64,000 nucleotides of DNA from Accumulibacter sp. (GTDB taxonomy: Bacteria; Pseudomonadota; Gammaproteobacteria; Burkholderiales; Rhodocyclaceae). Below are positions 1 through 64,000 of the stretch, one piece after another; within the stretch, counting starts at the first letter, position 1; every line of letters begins with the position of its first letter. A program made the translations under genes and the position numbers. Below the pieces are notes generated by a model that was not told where the DNA came from, made no database searches, and saw only the letters and a list, made by a program, of their open reading frames with translations. The DNA is taken from contig NZ_JAPUVR010000100.1 of NCBI RefSeq assembly GCF_029255125.1, forward strand, positions 248,001-312,000, in the 5' to 3' direction.

Positions 1-3000
1 CATGAACGCCTGCATGCCCTCCTGCCCGGCGCATTCGTCGATGTAGTTCTGCCGCGCCGCTGCTGCCGCAGCAAAAACCGCTTCGCGCCGGTCGGCGGCT
101 TCCTTGGCCGAGAGTCTGCGCAGCGCGACCAAGGGCGAATATTCGGCGAGCAAGGCTTTCTCGTTCCACTCGACCTTGATCCACGGCGGGTTGCCGAGAA
201 TCAGGTCGAAGCCGGCGCGCTCCTGGAACAGGTCGGCGAACTCCAGTTCCCAGTGGAAGAAGCGTTGCGTTCCGGCGATGGTGGCGGCGCGCTTCAGGCG
301 CGGGTTGGTTTCCAGCAGAACATCGAGATTGACGTAGCCGTGCCGGTCGCGCTCGACGGTGAAGTCGAGCGTCAGTTGCGGCAGGGTTTCAGGAAAAAGA
401 TCGGTCGGGTTCGTGCACGGCAGGCGGGCGTTGCCGAGCACCAGCGTTTCCAGGTCGAACCACCATTCCTCGCGCGTCGGCAGGTCTTCCGCGCCGGTCA
501 CCGGCCAGAACCACAGCGCGCACCAGTAATCCATCACCAGCTTCAGCCGGCGATACGGCGAGGCGTTGCGTACCCGCTCCGAGAGCATTTCGCGGGCGTA
601 GATGGCGTCCTTCTCCCGGGTCGACGTCGGCGCGCGGTTGGCCGCCGGATCGGGCCAGACGTGCAGTTCGTCGGCGGTGGCGCGGCGCACGCGCGCCAGT
701 TCTGCCGCGTGCAGTTGCCAGAGCGCTTCGACGCCCTCGGCCAGCGCTTCGGCGCGGACGATTTCCGCACGTTCCAGCGGCCTGATGAATGCCTTGCGCC
801 AGGTGCGGATGCGCTCGAAGCGTTGCGGCTCGAGCGCCCTGACGACCTTGTCGCTGACGCTGACCATGCCGTCGGCCGGCAAGAGGAAATGCCAGATCTG
901 GCCAGCCCGGCGAGCGTCGGCGCTGGCGAGACGACTGGGCACGGCAGCGCGCCAGTCGCGCTCGGGCCGGCCGCCTTCGCCCTTGCCCGGCGAAAGCTGG
1001 GCCGTGGTGAACACCTCGCGCCGGCAGCCGACGAGCGAATTGCCGTTGAAGAGCTGCAGGCCGAACCAGGGAACGTGCGCGCCCTTGAAGATGGCGTTGA
1101 GCCACAGCGACACTTCGGCCAGTTCGACCGCCACCGGGTTGAGGTCGACGCCGAAGACGTTGTTGTCGGCGATGTACATCTTCACGCGCTGCTTTTCCTC
1201 GGCGCGCCGGTCGTGCGCAATGGTCTCGCCGACCTCCTTTTCCTTGCGCCGCAGGTAGGCTTCGGCCAACTGGTCGATCGCTTCGTTGAGGAAAGCGGCG
1301 CTGCCCATCGCCGGCTCACAGACGGTCAGGCGCAGGATGTCGTCGGCGCTGGCGCAGTGTGCAAGCAGCGCGTGCACGGCATGCTCGACCAGGCAGCGCG
1401 TGAGCACTTCCGGGGTGTAGTAGGAGGCGCTTTTCTCGCGTTCGCGCCCGGCCAGACGATAGAGGAAAGTGCCCTTGCCGTACCTGCGCGGCTCGCCGCC
1501 GAACAGCGTTTCCGCCGGGGTGTACTGCGCGATGTCGGCAGCCGGAACGAACCAGGCCGGATCGAGCGGGTTGCAGGCTTCCTTCTTCGCCTTGTCGCGC
1601 ACGAACGGCGTGTCGTCGCCTTCGTCGGCGAACGCGTCGCTGTCGTCGATCTGCGCCGCGTCGTCTCCCCGGTCGTCCTCTTCGTCGTCGCCCTGCGCTT
1701 CGCTCTTGTCCTGCCTGCGATCCGGATCGGGCCGGACTTCGTACAGGTCGGTTTCGGCAAAGAAGCCGCGGAAGGAGAGCAGCGCCTCGTAAACGGCGCC
1801 CAACTGGTTGATTCCCAGGGTGCCGTAGCTGATCCTGCCGCGCCGCTTGCCGCCCTCGCGCGAGAGCGACATCAGCCTGATCACCCGTTGCAGCACGCGG
1901 TTGCGCAGGCGCACCGAGTTCAGGATCGGTGTCGCCTCGGGATCGAACAGGTGACCTTGCAGCGGCGGCAGCAGAAAACCCGTGTTGTCGGACATGCCGG
2001 CGGGCAGCGCCTGCTGAGATTCCTCGCTTGCCGCCGGGAAGCCTTCCCAGATCAGCTTGAAGAGCAGCTTGAGACTTTCGTGCAGGTAGCTGCCGTCGAG
2101 CGCTGCAGGTGTCGAGAGCGGAACCTGCTCGAGATCGCGCAGGTGCTCCAGGCTGTAGCCCTGGCGGTAGGCGTCGGCAGCGACCGGGGCGTAGCCGAGC
2201 TCGGGACGCGCTTCGAGATAGAAGACGAAGAGCAGGCGATACATGAAGCGCAGGCACTCGCGCGAGAGTTGCTGCGCGAGGTCGATGTCGTTGCGCTCGA
2301 ACACCTTCTCCTTGGCAACCTCGCGCTTGTGGCGGATGGCTTCGTTGGCGATCAGCTCGATCGCTTCGCGCAGCGCGTACTTCAGGTCGCCGGAGACTTC
2401 GAAGGCGTGGCGGTGCGAACGGTCGGTCAAGCTGTCGAGCAGCGCGATCCCGTCAGCGGGCAGCACCGATGCGCGCCCGGCGAGCGCGGCAAACGCGCGC
2501 AGGAGCTTGTCGTCGCGCGTGGCGAACAGTTCCGGCAGCGTGAAGCGCAGGTGCGCCTTGCGGCCCCACTTGTCGCGGTCGATCAGCAACCACTGTTCGT
2601 GGTGCACCAACAGAACCCAGCGCGCTGGCCGGCTGTCGGCGAACACTTGCTTGACCAGCGCCTCTTCCCAGCTTGGGCCCGCCTTGGGCAAGAGCTCACA
2701 AGCACCGTCGAGCAGCCTGGGGGCAAGGTTCAGGGCCGCGTGTTCTTCATCGCCAGGCGCGGCGAGCGCCGGCAGGACGACCAGTTCCGGGCTGCTCCGC
2801 GCGTTGCGCACGATCGCCAGCGCGGGTATCGCCAGTTCGTCGAGCGCCAGAGTTTCGGGGGCGAGGGCGTAGCCGAGCGCGCTCAGGATCGGCTCGACCA
2901 GATCATTCAAACGGGCGACGCGACCGGGCAGGGATTTCTCGCGCAGGAATTTCTCGTGCTGCCGGTAATAGCCGGCAATCGCCGCACGCAAACGCCCGGG

Positions 3001-3129
3001 CGGGCTGGCTGCGCCTTCCGCATGCCAGCGCTCGAAGAGCGCCTTCAGATCGCGTTCGACGATCTCGTCGAGGTAGTGCTGGCTGTAGAACTCGTTGACG
3101 TTTTCCAGTCCCGGGGCGGTGAAACTCAT
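1..3129 (-). CDS. drmMI: DISARM-type N6-adenine DNA methyltransferase (DrmMI-like), 3' end beyond window
   Basis: This is a 1043-codon partial gene open to the left edge, so its C-terminus is missing. It is predicted to methylate adenine in DNA, marking host DNA in a defence system. Visible motifs are a YYTPE segment just before motif I, an unusual motif I CEPAMGSAAF near residue 604, a following GVDLNPVAVELAEVSLWLN segment, and the catalytic NPPW at about residues 980-983. The N-terminal 550 residues look like the helical region found in large Eco57I/PglX-type methylases. Its ATG overlaps the TGA of the upstream helicase (ATGA), implying translational coupling. Class 1 DISARM places an SNF2 helicase (DrmD) beside this methylase (DrmMI). 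The call as DISARM rather than a type IIG or BREX enzyme is inference, because drmA, drmB and drmC would lie outside the window. Confidence 0.75.
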   Translation of the reverse strand, partial: MSFTAPGLENVNEFYSQHYLDEIVERDLKALFERWHAEGAASPPGRLRAAIAGYYRQHEKFLREKSLPGRVARLNDLVEPILSALGYALAPETLALDELAIPALAIVRNARSSPELVVLPALAAPGDEEHAALNLAPRLLDGACELLPKAGPSWEEALVKQVFADSRPARWVLLVHHEQWLLIDRDKWGRKAHLRFTLPELFATRDDKLLRAFAALAGRASVLPADGIALLDSLTDRSHRHAFEVSGDLKYALREAIELIANEAIRHKREVAKEKVFERNDIDLAQQLSRECLRFMYRLLFVFYLEARPELGYAPVAADAYRQGYSLEHLRDLEQVPLSTPAALDGSYLHESLKLLFKLIWEGFPAASEESQQALPAGMSDNTGFLLPPLQGHLFDPEATPILNSVRLRNRVLQRVIRLMSLSREGGKRRGRISYGTLGINQLGAVYEALLSFRGFFAETDLYEVRPDPDRRQDKSEAQGDDEEDDRGDDAAQIDDSDAFADEGDDTPFVRDKAKKEACNPLDPAWFVPAADIAQYTPAETLFGGEPRRYGKGTFLYRLAGREREKSASYYTPEVLTRCLVEHAVHALLAHCASADDILRLTVCEPAMGSAAFLNEAIDQLAEAYLRRKEKEVGETIAHDRRAEEKQRVKMYIADNNVFGVDLNPVAVELAEVSLWLNAIFKGAHVPWFGLQLFNGNSLVGCRREVFTTAQLSPGKGEGGRPERDWRAAVPSRLASADARRAGQIWHFLLPADGMVSVSDKVVRALEPQRFERIRTWRKAFIRPLERAEIVRAEALAEGVEALWQLHAAELARVRRATADELHVWPDPAANRAPTSTREKDAIYAREMLSERVRNASPYRRLKLVMDYWCALWFWPVTGAEDLPTREEWWFDLETLVLGNARLPCTNPTDLFPETLPQLTLDFTVERDRHGYVNLDVLLETNPRLKRAATIAGTQRFFHWELEFADLFQERAGFDLILGNPPWIKVEWNEKALLAEYSPLVALRRLSAKEAADRREAVFAAAAAARQNYIDECAGQEGMQAFM

Positions 3130-6029
3130 GGCGCCGATCCTCCCGCGACGAGCAGTGCCAGCACGGTGAACTGCGCGCGCTCATCAAGCTTCAGCGTCTG
3201 TCGGGCCCATTCCTGATACTGCGCGAAGAGGTCGTCGGTATGGGCTGCGCGTTTCATTCTGTGGCTTTGTGCCAGGCCACCTGGCGTCTGGGCAAAATCG
3301 AACTCGATCTGGGTGAGATGGCGCTGGCGCAATGTGCGCAGGCGGTCCAGCTCGCTGCTCAGCCTTGCGCCGTGCGCGGCATCGAAGGCGCGTTTCTTTT
3401 CCCGCAGGACCTTGGCCGCTTCGTCCAGCGCCGGCGCAAGGCGGCGCTGCCAATCGGGGACGGCGATCGGCACGCCATCGTTGATCAGCTCGCTGCGGCC
3501 GAGACCGGTGCGCGCCAGGACGTCGTCCAGCGACAAGGTCGCGATGGCGGCGCCATCGGCATCGAGATGCACGCCTAGCCATTCGGCGAGGACCGACTGG
3601 CCGCGCCGGTTCGGAATCTGCCCGGTGACGAGGACGATCGCTTCGCCAGCGGCCAATCCGCGCGCCACTTTGAGCACCGGCGCCTTCTGGCGCCCGAAGA
3701 GCGCGAGCATCTTGTAGTCGAGCCACTGCAGGAGCGGATGAATCGGCCAGAGATACTGGATGGCCGGCCATTCCTGCGTGTCGCGCGCGTGCCGGAGGGC
3801 ACGATCGATTTCTTCCCTGGCCGACGACAGGGCGAAGACGTTGTCGCTCGGCCACATCTCCGGCGCCAGCTCGCGCTCGAGCAGCATCGCCAGATCGGCA
3901 TTCGGCTGCAGGGCGAGCGAACGCTTCGCCTCGTCGCAGCGGGGCAATGCCTGTTCACGCGGATTCAGTCGGTGCAAGCACTCCAGGCCGGCGCGGGCGT
4001 AGGCGAAGTCATCGGCGAACAGGGATGGCAGGCTGCCGACCGGGGCCGCCGACCGGTCGGCGGCGTGCGCAGGCTCGGCGGTCGTCGCGTCAATCGGCGG
4101 CGCTTGCTCGAAAAGTTCGTCCAGCAACGCGAAACCGTTCTTGCCGGTGCCGTCCAGCCAGGCCGAGAAAGCCTCCGGGCGCGTCGCTTGCTCGATCGTT
4201 TCGGCGACCTTCTCGACCTCGAGATCTTCGTCGTAAAGGCCCATGAAGCTGGAGGGGTCGCCGATGTTGCGCGCTGCCTCGGCGTCCTTGTCGATCAGGA
4301 TCTCGAGGATGCGCAGGTCGCCGCGGATCTTCTCGTCCGCCGCTTCGGTCATGCAGTAGGCCAGGCGCGGCGTCCGGGTCTGCCCGTAGCGGTCGACACG
4401 GCCGTTGCGCTGCTGGAAAACCATCAGCGACCAGGGAATGTCGAAATGCACCAGGCGATGCGCGCAGTAATGCAGATTGAGTCCTTCGGAGGCGACATCC
4501 GAGGCGATCAGCAGGCGCAGCGGTGACAGGGTCTTGCCAAAATCCTCGACAATCTTCTGCAGGTCGCCGTCCGCCAACTGGCCGTGCAGGATGGCGACCG
4601 CACTCGCCGGCAGGCCGAGTGCGCGGGGCAGGTGTTGATGCAGGAAGTTCAGCGTTTCGAGGCGTTCGGTGAATACCACCAGGCGATCGTCGGCGGTCTT
4701 GCCATCCCATCGCCAGCGATGCTCAGCCGCTGCCGTCGCGCCGCGCAGTTGCCGAACAAGCTCGTTGAACTTGGAAAACTGCTCGGGACCGATGGCGGCC
4801 ACCGCCGCGCGCAGCGCTTGCAGTGGCGCCAGATCGGGGTGCGCGGCGTCCTTGCCGCGCGTGCGTCGCAAGCGCTCGTCCAGGGTATCGAGACACGCTG
4901 CCGGCGACGAGAAGAGGGATTTCTCCAGGGTGGTGCGAAACAGCATGCTGCCTTCACGTGCTCCTTCGTCGGACTTGAGTCGGAGCAAGCGCAGCGCGTC
5001 GAAGGCGGCGTTCTCAGCCGGCGTCGCCTGCGCGGCAAACTTGCAGACCTCCCGCTCGGGGAATTCGCGGCGAATCTGCTCGCGGACATCGCGCTTGAAG
5101 CGACGCACGAACAGATGCTCGACATCGTGTCGGGTGTAGTCAGCCCCCGCCGGCAAGACCGTTGGATCGAGCATGCGCACCAGGCTGGCGAAGCTTTCGC
5201 GCTTGCCGTTGTGCGGCGTCGCGGTGAGCAGCAGCAACGCGTCCGATCGTCGCGCGAGCAGGTCGGCCAGGCGGTTGCTCTGCGTGCGATTGCCCTTGAA
5301 GCTCACGTTGTGCGCTTCGTCGATGATGATGATGTCCCACCAGGCGTTTTCCAGATGGTGCCGGTACTCTCCGTCGCGCTTCAGCGTGTCGACCGAAATG
5401 ATCGTTCGGTCCAGATATTGGAAGGGGTTGTGGTTGGCAGGAATGCGCCGCCGGATACGCTGGATGCCGTCCGCATCCAGCCGCGTCAGCGAGATGGCGA
5501 AACGGCTCCAGAACTCCTGCTGGAACTGCCGCATCATCGCGCGCGTGGTCACCACCAGGATGCGCCGTCCCTTGCCGCGCCGGATCAGCTCCGCGGTCAG
5601 GATGCCGGCTTCCAGCGTCTTGCCCAGGCCGACGGTGTCGGCGATCAGCAGACGCGGGCGCAACTGCTGGAGAACGCGATGCGCCGGATCAAGTTGAAAC
5701 GGCAGCGCGTCCATCACCGCCCGATGCCCGAGCACCAGCTCGTCGGTGGCGGGCACGGTCTGCCGTAAGCGCGCTTCCAGATAAAGCAGCGAAGCCGTGA
5801 AACCCGGCGATGGATCAGCCACCAGCTCGGTTTCGCGCGGGTCGATGGTCTCGATGCGATCGAGCAGAGTCAGAAAAACGGCCTCCCGATTGCGCACCAG
5901 CTCCGATACGCCGATGCAACGCACCTGATGGCCACCGGCAGTGCACTGGTCGGTATTGCGCACCAGCCACTCCTCATCGCGCACCAGGACGCGGGCGCCG
6001 GGTGGAGGAAGGGATTCGGCAGTCGTCAT
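3126..6029 (-). CDS. drmD: SNF2-family DEAD/DEAH helicase, DrmD-like (class 1 DISARM)
   Basis: This 967-residue cytoplasmic ATP-dependent translocase is the probable motor of an anti-phage system. A short N-terminal domain contains GARVLVRDEEWLVR (residues 11-24). Helicase domain 1 has Walker A DTVGLGKT (131-138), DEAH (237-240) and TATPHNG (269-275). Domain 2 carries the SNF2 motifs ASDVASEGLNL and QQRNGRVDRYGQ. The size and the single N-terminal domain fit DrmD better than RapA. The ATG at 6029 is preceded by AGGAG at about 12 bp. The stop codon overlaps the methylase ATG, so the two are made as a unit. It could alternatively belong to an unnamed helicase-methylase defence pair; DISARM assignment depends on genes left of position 1. 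Confidence 0.78.
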   Translation of the reverse strand: MTTAESLPPPGARVLVRDEEWLVRNTDQCTAGGHQVRCIGVSELVRNREAVFLTLLDRIETIDPRETELVADPSPGFTASLLYLEARLRQTVPATDELVLGHRAVMDALPFQLDPAHRVLQQLRPRLLIADTVGLGKTLEAGILTAELIRRGKGRRILVVTTRAMMRQFQQEFWSRFAISLTRLDADGIQRIRRRIPANHNPFQYLDRTIISVDTLKRDGEYRHHLENAWWDIIIIDEAHNVSFKGNRTQSNRLADLLARRSDALLLLTATPHNGKRESFASLVRMLDPTVLPAGADYTRHDVEHLFVRRFKRDVREQIRREFPEREVCKFAAQATPAENAAFDALRLLRLKSDEGAREGSMLFRTTLEKSLFSSPAACLDTLDERLRRTRGKDAAHPDLAPLQALRAAVAAIGPEQFSKFNELVRQLRGATAAAEHRWRWDGKTADDRLVVFTERLETLNFLHQHLPRALGLPASAVAILHGQLADGDLQKIVEDFGKTLSPLRLLIASDVASEGLNLHYCAHRLVHFDIPWSLMVFQQRNGRVDRYGQTRTPRLAYCMTEAADEKIRGDLRILEILIDKDAEAARNIGDPSSFMGLYDEDLEVEKVAETIEQATRPEAFSAWLDGTGKNGFALLDELFEQAPPIDATTAEPAHAADRSAAPVGSLPSLFADDFAYARAGLECLHRLNPREQALPRCDEAKRSLALQPNADLAMLLERELAPEMWPSDNVFALSSAREEIDRALRHARDTQEWPAIQYLWPIHPLLQWLDYKMLALFGRQKAPVLKVARGLAAGEAIVLVTGQIPNRRGQSVLAEWLGVHLDADGAAIATLSLDDVLARTGLGRSELINDGVPIAVPDWQRRLAPALDEAAKVLREKKRAFDAAHGARLSSELDRLRTLRQRHLTQIEFDFAQTPGGLAQSHRMKRAAHTDDLFAQYQEWARQTLKLDERAQFTVLALLVAGGSAP

Positions 6030-6887
6030 CGATTCAAGGGTCTCCTGCTTGGAGAAATGATGCAGACTTGCTTGTGCAAACCTACACCGCAGCGCTTGCG
6101 CCCCCGCGCGAGCGCCGCAGGCTGCGCCAGCGTCCTGCGCGACCAGGGCTCGTCCGGCCGGGTGCTCGCCAGGTAGGCAGCCTCTCCCGCGTGTCGTTCA
6201 CCCAGGCGAGCGGACCGATCGCACACAGACGCGCGTCTTCGAGCAACGCCTGCAGCGTGGCGTGGCGCGGCGCCCGATTCACGCGCTCCCGCTGCCGCGC
6301 GGGCGACGCGCCACGCTTTCTACCGAAAGGCGAACGGATGAATCGCATTGTAGACGGCGTTGTCGTCGATTGGGCAAGCACATATGCCGCGTCGCCGGCG
6401 AAGGCGCTGCGCGGCGGCGACGGCAAGCCTCGACGCCAAGCCAAAACCTCGCGCGGGTTTCCGATCTCGCCGATCAGCCGCGTCAGGCGCATCTCGCACG
6501 GGCCGGCGCGTACCGACTGCCGTGCGCCGCTCGGCTGGGGTCGCTCATGGCGTGGCGGTTACGCTCCGCCGCACGCAGGGACTCGTCGTCCCGAGCGACT
6601 CCGCGCCGTGACGCAAGGGAAGTCGAGCGCCGTAGTCGGCCGGCAGAACCAGTGCCTCAGCAAGGATTCCGCATCGTCGACTGTCCGTCGTCGCCGCTGA
6701 GCGAGGCAGGCGTAACAGATCTCTTCCCGGCCAGCGCCGACGGCTGGAGCGGTATTCACGACGGCATCATCGCCCGAAGCATGCGGTGGAGCGATGCGGC
6801 AAGCCACGAGCCGCTGGCCGCCTTGCGGAATCTCCTGGCGCAGGGAGCTCTGGCAGAGCACAGGACCGGAGGCGGGTTCCGATACTC
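6030..6887. other. gene-poor stretch of about 860 bp between the helicase and the SH3 gene
   Basis: I find no supported gene here. Several open frames of 80-300 codons exist on both strands, but they are arginine/alanine-rich GC artefacts without a recognisable domain or a good ribosome binding site. An ATG-initiated frame at 6338 on the plus strand begins in a protein-like way (MNRIVDGVVVDWAS) and then becomes low-complexity, so it may be a remnant. The promoter of the drmD-like gene must lie in the left part of this interval, but I could not pick out convincing -35/-10 elements. Confidence 0.4.
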
Positions 6888-8594
6888 TCAGCATCCACAG
6901 CCATAGCTGAACGTATCGTGACCGAGCACCTTCCAAGCGCCGTTGATGTTGGCGAGTACAAGACGGTACCAGCGATCGTCTGTTTTGGTTGGTCCGACGA
7001 GATGCCCTGGCCCATTTCCTTCCCCTTCCCATACGGAAATATCGGGAATCCCGTCCCTATCCAGATCGTAGTTCAAATAGGAGCCGCGCACAAAGCCCGT
7101 GTCATCGCGTTTCAGCTTGATCGGGACCTCGTTGAGAATGGCCGGGCCGGTTGGCAATTCGATGTCCGTATAAAAGGCAAAAAGGCTTCCCGCGGGATTG
7201 CGTTTTCGACTTTTTCGCTGGTGGTCAGCGCGGTATTCTTCGTTGACATCGACGCGCAAATAGCGCCAGACGCCGGGATCGGCGTCACCGAATTCAAACC
7301 CCGCAATCCAGTCAGAGCAATGGGGTTCATCGATGTCATGCCACAGGGTTCGGGTTTTGCGAATAAAGCTTTTTTCTACCCGCAGTCGACCGTCTCGAAA
7401 TAACTGCACGCGCTGTAGTGGCCGTACGAGGACCTGAGTGTGCCTCAAGATGTCGTATAGCCCCGGTGTACTGCCATCCTCATCGCCAGCTTTGGGAGTC
7501 GGGCGCGGAGTGACCAATTGCCGGAAAACGATGCCAAATCTGCCGCTGGCCTGCTCGGCGGTAGCGTTGGGGGGCGCAAGTTCTGCTTCGTTGCGGAACA
7601 ACGACGGGCGCACAATGGGAAAATCCAGCTCGCGAATGAGACGAACGACGCGTGCTGCGCCACCATCGGCAGTAATTGCGTCGTGCAGTGGCCCCCAAAG
7701 ACCGATCGCTGTTTGTAGATTCGTGGCAGCGCTCTCGGTCCGCCATTCTCGCTGGGAAATTTCCTTCGGCACATTCTTCCCAGTTGCCCGCAAGCGTCGC
7801 GCTTCTCCGCTCAAATTCAGATCTTGCGCTGCCTGACGCTTGAGCGATGACCAGGCCGCGTAGGGCTCCGGCTTGCGGCCATTGATCCCCAGCGCCAGGT
7901 GGGCCTTCATACGTTCCAGCACCTCGTTACGCGGCCAAGACCCCCGCGGCAGAATGTTCAGGTGCTCGGCATACTGCTGCAAGGCGTCCCAACTGGGCTC
8001 CAGCCAAAACGCGCGCTCGATATCGTCACCAGATGGCGGCGCTTCCCCACTTCTTCGGTAGCCGCGGACATGCGCCAGAACCACCGGAGTCGGTGCCAGA
8101 TAACGGCAAGCGACGTAACCGCTCGGGCCATTTGCCGGTTGGACTTCGCAGTAGCCACTCCCCGGGGCTTCGCGCGAGAGCTTGACGATCGCGTTCAGCC
8201 CCAACCGATCAAGGATGGGGGCGTCCTGCCGCGGTGCCTCGCGTAGAGTCACCGCATTTCCGCTCACCCAGCGTTGCGCGGCATCGGCCCCATCCGCACC
8301 GGCCTTCGGGCGCGCAACACGATCGGTGCTCAGGTGCTGACAAGCCACATAGCCATATTGTCCGTCGCCTTCGATGTAACAGAATCCTTCGCGAGGCGCC
8401 ATCTTGAGGATCACTTCCGTGCCGCGGGATAGCTTTCCCAGAACCCTTTGCTCCGGGCCCGGCCCCGCTCGCACGCGTAGATCGTCTACCCGCACCCAAA
8501 GAGAAGACTGAGCAGAAGACCCCGCCTGATTGGCCAGCGATGGCAGGACAGGAAAGATGAGGGCGGCAGCGGCGACAAGATCTGATCTTTTCAT
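6888..8594 (-). CDS. secreted protein with two N-terminal SH3b domains
   Basis: The protein is 568 residues from the ATG at 8594, which has AGGAG 6-7 bp upstream; a longer frame to 8636 lacks a site. Residues 1-21 form a signal peptide ending near SLANQA. Two bacterial SH3 domains follow, at about 33-92 and 106-170, each with the VRAGPG/LREAP-type start and a conserved GYVAC ending. The remaining 390 residues are not recognised. Near the C-terminus a DLDRDGIPDISVWEG segment resembles a calcium-binding Asp-rich loop, and the protein ends YGCGC. SH3b repeats usually bind peptidoglycan or protein ligands, so a periplasmic or cell-surface role is likely. It shares strand with the helicase/methylase pair but is 858 bp away, so membership in that system is not supported. 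Confidence 0.7.
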   Translation of the reverse strand: MKRSDLVAAAALIFPVLPSLANQAGSSAQSSLWVRVDDLRVRAGPGPEQRVLGKLSRGTEVILKMAPREGFCYIEGDGQYGYVACQHLSTDRVARPKAGADGADAAQRWVSGNAVTLREAPRQDAPILDRLGLNAIVKLSREAPGSGYCEVQPANGPSGYVACRYLAPTPVVLAHVRGYRRSGEAPPSGDDIERAFWLEPSWDALQQYAEHLNILPRGSWPRNEVLERMKAHLALGINGRKPEPYAAWSSLKRQAAQDLNLSGEARRLRATGKNVPKEISQREWRTESAATNLQTAIGLWGPLHDAITADGGAARVVRLIRELDFPIVRPSLFRNEAELAPPNATAEQASGRFGIVFRQLVTPRPTPKAGDEDGSTPGLYDILRHTQVLVRPLQRVQLFRDGRLRVEKSFIRKTRTLWHDIDEPHCSDWIAGFEFGDADPGVWRYLRVDVNEEYRADHQRKSRKRNPAGSLFAFYTDIELPTGPAILNEVPIKLKRDDTGFVRGSYLNYDLDRDGIPDISVWEGEGNGPGHLVGPTKTDDRWYRLVLANINGAWKVLGHDTFSYGCGC

Positions 8595-9632
8595 GTTCAC
8601 TCCTGAAGGTCTTGCTCTGCTACAAAGCTGACGCAATATATCAATTTAGCGGATCTTTGCGTTGGGCGATCGCTCCGCCGGCTTGCCGCTCCGCCACAGG
8701 CAGCAGGCACGACAGTCGCGGGCTCATGTCGTTCTCTTTTCCTCCTGGCGCGCGCATCTGGCGGAACAAGCGCCGAACTGAAAAAAAGTATCCTTATGCC
8801 ATATTCGTAACCGCCAACCGGTACGCCAACATGGTCATGACCCCCCTCGCCGGGCCATATTTCCCGAGGAAGCGATTCCAGATCGAGACTGTTCGCGCGG
8901 GCCAGGAAGCCGCGAGGGTAGGCGTTCCTGTTCCATTTATTCTATGGATTGACGTTCTCGCCGAACCTGTGTTGTCGCGCACTCTGATTTACTTTTCGGC
9001 GGCCATTCTCGGTGACTCTTGCTGAGCCAAAGGCTGCACGGGATCTGCCCGGAATTCGCGAATCAGCGCCGCCAGAGGAGTTGCCTCGGACCTTGCGTCG
9101 AGCAGCGCTAACGCGTCCGGCTGGGCGCCGTGAGTCAGCGAGCGATAGCGATAGAGCGTATCCAGCTCGCCGTCCAGGCCATCAAAAGCGCAACCCGCCA
9201 ACTGGGCGACAGCCCAAGGCTGGATTTCGTCCGTCGTCCGGTGCTTCACCCGCACGTGGCGGCTGCGCCCGCGTATCTCGATACCCGGTCGGGTGAGTAG
9301 CACTCGGTGACGATAGATCCTTTTCTGGGGTGTCGCCGACCAGGAACACGCCGTTTTCACCGCTGGCGACCGCAGCACACGGCAGAACGAGCGCTGAAGC
9401 GTGGTCTCCGGGCGCTCTCCGTCTTTCCGGTGATCGACCGGGCGTACAAGACGGTGGTGCGGCGGAGGCGCACAATCCGCACGGCCTTGTCCCACGCGTG
9501 AATACGGTTTTGAAGCATGTCTTTAAAGCGTGTGTTTCCGGATCTGGGGTGAACCACCGATGTTGCGCTCGGCCCTGTAATGACCGTCGCTGTTTGAGGG
9601 GAAACAGGGGTGTTTCGTCTCGGGGTATTCAA

Positions 9633-9703
9633 GAAGCACTGGGGCGGGGTCAAGGGCGGGCGAAGCCCGGCAAAGCGAACCCTTGACCCCGCCCCAGTGC
9701 TTC
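9633..9703. repeat. inverted repeat with perfect 24-bp arms and nested hairpin
   Basis: Arms at 9633-9656 and 9680-9703 are perfectly complementary over 24 bp and G+C rich (GGGGCGGGGTCAAGGG core). The 23-nt loop contains its own 5-bp stem, CGGGC-GAA-GCCCG, at 9657-9669. There is no T-run, so it is not a typical intrinsic terminator. The form resembles REP/BIME-like or miniature mobile palindromes. Whether it recurs in the genome cannot be seen from this window. Confidence 0.85.
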
Positions 9704-9722
9704 ATACGCTGCGCCGGCAGGC

Positions 9723-9748
9723 CGAATGCGGCAATATTGCCGCATTCG
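9723..9748. repeat. perfect 26-bp palindrome centred on AATATT
   Basis: Every one of the 13 base pairs on each side of the centre (between 9735 and 9736) is complementary, and pairing resumes at 9721/9750 after one mismatch. A loop-less palindrome of this length could be a site for a dimeric DNA-binding protein or the end of a mobile element. It lies 20 bp from the larger hairpin. The downstream end of the flavocytochrome gene is at 9912, about 160 bp away. Confidence 0.85.
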
Positions 9749-9911
9749 CCTTGACAAGCAAATGCGCTTTTCGCCACTTGTTTCGCCTCGAATAGGTCGG
9801 GACGAAGAGTCTTGAACAGGGCGGAACGTAACACTTGGGACGACGACGTTCGGCTCCGGATTCTCGGCCTCGCACACATGTGACTTCCGCGTGCGGAGGC
9901 CCCCTTTTGTC

Positions 9912-11234
9912 TCACCGCATTTCGAAAGCTTCCTGGTGGAATCTGAACCGACGGTGTCCGCTACGCCCGAGTGCAAGCTTGAGCTTTTCGGCCAAGCCTT
10001 GCGGCCCGCAATACCAGATCTCGGATCGGCACGAGCCAGCCTGCGCAGGGGCCACATCGGCAGCGGTCAATATTTCACCCTGGTGGGCGCCATGAATGTG
10101 CAGCCCGATGCCAGGTAACGCGGCGCAAGCTGTCTCCAGACGGCCGATAAACGGATCATTGCTTCGATCACGGGTGCAGTAGTGGAGATCTGCGGAAACT
10201 GGGCTCGACGTCTGTTGCAAGGCATCCAGCCAGGCGAGGAAGGGCGTTACTCCGATCCCGCCGGCAATCCAGATTTGTTTGGCGCCCGAATCATGACGGG
10301 CCATGTCGAAGCGTCCATAAGGCCCTTCGACCCTTATGGCTTGACCGACCTCCAGTCGCTTGCCCAGGGTTCGGGTGTAATCACCGAGCGCCTTGATCTG
10401 GAAACTCATCCTTCGATCACCGCGATCGGAAGTGGCGATTGTGAATGGGTGCGCCCCCTCTTTCTCATCGAAGGTAATGAATGCAAACTGACCAGGGCGA
10501 TGGCCAGACCATTTTTTGTCGAGCTGGCAACTGACGGTAAGCACATCCGGGGAAGCTGGGTCGATGGCTGTCACGGTTCCGCTAGCGCGGCGCACTCTCC
10601 CGATGCGACCGAGCAGCGAGCAGAGAGCGCCATAGATCCCACCAACGCCAAGCAAAGCGATGAGAATGCCGACTGGTTGGGTCCAGTAATCAGTCGGCGC
10701 GAGCATGGCGGCATGAAGCGCCAGCATCAGATAAAGCACCGGCATGGCCTGATGCACTACCCGCCAGGTCTTATAGGGAAAGCGCTTCCATAAGGTGATG
10801 ACCAGCATTGCCAGCACGAGATAGAACGCCCACTCCCCGATGTCCTTCGCCAGGTCGCGCATCACTTCCAGGAAGCCGGTAAATTGCTCCTTGGGTATGC
10901 GGCCTTCGCGTCCGACCATCGCCTTGAGAATGTCTCCGACGACTTCCTCGACCAGCCAATGCACGACGGCAAAGCTCACCGCGAGAATGCCGGACCATTT
11001 ATGCGTCCGATAGACTCGATCCATGCCGCCTAGCGGGGTTTCGAGCCAGGCGGGACGTGTGGACAAGAACATCGTCAGCGACATCAAAGCGATCGACAGC
11101 AGACCACTCAGATAGAGCGCTTCCTGCCGGATTACCCATGGCAGCGCGCCACGACTGCTACCACCCGTGGCAAGTACGTCCACTCCCCAGGCCAGCGTGA
11201 CGATGGCGAGTAGAGAACCGAGCAAGATTTTCAT
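9912..11234 (-). CDS. ferric-reductase-like flavocytochrome (TM heme b domain + FAD/NAD(P)H domain)
   Basis: This 440-residue inner-membrane oxidoreductase has an N-terminal half with about six hydrophobic helices (roughly 1-215) and His residues in HKWSG, AVVHWLV, RVVHQAMP and LALHAAM positions, fitting a ferric reductase-like heme b domain. The C-terminal half is a ferredoxin-reductase module with flavin motif HPFTIAT and nucleotide-binding GGIGVTPFLAWL, ending in WYCGPQG. It should move electrons from NAD(P)H through FAD and heme b across the membrane. The ATG at 11234 has AGGAG 8 bp upstream. It is the last gene of a minus-strand cluster with DHC- and SHP-like cytochromes, where a membrane cytochrome b is usual, so it is a likely electron donor to them. 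MsrQ/YedZ was considered, but those lack the flavin/NAD domain. Confidence 0.8.
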   Translation of the reverse strand: MKILLGSLLAIVTLAWGVDVLATGGSSRGALPWVIRQEALYLSGLLSIALMSLTMFLSTRPAWLETPLGGMDRVYRTHKWSGILAVSFAVVHWLVEEVVGDILKAMVGREGRIPKEQFTGFLEVMRDLAKDIGEWAFYLVLAMLVITLWKRFPYKTWRVVHQAMPVLYLMLALHAAMLAPTDYWTQPVGILIALLGVGGIYGALCSLLGRIGRVRRASGTVTAIDPASPDVLTVSCQLDKKWSGHRPGQFAFITFDEKEGAHPFTIATSDRGDRRMSFQIKALGDYTRTLGKRLEVGQAIRVEGPYGRFDMARHDSGAKQIWIAGGIGVTPFLAWLDALQQTSSPVSADLHYCTRDRSNDPFIGRLETACAALPGIGLHIHGAHQGEILTAADVAPAQAGSCRSEIWYCGPQGLAEKLKLALGRSGHRRFRFHQEAFEMR

Positions 11235-11252
11235 GTCTGGACTCCTGATGGG

Positions 11253-11657
11253 TCATTTTCCGGAGGCAGGTTGAATGGCTTCCGTTTGGGGCAAGTCGTC
11301 TCGGCAGCGTCGTTCGTTGCACTCAGTGGAATTGCGCTGTCTGCTACTGGCATGGCCACCGTCGTATTTGATATGCTTGGCGTCACGCTGCCGCTGGTCG
11401 ATGACATCGCCCGTTTGCGGATGCACATACAGCTTGATCCGCCGGCCCGCCTGGTCGGTGGCCTTGACCTCATAGCTGCCGCTTTCACGTTCGATCTTCT
11501 CGATATTCCGATAGCCGGCAGATTCCAATCTGGCGTGCACCTCGGTAATCGACAGCCATCTCGCCTTGTCGGTATTGGCAGTGCGCACATCCTGGGAATG
11601 GCTCGAAATGGAGAAGAAAGCAGTGGCAAGCAGTGCAGTGATGGCTGATGGTCGCAT
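11253..11657 (-). CDS. periplasmic PepSY-domain protein
   Basis: The protein is 134 residues with a signal peptide (about 1-21, ending near SSHSQ) and one PepSY-type domain, recognisable as WLSITEVHARLESAGYRNIEKIERESGSYEV followed by a GDVIDQ segment (motif roughly at residues 34-95). The last 40 residues are basic and unrecognised. The ATG at 11657 has AGGAGG 7 bp upstream, an excellent site. It sits between the diheme cytochrome and the flavocytochrome genes, 18 bp from the latter, so co-transcription is very likely. PepSY domains often accompany membrane flavocytochromes and two-component systems; a regulatory or electron-transfer accessory role is inference. A second PepSY protein is encoded divergently at 12988. 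Confidence 0.75.
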   Translation of the reverse strand: MRPSAITALLATAFFSISSHSQDVRTANTDKARWLSITEVHARLESAGYRNIEKIERESGSYEVKATDQAGRRIKLYVHPQTGDVIDQRQRDAKHIKYDGGHASSRQRNSTECNERRCRDDLPQTEAIQPASGK

Positions 11658-11694
11658 GGTGAAATCCTCCTGCTCAGGAAAGTGTCTGAAATAG

Positions 11695-12186
11695 TCATTC
11701 TTCGTAATAACCTTGTTCTGCTGCGGTATGGCAGGCGACGCAGTTCGCTTTGCTGCGCACGTCTTTGTGGCGCCACTCCCACTCCGGAACCTTGCGATGT
11801 TCGCTTACCCACTTGGGCAATTGAGTGATGCGCTGCGGAGCAGCTCCGGCGACAACGCCTTTGAGCAATTTGCTGCTGTAGCGCTGGCCAGCGGCATCAC
11901 CCGCATTGGCAATGAGATAGCTCCTGATCTTCTCCGCGGTGGCCGGATCGAGGCTGGCGTTATCGCCGAAATGATTGTCCAGTTCGCCCATCATGCGTTG
12001 CCAGGATCGTGCCGGGAGCATCGAGGGGGGAAAGGCTAGATGGCAGCCGCCACACTCCTCCTTGACTAGCGGATCGGCTACCGGGGAAAAGAAGTGGCGG
12101 TCACCGGCCTGAGCACGGGCCAAAATAAGGGCAGAGAAGGCCAGGGTCACGAGGCCGATGGCAAGCGGGCGGTGGGGAATTCGCAC
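11695..12186 (-). CDS. dhc: diheme cytochrome c, DHC family
   Basis: The mature protein is periplasmic and carries two heme c groups, at CGGCH (residues 45-49) and CVACH (149-153), in a 163-residue precursor. The signal peptide covers about residues 1-27 (cleavage near ARAQA). The start is a GTG at 12186 chosen because AAGGAG lies 5-6 bp upstream; upstream in-frame codons have no site. Sequence around heme 1 (CGGCHLAFPPSMLPARSW) and the C-terminal heme are typical of the DHC family, described with SHP and a cytochrome b in Rhodobacter and Shewanella. DHC is the known redox partner of SHP there, which supports the same pairing here. Confidence 0.85.
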   Translation of the reverse strand: MRIPHRPLAIGLVTLAFSALILARAQAGDRHFFSPVADPLVKEECGGCHLAFPPSMLPARSWQRMMGELDNHFGDNASLDPATAEKIRSYLIANAGDAAGQRYSSKLLKGVVAGAAPQRITQLPKWVSEHRKVPEWEWRHKDVRSKANCVACHTAAEQGYYEE

Positions 12187-12449
12187 GGGGGTCTCCTTCT
12201 GTTGTCGGCGGTCAGAAACCGCGGAAATAGGGTGGCGAAGAGCGCGGGACTGCATGGCTGTAAACGTGAAGACGGACCGCACATAGTCGTGCCGCAGCGT
12301 ACCGGTCGTTCTGCCGCATCAAGGGTTTGCCATGCGGGTCTGGTGGCCCGCCCTCAACCCGGCTCCAGCTCGGAAATTTTCGTGCCGGATTGCTTGGCGG
12401 CAGCAGATTCCCGCGCGCTTTGCCTGCTCTTGACATCGTTGCAATGGAA

Positions 12450-12851
12450 CTACTGAGTGATCACGAAGGTGAGCCAGTCACCTTTCTCCTGTGGGGTACA
12501 TTCGCGCCCCAATACCTCGGTACAATTGCGCTTGAACCATTTTTCGACCTTGGCGGGATCGGTATAGCGCGTCGGTGTCACCGACACGGCAAGCGGTTCG
12601 ATCGTCTTGCCGCTCGGCGCCCGTCCGGGACCCCGGGTGTCCTTGCCGTGACAGGTGGTACAGGAGGGTGTGTCCGGCTTCCCACCCGAAAAGCTCTGCG
12701 TATGCAAGGCTTGGCCGCGTACCGCGGAAAAACCCCTGGCGTTTGCGGCTGCCGCATATTGCGCGAGCAGGTCTTCGCGAGGACCGGCAAAGGTGGCGGT
12801 GCTGAGTATCATGACAGCAATTCCTGAGGTGACGACCAGCCTGTTCTTCAT
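12450..12851 (-). CDS. shp: SHP-like monoheme cytochrome c (DUF1924 family)
   Basis: This is a 133-residue periplasmic cytochrome with a signal peptide (about 1-22), one heme motif CTTCH at 64-68, and the C-terminal FKRNC...GREC segment. Asn109-Cys110 with Cys118 matches, after removal of the signal peptide, the Asn heme ligand and adjacent disulfide described for sphaeroides heme protein (SHP). That would leave an unusual Asn-ligated heme that opens on reduction to bind O2 or NO. The start ATG at 12851 has AGGAG 7 bp upstream. It is the first gene of the minus cluster. A 263-bp gap to dhc holds no recognisable gene. Its function in vivo is not settled for the family. Confidence 0.82.
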   Translation of the reverse strand: MKNRLVVTSGIAVMILSTATFAGPREDLLAQYAAAANARGFSAVRGQALHTQSFSGGKPDTPSCTTCHGKDTRGPGRAPSGKTIEPLAVSVTPTRYTDPAKVEKWFKRNCTEVLGRECTPQEKGDWLTFVITQ

Positions 12852-12901
12852 GCGTTTCTCCTGGCGGTTAGCGAACTGTGGTGCGCACTTTGCGCCACCC
12901 C

Positions 12902-12944
12902 GCCTGAATCAATGCTGAATGGCCTGTTCATCCTGCGTTCAGGC
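12902..12944. promoter_or_regulatory. candidate operator with TGAA/TTCA repeats in the divergent cytochrome/two-component promoter region
   Basis: The 136-bp divergent region between shp and the PepSY/two-component genes contains GCCTGAA at 12902-12908 and its exact complement TTCAGGC at 12938-12944, with further CTGAAT and GTTCAT half-sites in between. OmpR-family regulators bind such repeated half-sites. The regulator encoded at 13356 is the natural candidate. The assignment is inference. Confidence 0.45.
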
Positions 12945-12987
12945 GCGATGCGCTAAAAGATCAGGCGGGAAAACCGCGGAGTTGAAG

Positions 12988-13356
12988 ATGTCGTCGAAAA
13001 TCATCGTCCAGTCGCGCCGCACCCTGACAGGCTTGCTCAGCTCGCTGATGCTGACCATGTTGGGCACGGGAGTCAGCTGTGCAGCCGATAGCCCCGACCA
13101 TGAGCGGGCCCGCCAAGCCGTCGAGGCGGGGGAGGTGCTCCCCTTGCGCACGATTCTTGATCGGGTCGAGCGTGACCATCCGGGGCAGGTCATGGAGGTT
13201 GAACTCGAGCGCGAAAAGGGAGAGTGGGTTTATGAAGTGAAGTTATTGCGCAAGGGGGGCGCCTTGATCAAGCTGAAGATTCTCGCTCGCGACGGGGCCA
13301 TCCTCGGTTTCAAGGAAAAGAGCGACAAGCCACATCGCCAAGGAGAATCTCGCTGA
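12988..13356 (+). CDS. PepSY-domain periplasmic protein preceding a two-component system
   Basis: The protein is 122 residues from the ATG at 12988, which has GGAG 7-8 bp upstream; frames beginning further upstream lack a site. Residues 1-33 form a long signal peptide ending near GVSCAA. The rest is a PepSY domain: ARQAVEAGEVLPLRTILDRV, then VMEVELEREKGEWVYEVKLL and DGAILG. Its TGA overlaps the response-regulator ATG by one base, so it is translated with the two-component pair. PepSY proteins in such triads are thought to modulate the sensor in the periplasm. The target is probably the divergent cytochrome cluster. Confidence 0.8.
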   Translation: MSSKIIVQSRRTLTGLLSSLMLTMLGTGVSCAADSPDHERARQAVEAGEVLPLRTILDRVERDHPGQVMEVELEREKGEWVYEVKLLRKGGALIKLKILARDGAILGFKEKSDKPHRQGESR

Positions 13357-14018
13357 TGCGTATTCTGGTCGTCGAAGATGAGCTGACTTTGGCTAGCCAA
13401 CTTGTCGAAGGCATCCGGTCGCTGCACTATGTCGTCGATGTCGCACACAACGGGGTCGACGGACACTTCATGGGGGAGACTGAAGCTTACGACGCGATCG
13501 TGCTCGACATTGGCCTGCCGCAGATGGATGGCATCACGGTACTAAAAAGATGGCGTGCGGCAGGGCGTACCTTGCCGGTCTTGATCCTGACCGCGCGCGA
13601 TACTTGGCGAGAGAAAGTGGCCGGCATCGATGCCGGTGCAGACGACTATCTGACCAAGCCCTTTCACATGGAAGAACTGCTGGCGAGGCTCCGGGCGCTT
13701 ATTCGCCGTGCCGGTGGTCATGCCAGTACCGAGCTGGTTTGTGGTCCGCTGACACTGGATACGCGCAGTAGCCGTGTGAGTGTGGATGGAACTGCCTTGA
13801 CGCTGACGAGCCACGAATACCGCGTGCTGGCCTACCTGATGCATCACCCGGGTGAAATCGTCTCCCGAGCGGAGCTGACCGAACATATTTATGCTCAGGA
13901 CTTCGATCGCGACTCGAATACAGTGGAGGTATTCATCGCGCGCTTGCGCAAGAAATTGCCGCCGGGCCTGATCGAGACAGTGCGCGGATTAGGCTACCGA
14001 CTCAACAAAGCGCAATGA
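13356..14018 (+). CDS. OmpR/PhoP-family response regulator
   Basis: The 220-residue regulator has a receiver domain (1-115: acidic pocket ED at 8-9, phosphoacceptor Asp51 in VLDIGLPQMDG, Lys101 in LTKPF) and a C-terminal winged-helix domain (about 125-218) with the TLTSHEYRVLAYLMHHPGEIVSR...VEVFIARLRKKL signature. All phosphorylation residues are intact. It is overlapped by the PepSY gene in front and the sensor kinase behind. It resembles the QseB/PmrA branch. Likely targets are the divergent SHP/DHC promoter and its own operon. Confidence 0.9.
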   Translation: MRILVVEDELTLASQLVEGIRSLHYVVDVAHNGVDGHFMGETEAYDAIVLDIGLPQMDGITVLKRWRAAGRTLPVLILTARDTWREKVAGIDAGADDYLTKPFHMEELLARLRALIRRAGGHASTELVCGPLTLDTRSSRVSVDGTALTLTSHEYRVLAYLMHHPGEIVSRAELTEHIYAQDFDRDSNTVEVFIARLRKKLPPGLIETVRGLGYRLNKAQ

Positions 14019-15391
14019 GGTTTGCTCTCTTGCGCAACTCGCTGCGTTTGCGTCTCCTGGTCGGGACGCTCGTCTGGATCGTCATTTCGATCCTGGTTGC
14101 AGGCTGGGGGCTTGGCCGACTTTTTCATCAGCACGTCGAAGCCCAGTTCGATGCGGAACTAAAGAATCATCTGGATCAACTTACGGGCCAACTGGTTCTC
14201 GATGATCAGAATGCGGTCCAGGTACGACTGGTTCCGAGTGACCCGCGCCTCAATAAACCCCTGTCCGGCCTGTATTGGCAAATAGACCGGATTGCTGCAG
14301 CGGGTGAACGACCCGTCACGGCGGTGTTGCGTTCTCGCTCACTGTGGGACGAAACATTGGTCGTGCCAGCCGATACCCCCGCGGACGGAGAAGTCCATCG
14401 GCATCGGATTGAAGGCCGGCCAGGGGTTGCTCTCAGAGTGCTGGAGCGTACCGTCACCATTGACACGCAGTCCCTGAGGTTGTTCGTTGCGGCTGATGAA
14501 AGTCTGATGACAGGACCTGTCGCCGACTTGAAAGACCATCTCTGGTTGGCATTGGGCATACTGGGAATGGGATTGACGTTCGCTGCCTCATTGCAAGTAT
14601 TCGCCGGGCTTGCCCCACTGCGCAGCATGCAGGATGCCCTGGGGCGTGTCAGGAACGGGGATGCGCGAAATATGGAAGGCACCTTCCCGAGCGAGATCAT
14701 GCCGCTGGTGAATGAGTTCAATACGGTGCTGGCGCAAAACGCCGAAGTGGTCGAGCGAGCTCGAACACAAGCGGGTAACCTTGCCCATGCGCTGAAAACA
14801 CCGCTGAGTGTCATCGCCAATGCCGCCAATTCTTCGCAGACACGAGATGAGGACTTGGCACGTCTGGTCGCATCGCAAGTAGACACCGTGCGCAAGCACC
14901 TTGATTATCACCTCAGCCGGGCACAAGCCGCCGGATCGGGACAAGTTCCGGGCATGCGTACCGCGGTTGAACCGGTCATCCGCGGACTGGTGCGGGTGAT
15001 GCATCGGGTGTATGCAGACCGCCAGATCGAAATTGTATTGTTTTCCGATCCAGCCAATCGGGTATTCCGTGGTGAAGAACAGGATTTGCAGGAAATGCTG
15101 GGGAATTTGATCGATAACGCATCGAAGTGGGCCAAATCACGGATCGAGATTCAAGTCTCTGAGGAATCCGGCAGACTTTGCGTACGGATCGATGATGACG
15201 GCAAGGGCATCGCCGAGAGCGAACGCGAGCATGTGCTGAAACGGGGTGCGCGCGCCGACGAGCAGGTACCCGGTACGGGGCTGGGGCTTGCCATAACCGC
15301 CGATTTGGCGCGAATGTACGGTGGTGATCTGGTATTGGCCAAATCTTCACTGGGCGGGCTTCAAGCCTCGTTGATACTGCCGGCGTCGTGA
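14015..15391 (+). CDS. membrane sensor histidine kinase (PhoQ/QseC-like)
   Basis: The 458-residue kinase has TM1 at about 15-35, a periplasmic sensor of about 140 residues, TM2 at about 178-197, a HAMP linker, and a kinase core. His258 lies in NLAHALKTPLSV, the N box is NLIDNASKWA, G1 is DDDGKGI, and G2 is GTGLGLAI. The ALKTPL variant of the H box is typical of PhoQ-type kinases. It overlaps the regulator by 4 bp (ATGA). Its stop is followed by a hairpin that separates it from the convergent hydrogenase genes. It is not a HoxJ-type kinase: there is no PAS domain and it has a periplasmic sensor. Confidence 0.88.
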   Translation: MRFALLRNSLRLRLLVGTLVWIVISILVAGWGLGRLFHQHVEAQFDAELKNHLDQLTGQLVLDDQNAVQVRLVPSDPRLNKPLSGLYWQIDRIAAAGERPVTAVLRSRSLWDETLVVPADTPADGEVHRHRIEGRPGVALRVLERTVTIDTQSLRLFVAADESLMTGPVADLKDHLWLALGILGMGLTFAASLQVFAGLAPLRSMQDALGRVRNGDARNMEGTFPSEIMPLVNEFNTVLAQNAEVVERARTQAGNLAHALKTPLSVIANAANSSQTRDEDLARLVASQVDTVRKHLDYHLSRAQAAGSGQVPGMRTAVEPVIRGLVRVMHRVYADRQIEIVLFSDPANRVFRGEEQDLQEMLGNLIDNASKWAKSRIEIQVSEESGRLCVRIDDDGKGIAESEREHVLKRGARADEQVPGTGLGLAITADLARMYGGDLVLAKSSLGGLQASLILPAS

Positions 15392-15396
15392 TTCGG

Positions 15397-15426
15397 GCAC
15401 CTTGGTCATTGGCGGACCAAGGGTGC
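15397..15426. terminator. hairpin between convergent kinase and hydrogenase genes
   Basis: GCACCTTGGTC (15397-15407) pairs with GACCAAGGGTGC (15415-15426) with a single bulged base and a 7-nt loop. It begins 6 bp after the kinase stop and lies between convergent genes. No strong T-run follows on either strand, so it may be a weak or bidirectional terminator or simply stabilise mRNA ends. Confidence 0.5.
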
Positions 15427-15506
15427 GGTTCCTGCCTGTAGAGCATGACCACGGCGCAGGGCGAGCACTCGATCTGGACAGGTTTATCGTGTCAAACGCC
15501 TGACGC

Positions 15507-17012
15507 TTAGTGCACGGTGCACACCATGCAGGGGTCGAACGAGCGGACGACGTGCTGGACGCTGAGCGGTGCGCTTTCGCCGGGCTCGACGGGCAGGCCG
15601 ACGAGCGCCTGTTCGAGGGCGCCGGGCACCTGCTGGGCGTCGCGCGGCGAGAAGTTCCAGGTGGTCGGGGCGATGATCTGATAGGCGACGATGCGGCCGC
15701 GCTCGATGCGCAGCCAGTGGCCGAGCGCGCCGCGTGCGGCTTCGACCAGGCCGCTGCCGCTTGCCTGGTCGGGCCGGCGCCATTGCTGGCAGAAAGGCTC
15801 GCCCGGGGTCAGTGCTTGCACCCAGTTTTCCATCACCGGGACGAGCAGGGCGACTTCCAGCAGGCGGGCGACGACGCGCGCCAGGACGCTGCCGCCGGTC
15901 GTCGCGACCAGCGCACGGATGAGCGGCTGGCCGGCGACCATCTGGCGGGCGAGCGCGCCGGTTTCGACGACTTGGCCGGCGTAGCGCGGTGCCTTGCACC
16001 AGGTGTAGGCCGTCGGTTTGTCGGTCAGTTCGCCGAGCAGCGGCCGGGTTTCGCCGTGCGCCGGGTGTTGTGCCGTATCGCCGAGCAGCCAGGCGTGCGC
16101 GACGTCTTCGCTGATCTGCTCTTCGTCGAAGGCTTGCTGGGTGCCGCGCCAGCAGACGCCGCGGGCGAACAGGTGGGGCGCTGCGCTGCTATCGGAATTG
16201 CGGATTCCATCTGGCCGCCGCGCGGCTGCGCCTGGTGCTTGCGGGTACGCGCCGTAACTGAGGAAGTTGTCGCTCGCGCGTCCGAGCCGGGCCAGCTCGA
16301 GATCGTCGGCAATGCGCAGGAAGCGCGCCAGGTCTCCGGCGCGGTCCTTGGCCCAGGCGGCGAGTTCTTCGGGGCGCCGCAGTGCGCCGACGTTTTCCAG
16401 CGAATCGGCGAAGACGACGCTGCTCAGAAAGCCGCGAAAATCGCGCAGGAGGGCGAGCAGACGGATTTTTTCGGTTGCCGTCGCGGCACGGGTCGTTCCG
16501 CCGGGCTGCAGGGCGAGGCTGTGCGGCCATTTGCCGGCGAGGTAGCCGAGGATGCGAAGCAGTTCGGCGCGTGCCGGCAGAAACTCGCGCAGGGCGTCGC
16601 CGCTGCTTGCCTTGAAGCGTTGTTCGGTGGCCGCGTGCCAGGCACGGCGGCGATACGCGGGGCGCGCGAAATCGGGCATGAAGTAGAGGTAGAAGTGCGT
16701 CAGGTGATCGGCCAGGTTTTCGCAGGCGAGGATCAGATTGCTCGCCAGGCGGCCGTTTTCCGGCGCTGCGAGGCCGCTGGCGGCGGCCAGCGCGGCGGCG
16801 GCGGCGGCCGATTGCGCCACCGAGCAGATGCCGCAGATGCGCGGAACGACGACCAGCGCGTCGAGCGGGTGGCGGGTGAGCATCAAGTGTTCGAAGCCGC
16901 GGTAGAGCGGCGAACAGACTTCCGCCGAGGCGACCCGGCCGTCGGCGACATTCAGGTGGACTTCGAGATCGCCTTCGACGCGGTTGAACGGGCCGATCGT
17001 CAGGCGGGTCAT
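15507..17012 (-). CDS. hoxC: regulatory (H2-sensing) [NiFe] hydrogenase large subunit
   Basis: This 501-residue cytoplasmic NiFe-site subunit has proximal nickel ligands at C60-G-I-C63 (RICGIC) and C-terminal ligands in DPCMVC, ending just after CTVH. The protein stops where energy-converting hydrogenases carry a cleavable tail, so no maturation protease is needed; this is characteristic of the HoxC/HupV regulatory class. Ile62 in CGIC, where catalytic enzymes normally have Val, matches the residue that narrows the gas channel in the Cupriavidus sensor and gives O2 insensitivity. The ATG at 17012 overlaps the hoxB stop (ATGA). No hoxJ follows downstream. Confidence 0.92.
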   Translation of the reverse strand: MTRLTIGPFNRVEGDLEVHLNVADGRVASAEVCSPLYRGFEHLMLTRHPLDALVVVPRICGICSVAQSAAAAAALAAASGLAAPENGRLASNLILACENLADHLTHFYLYFMPDFARPAYRRRAWHAATEQRFKASSGDALREFLPARAELLRILGYLAGKWPHSLALQPGGTTRAATATEKIRLLALLRDFRGFLSSVVFADSLENVGALRRPEELAAWAKDRAGDLARFLRIADDLELARLGRASDNFLSYGAYPQAPGAAARRPDGIRNSDSSAAPHLFARGVCWRGTQQAFDEEQISEDVAHAWLLGDTAQHPAHGETRPLLGELTDKPTAYTWCKAPRYAGQVVETGALARQMVAGQPLIRALVATTGGSVLARVVARLLEVALLVPVMENWVQALTPGEPFCQQWRRPDQASGSGLVEAARGALGHWLRIERGRIVAYQIIAPTTWNFSPRDAQQVPGALEQALVGLPVEPGESAPLSVQHVVRSFDPCMVCTVH

Positions 17013-18000
17013 TTCTTGCCGTTCTTGCGCATGCCGGGGGCGATCAGCGGGTGGTCGGAACGCGAGTTCTCGCGCACGCGTGTCGGGGTCGCCGATTTCG
17101 ACAGCGCGGCGAGGGCGACGAACCAGGCTTTCGGCATGTCCACCGGCAGACCGGTCGGGATGCCGGCGATCTTCGGCGTTTCCATGAACGGGTGGCCGGG
17201 TTCTTCGAAGGACGGTTCGGTGCAGGAGATGCAGGCAAAGCCACCGCGCAAGCACGAGCCGACGCCGTGCCAAAGGCGCACGTTGCAGTCGGCGTTCGCC
17301 TGGGTTCCCTTGCAGCCCATGTTCTCCATCAGGCAGCCGAGGTCGGAGAGTTTTTGCGCACTCGCCTTGAATTCGTAGAACTCGTTGCGCGGACAACCGT
17401 GATGAACGAGTTGTTCGGTGTAGAAGCGTGGCCGCTGCCAGGCGTCGAGGTCGCCGGCGTGCAGGGCATCGGCGGCGAGCAGGAGCAGCGTGTCGACGAT
17501 CCAGCCGGGGTGCGTCGGGCAGCCGGCGACGTTGATCACCGGCAGTCCTGAGCGGGCGCGGAAATCGGCGCCGAGCAGACCGCCTTCCTGATCGCCGTCG
17601 AACTGCAGCCCGCAGGCTTCGCCGACGTTGTCGCCGCCGCAAACGATCCCGCCGTAGGCGCTGCACGTGCCGATGGCGAGGACGTGCCGGGCGTGCCCGG
17701 CAAGCTGCGCGACCCAGTCGATCAGCGGGCGGCCGGCGAGCACCTGGAAGCGCCCGCTGCCGTTCGGACCCCGCAGCAGCGCGCCTTCGACGCACAGGAG
17801 GTCGATCGGCAGGCGGGCGTCGGCGGCGGCTTGCAGCAGTTCGATCGTCTCGTTGCCGCTCGCTTCGGACAAGCCCGGGTGGGCGAGGAATTCGATGCCG
17901 CCGGCGGCCAGTTGGGCGAGTACGCCGCTGCGCGCTTCGGCGCCGAGCAGCGACTGCGTGCAGCCACCGCAACCCGCGGCTTGCAGCCAGAGGAGTTTCA

Positions 18001-18001
<1 letters not shown>
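17009..18001 (-). CDS. hoxB: regulatory [NiFe] hydrogenase small subunit
   Basis: The 330-residue Fe-S subunit begins directly at MKLLWLQAAGCGGC, with no twin-arginine signal peptide, as expected for a cytoplasmic H2 sensor. Proximal cluster ligands are in GCGGC, GTCSAYGG and GCPTHP. The other clusters are served by HGCPRNEFYEF, CLMENMGC and CLRGGFACISC. A C-terminal tail of about 45 residues after the Cys-rich region is present, as in HoxB proteins, where it supports dimerisation. The start codon shares one base with the hoxA stop (TGATG). With HoxC it should signal H2 to a kinase/HoxA relay. Confidence 0.92.
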
Positions 18002-19454
<1,453 letters not shown>

Positions 19455-19458
<4 letters not shown>

Positions 19459-21230
19459 TGCGGGACGGTCCACGCGAGATCGCGGTGGACGGCCAGGTGG
19501 CGCGGCGTCCACGAGTGTGGCGCCTGGAACACGAAGTGGTAACGGGCGACGTGGTAGCTCGGGTCGAAGCCGTAGAAGTTGCGCTGCATTTCGGCGAGTT
19601 CTTCGGCGCGGTAGGCGGCGAGCGGCTTCCTGGCCTCGTCCGCTTGTCGGCGCGCGCGCTTTTCCTGCAGGCGCCGGGGCAGTTCGGGGTGAGCTGCCGC
19701 GGCGGCAGCGCGCCGCATCACTGCCTGGCGGAAGGTGGGCGCATCGGCGCTCAGGCTGGCGTCGAGAAAACCGCTCGCCACGCCCGCGGCCGAGCTCATC
19801 GGCCGGCGTTCGTGCAGCATGGCGCGCGCCGCTTCGCTCCCGACGCGCCGGGGCAGCACATAGGTCCAGAACTCAGAGCCGTAGAGGTTGCCCATGTTGC
19901 GGTAGTGCGGGTTGAGAACGATTCCGGCGCGCCCCCAGACGAGGTCGGCCGCGCGCGCCAGGAAGCAGCCGCCGGCGGCGCAGTTGCCCTGCAAGGCGGC
20001 GATCGTCAGGTGGTTCTCGCTGCGCAGGATCGCTTCGGCCAGGTCGTCGAGCGCGTTGATGTTGGCCCATGACTCGTCGGCCGGCGAGTCGGCGGCTTCG
20101 ATCTGCTGCAGGTGAATGCCGTTCGACCAGAAGTCGCGGCCGCCGAAAAGAACGATGACCCGGGTCGGCCGCCGACAGGCCCAGGCGTAGGCGGCGAGCA
20201 GGCGGCGACATTGGCGCGTGCTCATCGCGCCATTGTAGAAGTTGAAGTGCAGGCAGCCGACGGCATCTGCTTCCTCGTAGCAGATGTCCTGCCAGGTGCG
20301 CCCGGCGGGCGTCAGGCCGGCCCACTGCGCATCTTCCGCGGCAGCATCGGGCGTGCTGGCAGCGCTGCCGTGCGCCGCGGCGACGAACGGCGCCTCGGGC
20401 AGCGCGGCGAGTTCTTCGCCGAAGACCTGCGCTGCCGGCAGCTTGACCGGGACCGCCGCGTCCGGGCAGCGTACGTGGCCGATCCAGACAGCTCCGTCGG
20501 CGGTGGCGCGCAGGATCGCCGTTTCGCGCCAGGCGATCACCTCGCCGGGCGGGCCGCGCAGCGTGTCCTCGGGCCAGGCGTCGTAGAGTCGGCAGGGGCG
20601 CCCGAAAAGTTCGTCGGCGACGCCCGGAAAACCGTCCGCCGCATGCAGACGGGCGAGAACCTGGGCGCTGGTTGCCGTTTGCCAGTCGATCGCCCGGTCG
20701 CTTTGGCGCATCAGCGGTCGTCGGCTGCCGCGCGGCGAGCAGACGACTTCGGCGAGCGGACACGGCGTGAAGCCGCCCTCGGCAAAACGCTCGACGGCGG
20801 CGAGTACGGCGCGGCTGGCCGCGGCGCCGACTTCCTCGCGATACACGCTGGACTTGCGTGCTGCACGCAGCGGGAAGTTTTCGCTCGCCCAGATTGGTCC
20901 ACCGTCGAGTTCACCGGTTGCCTGCAGCACGCTGACGCCCCAGGTCGGCTCGCTGTTCTGGATGGCCCAGTCGAGCGCCGACGGACCCTGATCGCCAACG
21001 ATTCCCGGATGCACGACGAAGCAGGTGTGCGCTTGCCAGATCGAGGCCGGGACTGCCCGCCGCAGGTAGGGCGCGATGATCAGGTGCGGACGAAACAGCG
21101 CGACGGCCTCTTCGCTCACCGCGTCGCTGATGTCGTACTCGACCGAGATCTGGTGGCCGCGCTCGGCGAGCTCGCAGTAGAGGCGCTGGCTCAGGCTGTT
21201 GAAACTGTGGCAGAGGAGAAGGATGCGCAT
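19455..21230 (-). CDS. hypX: hydrogenase maturation factor HypX (CO ligand synthesis from formyl-THF)
   Basis: The 591-residue two-domain enzyme makes the CO ligand of the NiFe site under aerobic conditions. The N-terminal half is formyltransferase-like, with HPGIVGDQGPSALDWAI at about residues 80-96. The C-terminal half (from about 310) is an enoyl-CoA hydratase/crotonase fold with FGGRDFWSNGIHL and the oxyanion region QGNCAAGG. I start at the ATG at 21230 (MRILLLCHSFNSLSQRL); frames further upstream add low-complexity residues. The ribosome site is weak. The order hypX-hoxA-hoxB-hoxC is that of Cupriavidus. Its presence implies an oxygen-tolerant catalytic hydrogenase elsewhere in the genome. 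Confidence 0.9.
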
Positions 21231-21353
21231 CGCTCGGCAATCGTATCGTTCCCGGAATCTTCCTGTCCTGGCCGACGGAGGAGGGCCCGTCCGTCGTGCG
21301 GTCATCTTATGTGAGTGGCGGCGCACACGTCAAACCGGCCACCGGGTGTCCGG

Positions 21354-23075
21354 CTAGAGGCTTGAACGGCCGCTGCTGCGTCTTCCCGGGGCAAACGGCT
21401 GAATGGCGATGCCATACTTGCTGGCGACCTTCTGGTAAACCTCGCGTGCGGCGAGCACGCGCGGGTTGCGCATGTCCTTGCTCTGCGCCATTTCGAGGTA
21501 ACGCAGACCGCGCTTGGCGAGCACCGGGTCCCAGCCTCTGCGGTCGAGCAGAGCGAAGACGGCTTTCGTCGCGTTGACCAGGAACTGCAGGTTGGGCACG
21601 CGTTCCGCCGCTTCCATCAACAGGCGTGCCGAGCCTTCCAGGTCGCCGCTGCGCGCGGCCAGGACGCCGCGATTGTTCAGTTCGACGATCTCCCTTCCGA
21701 CCTCGGCGAGCAGCGCCTGACCGTCCTCCTGCTTGCCGGTCTTGGCGTAGATGTTGCCGACCAGCGTAATCACGCTGCTGTTCTCGTGGTGCTCGGCTGC
21801 CACCTGGCGGGCGATCTGGTGCGCCGCTTCGTCGTTGCCGGTGGCCAGGCAGGCGTGCGTCAGGTCGAGCGCCAGCTTCTCCGAAACCTGAGTGCTGGGG
21901 CCTTCGTCGCGCAGCGCTTCGTGCAGCACGAGCGCCTGTTCGACCGCCGCGCGCGCCTTCGCCTGGTCGCCTTCCTTGCTCGCGCAGAGGCTTTCCATGA
22001 TCAGCGCGGCCAGTTCTCCCGGCCGGTTGCCGCGCCAGTTGCGGCGCATTTCGTCGGTTACCCGGCGGGCGCCTTCGGTTGCCCCGCGTTCGAGCATCAC
22101 GCGCGCCAGATTGGTGTAGTCGTCGATGCTCTTCAGCGACGAACCGCGGCGCCGTTCGATGACCTTGCCGTAGGCGCGTTCGGCCGTCGTCAGATCGTTG
22201 TTGCGCGTCGCCACGTCGCCGACCAGGCGCTGCCTGAGCGAGTTGTTCGGCGAGATGGCAGCGGCTTGCTGAAGAACCTTCTGCGCCTCGCCCAGCTTGC
22301 CCAGTTCTTCGCGCACTTCGGCGAGGAAGTCGTAGGCGGCGGTGAACTCGGGATAATCGTCCACCAGTGACTGCGCGAAAACCTCCGCCTCGGCGAGTTG
22401 CTGCTGGCCGCGCAAGGCAATCGCCAGCCCCATGCGCGCCCACGGCAGCGCGCGTTGGGCGAGCACCTGCTGATAGACATTCTGGGCTTCGCCGTGCCGG
22501 CCGAGGCTATTCAGGATCTCGCCCTTGATGCGCAGCACATCGAAAAAGAACCCGCTCTCCTGGTTGCCGAGTCGTTCGCAAGCGGCCAGTGCGTTGACGA
22601 AGGCGCCGTTCTCCAGGTGCTCGTAGACCGCGGCAAAAAAAGCCTTCTTGTACAGTGCGCGGGCCAGCCTGGCGTGTAGTTCGTCGGCCGTGAAGGGCTT
22701 GATCAGATAGTCGTCGGGCGCCAGTTCGGCAATCGAAACGACGTTGTGGTAGGTGCGTTCGCCGGTGATCAGCATGAACACCGCCGATTGCGGGAGCAGG
22801 TGTTGCTGGCGCAGTTCCTCGAGCAGTTGGTGGCCGTCGCGTCCGTCTTCCAGCAGATAGTCCGAGAGAACGATGTCGAAACGATGCGTCCTGACCTGGC
22901 GCAGCACTTCAGCGGAAGTGCTGGCGTTATGCACGGCGGTGATGCCGAGCGCGGCGAGCATCAGGCGCAGCGAACTGCGCGCATTCGGGTAGCGGTCGAT
23001 CAGCAGAGCCCGTTTGCGCGCCAGATCCTTGCTCAGCTTCTGCAGCAGGTCGGCGGTCGTTTCGGGAGTCTTCAT
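21354..23075 (-). CDS. response regulator with C-terminal TPR array
   Basis: The 573-residue soluble protein has a receiver domain at about 20-140, with phosphoacceptor Asp in DIVLSDYLLEDGRDG and Lys in DDYLIKPFTADEL. A long helical array of TPR-like repeats occupies about 150-560, and the final 15 residues are basic and Ser-rich. This architecture occurs in Gammaproteobacteria and Betaproteobacteria as a stand-alone output without a DNA-binding domain, probably acting by protein-protein contact. No partner kinase is adjacent. It precedes hypX on the same strand by 123 bp. A GC-rich partly palindromic segment lies between them, so co-transcription is uncertain. Confidence 0.82.
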   Translation of the reverse strand: MKTPETTADLLQKLSKDLARKRALLIDRYPNARSSLRLMLAALGITAVHNASTSAEVLRQVRTHRFDIVLSDYLLEDGRDGHQLLEELRQQHLLPQSAVFMLITGERTYHNVVSIAELAPDDYLIKPFTADELHARLARALYKKAFFAAVYEHLENGAFVNALAACERLGNQESGFFFDVLRIKGEILNSLGRHGEAQNVYQQVLAQRALPWARMGLAIALRGQQQLAEAEVFAQSLVDDYPEFTAAYDFLAEVREELGKLGEAQKVLQQAAAISPNNSLRQRLVGDVATRNNDLTTAERAYGKVIERRRGSSLKSIDDYTNLARVMLERGATEGARRVTDEMRRNWRGNRPGELAALIMESLCASKEGDQAKARAAVEQALVLHEALRDEGPSTQVSEKLALDLTHACLATGNDEAAHQIARQVAAEHHENSSVITLVGNIYAKTGKQEDGQALLAEVGREIVELNNRGVLAARSGDLEGSARLLMEAAERVPNLQFLVNATKAVFALLDRRGWDPVLAKRGLRYLEMAQSKDMRNPRVLAAREVYQKVASKYGIAIQPFAPGRRSSGRSSL

Positions 23076-23141
23076 CGAGCGCTACCTTACCCGACGTGCG
23101 ACCGGCAGGCAAGCGCTGCGCACCTTCGTTCGCGCTGGCGG

Positions 23142-23169
23142 TTGACAGGCCTCTCCAGGCCTTTATAAT
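23142..23169 (+). promoter_or_regulatory. sigma-70 promoter for the tRNA-Gly/tRNA-Cys operon
   Basis: TTGACA (23142-23147) and TATAAT (23164-23169) are both exact consensus, separated by 16 bp. The -10 element ends 15 bp before tRNA-Gly, so transcription starts a few bases upstream of the tRNA. This is the strongest recognisable promoter in the window. Confidence 0.9.
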
Positions 23170-23184
23170 GCGCACTCGCTTCAT

Positions 23185-23260
23185 GCGGGAGTAGCTCAGT
23201 TGGTAGAGCGATACCTTGCCAAGGTATAGGTCGAGAGTTCGAGACTCTTCTCCCGCTCCA
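23185..23260 (+). tRNA. tRNA-Gly (anticodon GCC)
   Basis: The gene is 76 nt. Acceptor GCGGGAG pairs with CTCCCGC, followed by discriminator T and an encoded CCA (23258-23260). The D arm is GCTCAGTTGGTAGAGC, the anticodon stem-loop CCTTGCCAAGG places GCC at 23218-23220, and the T arm contains GTTCGAGAC. All four stems are intact. Confidence 0.97.
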
Positions 23261-23348
23261 GATTCTCCGCCAGACCAGCGACATGCCCAGTCGCGATTCA
23301 GCAGCCCTATCCCAGGTGGTCGGCGGAGCCTGTCTTTCAAGTGAGTGC

Positions 23349-23422
23349 GGCGCGATAGCAAAGCGGTTATGCACCGGACTGCAAATCCGTGTAGGTGGGT
23401 TCGACTCCCGCTCGCGCCTCCA
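23349..23422 (+). tRNA. tRNA-Cys (anticodon GCA)
   Basis: The gene is 74 nt. Acceptor GGCGCGA pairs with TCGCGCC, followed by T and an encoded CCA (23420-23422). The anticodon GCA is at 23381-23383 in GGACTGCAAATCC, and the T arm has GGTTCGACTCC. It lies 88 bp after tRNA-Gly with no promoter of its own visible, so the two are probably co-transcribed. Confidence 0.97.
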
Positions 23423-23490
23423 GTCAGCCAGGCAGCCAGCAGCGATCCGGCGAAGGCTGCCGGGTGCTCCCGCATCACCAAGGGCCAGCC

Positions 23491-24237
23491 ATGAGCCAGT
23501 CATCATCCCCACCGGAAAAACGCAAGGCAGCCGTCAAACGCTCGAGTGGAGCGCCGGTCGGCAAGGCGAAGCCGGCTGCGGCCGAGACTGACGAGCCCGG
23601 GCTGGTCGATCAAGTGTGCGCGATGGCCGGCCGCTTGCTCGACCTGAGTGCGGCAAGTGGGGTCGCCGGGCGCACGCTGCAGACCGCTGGCAAGGTCTCG
23701 CGCGCCTTGCGCGACGGTCAGCCGCTGGAAGCGGCGGGCGAGGTGCTGAAGGCGGTTCTGCCCAGCGTGCCGCAATCTGCCGCCTGGGTGAAGACGGGCG
23801 CGCTGCTGCGCTCGACGCGCGAGGCGGCGGGAATGACGATCGCCGAAGTCGGCGCGGCGATCAGGCTCGACGACCCGTCGCTGATCGAGGCGCTCGAGAA
23901 TGGCCGGATGGCGCTCTCGTTCGAAGTGATTCTGCGCCTGGCAGCGGTTTTTGGCCGCAACGATCCGATCGGTTTCGTCATGCGCTTGACGCGCAGTTCA
24001 AACCCCGATCTGTGGGAGAGTCTGGAAGCGCTTGGTGTCGGCAAGCTGATTCTGCAGACAGTGCGCGAACACCAGTTCGTCAATGTGTACCGCAGCAGCG
24101 ATGATGCGCGCAGCCTGAGCGACGAGGAATTTGCCGAGATCCTGAGCTTTACCCAGGCGGCATTCGCCATGGCGATGGCCATGCGCGCCCGCCATCTGGC
24201 GCAGGGCGGGCAAGCCAAGACGCGCGCGGCGGATTGA
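23491..24237 (+). CDS. XRE-family helix-turn-helix protein
   Basis: The protein is 248 residues from the ATG at 23491, 68 bp after tRNA-Cys; codons further upstream would run into the tRNA. The N-terminal third is basic and Ala-rich. A cro/XRE helix-turn-helix occupies about residues 110-165: LLRSTREAAGMTIAEVGAAIRLDDPSLIEALENGR, then LRLAAVFGRNDPIGF. The C-terminal 75 residues form a helical segment of unknown role. It probably regulates transcription, but no target is suggested by the neighbourhood. Confidence 0.75.
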   Translation: MSQSSSPPEKRKAAVKRSSGAPVGKAKPAAAETDEPGLVDQVCAMAGRLLDLSAASGVAGRTLQTAGKVSRALRDGQPLEAAGEVLKAVLPSVPQSAAWVKTGALLRSTREAAGMTIAEVGAAIRLDDPSLIEALENGRMALSFEVILRLAAVFGRNDPIGFVMRLTRSSNPDLWESLEALGVGKLILQTVREHQFVNVYRSSDDARSLSDEEFAEILSFTQAAFAMAMAMRARHLAQGGQAKTRAAD

Positions 24238-24279
24238 TCGGGCGCCGCGCGCGCCGCTCGATCACCGCTGAATGGCTGC

Positions 24280-24912
24280 TCAATCGCCGCAGAACGGGTT
24301 GGTCCGCCGTTCCACGCCAATCGTCGAGATGGGCCCGTGCCCGGGAATGAACACCACGTCGTCGCCCAGCGGCCACAGGCGCGTGCGGATCGACGTGATC
24401 AGCGTGTCGTAATCGCCTTTCGGGAAATCGGTACGGCCGATCGAGCCCTGAAAAAGCACGTCGCCGACGATCGCCAGACGACTGCGCTGGTCAAAGAAGA
24501 CGACGTGCCCGGGCGTATGCCCAGGGCAGTGCAGAACGGCCAGCGTGACCTCGCCGAAAGTCACCTCGTCGTCCTGCTCCAGCCAGCGGTCGGGGGTGAA
24601 TGCGCGCGCGCTGGCCAGACCGAACATCCGGCTTTGTTGCGGCATTCCATCAATCCAGAAGCGGTCTTCGCGTTGCGGTCCTTCGATCGGCAGCGACAGA
24701 CGGTTGGCGAGTTCGGCGACCGCGCCGGCATGATCGACGTGCCCGTGTGTGACCAGGATCTTCTCCAGCGTGACGCCCTTGGCCTCGACTGTGCGCAGTA
24801 TGCGCGAGACGTCGCCGCCCGGATCGACCAGCGCTGCACGCTGCGTCTTCTCGCACCAGAGGAGGCTGCAGTTCTGCTCGAAAGGCGTGACCGGGATGAT
24901 CTGGTATTTCAT
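24280..24912 (-). CDS. gloC: metallo-beta-lactamase-fold hydrolase, glyoxalase II-like (GloC/YcbL type)
   Basis: The 210-residue protein is the size of the short GloC (YcbL) branch and lacks the C-terminal substrate domain of GloB. Metal ligands are visible as [31 protein letters not shown] and PGHGP. It is predicted to hydrolyse S-lactoylglutathione or a related thioester in the cytoplasm. The ATG at 24912 is followed directly by the family start [18 protein letters not shown]. It is convergent with the XRE gene, 42 bp away. Confidence 0.85.
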
Positions 24913-25091
24913 GGCTTGGCGGGTCGCCGGCGGCGGCGTGAGGGAGCGAGCGCGCAGTATAGCAGAGCGGCGATTTCCCCCAGCCATTCGGCGGTTTGCC
25001 GACGGTCGACCGGTGACCGGGCCGGCGGCTGCCGGTCGGTCACCGGCACCCGAGAACGCGGCGAGGCGTTTGTCGGGCGGCGGTCGTTGGT

Positions 25092-25325
25092 CTACTTCAG
25101 CGCGCTGAGCGGCGCTCCGAAGTTGATGTGAAAGACCTGGCCGTCGATGACCATTGCCGGCACCGACTGTACGCCGAGGGCTTCGGCTTCGCCGACGCGG
25201 CTGGCGTTTTCGCCGAGGTGGACGACCTCGACCTGAAAGCGCGCCGGATCGAGGGAGCCGGCAAACTGCTGTTCGGCCGAAACGCAGACCGGGCAACCGG
25301 CGTGGAAGAAGATGGCTTGGCTCAT
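25092..25325 (-). CDS. small thioredoxin/glutaredoxin-fold protein
   Basis: The 77-residue redox protein has an N-terminal CPVC active site ([15 protein letters not shown]) and the cis-Pro loop [11 protein letters not shown], a minimal thioredoxin fold. The ATG at 25325 is preceded by AAAGGAG at 7 bp. It is divergent from a MarR regulator, with a large palindrome between them, so it is probably the controlled gene. Substrates are unknown; thiol-disulfide reduction in the cytoplasm is likely because no signal peptide is present. Confidence 0.82.
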
Positions 25326-25376
25326 GATGAACTCCTTTGGCAAGGTGACGCGAGAGTGGGCAGACGAGTGCGGCTT

Positions 25377-25411
25377 CGTCGATGATGCATCGAGTCGATG
25401 TATCATCGACG
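25377..25411. promoter_or_regulatory. palindromic operator between thioredoxin-like gene and marR
   Basis: Arms at 25377-25392 and 25396-25411 are complementary at 15 of 16 positions around a 3-bp centre. The core GATGATGCATCGA / TCGATGTATCATC looks like a MarR-family dimer site. It lies 51 bp upstream of one start and 56 bp upstream of the other, ideally placed to control both genes. Confidence 0.75.
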
Positions 25412-25467
25412 ATAGCGCGGCTCGTGTCCACTTGTCAAGCAGTGCTTCGAGGCGATACATTACGCGG

Positions 25468-26082
25468 ATGATTCCGGCCACTTTCGTTTTCGAGCGCCTG
25501 GCCGCGCTGATCCATCAACTGGTGCGCGAGGATGCCGCCCGTCACGGCCTGCTTCCGGTGCACTTGCAGGTGTTGAGCTATCTGGCCCAGGCCAATCGCT
25601 ACAGCGACCTGCCGATCGCCGTTGCCGACTATCTGGGGATCACGCGCGGCACCGTTTCGCAGACCTTGAGCGTGCTCGAACGGCGTGGCCTGATCGTCCG
25701 CGAAGCCGATTCCCGGCACGGCAAGCGCATTCATCTGGTGCTTACCGCGGCCGGCGAGGCCATCCTCGCAGCGAGCTGGCCGCGCCGTGTCGATCAGGCC
25801 TTGCTCGCCGCCGGCAGCGACCCGGAGGTCTTCGCCGAGGATCTGCGGCGTGTTCTGGCGGCGCTGCAGAGGCTCAATCGCTACCGCGTCTTCGGCCAGT
25901 GCCGGCAGTGCGCGCACTTCATCGACACCGGCGACGGGTATCGCTGCGGACTGACCGGCGAGACGCTAAGCGGTGAGCAGACGATCCGGGTGTGCCGCGA
26001 GTGGTCGGCGCCGGACGCCGACGAGCCATCGACTTCACCCGGGGGGAGCATTGATCCGACCGTCGCAACGAACTGCCGCTAG
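25468..26082 (+). CDS. MarR-family regulator with Cys-rich C-terminal tail
   Basis: The protein is 204 residues from the ATG at 25468 (MIPATFVFERLAALIHQL). The winged helix-turn-helix spans about 30-110 (VADYLGITRGTVSQTLSVLERRGLIVREADSRHGKRIHLVLT). After the usual dimerisation helix comes an extra segment with four Cys in CRQCAHFIDTGDGYRC...RVC (about residues 147-180) that could bind a metal or Fe-S cluster or act as a thiol switch. That segment is not part of ordinary MarR proteins. It faces a thioredoxin-like gene across a palindrome, which suggests a redox-responsive regulator controlling a thiol oxidoreductase. Confidence 0.85.
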   Translation: MIPATFVFERLAALIHQLVREDAARHGLLPVHLQVLSYLAQANRYSDLPIAVADYLGITRGTVSQTLSVLERRGLIVREADSRHGKRIHLVLTAAGEAILAASWPRRVDQALLAAGSDPEVFAEDLRRVLAALQRLNRYRVFGQCRQCAHFIDTGDGYRCGLTGETLSGEQTIRVCREWSAPDADEPSTSPGGSIDPTVATNCR

Positions 26083-26189
26083 CCGCACGTACCGCCGCGT
26101 CCGCTGGCCAGCCGCGCGCCGATTGGCTGACGATTCCCGCCAGCACCTGCCGTGAACACGCACTGCTTTCGTCCGAGCCACCTTTCACG

Positions 26190-27056
26190 ATGAAACTCAG
26201 GGTTGCCACGTACAACATTCATAAGGGCGTGACCGGCATTCGCGGTCGGCCGCGCATCGCCGACGTGCGCCAGGCGCTGGACGCGATCGACGCCGACGTC
26301 GTCTTCCTGCAGGAGGTGCAGGACCGCAACGAGCGGCTGGCTCGCCATCCCGACCAGCCGCGGGGAACGCAGCTCAATTTCCTCGCCGGCAGCGGGTATC
26401 AGCACAGCGCCTACGGCATGAACGCGGCCTATCCGCACGGTCACCACGGCAATGCGATTCTTTCCCGACATCGAATCGTCACCTCGAGCAACCATGACAT
26501 TTCCGATCACCAGCTCGAGAAACGCGGTCTGCTGCACGCCGTAATGCGCTGCGGCCGCGGCCGCGGGTGTGCGGTCCATCTGATCTGCGTACACCTTGGT
26601 CTGATCAAGCGCAGCCGCTTGCGTCAGGGGGCCTATCTCGCCGATTTCGTCGAGCGCGAGGTTCCGGCGACGGCGCCGCTGATCATTGGCGGCGACTTCA
26701 ACGATTGGCAGCAACGCGTGCACGAGATTCTGCACGAACGCCTAGGCGTCGCTGAAGTCGGCGCGTCGGCACCCGTCGCATCATCGCGGCCGAGCCTGCT
26801 CGACCGCCTGCTGGCGTGGCGCTCGGATGGTCGGATGCCGGCTGGCGTGGCCCGCACGTTTCCGAGTTTCGCTCCCTGGCTGACGCTGGACCGGATCTAC
26901 GTGCGTGGCTTTCGCGTGCTCGACACGCACGTTCCACAAGGCTTGGCCTGGGCGCGTTGCTCCGATCATGCGCCGCTGATCGCCGAACTCGAGATGCTCG
27001 ACGAAAGGCGGCTTGCGCCGAGCGGCAAGGGGGCGCGTGCGTCGGCCGCGGGCTGA
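26190..27056 (+). CDS. endonuclease/exonuclease/phosphatase (EEP) family protein
   Basis: The 288-residue Mg2+-dependent phosphodiesterase-fold protein shows the EEP motifs YNIHKG (near residue 8), VVFLQEVQ, GGDFNDW, the TFPSFAPWLTLDRIYV substrate loop and terminal SDHAPLIAELE. There is no signal peptide. This bacterial branch, beginning LRVATYNIHKGV, is common in Betaproteobacteria beside cardiolipin synthase genes. No such gene is adjacent here, and the substrate is unknown. The C-terminal 20 residues are disordered. Confidence 0.83.
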   Translation: MKLRVATYNIHKGVTGIRGRPRIADVRQALDAIDADVVFLQEVQDRNERLARHPDQPRGTQLNFLAGSGYQHSAYGMNAAYPHGHHGNAILSRHRIVTSSNHDISDHQLEKRGLLHAVMRCGRGRGCAVHLICVHLGLIKRSRLRQGAYLADFVEREVPATAPLIIGGDFNDWQQRVHEILHERLGVAEVGASAPVASSRPSLLDRLLAWRSDGRMPAGVARTFPSFAPWLTLDRIYVRGFRVLDTHVPQGLAWARCSDHAPLIAELEMLDERRLAPSGKGARASAAG

Positions 27057-27184
27057 GCGTGTGGCTGGTGCACGGGCTGTTGGCGCACGACGTGCCTGCT
27101 CGTGCCTCGCGCTACCTGAGCGATTTCGGTATAGTCCTCAGCCGCCCATGTCCAACACGAATTCCTGCTACAGGCGAAACGCAA

Positions 27185-27295
27185 ATGTCCGATCAAGCCA
27201 AGCTGACTGACGCCGAAGCGCGGGCGGCGCTTCTCTTTTCACGACGGGTGCGGCCGGTCGGCCACCGGCGGTCAACACGGACGGCCAGCGCATGA
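27185..27295 (+). CDS. short upstream open frame overlapping rimO start
   Basis: This 36-codon frame starts at ATG 27185, with only a weak AGG site, and its TGA overlaps the rimO ATG as ATGA. The peptide ([18 protein letters not shown]...) begins in a protein-like manner and ends basic. It may be a leader peptide coupling translation to rimO, or a chance frame. I do not recognise it. Confidence 0.3.
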
Positions 27296-28617
27296 GTCGC
27301 GCGCAGAAGATCGGCGTCGTTTCGCTCGGGTGCCCGAAAGCGCTGGTCGATTCGGAACAGATTCTCACCCGCCTGCGCGCCGAAGGCTACGTGATTTCTC
27401 CGTCGTACGACGGCGCCGATCTGGTTCTGGTCAACACCTGCGGCTTCATCGACGCGGCCGTCGAGGAGTCGCTGGAGGCGATCGGCGAAGCGCTGAACGA
27501 GAACGGTAAAGTGATCGTTACCGGTTGCCTGGGGGCGAAGGGCGATGTCGTCCGGCAGGCGTATCCGCAGGTTCTGGCGGTGACCGGGCCGCACGCAACC
27601 GACGAAGTGCTGCAGCACGTGCACGCGCATCTGCCGCAGCCGCACGATCCTCTCACCAGCCTCGTGCCGGCGCAGGGGATCAAGCTGACACCGCGGCATT
27701 TCGCCTATCTGAAAATCTCCGAGGGGTGCAATCACAGCTGCACTTTTTGCATCATCCCGGATCTGCGCGGTCCGCTCGTCAGCCGGCCGATTGGCGACGT
27801 GCTGCGCGAAGCCGAGGTGCTGGCGGCGGCCGGCGTGCGCGAACTGCTGGTCATTGCGCAGGACACCAGCGCCTACGGCGTCGATCTGAAATACCGGACG
27901 AGTTTCGTCGGTGGCCGGCCGCTACGCAGCCGCCTGCGCGAGCTGTGTCAGGCGCTCGGCGAACTCGGGGTGTGGGTCCGCCTGCACTATGTCTATCCCT
28001 ATCCGAGCGTCGATGAACTCATTCCGCTGATGGCGGAAGGGAAGATTCTGCCTTACCTCGACGTGCCGTTCCAGCACGCCAGCCCGCGCATTCTGGCGGC
28101 GATGAAACGCCCGGCGAGCGCGGAAAACAATCTCGAAAGAATCCGTGCCTGGCGCGCGGTCTGCCCGGAAATCACCCTGCGCAGCACCTTCATCACCGGC
28201 TTCCCGGGCGAGAGCGAGGCCGAGTTCGCAGAACTGCTGGCTTTCATCGAGCAAGCCCGGCTCGATCGCGTCGGCTGTTTCGCCTATTCGCCGGTCGCGG
28301 GCGCTGCCGCGAATGCGTTGCCCGGGGCGCTGCCGGAGGAGGTTCGCGAGGAGCGGCGGCGGCAATTGATGGAGTTGCAGGAAGATATCTCCGCCGAACT
28401 GCTGGCAGGCAAGATCGGACGTGAAATCGAGGTGCTCGTCGATGAGGTCGACGACGAGGGAACGATCGCGCGCTCGTCAGCCGACGCGCCGGAAATCGAC
28501 GGGGTGGTCTTCGTCGAAGGTCATTTTCACGCCAGGCCGGGCGACTTTCTGCGGGTGCGCGTGGTCGATGCGGACGAACACGATCTCTACGCCGAAGTCG
28601 TCGGCGATCCGCCCTGA
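27292..28617 (+). CDS. rimO: ribosomal protein S12 methylthiotransferase RimO
   Basis: The 441-residue radical SAM enzyme methylthiolates Asp88 of ribosomal protein S12. The N-terminal MTTase domain has Cys ligands in [18 protein letters not shown] and VTGCLGAKG, binding one 4Fe-4S cluster. The radical SAM motif is CNHSCTFC (about residues 147-154). A TRAM domain (about 372-436) closes the protein. The CPKALVDSE start distinguishes RimO from MiaB. It is convergent with hslO, 28 bp apart. Confidence 0.95.
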
Positions 28618-28645
28618 GGAACGCCGGCGGGCTGCGCGAGCGAGG

Positions 28646-29518
28646 TCAATGGCGCAGCGCGCAGGCGTCCGGCGGGCAGCCGGCGAGCAGGCCGGCAATG
28701 TCGATCGAGTCGAAGGTGTAGCGGTGGCCGCAAAACTCACAATCGACGTGCAGATCGCCGTGCTCGTCGGAGGTTTCGCGGAGTTCGTCCGTGCCGAGCG
28801 CGAGCAGCATGCTGGCGGTGCGTTCGCGCGAGCAGTTGCAACGGAAGCTGAACGCCTCGGGGGCAAACCGGCGCAGGTCCTCAGCGTGGAACAGGCGGTG
28901 GAGCAGGGTGGTCGGGTCGAGTTCGAGCAGCTCGGCTGGCCGCAGCGTGGCGGCGAGTGTGGCCAGTCGATTCCAGCCGTCGCCGTCGTTGCTCGGCGCC
29001 TCCGGCATGCGCTGGAGCAATAGCCCGGCGGCAAAGCGCTCGTCGGCGGCGAGCCGAATCCGTGTCGGCAACTGCTCGGAGCGCGCGAAGTAGTCTTCCA
29101 ACGCACTCGCCAGCGTTTCGCCCGTCAGGCTGACGACGCCCTGGTGCGGCTCCCGGCCCTGGCCAGGATCGAGCGTCAGGATCAGCCTGCCGCCGCCGCA
29201 CAAGTCGCTCAAGGCGGCCATTTCAGGCTGACCTTCCCAGCGCGCGAGAGCGCGCAGCGTGCGCTCGCCGCTGACTTGCACGACGAGCAGGCGCAGCGGC
29301 CCCGGCGCCTGAATCTGCAGCGTCAGGCGGCCGGCAAACTTGATCGTGGCCGCCAGCAGCGCCGCCGCTGCGCTCGCCTCGCCGAGCACTCGGCGCACCG
29401 CTGGCGGATACGCGCGGCGCTCGAGCACCGTCCGCCAGGTGGCGTCGAGCTGGACGATCTCGCCGCGCACGGCGAGTTGCTCGAAAAGGAAGCGGTGCAG
29501 GAAATCGCGCTCGGGCAT
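28646..29518 (-). CDS. hslO: redox-regulated chaperone Hsp33
   Basis: The 290-residue cytoplasmic holdase is activated by oxidation. The C-terminal zinc site is present with all four cysteines: CNC (in FRCNCSRER) and CEFC (in VDCEFCGHRY), about residues 232-268. The N-terminal domain shows the family stretch EASAAAALLAATIKFAGRLTLQIQ. The ATG at 29518 begins MPERDFLHRFLFE. It is monocistronic, between convergent rimO and the divergent sensor kinase. Confidence 0.94.
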   Translation of the reverse strand: MPERDFLHRFLFEQLAVRGEIVQLDATWRTVLERRAYPPAVRRVLGEASAAAALLAATIKFAGRLTLQIQAPGPLRLLVVQVSGERTLRALARWEGQPEMAALSDLCGGGRLILTLDPGQGREPHQGVVSLTGETLASALEDYFARSEQLPTRIRLAADERFAAGLLLQRMPEAPSNDGDGWNRLATLAATLRPAELLELDPTTLLHRLFHAEDLRRFAPEAFSFRCNCSRERTASMLLALGTDELRETSDEHGDLHVDCEFCGHRYTFDSIDIAGLLAGCPPDACALRH

Positions 29519-29831
29519 CGTTGGTGGCAGGCATCAGGCGTTGGGCAGGGCGGCAGATTACTCGCTTGGCAGGCTTCGCACAAGACATCGCGCGCGACGT
29601 TCGGGCGGGCGAGCGGAGCAGCGAATTGCTCGTCGGCAAGCCGCCAGGGCAAGCGGAAATCAACCCTTGTGCCGATCGTCTGATAAGATGTCCGAGTCTG
29701 CCAAGATATTCGACCCTACTTTTCGTGCAGCCTGGTCTACCTTCGATCCCGACCTACATCCGGGCAGCCACCCGGTTGCTGTCGCTGCCGGGTTGCGCTT
29801 GCGTACGGCCAATCGTCGCCGGAGAAATGTC
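29519..29831. other. 313-bp divergent intergenic region hslO / hybrid kinase
   Basis: The region must contain promoters for hslO (minus) and the hybrid kinase (plus). I see no consensus -35/-10 pair. Short open frames crossing it are out of register with the kinase. The right end supplies GGAG at 29821, 7 bp before the kinase ATG. Confidence 0.4.
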
Positions 29832-32800
29832 ATGATGCTCGCTAAGCTGAAGGTTGGCCGCCGCCTCGGCCTGGGGTTCGGCATGCTGCTGACGTTGCTG
29901 GTCGGCATCGCCGTGGTCGGCTTTTCCAGCATGGAATCGCTCAATGACAAGGTCAAGGTGATTGGGCAGGCCAACTTCCCCAGCCTGATGCTCGCGCAGA
30001 ACCTGTCCGAGGCGGAATACCGGATGGCGCGTGACATTCGCACCTTGGTCATCGTCAGCGATCCCGAAATCATCCGGAGCGTCAAGGGCGACGTCGAGCA
30101 AGCGCGCCACGATTTTCAGCGTGCCTGGGATGAACTCGACAAGCATGCGCTCTCCGAGGAGGGCCGCGCACTGCTGTCGCGAATCAAGGAGGCGCGCGAA
30201 ACGGCACGGCCGGCCAACGACCAGGTCGTCGCACTCGGGGTGGCCGGCAGGACCACTGAAGCCAGCCAGGTATTGCTCGAACGGGCTTTTCCCGTTAACC
30301 GCAAGGTGCAGGAATTGCTCAGCGAATTCATGGACCTGCAGGACCGCTTCACACGCGAACGAATTGCCCAGAGCGAGCGGGCGTATGCTACGGCACGCTT
30401 CTGGATGGCACTGCTGGCGGTGATCGCGCTGCTTGCCGGGAGCGTCACCGCTTTTCTGATCACGCGCAGCATCGTCCGCCCGCTGGGCGGTGAGCCAGCG
30501 GCGGTACAGGAGATCATGCAGCAACTGTCGGAAGGCGACCTGTCGGTATCTTTGCCGGTCGCGGCGGGCGACACCTCGAGCATGGCGTACGCGGTCAACG
30601 TGATGATCGGCACGCTGGTGCGCCTGGCCGAGCGGGCTGAAGCGATTGGCCAGGGCGATTTCTCGCGCGATCCGCCGCTGCTCTCGGCGCGCGACCAACT
30701 CGGCAAGGCCGTCAACCGGATGAACCAGATGCTGCGCCAGGCGCAGGAGGAGAACGAAGCGCGCAACTGGATCAAGGACGGCTACAACTCTCTGTCGGCC
30801 GAGTTGAGCGGCGGAATGTCGGTACAGCAACAAGCGGACACGGCGATCAGCGTGCTTGGACGCTACCTTTCGGCGGGCCGTGGCGTGCTCTACATCCATC
30901 GCCCGGACGACGGGACGCTGGATCTGCTCGGCAGCTACATGCACGTGCAGCGCGCGCATCTGGGTAACCGCTTCCGGCTTGGCGAGGGCGCTGTCGGACA
31001 GGTCGCGCGCGAGAAGAAGCCGATCGTCCTGACCGCGGTTGCCCCGGACGCCGCGCCGGTCGTCACCGGCGTCGTCAACGCGGCGCCGTACTACGTCTAC
31101 ACGTATCCGCTGTTGCGCGAAGATGCCTTGCTGGGGGTCGTCGAACTGGCCGGATTCGAGCGCTTCGACGCGCTGAAGCTGGAGTTCCTGCTCGGCGCAA
31201 GCGAGCGGATCGCGGCCTTTCTCTACGCGGCCGAACAGCAGGAGCGCGTGCGCACGCTGCTCACCGTGGCGGAACACGCAGAACAGGAGGCGCGCGCGCA
31301 AAGCAGCCGCCTGCAGGAAGCCAACGCGCGCATGGAGGAGCAGCAGCAGTTGTTGCAGCAGCAGGCCGAGGAACTCCGTCAGAGCAACGCCCAACTGGAG
31401 GAACAGCAGCAGCAGGTGCAGCAGCAGAGCGAGGAACTGCAGCAAACCAACACGCAGTTGCAGGAACAGCAGCGCCAGCTCGAGCAGAGCAACGTCGAGT
31501 TGCGCCGCTCGCGCGAAGAGCTCGACGCGAGGGCACGGGAACTCGAACGCTCCGGTCACTACAAATCGGAATTCCTCGCCAACATGTCGCATGAACTGCG
31601 CACGCCCTTGAATGCGATCATCCTGCTTTCCAAGATGATGGTCGCCAACGAGAAGCGGCACCTGGATCCGGAGGAGACCAAGCAGGCGGAAATCATCCAT
31701 CGCTCGGGCGAGGACTTGCTCCGGCTGATCAACGATGTGCTCGACCTCTCGAAGGTCGAGGCAGGCCGCATGGACCTCACCTGGTCCGAGGTCGACAGCA
31801 GCGCGCTGGCGACGAGTTGCCAGGAGCTGTTCGAACAGACGGCGCACGAGCGCGGTCTGAGCTTCGTCATCGACGACGAGGTGCGCGGCAGTTTTGTCAG
31901 CGATGCCGACAAGATCGGGCAGATTCTGCGCAATCTGCTCGCCAATGCGTTCAAGTTCACCAAACAGGGCGGCATCACCCTGCGTTTCCGCCGCCAGGGC
32001 GGCGACGCGCTGCCCATTCGGATCGAGGTGCACGATACCGGCATTGGCATCGCGCAGGATCAGCAGAACGTGATCTTCGAGGCGTTTCGCCAGGTCGATG
32101 GCTCAACTTCGCGCGAGTACGGTGGCACTGGCCTCGGTTTGACGATCAGTCTGCGCTTGGCTCGCCTGCTGGGTGGCGAAATCGAGCTCTCCAGCGCGCC
32201 GGGCAAGGGCAGTGTCTTTGCCTTGCGCCTGCCTGAGCGGCCGGCCGGCCACGCGCCGGCGGCGAGCCTGCCCGCGCGGGAAGCTGCGCCGCACGCCGAG
32301 CCGGCGCCAGCGATCGTCGATGACCGCGAGCGGCTGGCGGCGGGCGACCGGGTCATCCTGCTGATTGACGACGACCCGGCGTTCGGATTGGCCTTGATGG
32401 AGATCAATGGCAAACTCGGCCACAAGACGCTGGTTGCCGCGTGCGGCGCCGACGGCCTGGCGCTTGCCCACCGCCATCGCCCGGCCGGGATTCTGCTCGA
32501 TCTGGGCCTGCCGGACATGGACGGAAACCGTGTGCTGCATGCGCTGAAGACCGACCCCGAACTGGCGCAGATTCCGGTCTACGTGATTTCGGCACGCGAT
32601 CGCGATGCCGCGCTCCTGCGCCAGGGGATCGTCGGCTACCTGCAAAAACCGGTCGATGCCGAACAGATCGCGCGCGCCGAGAGCGAGGTATTGGCTGCCG
32701 GTGCCGCGCTGTTGGTGGTCAGCAGCGGTGGTATCGGTGCCGAAGAGATCTCGCGCATCGCCGGTTTCCGCTGTGGACTGGTGCGTCAGTGTGTGGACGA

Positions 32801-33497
32801 CGCGGCGTTGCAGGAAGCGCTTGCCGAGCGCGTCTGGCGCCTGGCGATCGTCGACCTGAGCGGTCGCAGCGTCGACGACGGAATCGCAGTCGCCGAAGTG
32901 ATCCGCCGATCCGACCCGCGCAGCGCGCTCCTCTTCTTTTCGACCGATCCGCTATCCGAGCAGGACGAAGCGCGCCTGCGCGCGTACACCGACAGCATCA
33001 TCGTCAAGACGCCGCAGGTTGATCGGCGTCTGCTCGACAACATCGAACGCTTTGTCCGCGAGGCGCCCAAGGCGAGCGACCGGCGGGTGGCCATGGAAAG
33101 TGGCGAGGCCGCCGGGAAGCGCCTGAGCGGACGGCAGATTCTGGTGGTTGACGACGATCCCCGCAACCTCTTCGTGGTCACCGCTGCGCTCGAGCAGAAC
33201 GGCGCTCTCGTGCGCGGTGCGATCAACGGCAAGCAAGCGCTCGAGGCGCTGGAAAAGGGCCAGGTCGATCTGGTCGTCACCGATATCATGATGCCGGAAA
33301 TGGACGGCTACCAGACCATCGCGCGGATTCGCGGCAACCCGGCCTTGGCCGACCTGCCGATCATCGCGCTCACCGCCAAGGCGCTACCCGAGGACAAGGA
33401 AAAGGCGCTCGCCGCTGGCGCCAACGACTACCTGTCGAAGCCAGTCGATTACGACGTGCTGATCAACATGGTTGCCCTCTGGTCGGCACGGCGCTGA
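29832..33497 (+). CDS. large membrane hybrid histidine kinase (4HB sensor, HAMP, GAF, coiled coil, HisKA, HATPase, three receivers)
   Basis: The protein is 1221 residues from the ATG at 29832, with GGAG 7 bp upstream. TM1 (about 14-32) and TM2 (191-210) flank a periplasmic four-helix bundle of the MCP/chemoreceptor type. HAMP (211-265), a GAF domain (about 320-460) and a glutamine-rich coiled coil (about 490-575, [10 protein letters not shown]-type repeats) follow. HisKA has His587 in NMSHELRTP, and HATPase has GTGLGLTI. Receiver 1 (840-955) and receiver 3 (1100-1215, [12 protein letters not shown]) look functional. The middle receiver-like domain (957-1075) lacks the N-terminal acidic pair. 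It is followed 7 bp later by the CheB-CheR fusion. Confidence 0.9.
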
Positions 33498-33504
33498 GAC
33501 GGCG

Positions 33505-35211
33505 ATGGGGGTCGTCCGCCTGGCTTCTGACCAGCGCCGGCACATCGGTGTCCTCGGCCGCCTGCAGTCCGCGGCGGAAAGGGCCGAACTCCTGGCGCTG
33601 CTGGATGAGCCATCGGTCGCCAACGAAGCTCTGGAACTCGACGTCTACGACGCCGACACGCTGCCCGCGCCGATCACCGAAGCCCTCGTCCGGCTGCTCG
33701 ATCGGGGCTGCACGCTGCGGATTGTCGCCTATCGGCCGCTGCTGGTTCACTGCCTGACGCGTCTGGGGCTGCCCGTTCGGCAGGTGGCGCGCAACGACGG
33801 ACTGACCCCGCTCGAGCCGTGCCGGGCGTTGGTTCTCGGCGGCTCGGCCAACAGCCTGGACAAGATTCTCCAGATCGTTTCCCATCTGCCGGTGAGCGAG
33901 GCGGTGGTGTTCGTCGTCCAGCACGTCCAGGAGGACGCGATGAACTGGCTCGACCGGCTGTTGCAGACGCGCACCGGCTACTCGGTTCTCATGCCGCAGC
34001 ACCTGGTGCCCGTTGCGCCGGGTACGATCTACGTCGCGCCTCCGGCGCATCACCTGAAGGTGGCGCACGGGCTGATCTATGTCACCCGGGATCGCAAGGT
34101 TCGTCATGCGCGGCCATCGATCGACACGCTGTTCGAGTCGGTGGCCGGCGAGTACGGCAAAGGGGCGCTCGGCGTTTTGCTCTGCGGTTTCGGCCACGAC
34201 GGCGTCGACGGCTGCGCCGCGCTGCACAAGGCGGGTGGCTGCGTGATCGTCGAGGACGGTGACGATTGTGGGGATGCGCGCGTCTTGCCGGATGCCGCGC
34301 GGCATGCCGGACACTTTGACCAGGTGATGAAATGCCCGGCGATCGCCAGCGTTGCGGCGGCGGCGGTTGTCGGGCCGCACGCCGAGCCCAGCGGCGAACT
34401 GCTCGATCTTTTTCTGGAGGCGCTCTGGCGGCAGTACGCATACGACTTTCGCGGCTACCAGCGCGATAGCCTGACCCGGCGGATCAAGAACCTGATGGGC
34501 CGCTTCGGCTTGCCGGGTTTCGCCGATTTTCAGCGGGCAGTTCTCTCACAGCGGCCGCTGATCGAACGGATGGTGGCTGAAATCTCGGTCGGGGTGACGG
34601 GTTTTTTTCGTCATCCCGAACAGTTTCGCCTGCTGCGCGACGAGGTCTTGCCGTATCTGGCCAGTTTCTCGGTGCTCAAGGTGTGGTCGGCCGGTTGCGC
34701 CACCGGCGAGGAGGCGTATTCGCTCGCGATCCTGCTCGACGAGCTCGGCTTGCTGGCGCGTACCCGCCTCTTTGCTACCGACATCAACGATCACCTGCTC
34801 GATCTGGCGGGGAGCGGCCTGTTCCCGACGGAATCCTTGCCGAGCAGCCGCGCCGACTATCTCGCCAGTGGCGGGGTAGGGGATTTCGCGGCGTACGTCG
34901 AGCAAGGCAGCCGCTACCTGAAGATACGCCAGCGCGTGCGCGAGGCGGTGCTTTTCCACCGGCACTCGCTCGTCACGGAAGGTGTCTTCAACGAATTTCA
35001 GCTTATCGTGTGTCGCAACGTGATGATCTACTTCGATCGTGACGTGCAAAGAAGGGTGTTGCGCCTGTTTGCCCGCTCCTTGCATCCGGATGGCTTTCTC
35101 GTTCTTGGTCCGCGTGACGGACTGATCCAGACGGCGCGCGAAGAGGGCTTCGTCCCGCACTTCGGCGATGCCCAGATTTACCGTTTTCATGGGACTGCTC
35201 GCCATGACTGA
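33505..35211 (+). CDS. STAS-like / CheB methylesterase / CheR methyltransferase fusion
   Basis: This is a 568-residue protein. Residues 1-105 resemble a STAS domain (LDVYDADTLPAPITEALVRL). A CheB esterase domain (about 108-295) keeps the triad: Ser in LGGSANSLD, His in VVQHVQED and Asp in GHDGVDG. A CheR domain (about 310-565) has FFRHPEQF, the SAM loop SAGCATGEEAYSLA, TDIND and CRNVMIYFD. No CheB-type receiver precedes the esterase. It sits between two hybrid kinases and overlaps the next by 8 bp. Its substrate may be the 4-helix-bundle kinase upstream rather than a classic chemoreceptor, which is inference; no other che gene is in the window. An alternative start is at 33472. Confidence 0.87.
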   Translation: MGVVRLASDQRRHIGVLGRLQSAAERAELLALLDEPSVANEALELDVYDADTLPAPITEALVRLLDRGCTLRIVAYRPLLVHCLTRLGLPVRQVARNDGLTPLEPCRALVLGGSANSLDKILQIVSHLPVSEAVVFVVQHVQEDAMNWLDRLLQTRTGYSVLMPQHLVPVAPGTIYVAPPAHHLKVAHGLIYVTRDRKVRHARPSIDTLFESVAGEYGKGALGVLLCGFGHDGVDGCAALHKAGGCVIVEDGDDCGDARVLPDAARHAGHFDQVMKCPAIASVAAAAVVGPHAEPSGELLDLFLEALWRQYAYDFRGYQRDSLTRRIKNLMGRFGLPGFADFQRAVLSQRPLIERMVAEISVGVTGFFRHPEQFRLLRDEVLPYLASFSVLKVWSAGCATGEEAYSLAILLDELGLLARTRLFATDINDHLLDLAGSGLFPTESLPSSRADYLASGGVGDFAAYVEQGSRYLKIRQRVREAVLFHRHSLVTEGVFNEFQLIVCRNVMIYFDRDVQRRVLRLFARSLHPDGFLVLGPRDGLIQTAREEGFVPHFGDAQIYRFHGTARHD

Positions 35212-37048
35212 CGACTTCGTCATCCTCGTCGTTGATGACAACGCCAACAACCGCTTTGCGCTGCGTGTTCTCCTGTCCCGCCTGCCGGAAACCGAGGTGA
35301 TCGAGGCGGCGGCCGGAGAGGAAGCGCTGATGCATACGGTGACGCGCGACATTCATCTGATCCTGCTCGACATCCAGATGCCCGGTATGGACGGTTTCGA
35401 AACTGCCCGTCATCTGCTGATGACCGAGCGCACGCGCAACATTCCGATCATTTTTCTGACTGCCGTCTTCAAGGCCAAGGAGTTCATCGAACGCGGCTTC
35501 GCCATCGGTGCCGTCGACTATCTGACGAAGCCGCTGGAAGACAATCTTCTCCTCTCGCGAGTCCGCTTCTATCAGGTGCTGCACGCGCGCGAAAACCGCC
35601 TCGCCGACGTGGTCCGGCAACTGCGTCGGCAGGAGCGCTCGTTGAGCATCGCCTTGAGTCAGGCGGAAGCCGCGAATCGCACGAAAAGCATCTTTCTGGC
35701 CAACATGAGCCACGAGTTGCGGACGCCGCTCAATGCCATCATCGGGTTTTCCGAGGTCGTCGCCCGCTCGGCGACGATCGGCCCGGAAGACCGGAAGAAT
35801 CTGGAGATCATTTATCGCTCGGGAAATCATCTGCTGGCCTTGATCAACGAGATTCTGGATTTCTCGAAGATCGAGGCCGGGCGCGTCGAAGTCGTCGACG
35901 AAGCGACCGACCTTGGGCTACTGCTCGATGAAGTCATCAAGCTCTTGCTGCCGCGCGCCGAGCAGGCCGGTTTGACGCTGCTGGCGCAGGTCGAAACGAT
36001 TCCGGCGGTGGTGCGCGTCGACGCCACCAAGCTGCGTCAGGTGCTGCTCAATCTGTTGGGTAATGCGATCAAGTTCACGCGACAGGGGAGCGTCGTGCTG
36101 GAGGTTCGCGGTGACCCGGCGACTGAAGGCGCGGTGCGCATCGAATTCGCCGTGCGTGACACTGGAATCGGTATTGCGCTCGCCGATCAGCGGCGGATCT
36201 TCGAACCGTTCACGCAGATCGTGACGCATGCCATTGGCGCCGGTACCGGCTTGGGTCTGGCCATCACCCAGCGCTACCTGAGCATGATGGGCGCCGAACT
36301 CACGGTCGAGTCGACCTTGGGCGAGGGCTCGGTCTTCCGCTTTACGCTGGTCGCGCAACTGGCGACGGAAGCTGTCGAAGTGCCGGCCAGCAAGGGCGCG
36401 GTGATCGGCCTCGCGGAAGCCGATCGCGGCAAGCGCATTCTGATCGTAGACGACGACCCGGACGCGCGCCGACTTCTGGTGCAAATCCTCGCACCGCTCG
36501 GCTTCGCCCTGGCGGAAGCCGTCGACGGTATGGATGCGATCGCGCGCACGGCGAGCTTCTGCCCGCAGCTCATCCTGATGGACTGGCGTATGCCCGAACT
36601 CGACGGCTTGGCGGCGATGCAGCAGATCCGCGCCGAGCAAGGCGAGAAGGCGCCGCCGATCCTGATGTGTACGGCGAATGTGCTGGGAGAGCAGCGCAGC
36701 GAGGCAATCGCCGCGGGAAGCAGCGGCTTTCTGGTCAAGCCGGTGCGGCGGGATGAACTGTTTGCGGCGCTGGAAGAACAGCTCGGGCTATGTTTTCAGC
36801 GTGAGAGTACCGAGCAGCAGAAAGCGGCGGCAGTCGTCATTTCGCCGACAGATCTGGTCGCAGAGATCGCCACCCTCTCCGACGAGATCAGGGATGCCTT
36901 GCGCAAGGCGGCCGAGGAACTGAACACGAGCGAGGTCGGCGCCTTACTCGCCCGAGTTGCGGACGATCATCCCCACCTCGCCCGGCATATCGCCGCGATG
37001 CTTGAAGAGTTTCAATTCGAGGAGCTTATCGCCTTGCTGCACGCGTGA
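35204..37048 (+). CDS. soluble hybrid kinase (REC-HisKA-HATPase-REC plus C-terminal helical tail)
   Basis: The protein is 614 residues from the ATG at 35204, overlapping the CheB-CheR gene by 8 bp. The N-terminal receiver (5-120) has ILLDIQMPGMDGFE. HisKA contains [18 protein letters not shown] (His near 170). HATPase has DTGIGIALADQRRIFEPF and GTGLGLAITQRY. A second receiver (about 405-520) has ILMDWRMPELDGL. The last 65 residues are a helical bundle resembling the tail of TorS-like kinases, with no clear HPt histidine motif. No transmembrane segment is present, so input comes through the N-terminal receiver, most likely from the membrane hybrid kinase two genes upstream. Confidence 0.9.
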   Translation: MTDDFVILVVDDNANNRFALRVLLSRLPETEVIEAAAGEEALMHTVTRDIHLILLDIQMPGMDGFETARHLLMTERTRNIPIIFLTAVFKAKEFIERGFAIGAVDYLTKPLEDNLLLSRVRFYQVLHARENRLADVVRQLRRQERSLSIALSQAEAANRTKSIFLANMSHELRTPLNAIIGFSEVVARSATIGPEDRKNLEIIYRSGNHLLALINEILDFSKIEAGRVEVVDEATDLGLLLDEVIKLLLPRAEQAGLTLLAQVETIPAVVRVDATKLRQVLLNLLGNAIKFTRQGSVVLEVRGDPATEGAVRIEFAVRDTGIGIALADQRRIFEPFTQIVTHAIGAGTGLGLAITQRYLSMMGAELTVESTLGEGSVFRFTLVAQLATEAVEVPASKGAVIGLAEADRGKRILIVDDDPDARRLLVQILAPLGFALAEAVDGMDAIARTASFCPQLILMDWRMPELDGLAAMQQIRAEQGEKAPPILMCTANVLGEQRSEAIAAGSSGFLVKPVRRDELFAALEEQLGLCFQRESTEQQKAAAVVISPTDLVAEIATLSDEIRDALRKAAEELNTSEVGALLARVADDHPHLARHIAAMLEEFQFEELIALLHA

Positions 37049-37171
37049 TGCGGTCGCTGTGCCCGACCTGCCGCCGGGTCGACCGGTGTGCTGCTCGTCG
37101 GCGACATTCTGCCAGGCCTCGGCGATCCGCGTCGGCGTCTGCTTGCCGTCGATCGCGGGCGCCAGCGTCGT

Positions 37172-38686
37172 TCAGGAAAGGCTGCTCTGGTAGCGGCGGG
37201 CTTCCGCATGCTGCGCCTTGAACGCGAGCTCGACGCGCGTACCCGGGCCTGGCCGCACGTGCAGCTCGCCTTCGATCTGATTGACCAGTCCGGCCATCAG
37301 TTGCGAACCCAGCGTCTTGCCGCGTTGCAAGGAGAAACTGGCGGGCAGGCCGACGCCGTCGTCGGTCACTGCGAGGCAAACTCGCTGCTCCTCGTCTTCC
37401 CACAATTCAACCACGACTGTCCCGCTCTGGCCCTTCGGAAAGGCGTGCTTGAAGGCATTGGTGACCAGTTCGTTGACCACCAGTCCGCAGGGAATCGCCG
37501 TTTCCAGCCCAAGAACGATCGGTGCCAGGTGGCGTTCAATGGTAACTCCGGGCGTACACAGTTGCTGCGCCAGGTAGCTGATGAGCTGCTCGAGAAAGCT
37601 GTCGAAGGCGATGCTGGACAAGTCCTCAGACTGGTAAAGCTGTTCGTGTACCAAGACCATGGCGCGCACACGATCGGCGCTCTGCGTGAAAATGGCTTTT
37701 GTCGCCGCGTCGCCGATTTCGTTCGCCTGCATGTTGAGCAGGCCGCCGACGACCTGCAGGTTGTTCTTTACGCGATGAAAAATCTCGCGCAGCAGAACTT
37801 CCTTCTCGCGCAGCGAGGCCTGGATACGCGCTTCGGCGCGCTTGCGCCCGGCGATATCGGCGTGCGTCCCGAGCATGCGTAGCGGTTGCCCGTCGGCGGC
37901 GCGGCTGACCACCTTGCCGCGCGCCTGCACCCAGTGCCAATCACCCGAGCGGTGGAGCATGCGGTACTCGACGTCATACTCGGGCAGCTCGCCGTCAAGA
38001 TGGCGCTGCAGGTTAGCCTCGACCATCGGCAAATCGTCCGGATGCACGCGCTCGCTCCAGCTCTGGCGGGTGGCTACGAACTCGCCAGGAGCGTAGCCGA
38101 GCATGGCGTACCAGCGATCGCTGAGGAACAGCGACTGGTTGTGGACGTCCCAGTCCCAGACGCCGTCGCTGGTCGCTTCGATGACTAGGCGCAGGCGTTC
38201 CTCACTCAGTTGCAAGGCACGATTGGCTTGCGCCAGTTCAGTGGTGCGCTCCCGTACGCGCAGTTCGAGCTCGCTTTGAACCTGCGCCTGCCGACGCTGC
38301 AGGCGCCACAGGTCGAGGTGCGTGCGCACGCGCGCCAGCACCTCGGCCGGCTCGAACGGTTTGGTCAGGTAATCGACGCCGCCGACGGAAAACCCCTGGA
38401 TCTTGTCGGCCGTCTCATTCAGCGCGCTGATGAAGATTACCGGAATCGGCGCCAGACGTGGATCAGCCTTGATCTGCCGGCAGAGCGTGTAGCCGTCCAT
38501 GTCGGGCATGCGGATGTCGAGCAGGATCAGATCCGGCGCTTTCGCGGCAACCGAACGCAAGGCGAGGACGCCGTTCGAAGCTGGGCGAACGCGGTAGCCT
38601 TGCTCGGCAAGGAGCATGCTCAACAGCTTCAGATTGGCCGGCGTGTCGTCGACGACGAGAATTTCGTCAGGGGTCTGGGTAGTCAT
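37172..38686 (-). CDS. response regulator / PAS / HisKA_2 histidine kinase
   Basis: The 504-residue soluble protein has a receiver (7-122, phosphoacceptor Asp in LILLDIRMPDMDGYT), a short coiled coil, a PAS_3-type domain (about 155-270, YAMLGYAPGEF...DWHWVQARGKVV) and a HisKA_2 core with EIFHRVKNNLQVVGGLLNMQ, followed by an HATPase (VTNAFKHAFPKG, DDGVGLPASF). The HRVKNNLQ box is characteristic of HisKA_2 kinases, which commonly phosphorylate atypical single-domain regulators. It is convergent with the hybrid kinase and lies 226 bp before the related kinase gene at 38913. The two share about the same architecture and probably arose by duplication. Confidence 0.88.
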   Translation of the reverse strand: MTTQTPDEILVVDDTPANLKLLSMLLAEQGYRVRPASNGVLALRSVAAKAPDLILLDIRMPDMDGYTLCRQIKADPRLAPIPVIFISALNETADKIQGFSVGGVDYLTKPFEPAEVLARVRTHLDLWRLQRRQAQVQSELELRVRERTTELAQANRALQLSEERLRLVIEATSDGVWDWDVHNQSLFLSDRWYAMLGYAPGEFVATRQSWSERVHPDDLPMVEANLQRHLDGELPEYDVEYRMLHRSGDWHWVQARGKVVSRAADGQPLRMLGTHADIAGRKRAEARIQASLREKEVLLREIFHRVKNNLQVVGGLLNMQANEIGDAATKAIFTQSADRVRAMVLVHEQLYQSEDLSSIAFDSFLEQLISYLAQQLCTPGVTIERHLAPIVLGLETAIPCGLVVNELVTNAFKHAFPKGQSGTVVVELWEDEEQRVCLAVTDDGVGLPASFSLQRGKTLGSQLMAGLVNQIEGELHVRPGPGTRVELAFKAQHAEARRYQSSLS

Positions 38687-38912
38687 GGTGCTGATTCCTG
38701 GTGGTCGTGCGCTAAGCGCTTCGCCGCCCGATTCCGCGGGCTGACGAGATTTTGTCGGCAGCGCACGCTGCGCGTCTCTTGTAGCGCGCGTTCGACGCGG
38801 TAACTACGGCGCGGTTCGCTCGCTGCACCGCGTGACCCATGCCCCTCAGATCCGCCATCGCCTGCTCTCCTTTTCCGGCGTTACGAGTCCATCATTATAC
38901 GGTGCTGGCTGA

Positions 38913-40430
38913 TCACAGGCCGTCGCGGTAGCGACTCGTTTCGCGGTTTTCTTCGGCAAAACAGACCTCGATGCGCAACCCGCCCTGCCGATGGAAGGAG
39001 AGCGTACCTTCGATCTGGTTGACCAGTCCGTTGACCAGCCGCCAGCCGAGACTCGTGCCGTGCTGCGGCGAAAAGTTCTCCGGCAGGCCGATGCCGTCAT
39101 CGGCGACGACGATGGAGATCGTTGCATCGTCGTTGCGCCGCAACTCGAGCTCGATGCGGCCGCTCTCCCGATCGGGGAAGGCGTGCTTGAAGGCGTTGCT
39201 GATCAGCTCGTTGATCAGCAAGCCACAGGGGATCGCCGTATCCAGCCCCAGGGTAAGCGTTTGCAGGCGCTTGACGATGCACACCTTCGGTCGCGCGAAC
39301 TGGTGCGCCAACTGCTCGATCAGTTGCTCCAGATAGCGGTCGAAAGCGATGCTGGCGAGATCGGCTGAGCGGTACAACTGCTCGTGAACCAGCACCATGG
39401 CGCGCACCCGGTCGGCGCTTTCGGCAAAACGCTCGCGCACGGCCGTGTCGGCCACACCCTGGCCCTGCATGCTGAGCAGGCTGACGACGACCTGCAGATT
39501 GTTCTTGACCCGGTGGTAGATCTCTTTCAGCAGGACTTCCTTCTCGCGCACGGAAGCCTGCAGTCGGGCGCGCGCTCGGGTGCGCTCAGTGGTGTCGACG
39601 GCAACACCGATGACGCCGTTGACCTCGCCGTCGAGGCCGAGGTAGGGTGAGTACACGGTCTCGAAGACGGTCTCGCCGATCTGGCTCTCTGTTCGCCGCA
39701 GGCGCCCGCTGAGGACGCAACGCAGGTCGGCAAGCACCGCCGGGTAGTCGGCAAAGACCTCGAACGCCGAGCGCCCGACGACTTCGCCCGGCTGCAAACC
39801 CAACTGGGTCAGCGCCAGCCCCTCGGCCAGCCGAAAAATGCCCTGCTGGTCGAGGACGTAGATGACGATCGGCGAATTCTGCATGACGATGCGGAAGCGG
39901 TGCTCGCTTTCCTTGAGCGCCTGCTCGGTGCGGGCATTTTCGGCGATCATCTGCTTAAGTTCGGCGTTGGCCTGCAGCAGGTCGGCGGTGCGCCGCTGCA
40001 CCTCGCTTTGCAGGTGCCAGTTGTGCGTCGCCACTTCGCTCTGCAGGCGGTGCAGGCGCAGATGCAGTGCGATGCGCGCCAGCAGTTCCTCGGGTTCGAA
40101 GGGCTTGCCGACGAAATCGGCGCCGCCGCAGGAGAATGCCCGTACCTTGTCGAAAGCGGCTTCTGATGCGCTGACGAAGATCACCGGGATGTCGACCGTC
40201 GAGGGCTCCGCCTTCAGACGAGCGCACACCTCGTAGCCGTCGATGCCGGTCGCCAGTTGTGGCTTGAGGAGGATCAGATCAGGCGGCTCGGCCGCCGCGG
40301 CGGCCAGCGCGGCCGTCGCGCTGAGCGTTGGCCGCGGGCGATAACCATGCGCCGCGAGCAGGCGGGCCGACTGCCGGAGGCTGTCGCGCAAGTCGTCCAG
40401 GAGCAGAATGTTCGCCGGAACCGGAGTCAT
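38913..40430 (-). CDS. pseudo-receiver / PAS / HisKA_2 histidine kinase
   Basis: The 505-residue paralogue of the preceding kinase starts at ATG 40430, 10 bp after the hemerythrin stop. The receiver-like domain (6-125) keeps the acidic pair (LLLDD) and the C-terminal Lys (VGKPF), but the phosphoacceptor position reads LILLKPQ: Lys56 replaces the conserved Asp (codon AAG at 40265-40263). It therefore cannot be phosphorylated in the normal way. A PAS domain (about 180-290) and HisKA_2 (EIYHRVKNNLQVVVSLLSMQ) with an intact HATPase (DDGIGLPENF) follow. It is probably co-transcribed with the hemerythrin and GGDEF-EAL genes. Confidence 0.87.
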   Translation of the reverse strand: MTPVPANILLLDDLRDSLRQSARLLAAHGYRPRPTLSATAALAAAAAEPPDLILLKPQLATGIDGYEVCARLKAEPSTVDIPVIFVSASEAAFDKVRAFSCGGADFVGKPFEPEELLARIALHLRLHRLQSEVATHNWHLQSEVQRRTADLLQANAELKQMIAENARTEQALKESEHRFRIVMQNSPIVIYVLDQQGIFRLAEGLALTQLGLQPGEVVGRSAFEVFADYPAVLADLRCVLSGRLRRTESQIGETVFETVYSPYLGLDGEVNGVIGVAVDTTERTRARARLQASVREKEVLLKEIYHRVKNNLQVVVSLLSMQGQGVADTAVRERFAESADRVRAMVLVHEQLYRSADLASIAFDRYLEQLIEQLAHQFARPKVCIVKRLQTLTLGLDTAIPCGLLINELISNAFKHAFPDRESGRIELELRRNDDATISIVVADDGIGLPENFSPQHGTSLGWRLVNGLVNQIEGTLSFHRQGGLRIEVCFAEENRETSRYRDGL

Positions 40431-40440
40431 CGCCGCCCGT

Positions 40441-41118
40441 TCATCGGGGCTCGCTTGCTCGCCTGGCGAGTTCCGAGCGCAGCGCCGCGGCGATTTCCGG
40501 GTAGTCGAAGTCGGCCGCCCGCGCGCTCGCCCAGTCGGCGACCGTAGCATCGGCCGCCTGCAGGGCGGCTGCCAACTCGAGCACCCGATCGCTGTGCAGG
40601 CGGACGCTGGCTGCCAGCATGTCGTGCAGCCAGGCGGTCGGAACGCGGGTCAGCGGCGGTGGGCTGGCGGGTGCCGTCGGCGAGCGGGTAGCGGTCGGCG
40701 TGCGCTGCTCATCGGCCGTGCTGGCTTCGGCCGTGTGTGCCAGGAACGCGGCAAAGCGGCGGTCCTCCTTCGCCGTGTGGTTCAGATACCACTCGCGAAA
40801 GAACGCGAGCAACTCGTCGAAGTCGATCTGCCCGGAGCGCAACTCCATCAGGACGATGTTCAGCTTTTCGAGCAGCGCCAGATGCAGGACACGGTGCGCT
40901 TCAAGTTCGGGATAGCCGTTTTCGAAAAAGATGTTTTCTTCGCTCTGAAAATGGAAGGCAACGTACTTGATCAGTTCCTGCAGCACGCGCGGCGCCAGCG
41001 CGCGGTCGGTCTTGACGCTTTCGAGACGGTTGATCAGGGCGACGAAGGTGCGGTGCTCGAGGTCGATTTCCTCGACGCCGACGGTGACGCCGGGATCCCA
41101 ATCGACGTAATCGGCCAT
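40441..41118 (-). CDS. bacteriohemerythrin with C-terminal extension
   Basis: The 225-residue cytoplasmic di-iron O2-binding protein has ligands His22 (DLEHRTF), His56 and Glu60 (FHFQSEEN), His75 and His79 (AHRVLH) and a His/Asp pair in NHTAKED, a complete hemerythrin set within the first 130 residues. About 95 further residues, starting with a Thr/Pro/Ala-rich linker, form a helical tail not normal for single-domain hemerythrins. It lies 7 bp downstream of the REC-GGDEF-EAL gene and 10 bp upstream of the HisKA_2 kinase. This suggests oxygen or redox input to c-di-GMP and phosphorelay signalling. Confidence 0.9.
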   Translation of the reverse strand: MADYVDWDPGVTVGVEEIDLEHRTFVALINRLESVKTDRALAPRVLQELIKYVAFHFQSEENIFFENGYPELEAHRVLHLALLEKLNIVLMELRSGQIDFDELLAFFREWYLNHTAKEDRRFAAFLAHTAEASTADEQRTPTATRSPTAPASPPPLTRVPTAWLHDMLAASVRLHSDRVLELAAALQAADATVADWASARAADFDYPEIAAALRSELARRASEPR

Positions 41119-41125
41119 GGTCGGG

Positions 41126-43600
41126 TCAGGTGCTGGCTCGATGCTCGCCGGCGGCGAGCAGTGGTGCGAGATCGGGCGGATCGCTCGCCCGGCTGAAGAA
41201 GTGGCCTTGGATCAGATCACACGCCTGCTCGCGCAACCAGTCGAGCTGCGCTTGCGTTTCGACGCCTTCGGCGATGACCCGCAGGCCGAGCGCATGGCTC
41301 ATCGTGATGATGGCCGAGACGATGGCTGCATTTTCGCGGTCGCCCGGCAAGCCGCTGATGAACGAGCGGTCGATCTTCAGGTTGTGGATCGGAAAGCGCT
41401 TCAGATAGTTCAGGCTCGAATAGCCGGTTCCGAAGTCATCGACCGAGATCCGCAAGCCCATGTTGCACAGGTCGCGCAGTGTCGAGCTCGCCTTTTCGGG
41501 CTGCTGCATGATCGCCGATTCGGTCAGTTCGAGCTCCAGACGCTTGGGATTGATCCCGCTTTCGGCGATCGTCGCCTCGACGATGTAGAGCAGCTTGGGG
41601 TCGCGGAACTGGCGACCGGAAAGATTGACCGCCATGTAGAGGTCGGGCGCTCCGCCGTCGTGCCAGGTGCGCAACTGCTTGCACGCGGCGTCGAGCACCC
41701 ATTGACCGAGCGGTACGATGAGGCCCGAGTTCTCCGCCGTCGGGATGAATTCACCCGGATAAACCAGGCCCAGCTTGGGATCGCGCCAGCGGACCAGGGC
41801 TTCGACGGCGTGCAGTTTGCCGCTGGTCGTGTAGATCGGTTGATAGTGCAGCTCGAACTGCTCGCCGGCAAGCGCCCGGCGAATGTTGGTTTCGAGCAGA
41901 ATGCGGCCGGTGGCCTGTTCGCTCCACTCGGCGGAAAAGAACGCGCAGCCGTTCTTGCCCAGTTCCTTGGCGCGATACATGGCGTTGTCGGCAGCCGCCA
42001 GCAGGCGCTCGGCGGTACTCGCGTCGTTCGGAAACAGACTGACGCCGATGCTGATCGTCAACCAGACTTCTTCTTCGCCGATCTGCGCCGGCCGCTCCAT
42101 CGCCTGCAGCAGATTGCTGGCGACGCGTTGTGCCGTTTCCGCCTTGTCGATTCCGGTCAGCACGATGACGAACTCGTCGCCGCCGATGCGCCCGACCATG
42201 TCCGACTCGCGGACCGCGGTGCGCAGCCGCCTGGCCGCTTCCTTGAGCAGGGCATCGCCTGCGGCATGCCCGAGCGTGTCGTTGACCAGCTTGAAATTAT
42301 CCAGATCGATGAACATCACGGCCACGCCGAGGCCGTGTTGCCGGCTCATTGCCAGCGACTTCTCGAGCATGCGCGTCAGATGCGTCCGGTTGTGCAATCC
42401 GGTCAGGTGGTCGAACTGCGACAGGTAGACCAGTTGCGCCTCGGCCGAACGGCGCGCGGTGATGTCCTGTACCTGAACGATGAAATAGAGCGGTGCCCCG
42501 CCATCGCTGACCAGCGAGACCGACTGCATGGCCCAGGTGATCTGCGAGTCCGGATGAACAAACCGGATTTCGGTCTGAAACGACGGAGCGCCGCCAGTGA
42601 TCAGATCGTAGATTTGATTATTCAGATGCTCGCAGTCGTCGTGGTGGCAGACCGACTGCAGCGTGACGCAGCGCGCTGCGCCCGGCGACAGCCCGAAGAT
42701 GGCGCATGCGGCGTCGTTCAGTTGCAGGAAGCGGCCGTCGAGGGCGACCAAGGCCATGCCGATTGCGGCAAAATCGAACGCCGAGTGAAAGCGCTCCTCG
42801 CTTTCGGCCAGGGCACGCTCGACTTTCCGGCGATGGCTGATGTCGCGCAGGACGATGACCGCGCCGAGCAGCGCATTGTCGTTGTCCAGGATCGGCGCGG
42901 CGTTGTACTCGACCACCGTTTCCCGGCCGTCAGCGGCGATCACCAGCGCCGTGCTGTTCTGCGTCAGCGCTATGCGCGTGGCAAGCACGGTTTGCGCGGG
43001 TTCGTCGATCGCCTGCTGCGTATGCTCGTCGATCAGTCGAAGCACACTGCCAATCGGCGCGCCGAGCACGGCTTCCTCGTCGACGCCGAGCAGTTGCCGA
43101 GCCACCGAGTTCAACAAACGCAAGGCGCCGTGCTCGTTGGTCGCCACCACGCCGTCGCTGACGCAGTGCAGCGTCTTGGCGAACCAGCGTTCGTTCTGGC
43201 GCAACTGCCGTTCCATGCGGTGTTTGACGAGAGCAACTTCGATCGTGGCGCGCGCGTCGTCCGGTCGAAAGGGCTTGACCAGGTAACCGTAGGGCAGCGT
43301 TTCGCGTGCCCGCTGCAGGGTGGACAGGTCGCTGTACGCGGTCAGATAGACGACCGGAATGTCGTGCCGGCCGCGGATCAGCGCGGCGGTTTCGATGCCG
43401 TCCTTGTCGCCACGAATCACGATGTCCATCATCACCAGATCGGGCTGGATGTCGTAGCACAGGCGCAGAGCCTGGTCGCCGCTGGCCGCGATGCCGGTCA
43501 CCGCATAGCCGAAAATCTCCAGCCGCTGACTGAGATCCATGGCGATGATCGCCTCGTCCTCGACGATCAGAATTCTGGTTTTCTCCTTCAGGGTATCCAT
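41126..43600 (-). CDS. receiver-PAS-PAS-GGDEF-EAL c-di-GMP signalling protein
   Basis: The protein is 824 residues from the ATG at 43600 (MDTLKEKTRILIVEDE). Its domains are a receiver (8-120, LVMMDIVIRGDKDG), PAS 1 (about 125-250), PAS 2 (about 262-385), a GGDEF diguanylate cyclase domain with an intact GGDEF signature in RIGGDEFVIVL, and an EAL phosphodiesterase domain with VEALVRW, DDFGTGYSSL and AEGVET. Both catalytic signatures look intact, so it could make or hydrolyse c-di-GMP depending on phosphorylation. It heads a minus-strand operon with hemerythrin and the pseudo-receiver kinase. Confidence 0.92.
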   Translation of the reverse strand: MDTLKEKTRILIVEDEAIIAMDLSQRLEIFGYAVTGIAASGDQALRLCYDIQPDLVMMDIVIRGDKDGIETAALIRGRHDIPVVYLTAYSDLSTLQRARETLPYGYLVKPFRPDDARATIEVALVKHRMERQLRQNERWFAKTLHCVSDGVVATNEHGALRLLNSVARQLLGVDEEAVLGAPIGSVLRLIDEHTQQAIDEPAQTVLATRIALTQNSTALVIAADGRETVVEYNAAPILDNDNALLGAVIVLRDISHRRKVERALAESEERFHSAFDFAAIGMALVALDGRFLQLNDAACAIFGLSPGAARCVTLQSVCHHDDCEHLNNQIYDLITGGAPSFQTEIRFVHPDSQITWAMQSVSLVSDGGAPLYFIVQVQDITARRSAEAQLVYLSQFDHLTGLHNRTHLTRMLEKSLAMSRQHGLGVAVMFIDLDNFKLVNDTLGHAAGDALLKEAARRLRTAVRESDMVGRIGGDEFVIVLTGIDKAETAQRVASNLLQAMERPAQIGEEEVWLTISIGVSLFPNDASTAERLLAAADNAMYRAKELGKNGCAFFSAEWSEQATGRILLETNIRRALAGEQFELHYQPIYTTSGKLHAVEALVRWRDPKLGLVYPGEFIPTAENSGLIVPLGQWVLDAACKQLRTWHDGGAPDLYMAVNLSGRQFRDPKLLYIVEATIAESGINPKRLELELTESAIMQQPEKASSTLRDLCNMGLRISVDDFGTGYSSLNYLKRFPIHNLKIDRSFISGLPGDRENAAIVSAIITMSHALGLRVIAEGVETQAQLDWLREQACDLIQGHFFSRASDPPDLAPLLAAGEHRAST

Positions 43601-43817
43601 GTTCAAGGTTCCCAGAGCGTTCCCGGTCAAAGGGCGTCCGCTGCGTCTGCTCGGGCGCGGCGCAGCCCAAAGTCGAGGTCAAAGGCAAAGGACAGGAACT
43701 TTCATCGTACCTCAGCCAGTATAGGATCGTCCGTGAAATGATGCACGGAAGACGGCCGGCGATCGAACAGCCGGGTGGGCGAGGGGCGCTGCGGGGCGGC
43801 GCCGTGGCCGCCGCGGT

Positions 43818-46800
43818 TCAGTGGAAATTGCGGCTGTGCACCGACAATTGGCCGAGCAGTGCACTCAGGTCGACCAGACGCTTGGCGACCAGATGGACGA
43901 CTTCGCCAGCGCGCTGGATCTGGCCAAAGACCCCGAGCAAACGGGCGCCGAGCAGCTCGCGACGCTGCCGGTCGACCAGCCACGCGTGTACGACGATGTT
44001 GGCCAGCCCGGTTTCGTCTTCCAGTGTGACGAAAACGATGCCGCTCGCCGTCCCCGGCCGTTGCCGGCAGGTGACGATACCAGCAGCGCGGACGAGCTGG
44101 CGGTCGGCCGCCTGGTGCAATTGCTCGGCGGCGACGAAACGCTGCGCGGCAAGCCGGGTGCGCAAAAGCGCCAGCGGGTGGCGACCGAGGGTGAGTTTCA
44201 TCCCGGCGTAGTCGGCTACCAGGTCTTCGCCTTCCGAGGGCGCGGCGAGGACAGCGGCAGTCTCGCGCAGCGGAACATCGCTCAGCAGATCGATCGTCGG
44301 GGAAACGCCGGCCGCCGCCCAGGCGGCTTGTCGGCGGTGCCCGGCGAGGTCGGCGAGAGCGCCGGCGGCGGCAAGGAGCTCGAGGTCGCGCCGGCTGGTC
44401 TGCGCGCGTGTCGCCAGATCGGCCAGGCTGCTGAAGGGCTGCTGTCGGCGGGCTTCGACCAGCCGCCTGACGCCGTCCTGTGCCAGGCCCGAAATGCTCG
44501 CCAGACCGAGGCGGACGGCGGGCTGTCCGCTGCTCGCGTGCGTCCGCGCCGCTTCCAGCCGGGCCTCCCAGAAACTGAGGCCAATCGTCGCCGGGCGCAG
44601 CTCGACGCCGTGCCGGCGAGCATCCTGAATGAGCTGTGAAGGCGAGTAGAAGCCGAGCGGCTGGCTGTTGAGCAGGGCGCAGAGGAAGGCCGCCGGGTGG
44701 TGGCACTTGAGCCAGGCGGAAACGTAAACCAGCAGTGCGAACGAGGCGGCGTGCGATTCGGGGAAGCCGTATTCGCCGAAACCCTTGATCTGCGCGAAGA
44801 TACGCTGCGCGAAAGCTTGGTCGTGACCGCGCCGGCGCATGCCCGCGATGAGCTTTTCCTCGAACGTCTGCAGGCCGCCCTTGCGTCGCCAGGCGGCCAT
44901 TGCCCGGCGCAACTGGTCGGCTTCGCCGGGCGTGAAGCCGGCGGCGACGACTGCCAGTTGCATCACCTGTTCCTGAAAGATCGGCACGCCGCAGGTCCGC
45001 GCGAGGACGGCGGCGATTTCCGGACGCATCGCTTCGATCGCTTCCTCGCCGTGCCGGCGGCGCAGATAGGGATGGACCATGTCGCCCTGGATCGGTCCCG
45101 GCCTGACCAGCGCGACTTCAATCACCAGATCGTAGAAGTTGCGCGGCTTCAGGCGCGGCAGCATGGCCATCTGCGCGCGCGATTCGATCTGGAAAACGCC
45201 CATCGTGTCGGCCGCGCAGATCATGTCATAGACTGCCGGGTCTTCGGCCGGGACGTCCGCCAGGCGGCAGCCGATCAGGTCGAGCGCGCGATGGATGGCC
45301 GAGAGCATGCCGAGGGCGAGAAGGTCGATCTTCAACAGGCCGAGCGCGTCGAGATCGTCCTTGTCCCACTGGATGACCGTGCGTTCGGCCATGGCGGCAT
45401 TTTCGATCGGTACGAGACGCGCCAGCGGGCCGCGCGAAATGACGAAACCACCGACGTGCTGCGAGAGATGGCGCGGAAAGCCACGCAGCGCGTCGGCCAG
45501 CGCCAGCCATTTGGCGACGCGCGGCGCGCTCGGGTCGAGGCCGACCGCGCGCAGGCGCTCGGGGAGTTGTTCGCGTTTGTCCCACCAGGCGAGCGAGGCG
45601 GTCAAAGCGTCGATCTGCGCCCGTCCGAAGTCGAGAGCACGGCCGACATCGCGTAAGGCACTGCGCATCCGATAGGTGATGACGGTGGCGGTCAGCGCCG
45701 CGCGGCTGCGTCCATAGCGTGCGTACAGATACTGAATGACCTCCTCGCGCCGTTCATGCTCGAAATCGACGTCGATGTCCGGTGGTTCGCCGCGCTCGCG
45801 CGAAATGAAGCGCTCGAAAAGCAGGTTCGAGCGGGCAGGGTCGACTTCCGTGATGCCGAGGCAGTAACAGACCGCCGAGTTGGCAGCCGAGCCGCGCCCC
45901 TGGCAGAGGATGTTGCGTTGGCGGGCGAAGTTCACCAGGTCGTACACGGTCAGGAAGTAGGCTTCGTAGGCGAGTTCGCCGATCAGCGCGAGTTCATGCT
46001 CGACGCGCTCGACGACGCTTGCCGGCGCGCCCGCCGGATAGCGCAGGGTCAAGCCTCGGTTGACCTCGGCGCGCAGAAAGGCCGCCGCCGTCTGGCCGTC
46101 GGGAGCGACCTCGTCCGGGTATTCGTAGCGCAACTCGGTGAGCGAAAAGCGGCAACGCTCGGCGACGACCAGGGTTTCGGCAAGCAGTTCGGGCGGGTAG
46201 ATGCGGGCCAGTTGTCGGCGCGGGCGCAGGTGCCGCTCACCGTTGGCAAACAGGGCGTTGCCGGCGGCGAATACGGTGGTGTTGAGGCGGGTTGCGGTCA
46301 GCGTGTCCTGCAGCGGACGGCGGCTGCGCAGATGCATGTGTACATCGCCAGCCGCGACCGCCGGCAGGCCGCAGGCAGCGGCCAGGGCCAGCCGTCGCTC
46401 GAGCAGCGCCGCGTCGTTCGGTCCGCAGTGCAACTCGATCGCCAGCCAGGCGCGCCCGGGAAAACAGCGTGCCAGCCATCGCCCGTCGTCGGCCGTGGTC
46501 TCGGCGGCGGGCACCCAGAGCGCCAGACAATTCGCCAGCAGCTTGCCGCAAACTGCGCCGTCAGGGCTTTCCAGATCGCTGCGGTAGAGCTGGTAGGCGC
46601 CTTTGGCCGAGCGCCTCCGCGCTCGGCTGATCAGTTCGGCCAGATCGCCATAGCCGGCGCGATTCTCGGCGAGCAGGACGAGCCGGTAGCCGGCGGCGCC
46701 TTCGTCGGCGAGCCGAAACTCGGCGCCGACGATCAACCGCAGGCTGCCGGTGGCGGCCTTGTGCGCGCGCACGATGCCGGCCAGCGATGCTTCATCGGTG

Positions 46801-46928
46801 ATCGCCAGCGCGCTGTAGCCGAGCGCCTGCGCCCGTTCGACCAGTTCCTCCGGGTGCGAGGCACCGCGCAGAAAGGAAAAGTTCGAGCAGCAATGAAGTT
46901 CGGCGTAGGGCGGAGGATCGGCGGCCAT
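43818..46928 (-). CDS. dnaE2: error-prone DNA polymerase III alpha subunit DnaE2 (ImuC)
   Basis: The 1036-residue polymerase is used for damage-induced translesion synthesis. It opens with a PHP domain (YAELHCCSNFSFLRGASHPEELV), continues through the C-family polymerase core (GRGSAANSAVCYCLGITEVDP, PPDIDVDFEHERREEV) and ends with helix-hairpin-helix and OB-fold regions. It lacks the C-terminal replisome-binding tail of DnaE1, as expected. A LexA box lies immediately upstream. The usual partners imuA and imuB are not next to it in this window. Confidence 0.94.
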   Translation of the reverse strand: MAADPPPYAELHCCSNFSFLRGASHPEELVERAQALGYSALAITDEASLAGIVRAHKAATGSLRLIVGAEFRLADEGAAGYRLVLLAENRAGYGDLAELISRARRRSAKGAYQLYRSDLESPDGAVCGKLLANCLALWVPAAETTADDGRWLARCFPGRAWLAIELHCGPNDAALLERRLALAAACGLPAVAAGDVHMHLRSRRPLQDTLTATRLNTTVFAAGNALFANGERHLRPRRQLARIYPPELLAETLVVAERCRFSLTELRYEYPDEVAPDGQTAAAFLRAEVNRGLTLRYPAGAPASVVERVEHELALIGELAYEAYFLTVYDLVNFARQRNILCQGRGSAANSAVCYCLGITEVDPARSNLLFERFISRERGEPPDIDVDFEHERREEVIQYLYARYGRSRAALTATVITYRMRSALRDVGRALDFGRAQIDALTASLAWWDKREQLPERLRAVGLDPSAPRVAKWLALADALRGFPRHLSQHVGGFVISRGPLARLVPIENAAMAERTVIQWDKDDLDALGLLKIDLLALGMLSAIHRALDLIGCRLADVPAEDPAVYDMICAADTMGVFQIESRAQMAMLPRLKPRNFYDLVIEVALVRPGPIQGDMVHPYLRRRHGEEAIEAMRPEIAAVLARTCGVPIFQEQVMQLAVVAAGFTPGEADQLRRAMAAWRRKGGLQTFEEKLIAGMRRRGHDQAFAQRIFAQIKGFGEYGFPESHAASFALLVYVSAWLKCHHPAAFLCALLNSQPLGFYSPSQLIQDARRHGVELRPATIGLSFWEARLEAARTHASSGQPAVRLGLASISGLAQDGVRRLVEARRQQPFSSLADLATRAQTSRRDLELLAAAGALADLAGHRRQAAWAAAGVSPTIDLLSDVPLRETAAVLAAPSEGEDLVADYAGMKLTLGRHPLALLRTRLAAQRFVAAEQLHQAADRQLVRAAGIVTCRQRPGTASGIVFVTLEDETGLANIVVHAWLVDRQRRELLGARLLGVFGQIQRAGEVVHLVAKRLVDLSALLGQLSVHSRNFH

Positions 46929-46937
46929 CTTGGGTGA

Positions 46938-46953
46938 CTGTTGTTAAGAACAG
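46938..46953. promoter_or_regulatory. LexA (SOS) box of dnaE2
   Basis: CTG-N10-CAG (46938-46940 and 46951-46953), extended to ACTG...CAGT, matches the SOS consensus. On the minus strand it overlaps a TATACT -10 element (46959-46954) and ends 9 bp before the dnaE2 ATG. LexA would therefore block the promoter directly, and the mRNA leader must be very short. Confidence 0.82.
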
Positions 46954-47035
46954 TATACCGTGCATCGCCGCAGGTGTTGCCGCGTGTTTCTGGTTTCCCG
47001 TCAGGTTTACCGCCAAGTCGCTACGCTGGCGGAAG

Positions 47036-48172
47036 CTATTGCTGCCTGAGATCGAGTTGCGCCAGATCGACGCGTTTGCGCACGCCGCGCAGGCGCAGCC
47101 AGGCCTTGTGCGACAGGTGTCGGGTGAGCAAGCCTGGCGGCATGCGCAACCAGTGGGCGCGAATGTAGATCAGCCAGCGGGCCAGGGTCGCCCGTCCGCG
47201 CGGGCGATCGGGGTGTTCCGGCAGCAAAGCGAGCGGAATCAGGCGATCCATCAGGGCGAGCAGCGGGCGCGGCGGGGCTGCCGGTGCGAGCTGCTGGACG
47301 ACGCTCGTCGGAACCGGCGTGGCGAACAGCCGCTGGGCGTAGCGCAGGCCGTAGAACAGTGGCCGCCGGAAGCCGAGCGCGCCGGCGCGCGCTACCAGGT
47401 CGGCCCAGAAGTCTGTCTGTTGCGCGAAGTGGCACAGCAGATCATGTACATCGAGCAGATCGCGCAGGCGCAGCCCTTCGTCCGGATCTCCTTCGAGAAA
47501 CAGATGGACGAGCGCATGCAGGACCATGTCCGGTGGTGAGAGAACGTGCAGACGTGGGTCGGCGAGCGGCTGAGCGGCAGCAAGCAGTGGTTCAGGGCTC
47601 GACGGGAGGCGGCTGGTGCGTGGCAGCAGGCGATGATGAAGATCGATTTCGGTCCCCCGTTCGCTGTGCCGCAGCGGTGGAATCTCGTGCATCCAGACGC
47701 GGTAGTAGCGGTCGTCGTAAGGATCGATCTCGGTCTTGAACCAGCCATGTCCGACCAGTTGCTCCTCGATCTCGCCAATCTTCTCCTCGGGCACGAGCAG
47801 GTCGACGTCGGCGAAGACGCGGCCACGCGCCGGTGGCAGCCGGGCCAGCAGGTAGCCGCTGCCCTTGAGCAGGATGAGTGGCGTAGCGCTGCCGGCGAGC
47901 GCCCACAGGATGCGGTTGACTTCCCAGGTGATCAGCGTCTGCCGATGCGTGATGACCTGACGCGCGGCCTGCAGGTGCTGCGCGGCGCCCGTCGGGATGG
48001 CGTGCAGCAGTCCGCGTTGGGCAAGATCGGCTTCGATCCGGCCGAGCAGACGCGCGCGCCGTCCGACGCGCACGAGCAGTTCCCAGTCGGCCACCGACAG
48101 CCGGATGAGGTCGGCCGGCTGGTTGATCGCGTCCAGCAACAGTTGCTGAGCTCGTCGCGTTGCGCTGTCCAC
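47036..48172 (-). CDS. nucleotidyltransferase family protein (HPr-rel-A cassette)
   Basis: The protein is 378 residues with the GTG start at 48172, 1 bp after the kinase stop; an ATG at 48190 overlapping the kinase gene is an alternative. The fold is that of minimal nucleotidyltransferases (PF14907-like): LILLKGSGYLLARLP, then RVFADVDLLVPEE with the DxD metal motif (about residues 113-128), and HLHHRLL-type His residues further on. The C-terminal 130 residues are helical. It is the last gene of the four-gene cassette. Its substrate is unknown; modification of the cassette's small protein or of a cofactor is inference. dnaE2 follows after 107 bp with its own promoter. Confidence 0.78.
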   Translation of the reverse strand: MDSATRRAQQLLLDAINQPADLIRLSVADWELLVRVGRRARLLGRIEADLAQRGLLHAIPTGAAQHLQAARQVITHRQTLITWEVNRILWALAGSATPLILLKGSGYLLARLPPARGRVFADVDLLVPEEKIGEIEEQLVGHGWFKTEIDPYDDRYYRVWMHEIPPLRHSERGTEIDLHHRLLPRTSRLPSSPEPLLAAAQPLADPRLHVLSPPDMVLHALVHLFLEGDPDEGLRLRDLLDVHDLLCHFAQQTDFWADLVARAGALGFRRPLFYGLRYAQRLFATPVPTSVVQQLAPAAPPRPLLALMDRLIPLALLPEHPDRPRGRATLARWLIYIRAHWLRMPPGLLTRHLSHKAWLRLRGVRKRVDLAQLDLRQQ

Positions 48173-48173
48173 G

Positions 48174-49091
48174 CTAGCCCTGGTCAGCATCCGCCAACTC
48201 GCCGAGCACGCGGATCGCTTCGTCGAGATTGGAATAGCAGAGCGAGTAGCAGTTGCAGGCATCAACCATGTCGGCGACGAGTGAAAAGGCGGTGGCGTCG
48301 AGCACCTCGTAGTTGAACGAGTTGGTCGCGACCATCAGGAAAGCCTGACTTTTCGGCATTCGTGTGAGGCTGAGCGCGGCTCCGGCGAGCCAGCGCGGAA
48401 AGACCAGCCAGCGCGGCCGGGCCGGCTCGTCTGCTCGCCGGATGCTGTCGAGCGGCGGTCGGACGTGCGCTACGGTTCCTTTGCGCGTGCCGTAGAAGGC
48501 AGGACCAATGACGGCGTCGGACCGGAAACGGCGGATGACGTCGATCGACTCGTTCTTCAGCGGGATCAGCCGAGGGATCGGCAAGACGCTTCCGTCTGCC
48601 GGGTGCACCAGCCCGAACTCGTCGGAGAGCAGGCGCCAGCCCGAGTGGATGAGCGCCGTGCACAGCGTCGACTTGCCGTGCCCAGGCCAGGCAGGAAAAA
48701 GCATCGCCTTGCCTTGCCGTTCGACGACGGCCGAATGCAGCATCAGCAGGTGATGCGAGCGCGTTGCGACACACCAGTTGATTCCCCACTCCAGCGCCGG
48801 AAAGGCATGCTCGACGGTGTAGGGTGCGAACGGCGACTGTCCGTCGACGGCAAAACAGACCTGCTGGCGCCACCAACGGCGCAGGCCGCGCGGTCGGGCA
48901 AGGCGGACGTGGAAATCGTTGAAACTTGCCTCTCCAGGAATCGGGTAGGGCGCGTAGAGCTGATGGGCAAGTGCCGCAAAACTGGCGAGTTCGGAGCGAA
49001 TCCGGATGTTGAATGGACCAAAACGGATGCCCAGACCATCGCCCGCCAGCCGTTGCGCAACGTCCTGGCGAGCCAGATCGCCAATGATCAC
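48174..49091 (-). CDS. HprK-related kinase A
   Basis: The protein is 305 residues from a GTG at 49091 that overlaps the PqqD-like stop (GTGA). It resembles the HPr kinase/phosphorylase core: HSAVVE, a P-loop in PAWPGHGKSTLC (about 140-151) and SDEFGLVHP following it. The N-terminal 100 residues differ from true HprK. No PTS HPr gene is nearby, so a different substrate is expected, possibly the small secreted protein or the PqqD-like partner. The family is known by its linkage to a PqqD-like protein and a nucleotidyltransferase (HPr-rel-A system), but I know of no established biochemical function. Confidence 0.82.
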   Translation of the reverse strand: MIIGDLARQDVAQRLAGDGLGIRFGPFNIRIRSELASFAALAHQLYAPYPIPGEASFNDFHVRLARPRGLRRWWRQQVCFAVDGQSPFAPYTVEHAFPALEWGINWCVATRSHHLLMLHSAVVERQGKAMLFPAWPGHGKSTLCTALIHSGWRLLSDEFGLVHPADGSVLPIPRLIPLKNESIDVIRRFRSDAVIGPAFYGTRKGTVAHVRPPLDSIRRADEPARPRWLVFPRWLAGAALSLTRMPKSQAFLMVATNSFNYEVLDATAFSLVADMVDACNCYSLCYSNLDEAIRVLGELADADQG

Positions 49092-49414
49092 CGCACGTCG
49101 TCCGCTGCTTGTACGCGCTCGATCAGGCCAAGCTCATCCAGCCGGTGTACGGCGGCGAAAAAATCTGCTTCCGCAAGATCGCCGCGCTGGGCTCCGAGCG
49201 CCTGTTCCACGTGTGACTTCAACTCATCCAAGGTCAGGAGCCGATCATCGAGGGTGCGCAGGATGGCAGCAGTCGGTCCGTTGAAGACGTGTGTTTCGGC
49301 TGATGATGGCTGATAGACGATGTACAGATCGGCGTCCCAGCTTCGCCACAGCAGGCCGCCGCTGGCGGCAGCCCGGCTGACACAAAGGAATTCTTCCCGT
49401 GCCTCATCGCCCAT
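49088..49414 (-). CDS. PqqD-like peptide chaperone (HPr-rel-A system)
   Basis: The 108-residue protein has the RiPP-recognition-element fold: YIVYQPSSAETHVFNGPTAAILRTLDD, then LTLDELKSHVEQAL and HRLDELGLIERV, a winged-helix of PqqD type. Such proteins bind leader peptides and deliver them to modifying enzymes. The ATG at 49414 has no clear Shine-Dalgarno sequence, and the stop overlaps the kinase GTG start. It lies 77 bp downstream of the small secreted protein gene on the same strand, so it may bind that protein. Confidence 0.8.
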   Translation of the reverse strand: MGDEAREEFLCVSRAAASGGLLWRSWDADLYIVYQPSSAETHVFNGPTAAILRTLDDRLLTLDELKSHVEQALGAQRGDLAEADFFAAVHRLDELGLIERVQAADDVR

Positions 49415-49491
49415 GCGCTTTGGCGTCGGGTAGTGCTACGCAGACGGATGTCGAACGCCGGCGGGCGGTTCGGTTCGTACGACCCGGGAAC

Positions 49492-49944
49492 TCAGCTTAC
49501 GAGCGAGGTCGCGGCGGCTGAGCTGAGGATGGCAACCGTCCGGTTCGGCATCCCCTGGCAGCGATAAAAACCGGTCGTTATGCCCGGATAGGTGACGGAG
49601 ACACCGCTAAGGGTTCCACCGGTGATTCTGGTTCCAGGACACGTGGCAGGATTCTGGGAAAACGTGTCGACGCATGCATCGCCGACGACGGTGATGCTGT
49701 TCCCCATGAAATCTCCATTGGCGTCCGTCGCTGCGATCTGGCTGACGCCCATGCACGAGACTGCTGCCAGCACACCGCCGCTACGCAGTGTCAAGACCAA
49801 CGGGGCTACAGCCGCAGCACCACGAACCAAGCGACGTCGACCTGGATCGGGGGGAGAAGTCGTTAGCGAACTGACTTGATCGCTCTCAGTGGGCGAAGAT
49901 GCCGGCGACTGTCCTGCTTCGTCAATCGACCTCAAACTTTTCAT
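49492..49944 (-). CDS. small secreted protein with Tat-like signal, likely partner/substrate of the HPr-rel-A cassette
   Basis: The protein is 150 residues from the ATG at 49944, with GGGAG about 9 bp upstream. Residues 1-36 are a hydrophilic Ser/Pro-rich leader; RRRLVRGAAAVAPLVLTL (about 37-54) looks like a twin-arginine signal, with cleavage probably near GGVLAAVS. The mature part of about 90 residues is Gly/Thr/Ser-rich with four Cys (VSC, GDAC, ATC, YRC) and no charged patches. I do not recognise a family. The long leader before the Tat motif, and a PqqD-type chaperone encoded next, would fit a leader-recognition role, which is inference. Confidence 0.65.
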   Translation of the reverse strand: MKSLRSIDEAGQSPASSPTESDQVSSLTTSPPDPGRRRLVRGAAAVAPLVLTLRSGGVLAAVSCMGVSQIAATDANGDFMGNSITVVGDACVDTFSQNPATCPGTRITGGTLSGVSVTYPGITTGFYRCQGMPNRTVAILSSAAATSLVS

Positions 49945-50453
49945 AAATGCTGCTCCCAGTTATTCAGCTTGCCGTTGCCGTATTACCAAACCCGAACCTC
50001 TCTGGCAGCCTGTTCCGGCAGCCTCGCGTTTGGCGGCTGCCGTCACGCTAGCTGGCAGGCTGCTGCTTGGTTTGCGCGCACCCGGAAGCGGCGCGCCAAC
50101 TGCCCAGTCAGCGCCAGTGTAACCTGCGCGCGGTCGGTCATCTGTAAAAAAAGTCTCACGTTTGAGCGCTGCCCTGCCGCCGGCGACGACAATTTGCCAT
50201 CGTTTTCGCATCAGGCCGGCGCGCCCTGTCTAAATCATAGAATAGCAAATCCTGTGCCATCGTCAATGGGCCAAATGAATCAAAGCCTAAATCATTGGCT
50301 TAAGCGATCAACCAGAATAGCAGGAGATGTGTGCAGGTATTTGGGTGTAAAAAAAACCGACATGTGCTGTTGCTGGTTTGCCAACCTTGCGCGCTCACCC
50401 TGGGTCTGCGTCGATGCTTGTCCCTGACCGCCGCATGTCGGTGCCTGCTTCCC
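49945..50453. other. 509-bp AT-richer intergenic region between the secreted-protein gene and glnD
   Basis: No supported gene. The region follows glnD and precedes the secreted-protein gene, both minus. Seen from the minus strand there are T-runs at 50356-50349 (8 T) and 50152-50146 (7 T); the second follows a small CTCA-AACG-TGAG stem, so it could be a weak glnD terminator. The 50230-50360 part is clearly lower in GC than its surroundings, suggesting promoter or transferred DNA. The promoter of the cassette must lie here, but I cannot define it. Confidence 0.45.
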
Positions 50454-53036
50454 TCACAGCTTGAGCTGCTCGAGCAGTTCGGTCTCCAGCTTGATTCGGT
50501 TGGCGGTGTCGGCGAGGTCGCCGCCGCTGATCAGAAAGGTGTCCTCGACACGTTCGCCCAGCGTCGAGATCTTTGCTGTGTGTAGATTGGCGCCGTGTGT
50601 GGCGAGCGTCGTCGCGATCGAATAGAGCAAGCCAGGACGATCAGCCGCGTTTACCGACAGGACGTAGTGCTGACCTCTTTCGTCCAGTTCGATGGTGACT
50701 ACCGGCTGCATCGGGAAGTGCTTGACTTGGCGCGAGATGCGTCCACCGCCAGGCGCATCCGGTGGATTTCGGCGGCGCAGGCGGTCGTTCAGTTCGTGCT
50801 CGATATAGGCGATCATGGTGCGATCGCTACCCCGGTCACTGAGATCAAGCAGCATGAAACTGTCGAGGGCGTAGCCATGGCGGGTCGTGTGTATCTTGGC
50901 ATCGACGATGGTGTAGCCCTCCCGGCTGAAGAAGCCGACGAGGCGTGCGAAGAGATCTGTCTGGTCGCGCGTGTAGACCAGGACCTCGAGTCCTTCGCCA
51001 TGCGGGTTGACCCGGGCTTTGATCACCGGGTCTTCGATCCCCGTCCGATAGTGCAGCGCGCGCGTGTGCCAGGCGATTTCTTCCGGCGAGTGGCGTAGGA
51101 AATAGACCGCGTCGAGCTGTTTCCACAGGCGCTGGTGCACGGCTTCGGGCAGCGCGAAAAAGCGGAGCAAGCGGAGAGCTTCCTGCTGGCGCTCCTCGAT
51201 CAGCCCTTGCCGAACCGCCAATTGACCACCGGACAGCAGCGTTCGGCAAGTACTGCGGAAAAGCTGCTCGAGCAACTGTCCCTTCCAACTGTTCCATACT
51301 TTTGGACTGGTTCCCCGGATATCCGCCACGGTAAACAGGTAAAGCGCGGTGAGGTGTCGTTCATCCCTGACCGCGGCGGCAAAGGATGCGATCACCTCGG
51401 GGTCGGCAATGTCCTGCTTTTGCGCGACCGCCGACATCAGCAGGTGTTGGCGAACCAGCCACACGACCAGTTCGCTGTCCTCCTCGGCGAGACCGTGTTG
51501 AGCGCAAAACTCGGCCGCGTCGAGCGCACCCAAGGTGGAGTGATCGCCGCCACGGCCCTTCGCGATGTCGTGAAATAAGGCCGCGATGTAGAGTACCCAG
51601 GGGCGCGGGAAATCGCGGATCAGTTCGCTGCACAGCGGATATTCGTGCGTAAAGTCCTCAGCCATGAAACGGCGCAGGTTGCGCAGGACACGCAGCATGT
51701 GCTGGTCGACCGTGTAGACGTGGAAAAGATCGTGCTGCATCTGGCCAACGATCTGGCCGAAACTCGGCAGGTAGCGACCGAGGATGCCGAACTGGTTCAT
51801 CCGGCGGAACTCGTGTACGACGCCACGGTCTTGCTGCAGCAGTTGCAGAAAACACGCACGGTTCGCCGGATCCCGGCGAAAATGCTCGTCAATCAGCGTC
51901 CGCGCGTGCCATAAGGCGCGCAGCGTGCGGGCCGACATGCCCTGCAGCTCGGGATGCTTCTGCATGACCAGGAAGGCTTCGAGCAGGAGGGCCGGCTTGC
52001 GGTTGAAGATGTCTTCGTCGACCACGTCAAGCACATCGTGGCGGTTCTGGAAGTGCTCGTCGATGCGTTGCGCCCCCTGCTGGTCGGGCGGGGCCATTGC
52101 CGCATCCACATTGAGCAGCAATATCGCATTGATCTGCGTTACCCTTTTTGCCGTTCGATAGTACTCCTGCATGAGTCGCTCGCTGGCCCGACGCGTCGGT
52201 GTCGGGACATAGCCCATCTGCTCGGCGAGTGTCGTCTGGTAGTCGAACAGGAGTCGGTCTTCGCGACGGCCGACGTGCAGGTGCAGGCGAACGCGCAACT
52301 GGCGCAGGAACGCGACGCTATCGAGGACGACTTCTTCCTCTTCGGCGGTCAGGAACCCCTGTCGGGCCAGGTCATGCCAGGTGTTGCCGTAGCCGGCGGC
52401 GCGCGTCACCCAGAGGACAGTCTGCAGGTCGCGTAGGCCACCGGGCGCCTCCTTGAAGTTGGGTTCCAGACTGTAGGGGGAATCGTGGAAACGCAGGTGG
52501 CGTTCCTCCTGTTCCTTGCGCTTGGCTTCAAAGAACGCCTGCGGATCAATGGTCTCCTGCAGTCGACGCACGAACTCGTGATACAGCGTTGGGCTACCGG
52601 TCAGCAAGCGCGTCTCGAGCAGCGCTGTCTGTATCGTCAGATCGCCGCTTGCCGCCTGCACGCACTCGTCGACCGTGCGCACGCTGGGCGCCACATCGAG
52701 CCGGCTGTCATAGAGCAGGGCAATCGCCTGTTCGAGCTGCGCGGTCAGACTGGCATCCGGGGAACTCGGCAAGAGGACGAGCAGATCGACGTCCGAAGCG
52801 GGAAAAAGCTCTCCCCGGCCGTAGCCGCCGACAGCCACCAGGCTCAGCGAAGCTGGCAACTTCAGCCCTTGCCACAAGGCGCACAAACACTCGTCGATCA
52901 GGCGGCAGCGATCGGTCAGCAGGCGCGCTGCGTCGCCATCAGTCAGATAACCTTCGCGGATAGCCGCCTGTCCGCCCTGCAGCCGGCTGCGAAAACTACT
53001 GAGCAGCGCCTGGCGGTCGACCAGATCGTCGGACAT
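50454..53036 (-). CDS. glnD: [protein-PII] uridylyltransferase / uridylyl-removing enzyme
   Basis: The 860-residue bifunctional nitrogen sensor has an N-terminal nucleotidyltransferase domain with [20 protein letters not shown] (about residues 68-87), an HD hydrolase domain with [15 protein letters not shown], and two C-terminal ACT domains ([17 protein letters not shown] and [20 protein letters not shown]) that sense glutamine. Length and domain order are as in E. coli GlnD. It starts 6 bp after the map stop, so map-glnD form an operon, a common arrangement in Betaproteobacteria and Gammaproteobacteria. Confidence 0.96.
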
Positions 53037-53042
53037 CGCCGG

Positions 53043-53843
53043 CTAACCTAGCCAGTCGGGCTGGGGGCGCGTACCGGCGGACACGGTGAGCACCTCAAAA
53101 CCCGTTTCGGTGACCAGAACCGTGTGCTCCCATTGCGCCGAAAGGCTGTGGTCCTTGGTCACGATCGTCCACCCGTCAGCCATTGTGCGGATGGCCGCCT
53201 TGCCGGCGTTGATCATGGGTTCGATGGTAAAGACCATTCCGGGCTCAAGCTTGACGCCCGTATGCGGCTTGCCGTAGTGCAGAACCTGTGGTTCTTCGTG
53301 GAACTTCTCGCCGATGCCGTGCCCGCAGAATTCGCGGACGACCGAATAGCCGGCTTTCTCTGCGTGCTGCTGGATGGCGTGCCCGATGTCGCCGAGCGAA
53401 GCACCGGCGCGCACCTGCGCGATGCCGAGCCAGAGGCATTCGAAAGTGACCTCGCACAAGCGGCGGGCGAGCACCGACGGTTCGCCGACCAGAAACATGC
53501 GGCTACTGTCGCCGTGATAGCCGTCCTTGATCACTGTGACATCGAGGTTGACGATGTCGCCGTTCCTGAGTTGCCGGTCGCTGGGCACGCCATGGCAGAC
53601 TTGATGGTTGAGCGAAGTGCAGATCGATTTGGGATACGGCGGGTAGCCAGGCGGCGAGTAGTTGAGCGGCGCCGGGATCGCCTGTTGAACCTCGACGATG
53701 TAGTCGTGGCAGAGGCGGTCCAGTTCGCCGGTGGTGATGCCGGCGCGAACGTGCGGCGTGATGAAGTCGAGAACCTCAGCCGTGAGGCGGCCAGCCAGGC
53801 GCATCTTTTCGATTTTCTGTGGGGTCTTGATCGGGATGGCCAT
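53043..53843 (-). CDS. map: methionine aminopeptidase type I
   Basis: The 266-residue enzyme removes N-terminal Met from nascent proteins. Metal ligands are visible: Asp in NLDVTV, Asp in GYHGDSSRMF, His in CGHGIG, Glu in FTIEPM and Glu in QWEHTVLVTE. The ATG at 53843 (MAIPIKTPQKIEKMRLAGR) has GAGGCG upstream; an in-frame extension to 53954 is low-complexity. It is divergent from rpsB, the arrangement seen in E. coli and most Proteobacteria. Confidence 0.96.
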   Translation of the reverse strand: MAIPIKTPQKIEKMRLAGRLTAEVLDFITPHVRAGITTGELDRLCHDYIVEVQQAIPAPLNYSPPGYPPYPKSICTSLNHQVCHGVPSDRQLRNGDIVNLDVTVIKDGYHGDSSRMFLVGEPSVLARRLCEVTFECLWLGIAQVRAGASLGDIGHAIQQHAEKAGYSVVREFCGHGIGEKFHEEPQVLHYGKPHTGVKLEPGMVFTIEPMINAGKAAIRTMADGWTIVTKDHSLSAQWEHTVLVTETGFEVLTVSAGTRPQPDWLG

Positions 53844-54009
53844 GGTTTGCGCCTCGGCGCCTGGGGAAGGAGGAGCGAAGAATAAAGGAAGCCGTGCGCT
53901 TAGGCAATTTGCGCCTGCTGCGAGCCGCCCTGGCGGACGAACCGGGCAGGTCACTTGCGGCGAACCGGGAAGATTCCCTGCTCTCTACACCACGCGGACG
54001 CGTACCGAA

Positions 54010-54039
54010 TTGAAATGTCGTGGCGGTTGATGGTAGTAT
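54010..54039 (+). promoter_or_regulatory. probable promoter of the rpsB operon
   Basis: TTGAAA (54010-54015) and TAGTAT (54034-54039) are separated by 18 bp, upstream of rpsB. Transcription from here gives a 5' leader of about 165 nt, long enough for an S2-type autoregulatory structure, though I could not define one. The map-rpsB divergent interval (53844-54214, 371 bp) otherwise contains no gene. Confidence 0.5.
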
Positions 54040-54214
54040 CGCCGCTTTTTGCTGGCCAGCGTCGGCGGAGAAGAAAGTTGCGCCTGAATGGGCGCGGAGC
54101 GTCGCCAGAGGGCTCGCTTCATCACGCACATTCGCCTGATCGAGGGTGCCTGCCGGATTGGCGGGAGTTAGCTGGGCGAATGGTGGTCCAACCCTGACTT
54201 GAGAGTACCTAAAT

Positions 54215-54958
54215 ATGTCCACAACGATGCGTCAAATGCTCGAGGCCGGCGTTCATTTCGGCCACCAGACACGCTTCTGGAACCCCAAGATGGCGCCGTA
54301 CATTTTCGGCGCGCGTAACAAGATTCATATCGTCAACCTTGAAAAGACGCTCGCCAAGTACAACGAGGCGATGGCTTTCGTGCGCCGGCTGGCGGCCAAC
54401 AAGGGCACCATCCTGTTCGTCGGAACGAAGCGGCAGGCGCGCGAGATCATGGCCGAGGAAGCCGTCCGCTGCGACTGTCCGTACGTCGAACAGCGCTGGC
54501 TGGGTGGCATGCTGACCAACTTCAAGACCATCAAGCTGTCGCTCAAGCGCCTGAAGGAAATGGAGGTGATGTGCGAAGACGGTTCGCTTGATCGCCTTGG
54601 CAAGAAGGAAGCGCTGATGATCACGCGCGAACTGGAAAAGATGCACAAGGCGATTGGCGGCATCAAGGAAATGGGGTCGCTGCCCGATGCGCTGTTCGTT
54701 GTTGACGTCGGCTACCACAAGATCGCGATCACCGAGGCGAACAAGCTGGGTATTCCGGTGGTGGCCGTGGTCGACACCAATCATTCGCCGGATGGAGTCG
54801 ATTATGTGATTCCCGGCAACGACGACTCGTCACGCGCCATCCGCCTGTACGCGCGGGGTGTTGCTGATGCAATCCTCGAAGGGCGTAGCCAGTTCGTCGA
54901 GGAAATCCTGGAAGCCGTTTCGGCCGACGAGTTCGTCGAGGAGGATGACGACGCATGA
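54215..54958 (+). CDS. rpsB: 30S ribosomal protein S2
   Basis: The 247-residue protein has the full S2 signature: [28 protein letters not shown] at the N-terminus and PDALFVVD...[22 protein letters not shown] in the centre. It ends acidic ([10 protein letters not shown]). It opens the translation/envelope operon, followed by tsf after 121 bp. Confidence 0.98.
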
Positions 54959-55039
54959 CCGTCGACGCCACCGGTCGGCCGCGCTGGCCGCGGCGTCGCC
55001 GATGGAGTCTGCTTTTTCTTGAATGTGTTGAGCGAGGCA

Positions 55040-55058
55040 CGGCCGGCGTTTCCGGCCG
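55040..55058 (+). other. hairpin in the rpsB-tsf intergenic region
   Basis: CGGCCGG and CCGGCCG form a perfect 7-bp stem with loop CGTTT, 21 bp before the tsf ATG. With no T-run it is probably an attenuating or processing structure that adjusts tsf relative to rpsB, as in E. coli, where part of the transcripts stop between the two genes. Confidence 0.5.
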
Positions 55059-55079
55059 GGTCGGCAAGTGGAGAGTGAA

Positions 55080-55973
55080 ATGGCGGAAATCACCGCAAGC
55101 ATGGTAAAGGAACTGCGCGAGAGAACCGACGCGCCGATGATGGAATGCAAGCGAGCCCTGACTGAGGCGGCGGGCGACCTCGCCAAGGCGGAAGAGCTGC
55201 TGCGCGTAAAGCTGGGGTCGAAGGCGAGCAAGGCGGCCACCCGGATTACCGCCGAAGGGGTCGTCGCCATCCATCTGGCGGACGGCGGGCAGGTTGGAGC
55301 AATGGTCGAGATCAATTGTGAAACCGACTTCGTCGCCAAGAACGACGATTTCCTGAAGCTCGCTGCCGAATGCGCGGCGCTCGTCGCAGCGCATGATCCG
55401 GTCGATGTCGTCGCTTTGGCGGCGCTGCCGATGGGTGACGGCACGGTCGAATCGACGCGCACGGCATTGGTCGGGAAAATCGGCGAAAACATGTCGATTC
55501 GGCGTTTCGTTCGCCTGCAGGCGAGCGGCAAGCTGTCGTCCTACGTGCACGGCGGCGCCAAGATCGGGGTCATCGTCGATCGGACGGGTGGTGACGATCA
55601 ACTGGGCAAGGACTTGGCCATGCACATTGCCGCCGCCAAACCGAAGGCGCTCGACGCCTCCGGTGTTGCCAGCGAACTGCTCGAAAGCGAGCGCCGGATT
55701 GCCGTCGAGAAGGCGCGCGAAGCGGGCAAGCCGGAAGCGATGATCGAGAAGATCGCCGATGGTTCGGTGCAGAAGTTCATCAACGAGGTCACCCTGCTCG
55801 GGCAGATCTTCGTCAAGGCCGACGACGGCAAGCAGACGATCGCCCAGTTGCTCAAGGCGAAGGGTTCTACGGTGAACGCGTTTTCCCTTTTTGTTGTCGG
55901 CGAGGGGCTGGCCAAGCGCAGCAACGACTTCGCTGCCGAAGTGGCTGCCCAGGCGGCCGCGGCACAGAAATAG
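55080..55973 (+). CDS. tsf: translation elongation factor Ts
   Basis: The 297-residue nucleotide exchange factor for EF-Tu has the N-terminal UBA-like segment [22 protein letters not shown] and the core [12 protein letters not shown]. The ATG at 55080 ([12 protein letters not shown]) has GGAG 7-8 bp upstream and is preferred over a start four codons earlier. It is followed by pyrH after 45 bp. Confidence 0.97.
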
Positions 55974-56018
55974 GCGCCAACGCCAACGAAGCGACCTGAC
56001 CCGAGGAGACTGCCAGCG

Positions 56019-56744
56019 ATGACCGACAAGACGCCGAAATACAAACGCATTCTGCTCAAGCTGTCGGGCGAGGCGCTCATGGGTGGCGATGCCTACGGAA
56101 TAAACCGGCCGACGATTTCCGGGATCGTCGCCGAGATCAAGGGTATCGTCGACTTGGGCGTACAGGTCGGAGTGGTGATCGGCGGAGGCAACATCTTCCG
56201 CGGGGTTGCCCCGGCCGCCAGCGGCATGGATCGCGCTCAGGCCGATTACATGGGGATGCTGGCGACGGTGATGAACGGTCTTGCTCTGCACGACGCGATG
56301 CGCGCGGCCGGCATGGTCTCGCGTGTACAGTCGGCGCTCAACATCGAGCAGGTGGTCGAGCCGTACATTCGCGGCAAGGCGATCCGGTATCTGGAGCAGG
56401 GTCGAACGGTGATCTTTGCTGCCGGGACCGGCAACCCGTTCTTCACGACCGATACTGCCGCGGCCTTGCGCGGTGCGGAAATCGGGGCTGAAATCGTTCT
56501 CAAGGCGACCAAGGTCGACGGTATCTACGCCGCCGACCCCAAGAAGGATCCCACCGCCCGGCGCTACGACCGGATCAGCTTCGATGATGCGATCGCGCAG
56601 AATCTTGCGGTCATGGATGCTACGGCCTTTGCCCTCTGTCGCGACCAGCAGTTGCCGATCAATGTCTTCTCGATTTTCAAGCCGGGGGCCTTGCTGCGGG
56701 TTACGCTGGGCGAGGACGAGGGCACTCTGGTCCATTGTTCCTGA
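56019..56744 (+). CDS. pyrH: UMP kinase
   Basis: The 241-residue amino acid kinase-fold enzyme converts UMP to UDP. The family motifs are KLSGEALMG near the start, GGGNIFRG and [22 protein letters not shown]. The start has GAGGAG upstream. Its place between tsf and frr is conserved across Proteobacteria. Confidence 0.97.
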
Positions 56745-56755
56745 CGGAGGCGAAG

Positions 56756-57316
56756 ATGTCGATTGCAGATGTGAAGAAGCAGACCGAGCGAAAGATGCAG
56801 AAATCGATCGAGGCACTGCGCACGGACCTGGCGAAAGTGCGGACCGGCAGGGCGCACACCGGGCTGCTCGACCATGTCCAGGTCGAGTACTACGGATCAC
56901 TGGTACCCGTCAATACCGTCGCCAACGTCAGCTTGATCGACGCCCGCACCCTTGGCGTGCAGCCGTGGGAGAAGAACATGTTGAACAAGGTCGAAAAGGC
57001 GATTCGCGATTCGGACCTGGGGCTTAATCCTTCGGCGCAGGGCGAACTGATCCGGGTGCCGATGCCGCCGCTGACCGAGGAAAGGCGGCGTGAACTGATC
57101 AAGGTGGTCAAAGGTGAGGGCGAAGGCGCCAAAGTCGCGGTTCGCAACCTGCGTCGCGACGCCATCGCCACGCTCAAGGAGATGCTGAAGAACAAGGAGT
57201 GTTCCGAGGACGACGAACACCGCGCGCAGGATGAGGTGCAGAAGCTCACCGATCGTTACGTAGCCGAGATCGACAAGCAGCTTGCCCACAAGGAAACCGA
57301 GTTGATGGCCATCTGA
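56756..57316 (+). CDS. frr: ribosome recycling factor
   Basis: The protein is 186 residues (185-186 is normal). The start is the ATG at 56756 with GGAGG 5-6 bp upstream, 11 bp after the pyrH stop; a TTG seven codons earlier overlaps pyrH and is less likely. It shows [21 protein letters not shown] and the central [15 protein letters not shown] motif. Confidence 0.97.
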
Positions 57317-57339
57317 CGGCGTTCGGACGGGGCATTCCG

Positions 57340-58131
57340 ATGGCGCTGTTTACCAGTTCGACAAGAGGCGTACCGGCCGCTGGCACGGTTCCTTCGCATG
57401 TCGCGATCATCATGGATGGCAATGGGCGTTGGGCGAGAAAACGCTTGTTGCCTCGCGTTGCCGGGCACCATCGTGGTGTCGAGACGGTACGTGAGACAGT
57501 CAAGGCGTGTCTCGCGCGCGGCGTCAGCTATCTGACGCTTTTTGCTTTCAGTTCCGAGAACTGGCGTCGCCCGGCAGAAGAGGTTTCCTTGCTGATGCAG
57601 CTCTTTGGGCGTGCGTTGCGCGAGGAAGTGCGCAAGCTCGACCGCAACGGCGTACGTCTGCGCGTGGTCGGCGATCTGTCGCGTTTCGATCCCGAGCTGC
57701 AGGCGCTGATCGAGGCGTCGCAACAGCGAACAGCGACCAACAGCCGCCTGATTCTGACCATTGCGGCCAACTATGGCGGGCGCTGGGATATCCTGCAGGC
57801 GGTCAACCGCTTGCGCGTGGCTGAACCGGAAAAATGCGGCGAATGGAGCGAAGCTGACTTGGCGCCGTATCTGGCGATGAGTTATGCGCCCGAACCCGAC
57901 TTGTTCATCCGGACGGGCGGCGAGCAGCGAATCAGCAACTTCCTTCTCTGGCAACTGGCCTATTCAGAGCTCTACTTTACCGACGTTCTCTGGCCCGAGT
58001 TCGATGCGCTTGCCTTTGATCAGGCGATCGCGTCGTACCAGCGGCGCGAACGCCGTTTCGGACGAACCAGCGAGCAGTTGTCGGCTGCTCGTCCAGCCGG
58101 CGGCCCGTCGGATCCGGCGATAGATGCTTAG
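57340..58131 (+). CDS. uppS: undecaprenyl diphosphate synthase
   Basis: The 263-residue cis-prenyltransferase makes the C55 carrier lipid for peptidoglycan and O-antigen synthesis. The catalytic motif [13 protein letters not shown] (Asp in MDGNGRW) and the C-terminal [20 protein letters not shown] are present. Its 3' end overlaps cdsA by 8 bp. Confidence 0.97.
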
Positions 58132-58963
58132 GACGCGGGTCATCACCGCGGTTTTGCTGTTTGCCTTGTTTTTTGGCGCGCTTTTCCATCTGCCGCCACT
58201 AGGCTGGCTGATCTTCGTTTCGGCCGTCGCAGCGATTGCCGCCTGGGAGTGGGGTGGCCTGATCGGACTTGGCCAGGCAGGTCGCCTGGCGCTCGGCGCA
58301 TCTTTCGCGTGCACCTGCGCCGCCGTCGCCGCGTTCGATCCGCCGGCAGTTGGCCTGGCGCCCGGTTTCGCGGAAGCGGGTTGGCGTCTCGGGCGCTGGT
58401 TCTACCTGCCGGCTGCTGCTTTCTGGCTCCTCGTCGTGCCGTTCTGGTTACGTTGGCGCTGGCCGCTGGTCAATCTCCCGCTGGCTTTGATGACCGGCTT
58501 TCTGCTCATCCTGCCCGCCTGGTTGGCCTTGTTGCAGTTGCGTCAGGGTGGCCCGCTGTTCCTGCTCGGCGTGATGGCTGTCGTCTGGGTCGCCGACATC
58601 GGCGCCTACTTCGCTGGACGACGTTTCGGCCGGCACAAGCTGGCGCCGGCCATCAGCCCGGGCAAGACCTGGGAGGGGGCCATTGGCGGCGCTCTCGGCG
58701 TTGCCATTTGCGGTTTGCTCGCCAGCTCCAGGTTGCCGGTGGCGCTCGCCGACAATGTCGTGCTGCTCGTCGGCGTGCTGATCGCGCTGACCGCGATCAG
58801 CATTGTTGGCGACCTCTTCGAGTCGCTGGTCAAGCGCGAAGCGGGCCTCAAGGACAGCAGCCAGATTCTGCCCGGGCACGGAGGCGTGCTCGACCGCATC
58901 GACAGCCTGACCTCGACGCTGCCGCTGGTCGCTTTGCTCTGGTTGCTCGCTGGGCCCCGATGA
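58124..58963 (+). CDS. cdsA: phosphatidate cytidylyltransferase
   Basis: The 279-residue integral membrane enzyme makes CDP-diacylglycerol from phosphatidate and CTP. It has about eight hydrophobic segments and the C-terminal CDS signature [28 protein letters not shown] (GHGGxxDRxDS). The start overlaps uppS by 8 bp and the stop overlaps dxr (ATGA). Confidence 0.96.
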
Positions 58964-60165
58964 ACGGCGACGCGCAGGTGCAGAACCTTGTCGTTCTCGG
59001 CTCGACCGGTTCGATCGGCCTCAGCACGCTGGCGGTGGTGCGGCTGCATGCGCAGCGTTATCGCATTCTTGCGCTGACGGCCAATCACCAGGTCGACCAA
59101 CTGTACGCGCAATGTATCGAGTTTCGGCCGCGTTACGCGGTGCTCGGTGAGCGTGCCCGGGCCGCCGAGCTCGCCGCTCGGCTGGCCGCTGCCGGTTGTC
59201 CGACCACGGTCGAGCATGGTCCGCAGGCTTTGATCCGGATGGCGTGCCTACCCGAGGCCGACACCGTGATGGCTGCCATCGTTGGTGCTGCCGGGCTGCC
59301 ACCGACGCTGGCGGCGGTCGTCGCCAGCAAGAAGGTGCTACTTGCCAACAAGGAAGCGCTGGTCATGGCGGGATCGGTGTTCATGCGTGCGGTAAGGGAA
59401 CACGGGGCGACATTGCTGCCGATCGACAGTGAGCACAACGCAATTTTCCAGTCGCTGCCGGACAACTACGCGGGGAATCCGCAGCAGAGCGGGGTCGTAG
59501 GGCTCTTCCTCACTGCGTCCGGGGGGCCGTTCCGCGAGTTCGCCGAGGCTGATCTGGAGGGAGTCACGCCGGAGCAAGCGTGCGCGCATCCGACCTGGAA
59601 CATGGGGCGAAAGATATCGGTCGATTCGGCGACGATGATGAACAAGGGCCTTGAAGTGATCGAAGCCCATTGGTTGTTCAACGTTCCGGCGGAACGCATT
59701 CGTGTCGTCATCCACCCGCAGAGCGTCGTGCACTCGCTGGTCCAGTACGCCGACGGTTCGCTGATCGCCCAGCTCGGCCAGCCTGACATGCGCACGCCGA
59801 TCGCGCACACGCTGGCCTATCCGCGGCGAATGGCTGCCGGTGTCGAGCCGCTGGATCTGTGCGCCGTCGCCACACTTGAGTTTGCGCAGCCCGACGCGGC
59901 GCGCTTTCCCTGTCTGGCGCTGGCCTATCGGGCTTTAGCCGAGGGCGGGAGCTCGCCGGCGACGCTCAATGCAGCCAACGAAGTGGCCGTGCAGGCATTC
60001 CTCGACGGCCGGATTCGCTTTCCCGAGATCCCTCGGGTGATCGCAAACGTCATGGACCGGCTGCCGCCGGGTGGGGCGCTGACTTCGCTCGACGAGGTGC
60101 TGGCAGCGGATGCGCAGGCACGCGCGGCAGCCGAGCGTGCGATTGCCGGAACGAGCGCGCGATGA
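58960..60165 (+). CDS. dxr: 1-deoxy-D-xylulose 5-phosphate reductoisomerase
   Basis: The 401-residue enzyme catalyses the committed step of the MEP isoprenoid pathway. It has the NADPH loop [12 protein letters not shown] (about residues 13-24), [12 protein letters not shown], the metal/substrate region [11 protein letters not shown], and [19 protein letters not shown]. The ATG at 58960 overlaps the cdsA stop. Isoprenoid production next to uppS is functionally coherent. Confidence 0.97.
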
Positions 60166-61529
60166 GCACTTTCATTCATTATCTCGTGGCATTCGCGATT
60201 GCCCTGGCGGTGCTCGTCGTCGTGCACGAACTGGGCCATTTCCTGGTGGCCCGCTGGGTCGGCGTCAAGGTGCTGCGCTTTTCGGTCGGTTTCGGTCAGC
60301 CGCTCTGGCGGCGCCGCTTCGGTCGCGATGGTACTGAGTGGGTGATCGCCGCTTTTCCGTTGGGCGGTTACGTCAAGATGGTCGACGAGCGTGAGGGTAG
60401 CGTCGCCGTCGAAGACTTGCCGCGCAGCTTCAATCGTCGACCGGTCGGGCAGCGGATAGCGATCGTCGCGGCCGGTCCGGTCGCCAACCTGGTGCTCGCC
60501 ACGCTCATCTACTGGGGACTGTTCTGGCACGGTACCGAGGAGTTCAGGCCGCTCCTTGCCGCGCCGCCGGCGATGAGCGCGGCTGCTGCGGCCGGCATCG
60601 AAGACGGCGAACTTGTGCGCAAGGTAGACGGCGCACCGGTTCGCAGTTGGCAGGAACTGCGATGGATGCTGCTGCGCGAGGCGGCCGAAAGCGATTCGGT
60701 CGAGCTCGAGGTGATCAACGGTCGGCAGGAAATCGCCATCCGTCACCTGTCGCTTTCGGCAGTTCGCGAGTCAGGCTGGGACGGTGAAGCGTTTGACCGC
60801 CTGGGGCTTGGCCTGCATCGTCCGAGCCTGCCGCCGGTGCTCGCCAAGGTCATGCGAAACAGCGCAGCGGCCGCCGCCGGTCTGCTCCCCGGCGACGAAA
60901 TCACGGCGATCGACGGATTGGAAATCCGCACCTGGGCTGACATCGTTGCGGCCGTGCGTGCTGCTCCGGGCAGGGCGTTGACGGTCGACCTCCAGCGTTC
61001 CGGGCAGTCCATGCGAATGACGGTGACGCCAGCCGCGGTTGATGAACGCGGTCGCGAGGTCGGTCGGATTGGCGTGGCTGCAATCGACGACGCGCGCGCG
61101 CGCGCAGACATGACGACCGTCGTCAGCCATCCGCCGTTGCCGGCCCTGGCCAAGGCGCTGCGCGAAACCTGGGAGAAGTCGGCTTTCACGCTGCGCATGA
61201 TCGGCAAGATGATTGTTGGCGAGGTCTCGTGGCGCAACATCAGCGGGCCGGTGACGATCGCCGACTATGCCGGTCAGTCGGCGCAGCTCGGTGTCGGCTA
61301 CTATCTGAAGTTCCTCGCCCTGATCAGCATCAGCCTCGGCGTGCTCAACTTGCTGCCGATCCCGATTCTGGATGGGGGGCATCTGTTGTATTATCTGATC
61401 GAAATCATCAAGCGTGGGCCAGTTTCCGAGCGGACCATGGAAGTTGGCCAGCGGGTCGGTCTGGCTCTCCTGCTCATGCTGATGGCGTTTGCCTTCTACA
61501 ACGACATCAATCGATTGTTCTCCGGCTGA
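60162..61529 (+). CDS. rseP: site-2 protease RseP (sigma-E pathway)
   Basis: The 455-residue inner-membrane zinc protease has HExxH in [14 protein letters not shown] near the N-terminus (about residues 20-33), two PDZ domains in the periplasmic loop (about 110-310, second with [12 protein letters not shown]), and the third zinc-ligand motif [16 protein letters not shown] near the C-terminus. It cleaves anti-sigma factor RseA after DegS. It overlaps dxr by 4 bp and lies 4 bp before bamA. A CG dinucleotide run at 61091-61103 lies within it. Confidence 0.96.
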
Positions 61530-61533
61530 GCTT

Positions 61534-63813
61534 ATGAAGATATACCTGCCTGCAGGTCTGCTGGCGCTCGCTTGTGCGCATGCGGCGGCGATGGAGCCAT
61601 TTACCGTCAAGGACATCCGCGTCGAAGGAATCCAGCGCGTCGAGGCGGGTACCGTATTCAGCTACCTGCCCGTCAAGGTCGGCGAAACGATGAACGACGA
61701 GAAGGCGGCGCAGGCGATCAGGACGCTGTTTGCCACCGGCTTCTTCAAGGATGTGCGGGTTGAGCACGACGGCCAGGTGTTGATCATCGTCGTCGAAGAG
61801 CGCCCGGCAATTGCCCAGATCGATTTCGTCGGCCTGAAGGAGTTCGACAAGGATCAACTGATCAAGGGCCTGAAGGAAGTTGGCATCGGCCTTTCGCGAA
61901 CCTTCGACCGGGCAACGCTGGAGAAGGCAGAGCAGGAGCTGAAGCGTCAGTATCTGTCGCGTGGCAGGTATGCCGTGGTGATCACGACGACGGTCACCCC
62001 GCTCGACCGCAACCGCGTGGCGATCAACTTCAACATCGACGAGGGCGAGGCTGCGCTGATCAAGCAGATCAATATCGTTGGCGCTCAGGCGTTCAAGGAA
62101 AAGGATCTGCTGGGCGTATTCCAGCTCAGGACGCCGAACTGGATAAGCTGGTACACCAAAAGCGACCAGTACTCGAAACAGAAGCTTTCGGCCGACCTCG
62201 AAAGTCTGCGTTCCTATTATCTTGATCGTGGCTATCTGGAGTTCAGTGTCGACTCGACGCAGGTGTCGATCAGTCCGGACAAGAAGGACATCTACATCAC
62301 GGTCAGCATCAACGAGGGAGAGCGCTATATCGTCTCCTCGGTCAAACTGGCCGGCGATCTGATCCTCTCCGACGACGAGTATCGACAATCGGTCACGATC
62401 AAGGCGGGCGACGTCTTTTCGCGCGAAAAGCTGAACGCCAGTACCAAGGCGATTGCCGATAAGCTGGGCGCGCAGGGTTATGCTTTCGCCAACGTCAATG
62501 CATCGCCCGAGCTCGACAAGGACAAGCGGACTGCAGCATTCACCATCTTCGTCGACCCGGGCAAGCGGGCCTATGTTCGGCGGGTCAACATCACCGGCAA
62601 CACCAAGACGCGCGATGAGGTGATCCGGCAGGAAATTCGTCAGATGGAAGGCGGTTGGTACGACGCCGAGCGGGTGGCCGCGTCGCGTGAGCGAATCGAT
62701 CGTACCGGCTATTTTGCCGAGGTCAACGTCGAAACACCGCCGGTTGCCGGAACGATCGACCAGGTCGACGTCAACGTCAACGTAGCCGAGAAGACGACCG
62801 GCAACATTTCGATCGGCGCGGGTTATTCGAGTGCCGAAAAGCTGGTTCTCTCCGGGTCGATATCGCAAGCGAACATTTTCGGTTCCGGCCGCTTCCTGTC
62901 GCTGCAGGTGAATACCGGGAAGCTCAACCGTACGGTCGGGATCAACTACACCAATCCCTATTTCACTGTTGATGGTATCAGTCAGGGCTTCGATCTCTAC
63001 CACCGCAACCTGAACCCGACTTCGCTCGGCTACGCCTTCAAGTCGCAGTCGACCGGAGGCGGAATCCGCTTTGGTTTTCCGATCAGCGAAAAGGATACGC
63101 TGAGCTTTGGCTTGGCCGTCGACCAGACGGTGATCGACATCGATCCGATTACCACGGCGACGCCGCAGCAGTACATCGACTTTCAGAAGGAGCACGGCAA
63201 CTCGAACATCACGCTGCCGCTGACCGTTTCCTGGACCAGTGACAGCCGCAACAGCGCGATCTACCCGACGAGCGGCGCGGTTCATCGAGCCGGCGTCGAG
63301 TTTGCCATTCCAGGGGTGGATCTCTCGTTCTACCGCCTGACCTACCAGCACCAACGCTATTTTCCGTTGACCAAGGACATCGTCCTCTTTCTTAATGGTG
63401 AGATCGGCTACGCCAAGGGACTGTCCGGCCAGAACTTGCCCTTCTACAAGAACTTCTACGCCGGGGGCGTCGGTTCGGTACGCGGCTACGATACGGCGAG
63501 TCTTGGCCCGTACAACCTCAACGATCCAGATACACGCCTGGGTGGTACGCGCAAAGCCGTTTTCAATGCCGAACTGCTGTTCCCGCTGCCCGGCTTCGAC
63601 AAATCCTTCCGCTTTGGGCCCTTCTTCGATGCAGGTAACGTGTTTACCGACAAATATACGCTGGCCGACGAGGGCTTGCGCATGTCGGTCGGTCTGACTG
63701 CCGCCTGGCTGTCGCCGCTCGGGCCGCTGAAATTCAGCCTCGGCCAGGCGATCAACGAGAAAAGTAATGATAAACTGCAAAAGTTTCAGTTCCAGTTGGG
63801 GACGACCTTTTAA
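61534..63813 (+). CDS. bamA: outer membrane protein assembly factor BamA
   Basis: The protein is 759 residues from the ATG at 61534, 4 bp after rseP. A signal peptide (1-19, cleaved near ACAHAAA) is followed by five POTRA domains (about 22-420; the first starts FTVKDIRVEGIQRV) and a 16-strand barrel that includes the loop-6 motif VRGYD (in SVRGYDTASLG) and ends with the C-terminal Phe (LGTTF) expected of an outer-membrane barrel. Length is slightly below E. coli BamA. It is essential for beta-barrel insertion. Confidence 0.97.
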   Translation: MKIYLPAGLLALACAHAAAMEPFTVKDIRVEGIQRVEAGTVFSYLPVKVGETMNDEKAAQAIRTLFATGFFKDVRVEHDGQVLIIVVEERPAIAQIDFVGLKEFDKDQLIKGLKEVGIGLSRTFDRATLEKAEQELKRQYLSRGRYAVVITTTVTPLDRNRVAINFNIDEGEAALIKQINIVGAQAFKEKDLLGVFQLRTPNWISWYTKSDQYSKQKLSADLESLRSYYLDRGYLEFSVDSTQVSISPDKKDIYITVSINEGERYIVSSVKLAGDLILSDDEYRQSVTIKAGDVFSREKLNASTKAIADKLGAQGYAFANVNASPELDKDKRTAAFTIFVDPGKRAYVRRVNITGNTKTRDEVIRQEIRQMEGGWYDAERVAASRERIDRTGYFAEVNVETPPVAGTIDQVDVNVNVAEKTTGNISIGAGYSSAEKLVLSGSISQANIFGSGRFLSLQVNTGKLNRTVGINYTNPYFTVDGISQGFDLYHRNLNPTSLGYAFKSQSTGGGIRFGFPISEKDTLSFGLAVDQTVIDIDPITTATPQQYIDFQKEHGNSNITLPLTVSWTSDSRNSAIYPTSGAVHRAGVEFAIPGVDLSFYRLTYQHQRYFPLTKDIVLFLNGEIGYAKGLSGQNLPFYKNFYAGGVGSVRGYDTASLGPYNLNDPDTRLGGTRKAVFNAELLFPLPGFDKSFRFGPFFDAGNVFTDKYTLADEGLRMSVGLTAAWLSPLGPLKFSLGQAINEKSNDKLQKFQFQLGTTF

Positions 63814-63828
63814 TCCAGGAGAACGAGC

Positions 63829-64000
63829 TTGAAGAAGACGATTGCCCCGCTGCTGGTGGCGCTGCTGGCTTCGCTGCCGGCGTCGTATGCGTCGGCGGTT
63901 GACCAGTTGAAGGTTGGTTACGTCAATACTCAACGTCTTTTCCGCGACGCGCCGGCGGCGGTCAGGGCGGCGAAGCGCATCGAGCAGGAATTCACCAAGC
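63829..64000 (+). CDS. skp: periplasmic chaperone Skp/OmpH, 3' end beyond window
   Basis: The first 57 codons of an OmpH-family chaperone are visible. The start is a TTG at 63829 with AGGAG 7 bp upstream; no ATG fits. A signal peptide (LKKTIAPLLVALLASLPASYASA, cleavage near residue 23) is followed by the family start KVGYVNTQRLFRDAPAAVRAAKRIEQEF. The gene follows bamA by 15 bp, the conserved arrangement. The rest, with lpxD/fabZ/lpxA expected after it, lies outside. Confidence 0.92.
   Translation, partial: MKKTIAPLLVALLASLPASYASAVDQLKVGYVNTQRLFRDAPAAVRAAKRIEQEFTK

Follow-up and report, generated by a model that had tools for sequence, protein, structure and literature searches.

The closest described counterparts of the cassette analysed here are, by analogy, the linear polyphosphorylated peptides (LPP) and pseudomycoidin. 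According to the sections of the LPP report drawn on here (Popov et al. 2026, PMC13381572), the kinase LppK places a phosphate on core residue Ser3 in a Bacillota system that combines a discrete RRE, an HprK-like kinase and an NTP transferase with a dedicated SipW-like peptidase and an MsbA-like transporter. Its precursors of 35-200 aa possess a conserved N-terminus, with the leader motif YxxPxVLxHQxIxFETxxS, and a variable C-terminus, and its loci also sit among polysaccharide genes. In case of the lasso systems of paeninodin and pseudomycoidin, an HprK-like kinase (PadeK, PsmK) acts on Ser, likewise beside a separate RRE (B1), and PsmN, a nucleotidyltransferase-family protein, puts hexoses on the phosphate, as described in parts of PMC9266682 and PMC8498205; the relevant part of PMC9266682 does not settle whether PsmN is in fact a nucleotidyltransferase. 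The HPr-rel-A trio of NCBIfam (TIGR04352, TIGR04353) is related by its family models, and no published function was found for its HprK-related kinase A family in our literature search.

The window, a stretch of 64,000 nucleotides from Accumulibacter sp., carries four consecutive minus-strand genes in the order precursor, PqqD-like protein, HprK-related kinase A, and NTP_transf_5 nucleotidyltransferase-fold protein (NT; Table 1). This order, proposed in a sequence-only reading, was confirmed by ORFs and family profiles. The same holds for the 150 aa and four Cys of the precursor, the intact P-loop of the kinase, the DxD of the NT, and the gene contacts, i.e., a GTGA overlap of 4 nt between the PqqD-like and kinase genes and 1 nt between the kinase stop and the NT gene. 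The gap between the precursor and the PqqD-like gene amounts to 77 nt. With 52.4 bits against TIGR04353 (cut-off 35) and 410.6 bits against TIGR04352 (cut-off 200), the PqqD-like protein and the kinase are HPr-rel-A members, and the NT scores 187.8 bits against PF14907 (cut-off 31.2). No Pfam match was observed for the PqqD-like protein at E<=0.1, and the precursor, which lies outside any NCBIfam model, matched neither Pfam nor NCBIfam at this threshold, including the Tat-signal models TIGR01409 and PF10518. It is annotated as "hypothetical protein" in two PLSDB records. Unlike the lasso systems, the four genes include neither a B2 protease nor an asparagine-synthetase-like cyclase.

Table 1. 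Features of the cassette and its upstream region in the window.
Feature	Position	Strand	Remarks
NTP_transf_5 nucleotidyltransferase-fold protein	47036..48172	-	378 aa; GTG start; PF14907; DxD D122/D124
HprK-related kinase A	48174..49091	-	305 aa; GTG start; TIGR04352
Kinase P-loop PGHGKST (residues 136-142)	48666..48686	-	conservation alignment
PqqD-like protein, putative RiPP recognition element	49088..49414	-	108 aa; TIGR04353
Precursor (proposed substrate)	49492..49944	-	150 aa; hydrophilic N-terminus, Tat-like leader, four-Cys core; leader profile match in whole-genome scan
Precursor core, residues 62-150	49495..49761	-	alignment and prediction
Tat-like leader R36-A61 (RRRLVRGAAAVAPLVLTLRSGGVLAA)	49762..49839	-	alignment A1, 16 sequences
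Sigma-54-like site TGGCACAGGATTTGCT	50244..50259	-	11/12 to the consensus
PEP-CTERM motif-1-like box GTCGGTTTTTTTTACA, predicted PrsR site	50346..50361	-	compared with part of PMC1569441

Of 399 sampled genomes from the host's order, 68 have a member of the kinase family, and of 321 from its class, 33. The suggestion that a small secreted protein belongs to these loci was borne out: of 122 non-redundant loci, 121 encode a small protein bearing a Tat-like leader, which in 108 of them is matched by the profile directly 5' of pqqD, and a related leader was found with a frozen leader profile in 31 of 33 held-out loci, with zero off-slot matches among 2201 ORFs. The cores that follow these leaders are of several unrelated-looking kinds. 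Due to this recurrence in both sets the arrangement is not a matter of chance. The loci were collected through the kinase, which makes it their constant member; dropped were L004-L032 (short versions, refetched longer), L088 (truncated kinase), and the duplicates L151 and L156. Plasmids of Methylosinus and Parasedimentitalea carry distant kinases that were inspected and left out of the counts, and weaker matches in Sinorhizobium and Ensifer lie outside the counted loci. With a leader-only profile, 50 of the 68 kinase-positive and none of the 331 kinase-negative genomes were matched, each of the 50 with one kinase-linked match, and every match lies within 2.2 kb of the kinase. In seven loci the precursor gene is situated 3' of the NT gene instead of 5' of pqqD, and thus the partnership outlasts rearrangement. 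A near-obligatory partnership of precursor and kinase is therefore well supported at the level of gene content. The other members are less constant, which speaks against a strict four-gene unit: PqqD was not found in four of the 122 loci and was weakly matched in three more, and the NT was found in 116, three of the six lacking it being Magnetococcales loci with room for the gene (L074, L076, and L079). Fusions were observed of kinase and NT (L059) and of PqqD and kinase (L126). The cassettes are proteobacterial and in some cases planctomycetal, whereas LPP belongs to the Bacillota, and the precursors of 108-308 aa are proteins, in contrast to the threaded peptides of the lasso systems.

In alignment A1, R36, R37, R41, G42, A43, A47, P48, L51-G56, and A61 of the leader are invariant in 16 of 16 sequences, as are C91, C102, C129, and S141 of the core, which is predicted to be a small beta-rich domain. 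S63 is located close to the expected cleavage site. Across 121 aligned leaders the consensus is RR..PVxLTLxS..LA, with Arg occupying the twin positions in 100% and 98% of cases. RR-x-[LF]-x-[KR] is the Tat consensus; this motif, together with a hydrophobic run, an AxA-type site and the consensus of the family, justifies the label Tat-like and points to putative Tat export, although the precursor of the window matched no Tat HMM. The consensus differs from the LPP leader given in PMC13381572, and the aromatic position of the known RRE motif [Y/W]xxPx is missing from it, which argues against the leader-directed reading.

Conservation is inverted. Identity in the clade of the window is 79% for the leader versus 27% for the core, and leader identity exceeds core identity in all seven groups (the narrowest margin being 66 versus 58), whereas in three of four usable groups of ordinary Tat proteins the core is the more conserved part. 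The precursor family thus shows the RiPP-type pattern of conserved leader and variable core, similar to LPP precursors. Applied to ordinary Tat loci, the leader HMM matched 5 of 30 at E<=10 with a best score of 20.8 bits; among the 123 matches listed for kinase loci, 104 score 30-59 bits and 6 at or below 20.8. Partial Mantel correlations (89 of 122 loci; L083 and loci without adjacent PqqD or NT excluded) were 0.14 for leader and PqqD, 0.25 for leader and kinase, and 0.41 for core and kinase (each p 0.001), and -0.02 (not significant) for core and PqqD. That the leader covaries with the kinase at least as strongly as with PqqD counts against a recognition by PqqD in particular. Taken together, gene order, inverted conservation, and the LPP and pseudomycoidin precedents fit a precursor that the PqqD-like protein would bind and that would be modified prior to export.

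The catalytic positions are strictly kept. Kinase residues H119, K140, D157, and E158 occur in 121 of 121 aligned kinases (L083 excluded); the fourth is E, in contrast to D in the lasso HKDD motif as presented in PMC9266682, a difference that weakens the analogy. We consider it very improbable that the kinase is a regulatory enzyme of the HPr type, which would act on HPr or another cytosolic protein to tune exopolysaccharide synthesis with the PqqD-like and exported proteins as sensors. Its homology to HprK is weak (TIGR00679, E 0.04), the genome encodes a separate canonical HprK (320.7 bits), and the near-constant companion of the kinase is the precursor, usually together with PqqD and NT.

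In case of the NT, D153 and D155 (numbered on a longer ORF and equivalent to D122/D124) as well as D208 (same ORF numbering) are kept in 107 of 107 adjacent proteins. Such conservation, along with the ambiguity that part of PMC9266682 leaves around PsmN, would suit nucleotidylation, e.g., AMPylation, of the precursor as the main chemistry, the kinase supplying or reversing the phosphate; this appears quite unlikely to us, since the NT was not found in six loci, including the three Magnetococcales loci with room for it.

A single Ser/Thr common to all precursors was not found, which stands against the modification reading. In 80 of 115 precursors a Ser occupies T+3 of the leader, and in 87 of 115 (52 expected) one lies within core positions 1-6; both are candidate acceptors, as is the pattern C-x2-4-S-x3-S, present in 58 of 121 precursors versus 2.0 in shuffles. 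A narrower first pattern matched 26 of 121.

Upstream of the precursor gene, the box of the 17-nt type ends in TTTACA and is followed after 86 nt by the sigma-54-like site. A sigma-70 style scan yielded one promoter-like site (0.4 expected), beside which the sigma-54 site was spotted by eye, and no terminator signal above chance. An 83-aa ORF between this site and the precursor gene (49960-50211) was dismissed, as it is not conserved in the clade. The same succession of motif-1-like box and sigma-54 site precedes PEP-CTERM genes of the XrtA system in the portion of Haft et al. 2006 concerned (PMC1569441), so that a shared promoter architecture is well supported by sequence comparison and the precursor gene is predicted to belong to the PrsK/PrsR exopolysaccharide regulon. 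This link goes beyond the sequence-only reading. In contrast to PEP-CTERM proteins as characterised there, the precursor ends in VAILSSAAATSLVS and lacks the tail of PEP, hydrophobic stretch and basic residues. Among 118 of 121 loci, those with short upstream sequence being excluded, the box was observed in 54 (0.3 expected); the 64 without it argue against a general rule. The held-out promoter count covered 30 of 33 loci (excluded were the duplicate L247, and L245 and L189 without slot match). XrtA co-occurs in 64 of 68 kinase genomes, but is missing above cut-off in the other 4 and in 6 of 33 of the second set. TatC, PrsR, and XrtA are all present in the host genome.

PrsK, PrsR, PrsT, and XrtA-system glycosyltransferases neighbour part of the loci. 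Single linkage gave 44 neighbour clusters, which was too loose, and a stricter recount 30. Antisense ORF clusters (the 18-locus cluster and one 12-locus cluster, both on the minus strand where the kinase and NT genes lie) were regarded as artefacts. Among 15 annotated proteins from 13 recurrent clusters, neither a SipW-like peptidase nor an MsbA-like transporter was found, unlike in LPP; two TIGR03108 neighbours from a cluster in 10 of 122 loci scored 219 and 272 bits against the lasso cyclase model (cut-off 525).

This promoter and XrtA/exopolysaccharide context, like the several kinds of core and the want of a universal acceptor residue, would also be expected if the three enzymes acted on a small molecule or exopolysaccharide precursor, the exported protein being an unmodified, co-regulated partner such as a carrier or matrix protein. 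We regard this as unlikely, because a protein of the PqqD/RRE type implies a client that is a peptide, the leader is conserved above the core, LPP and pseudomycoidin employ the same kinds of enzymes, and the 50 matched genomes hold a single kinase-linked leader match each.

The reading that we favour, with some reserve, is that the four genes form a system for leader-directed modification and export of a protein. The Tat signal of the precursor would double as recognition leader, bound by the PqqD-like RRE, which would offer the core to the kinase for phosphorylation of a Ser/Thr. The NTP_transf_5 protein may then extend the phosphate by a hexose, as reported for PsmN, or by a nucleotide, although LppN was inactive in its test host according to the part of PMC13381572 that deals with it. 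The modified protein would be exported via Tat and cut by a general signal peptidase. Since sigma-54 and PrsK/PrsR would drive expression jointly with PEP-CTERM proteins, the product probably forms part of the exopolysaccharide matrix or conditions it.

TorD, DmsD, and NapD are cytoplasmic proofreading chaperones that bind the Tat signal until maturation is complete. It is tempting to speculate, albeit with considerable doubt, that the Tat signal itself is the RiPP leader and that the PqqD-like RRE clamps the twin-arginine signal (core LxxPVxLTLxS) in a similar way, differing from these chaperones in belonging to the PqqD family, in its link to a kinase, and in not serving cofactor loading. 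Tat export would follow only after kinase and NTP_transf_5 protein have built a phospho-sugar, and the PrsK/PrsR-controlled product would be a phosphoglycosylated matrix protein, perhaps covalently joined to the exopolysaccharide matrix. If so, RiPP recognition and Tat quality control would be joined, and leader-directed modification would reach folded secreted proteins, beyond peptides. The cassette, which occurs in many species, appears to be expressed along with the genes for the slime that binds biofilms and sludge flocs. For the HprK-related kinase A family this means a defined partner protein, a predicted regulon, and a likely role in the building of biofilms and flocs.

The four minus-strand genes that the sequence-only reading had listed as precursor, PqqD-like protein, HprK-related kinase and nucleotidyltransferase (NT) are present in that order, and their products matched TIGR04353, TIGR04352 and PF14907 above cut-offs, except for the 150-aa precursor, for which no Pfam or NCBIfam family was found at E<=0.1. 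Kinases 71-74% identical to that of the window occur in 11 named loci, 7 of which belong to Accumulibacter, placing the window genome close to that genus; neighbours of the window clade outside the cassette, read by eye, are glnD, map and a dnaE homologue. In the window's own genome the Pfam PqqD model overlooks the PqqD-like protein of the cassette. Its two matches there (L001 and L002) are large membrane proteins, M50 peptidase-like by eye.

Coordinates of cassettes, natural fusions and associated genes (locus orientation for the L126 fusion)
Feature	Locus	Position	Strand	Remarks
Four-gene cassette	window	47036-49944	minus	precursor, PqqD-like, kinase, NT
PqqD-kinase fusion	L126	3539-4867		442 aa; PqqD-like domain and HprK-related kinase
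Kinase-NT fusion	L059	2560-4662		Pirellulales bin; kinase and NTP_transf_5 domain
Amidotransferase TIGR03108	L067	8012-9907		XrtA system; 272 bits to lasso cyclase model, below cut-off 525
Amidotransferase TIGR03108	L066	10045-11934		XrtA system; 219 bits to same model, below cut-off 525
HPr-rel-A cassette with precursor	L188	7875-10942		Vibrio alfacsensis plasmid, beside 2-aminoethylphosphonate genes
PqqD-size ORF	L188	8712-8966		without annotation

For comparison, 125 loci were gathered (the window, 56 named loci and 68 from further genomes of the order); a kinase ORF was detected in 124, and 122 were kept after reduction at 95% kinase identity. A leader profile seeded with 65 ORFs from the slot 5' of pqqD was rebuilt three times from its own matches at any position across 9212 ORFs. 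With the slot defined as an ORF end 100-520 nt before the kinase, 109 ORFs from 108 of the 122 loci match the profile there (E<=0.05). The precursor is located 3' of the NT gene in seven of the other 14 loci (L089, L096, L097, L099, L101, L124, and L148) and slightly displaced in four; in L083 it lies within an ORF fused to the kinase, in L093 it occupies the slot, overlooked by the profile and added by eye, and L052, which stops at a contig edge, has none. Including L093, the precursor accompanies the kinase in 121 of the 122 non-redundant loci; the remaining profile matches are one 42-aa chance match and an additional copy in L048.

The held-out set comprised 33 loci, 31 from a class sample, among them L247 as duplicate of a training locus, and two on plasmids of Vibrio alfacsensis and Sphingomonas parapaucimobilis, both of whose records annotate the precursor gene as hypothetical protein. 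The frozen profile matched the slot, here 0-520 nt before the kinase, in 31 of these and nothing outside it among 2201 ORFs. The misses are L245 (contig edge) and the Sphingomonas plasmid protein, which despite its low score contains SRR, a hydrophobic run and ALA. The check proposed in the sequence-only reading, whether a short Tat-like protein recurs just 5' of pqqD, came out positive, and the partnership of kinase and precursor is well supported.

The 399 whole genomes of the order to which the kinase model had been applied were also scanned with a profile of the leader alone (48 rows), with up to 19 candidates scored per genome. Among these candidates, the leader profile matched at E<=1e-5 once in each of 50 genomes, all kinase-positive and always within 2.2 kb of the kinase, and in none of the 331 kinase-negative genomes; 18 of 68 kinase genomes were missed. 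Since many rows derive from these kinase loci, sensitivity is partly given by construction, specificity not. In 30 ordinary Tat loci of relatives the leader HMM gave five matches at E<=10 (best 20.8 bits); because 6 of the 123 matches listed for kinase loci score at most 20.8 bits (19 below 30), the two ranges overlap a little.

The consensus of 121 leaders reads RR-[RK]-[LF]-x-[KR]-G, followed by P(61%)V, L-T(80%)-L(72%)-x-S(72%) and an AxA-like end; the median of 32 residues ahead of RR is an upper estimate, due to counting from the first in-frame start. Identity in the window clade is 79% for leader vs 27% for core, and leader exceeds core in 7 of 7 groups (66 vs 58 in the closest); among ordinary Tat proteins core exceeds leader in three of four usable groups, one further group being left out as a frame artefact. 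By eye, cores are about 200 aa with SGN and TPGYW motifs, about 150 aa with an SC[WY]xS[FL] C-terminal end, of the window kind (C-terminal VAILSSxSAxSL), or of further kinds. No family exceeded the cut-off for eight cores in Pfam and six in NCBIfam. The structure model of the window precursor has a disordered leader and a small, beta-rich, confident core; the fold search gave no informative match.

XrtA (TIGR03109 above cut-off) occurs in 98 and the kinase in 68 of the 399 order genomes, both in 64 (Fisher p 1e-43, relatedness not removed), covering 30 of the 31 genera with the kinase. The class sample overlaps the order sample by a few genomes; there XrtA was found in 27 of 33 kinase genomes vs 33 of 288 without kinase. 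Both are at most 60 kb apart on one contig in 20 genomes. Within flanks of a few kb, 30 of 122 loci have a neighbour that, across half its length, shares at least 30% identity (PrsR 40%) with one of eight annotated XrtA-system proteins (PrsK, PrsR, PrsT, EpsB_2, stp1, stp2, TIGR03108, and an ATPase just below its own model cut-off). Loose single-linkage clusters raise this to 44 loci, or 52 including sugar dehydrogenase/epimerase, with the window clade outside any such cluster. The single-linkage cluster of TIGR03108 has members close to the cassette in 10 of the 122 loci, and this amidotransferase is possibly a further tailoring enzyme.

Upstream sites were scored against the sigma-54 consensus. 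Sigma-54-like sites precede the precursor in 90 of 118 loci at >=9/12 (16.2 for shuffled sequence, 18 within the kinase gene) and in 51 at >=10/12 (3.8 and 1, respectively). GTCG- and TTTACA-type words emerged from a k-mer search of the stretch ahead of these sites; GTCG-N4-10-TTTACA was found in 54 of 118 loci, with a gap of 6 in 53 (shuffles 0.3, kinase gene 0). A sigma-54-like site accompanies 53 boxes, in 49 cases 51-96 nt downstream. Held-out loci gave 24 of 30 for the site (4.0 expected) and 13 of 30 for the box (0 in shuffles). Neither was found in L188. In L089, L096, L101, and L148, with the precursor 3' of the NT gene, the box is upstream of the precursor too.

According to Haft et al. 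2006 (PMC1569441), a 17-nt motif ending in TTTACA, proposed as PrsR site, precedes PEP-CTERM genes, followed by a sigma-54 motif after 62.8 nt on average (range 32-92). The precursor promoter resembles this arrangement, the GTCG half being matched on length and position alone. The distance from the window's sigma-54-like site to the ATG is 299 nt, beyond the maximum of 221 given by these authors. The own genome encodes PrsR (735 bits) and contains the box 15 times vs once for the reversed control, 13 with a sigma-54-like site; eight precede genes with a PEP-CTERM-like product tail and another the precursor. The shared promoter architecture is well supported. At L253, L254, L263, and L265 of this genome, box and sigma-54-like site precede genes that received no script flag for such a tail, which, judged from these sites, are possibly other PrsR regulon members.

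Kinase residues H119, K140, D157, and E158 are conserved in all 121 aligned sequences, so the last residue differs from the H-K-D-D of lasso peptide kinases (PMC9266682). All 107 adjacent NT proteins keep DxD and one more Asp; NT was detected somewhere in 116 of 122 loci. PqqD was found in 103 loci, in 12 more at E<=1e-8 with frames read stop to stop, weakly in three, and not, stop-to-stop frames included, in four; its ORF overlaps the kinase ORF by 4 nt in 61 of the 103. Partial Mantel correlations (n=89) are 0.14 for leader-PqqD, 0.25 for leader-kinase, 0.41 for core-kinase and -0.02, i.e., no link, for core-PqqD. These sequence distances weakly suggest a link of the leader to PqqD and kinase, such tests being inflated by shared ancestry.

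In linear polyphosphorylated peptides (LPPs; PMC13381572), whose loci sit among polysaccharide genes, linear precursors are served by three proteins: an RRE, an NTP transferase and a kinase of the HprK-like type. This kinase was shown to polyphosphorylate core Ser3; no effect of the NTP transferase was seen in the host tested. The other precedent is the pseudomycoidin kinase with its hexose-adding partner PsmN (PMC9266682, PMC8498205). Due to a negative LPP leader test, the missing PEP-CTERM tail in the window and scores below the Tat HMMs, the cassette is filed only as HPr-rel-A. In the open PMC library, no paper was found on HPr-rel-A or HprK-related kinase A, none joining HprK and PqqD with lasso peptide and kinase or with nucleotidyltransferase, and none joining exosortase with HPr kinase, HprK or PqqD; RiPP recognition element with twin-arginine gave one listed paper, on hot-spring communities.

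We regard the precursor as a new defining member of HPr-rel-A. By analogy, the best reading is that the cassette may work like the LPP and pseudomycoidin systems. The PqqD-like protein, as RRE, would engage the Tat leader, and the precursor would then be phosphorylated, extended and exported to the matrix, a course of events to which, as a whole, we give a slightly better than even chance.
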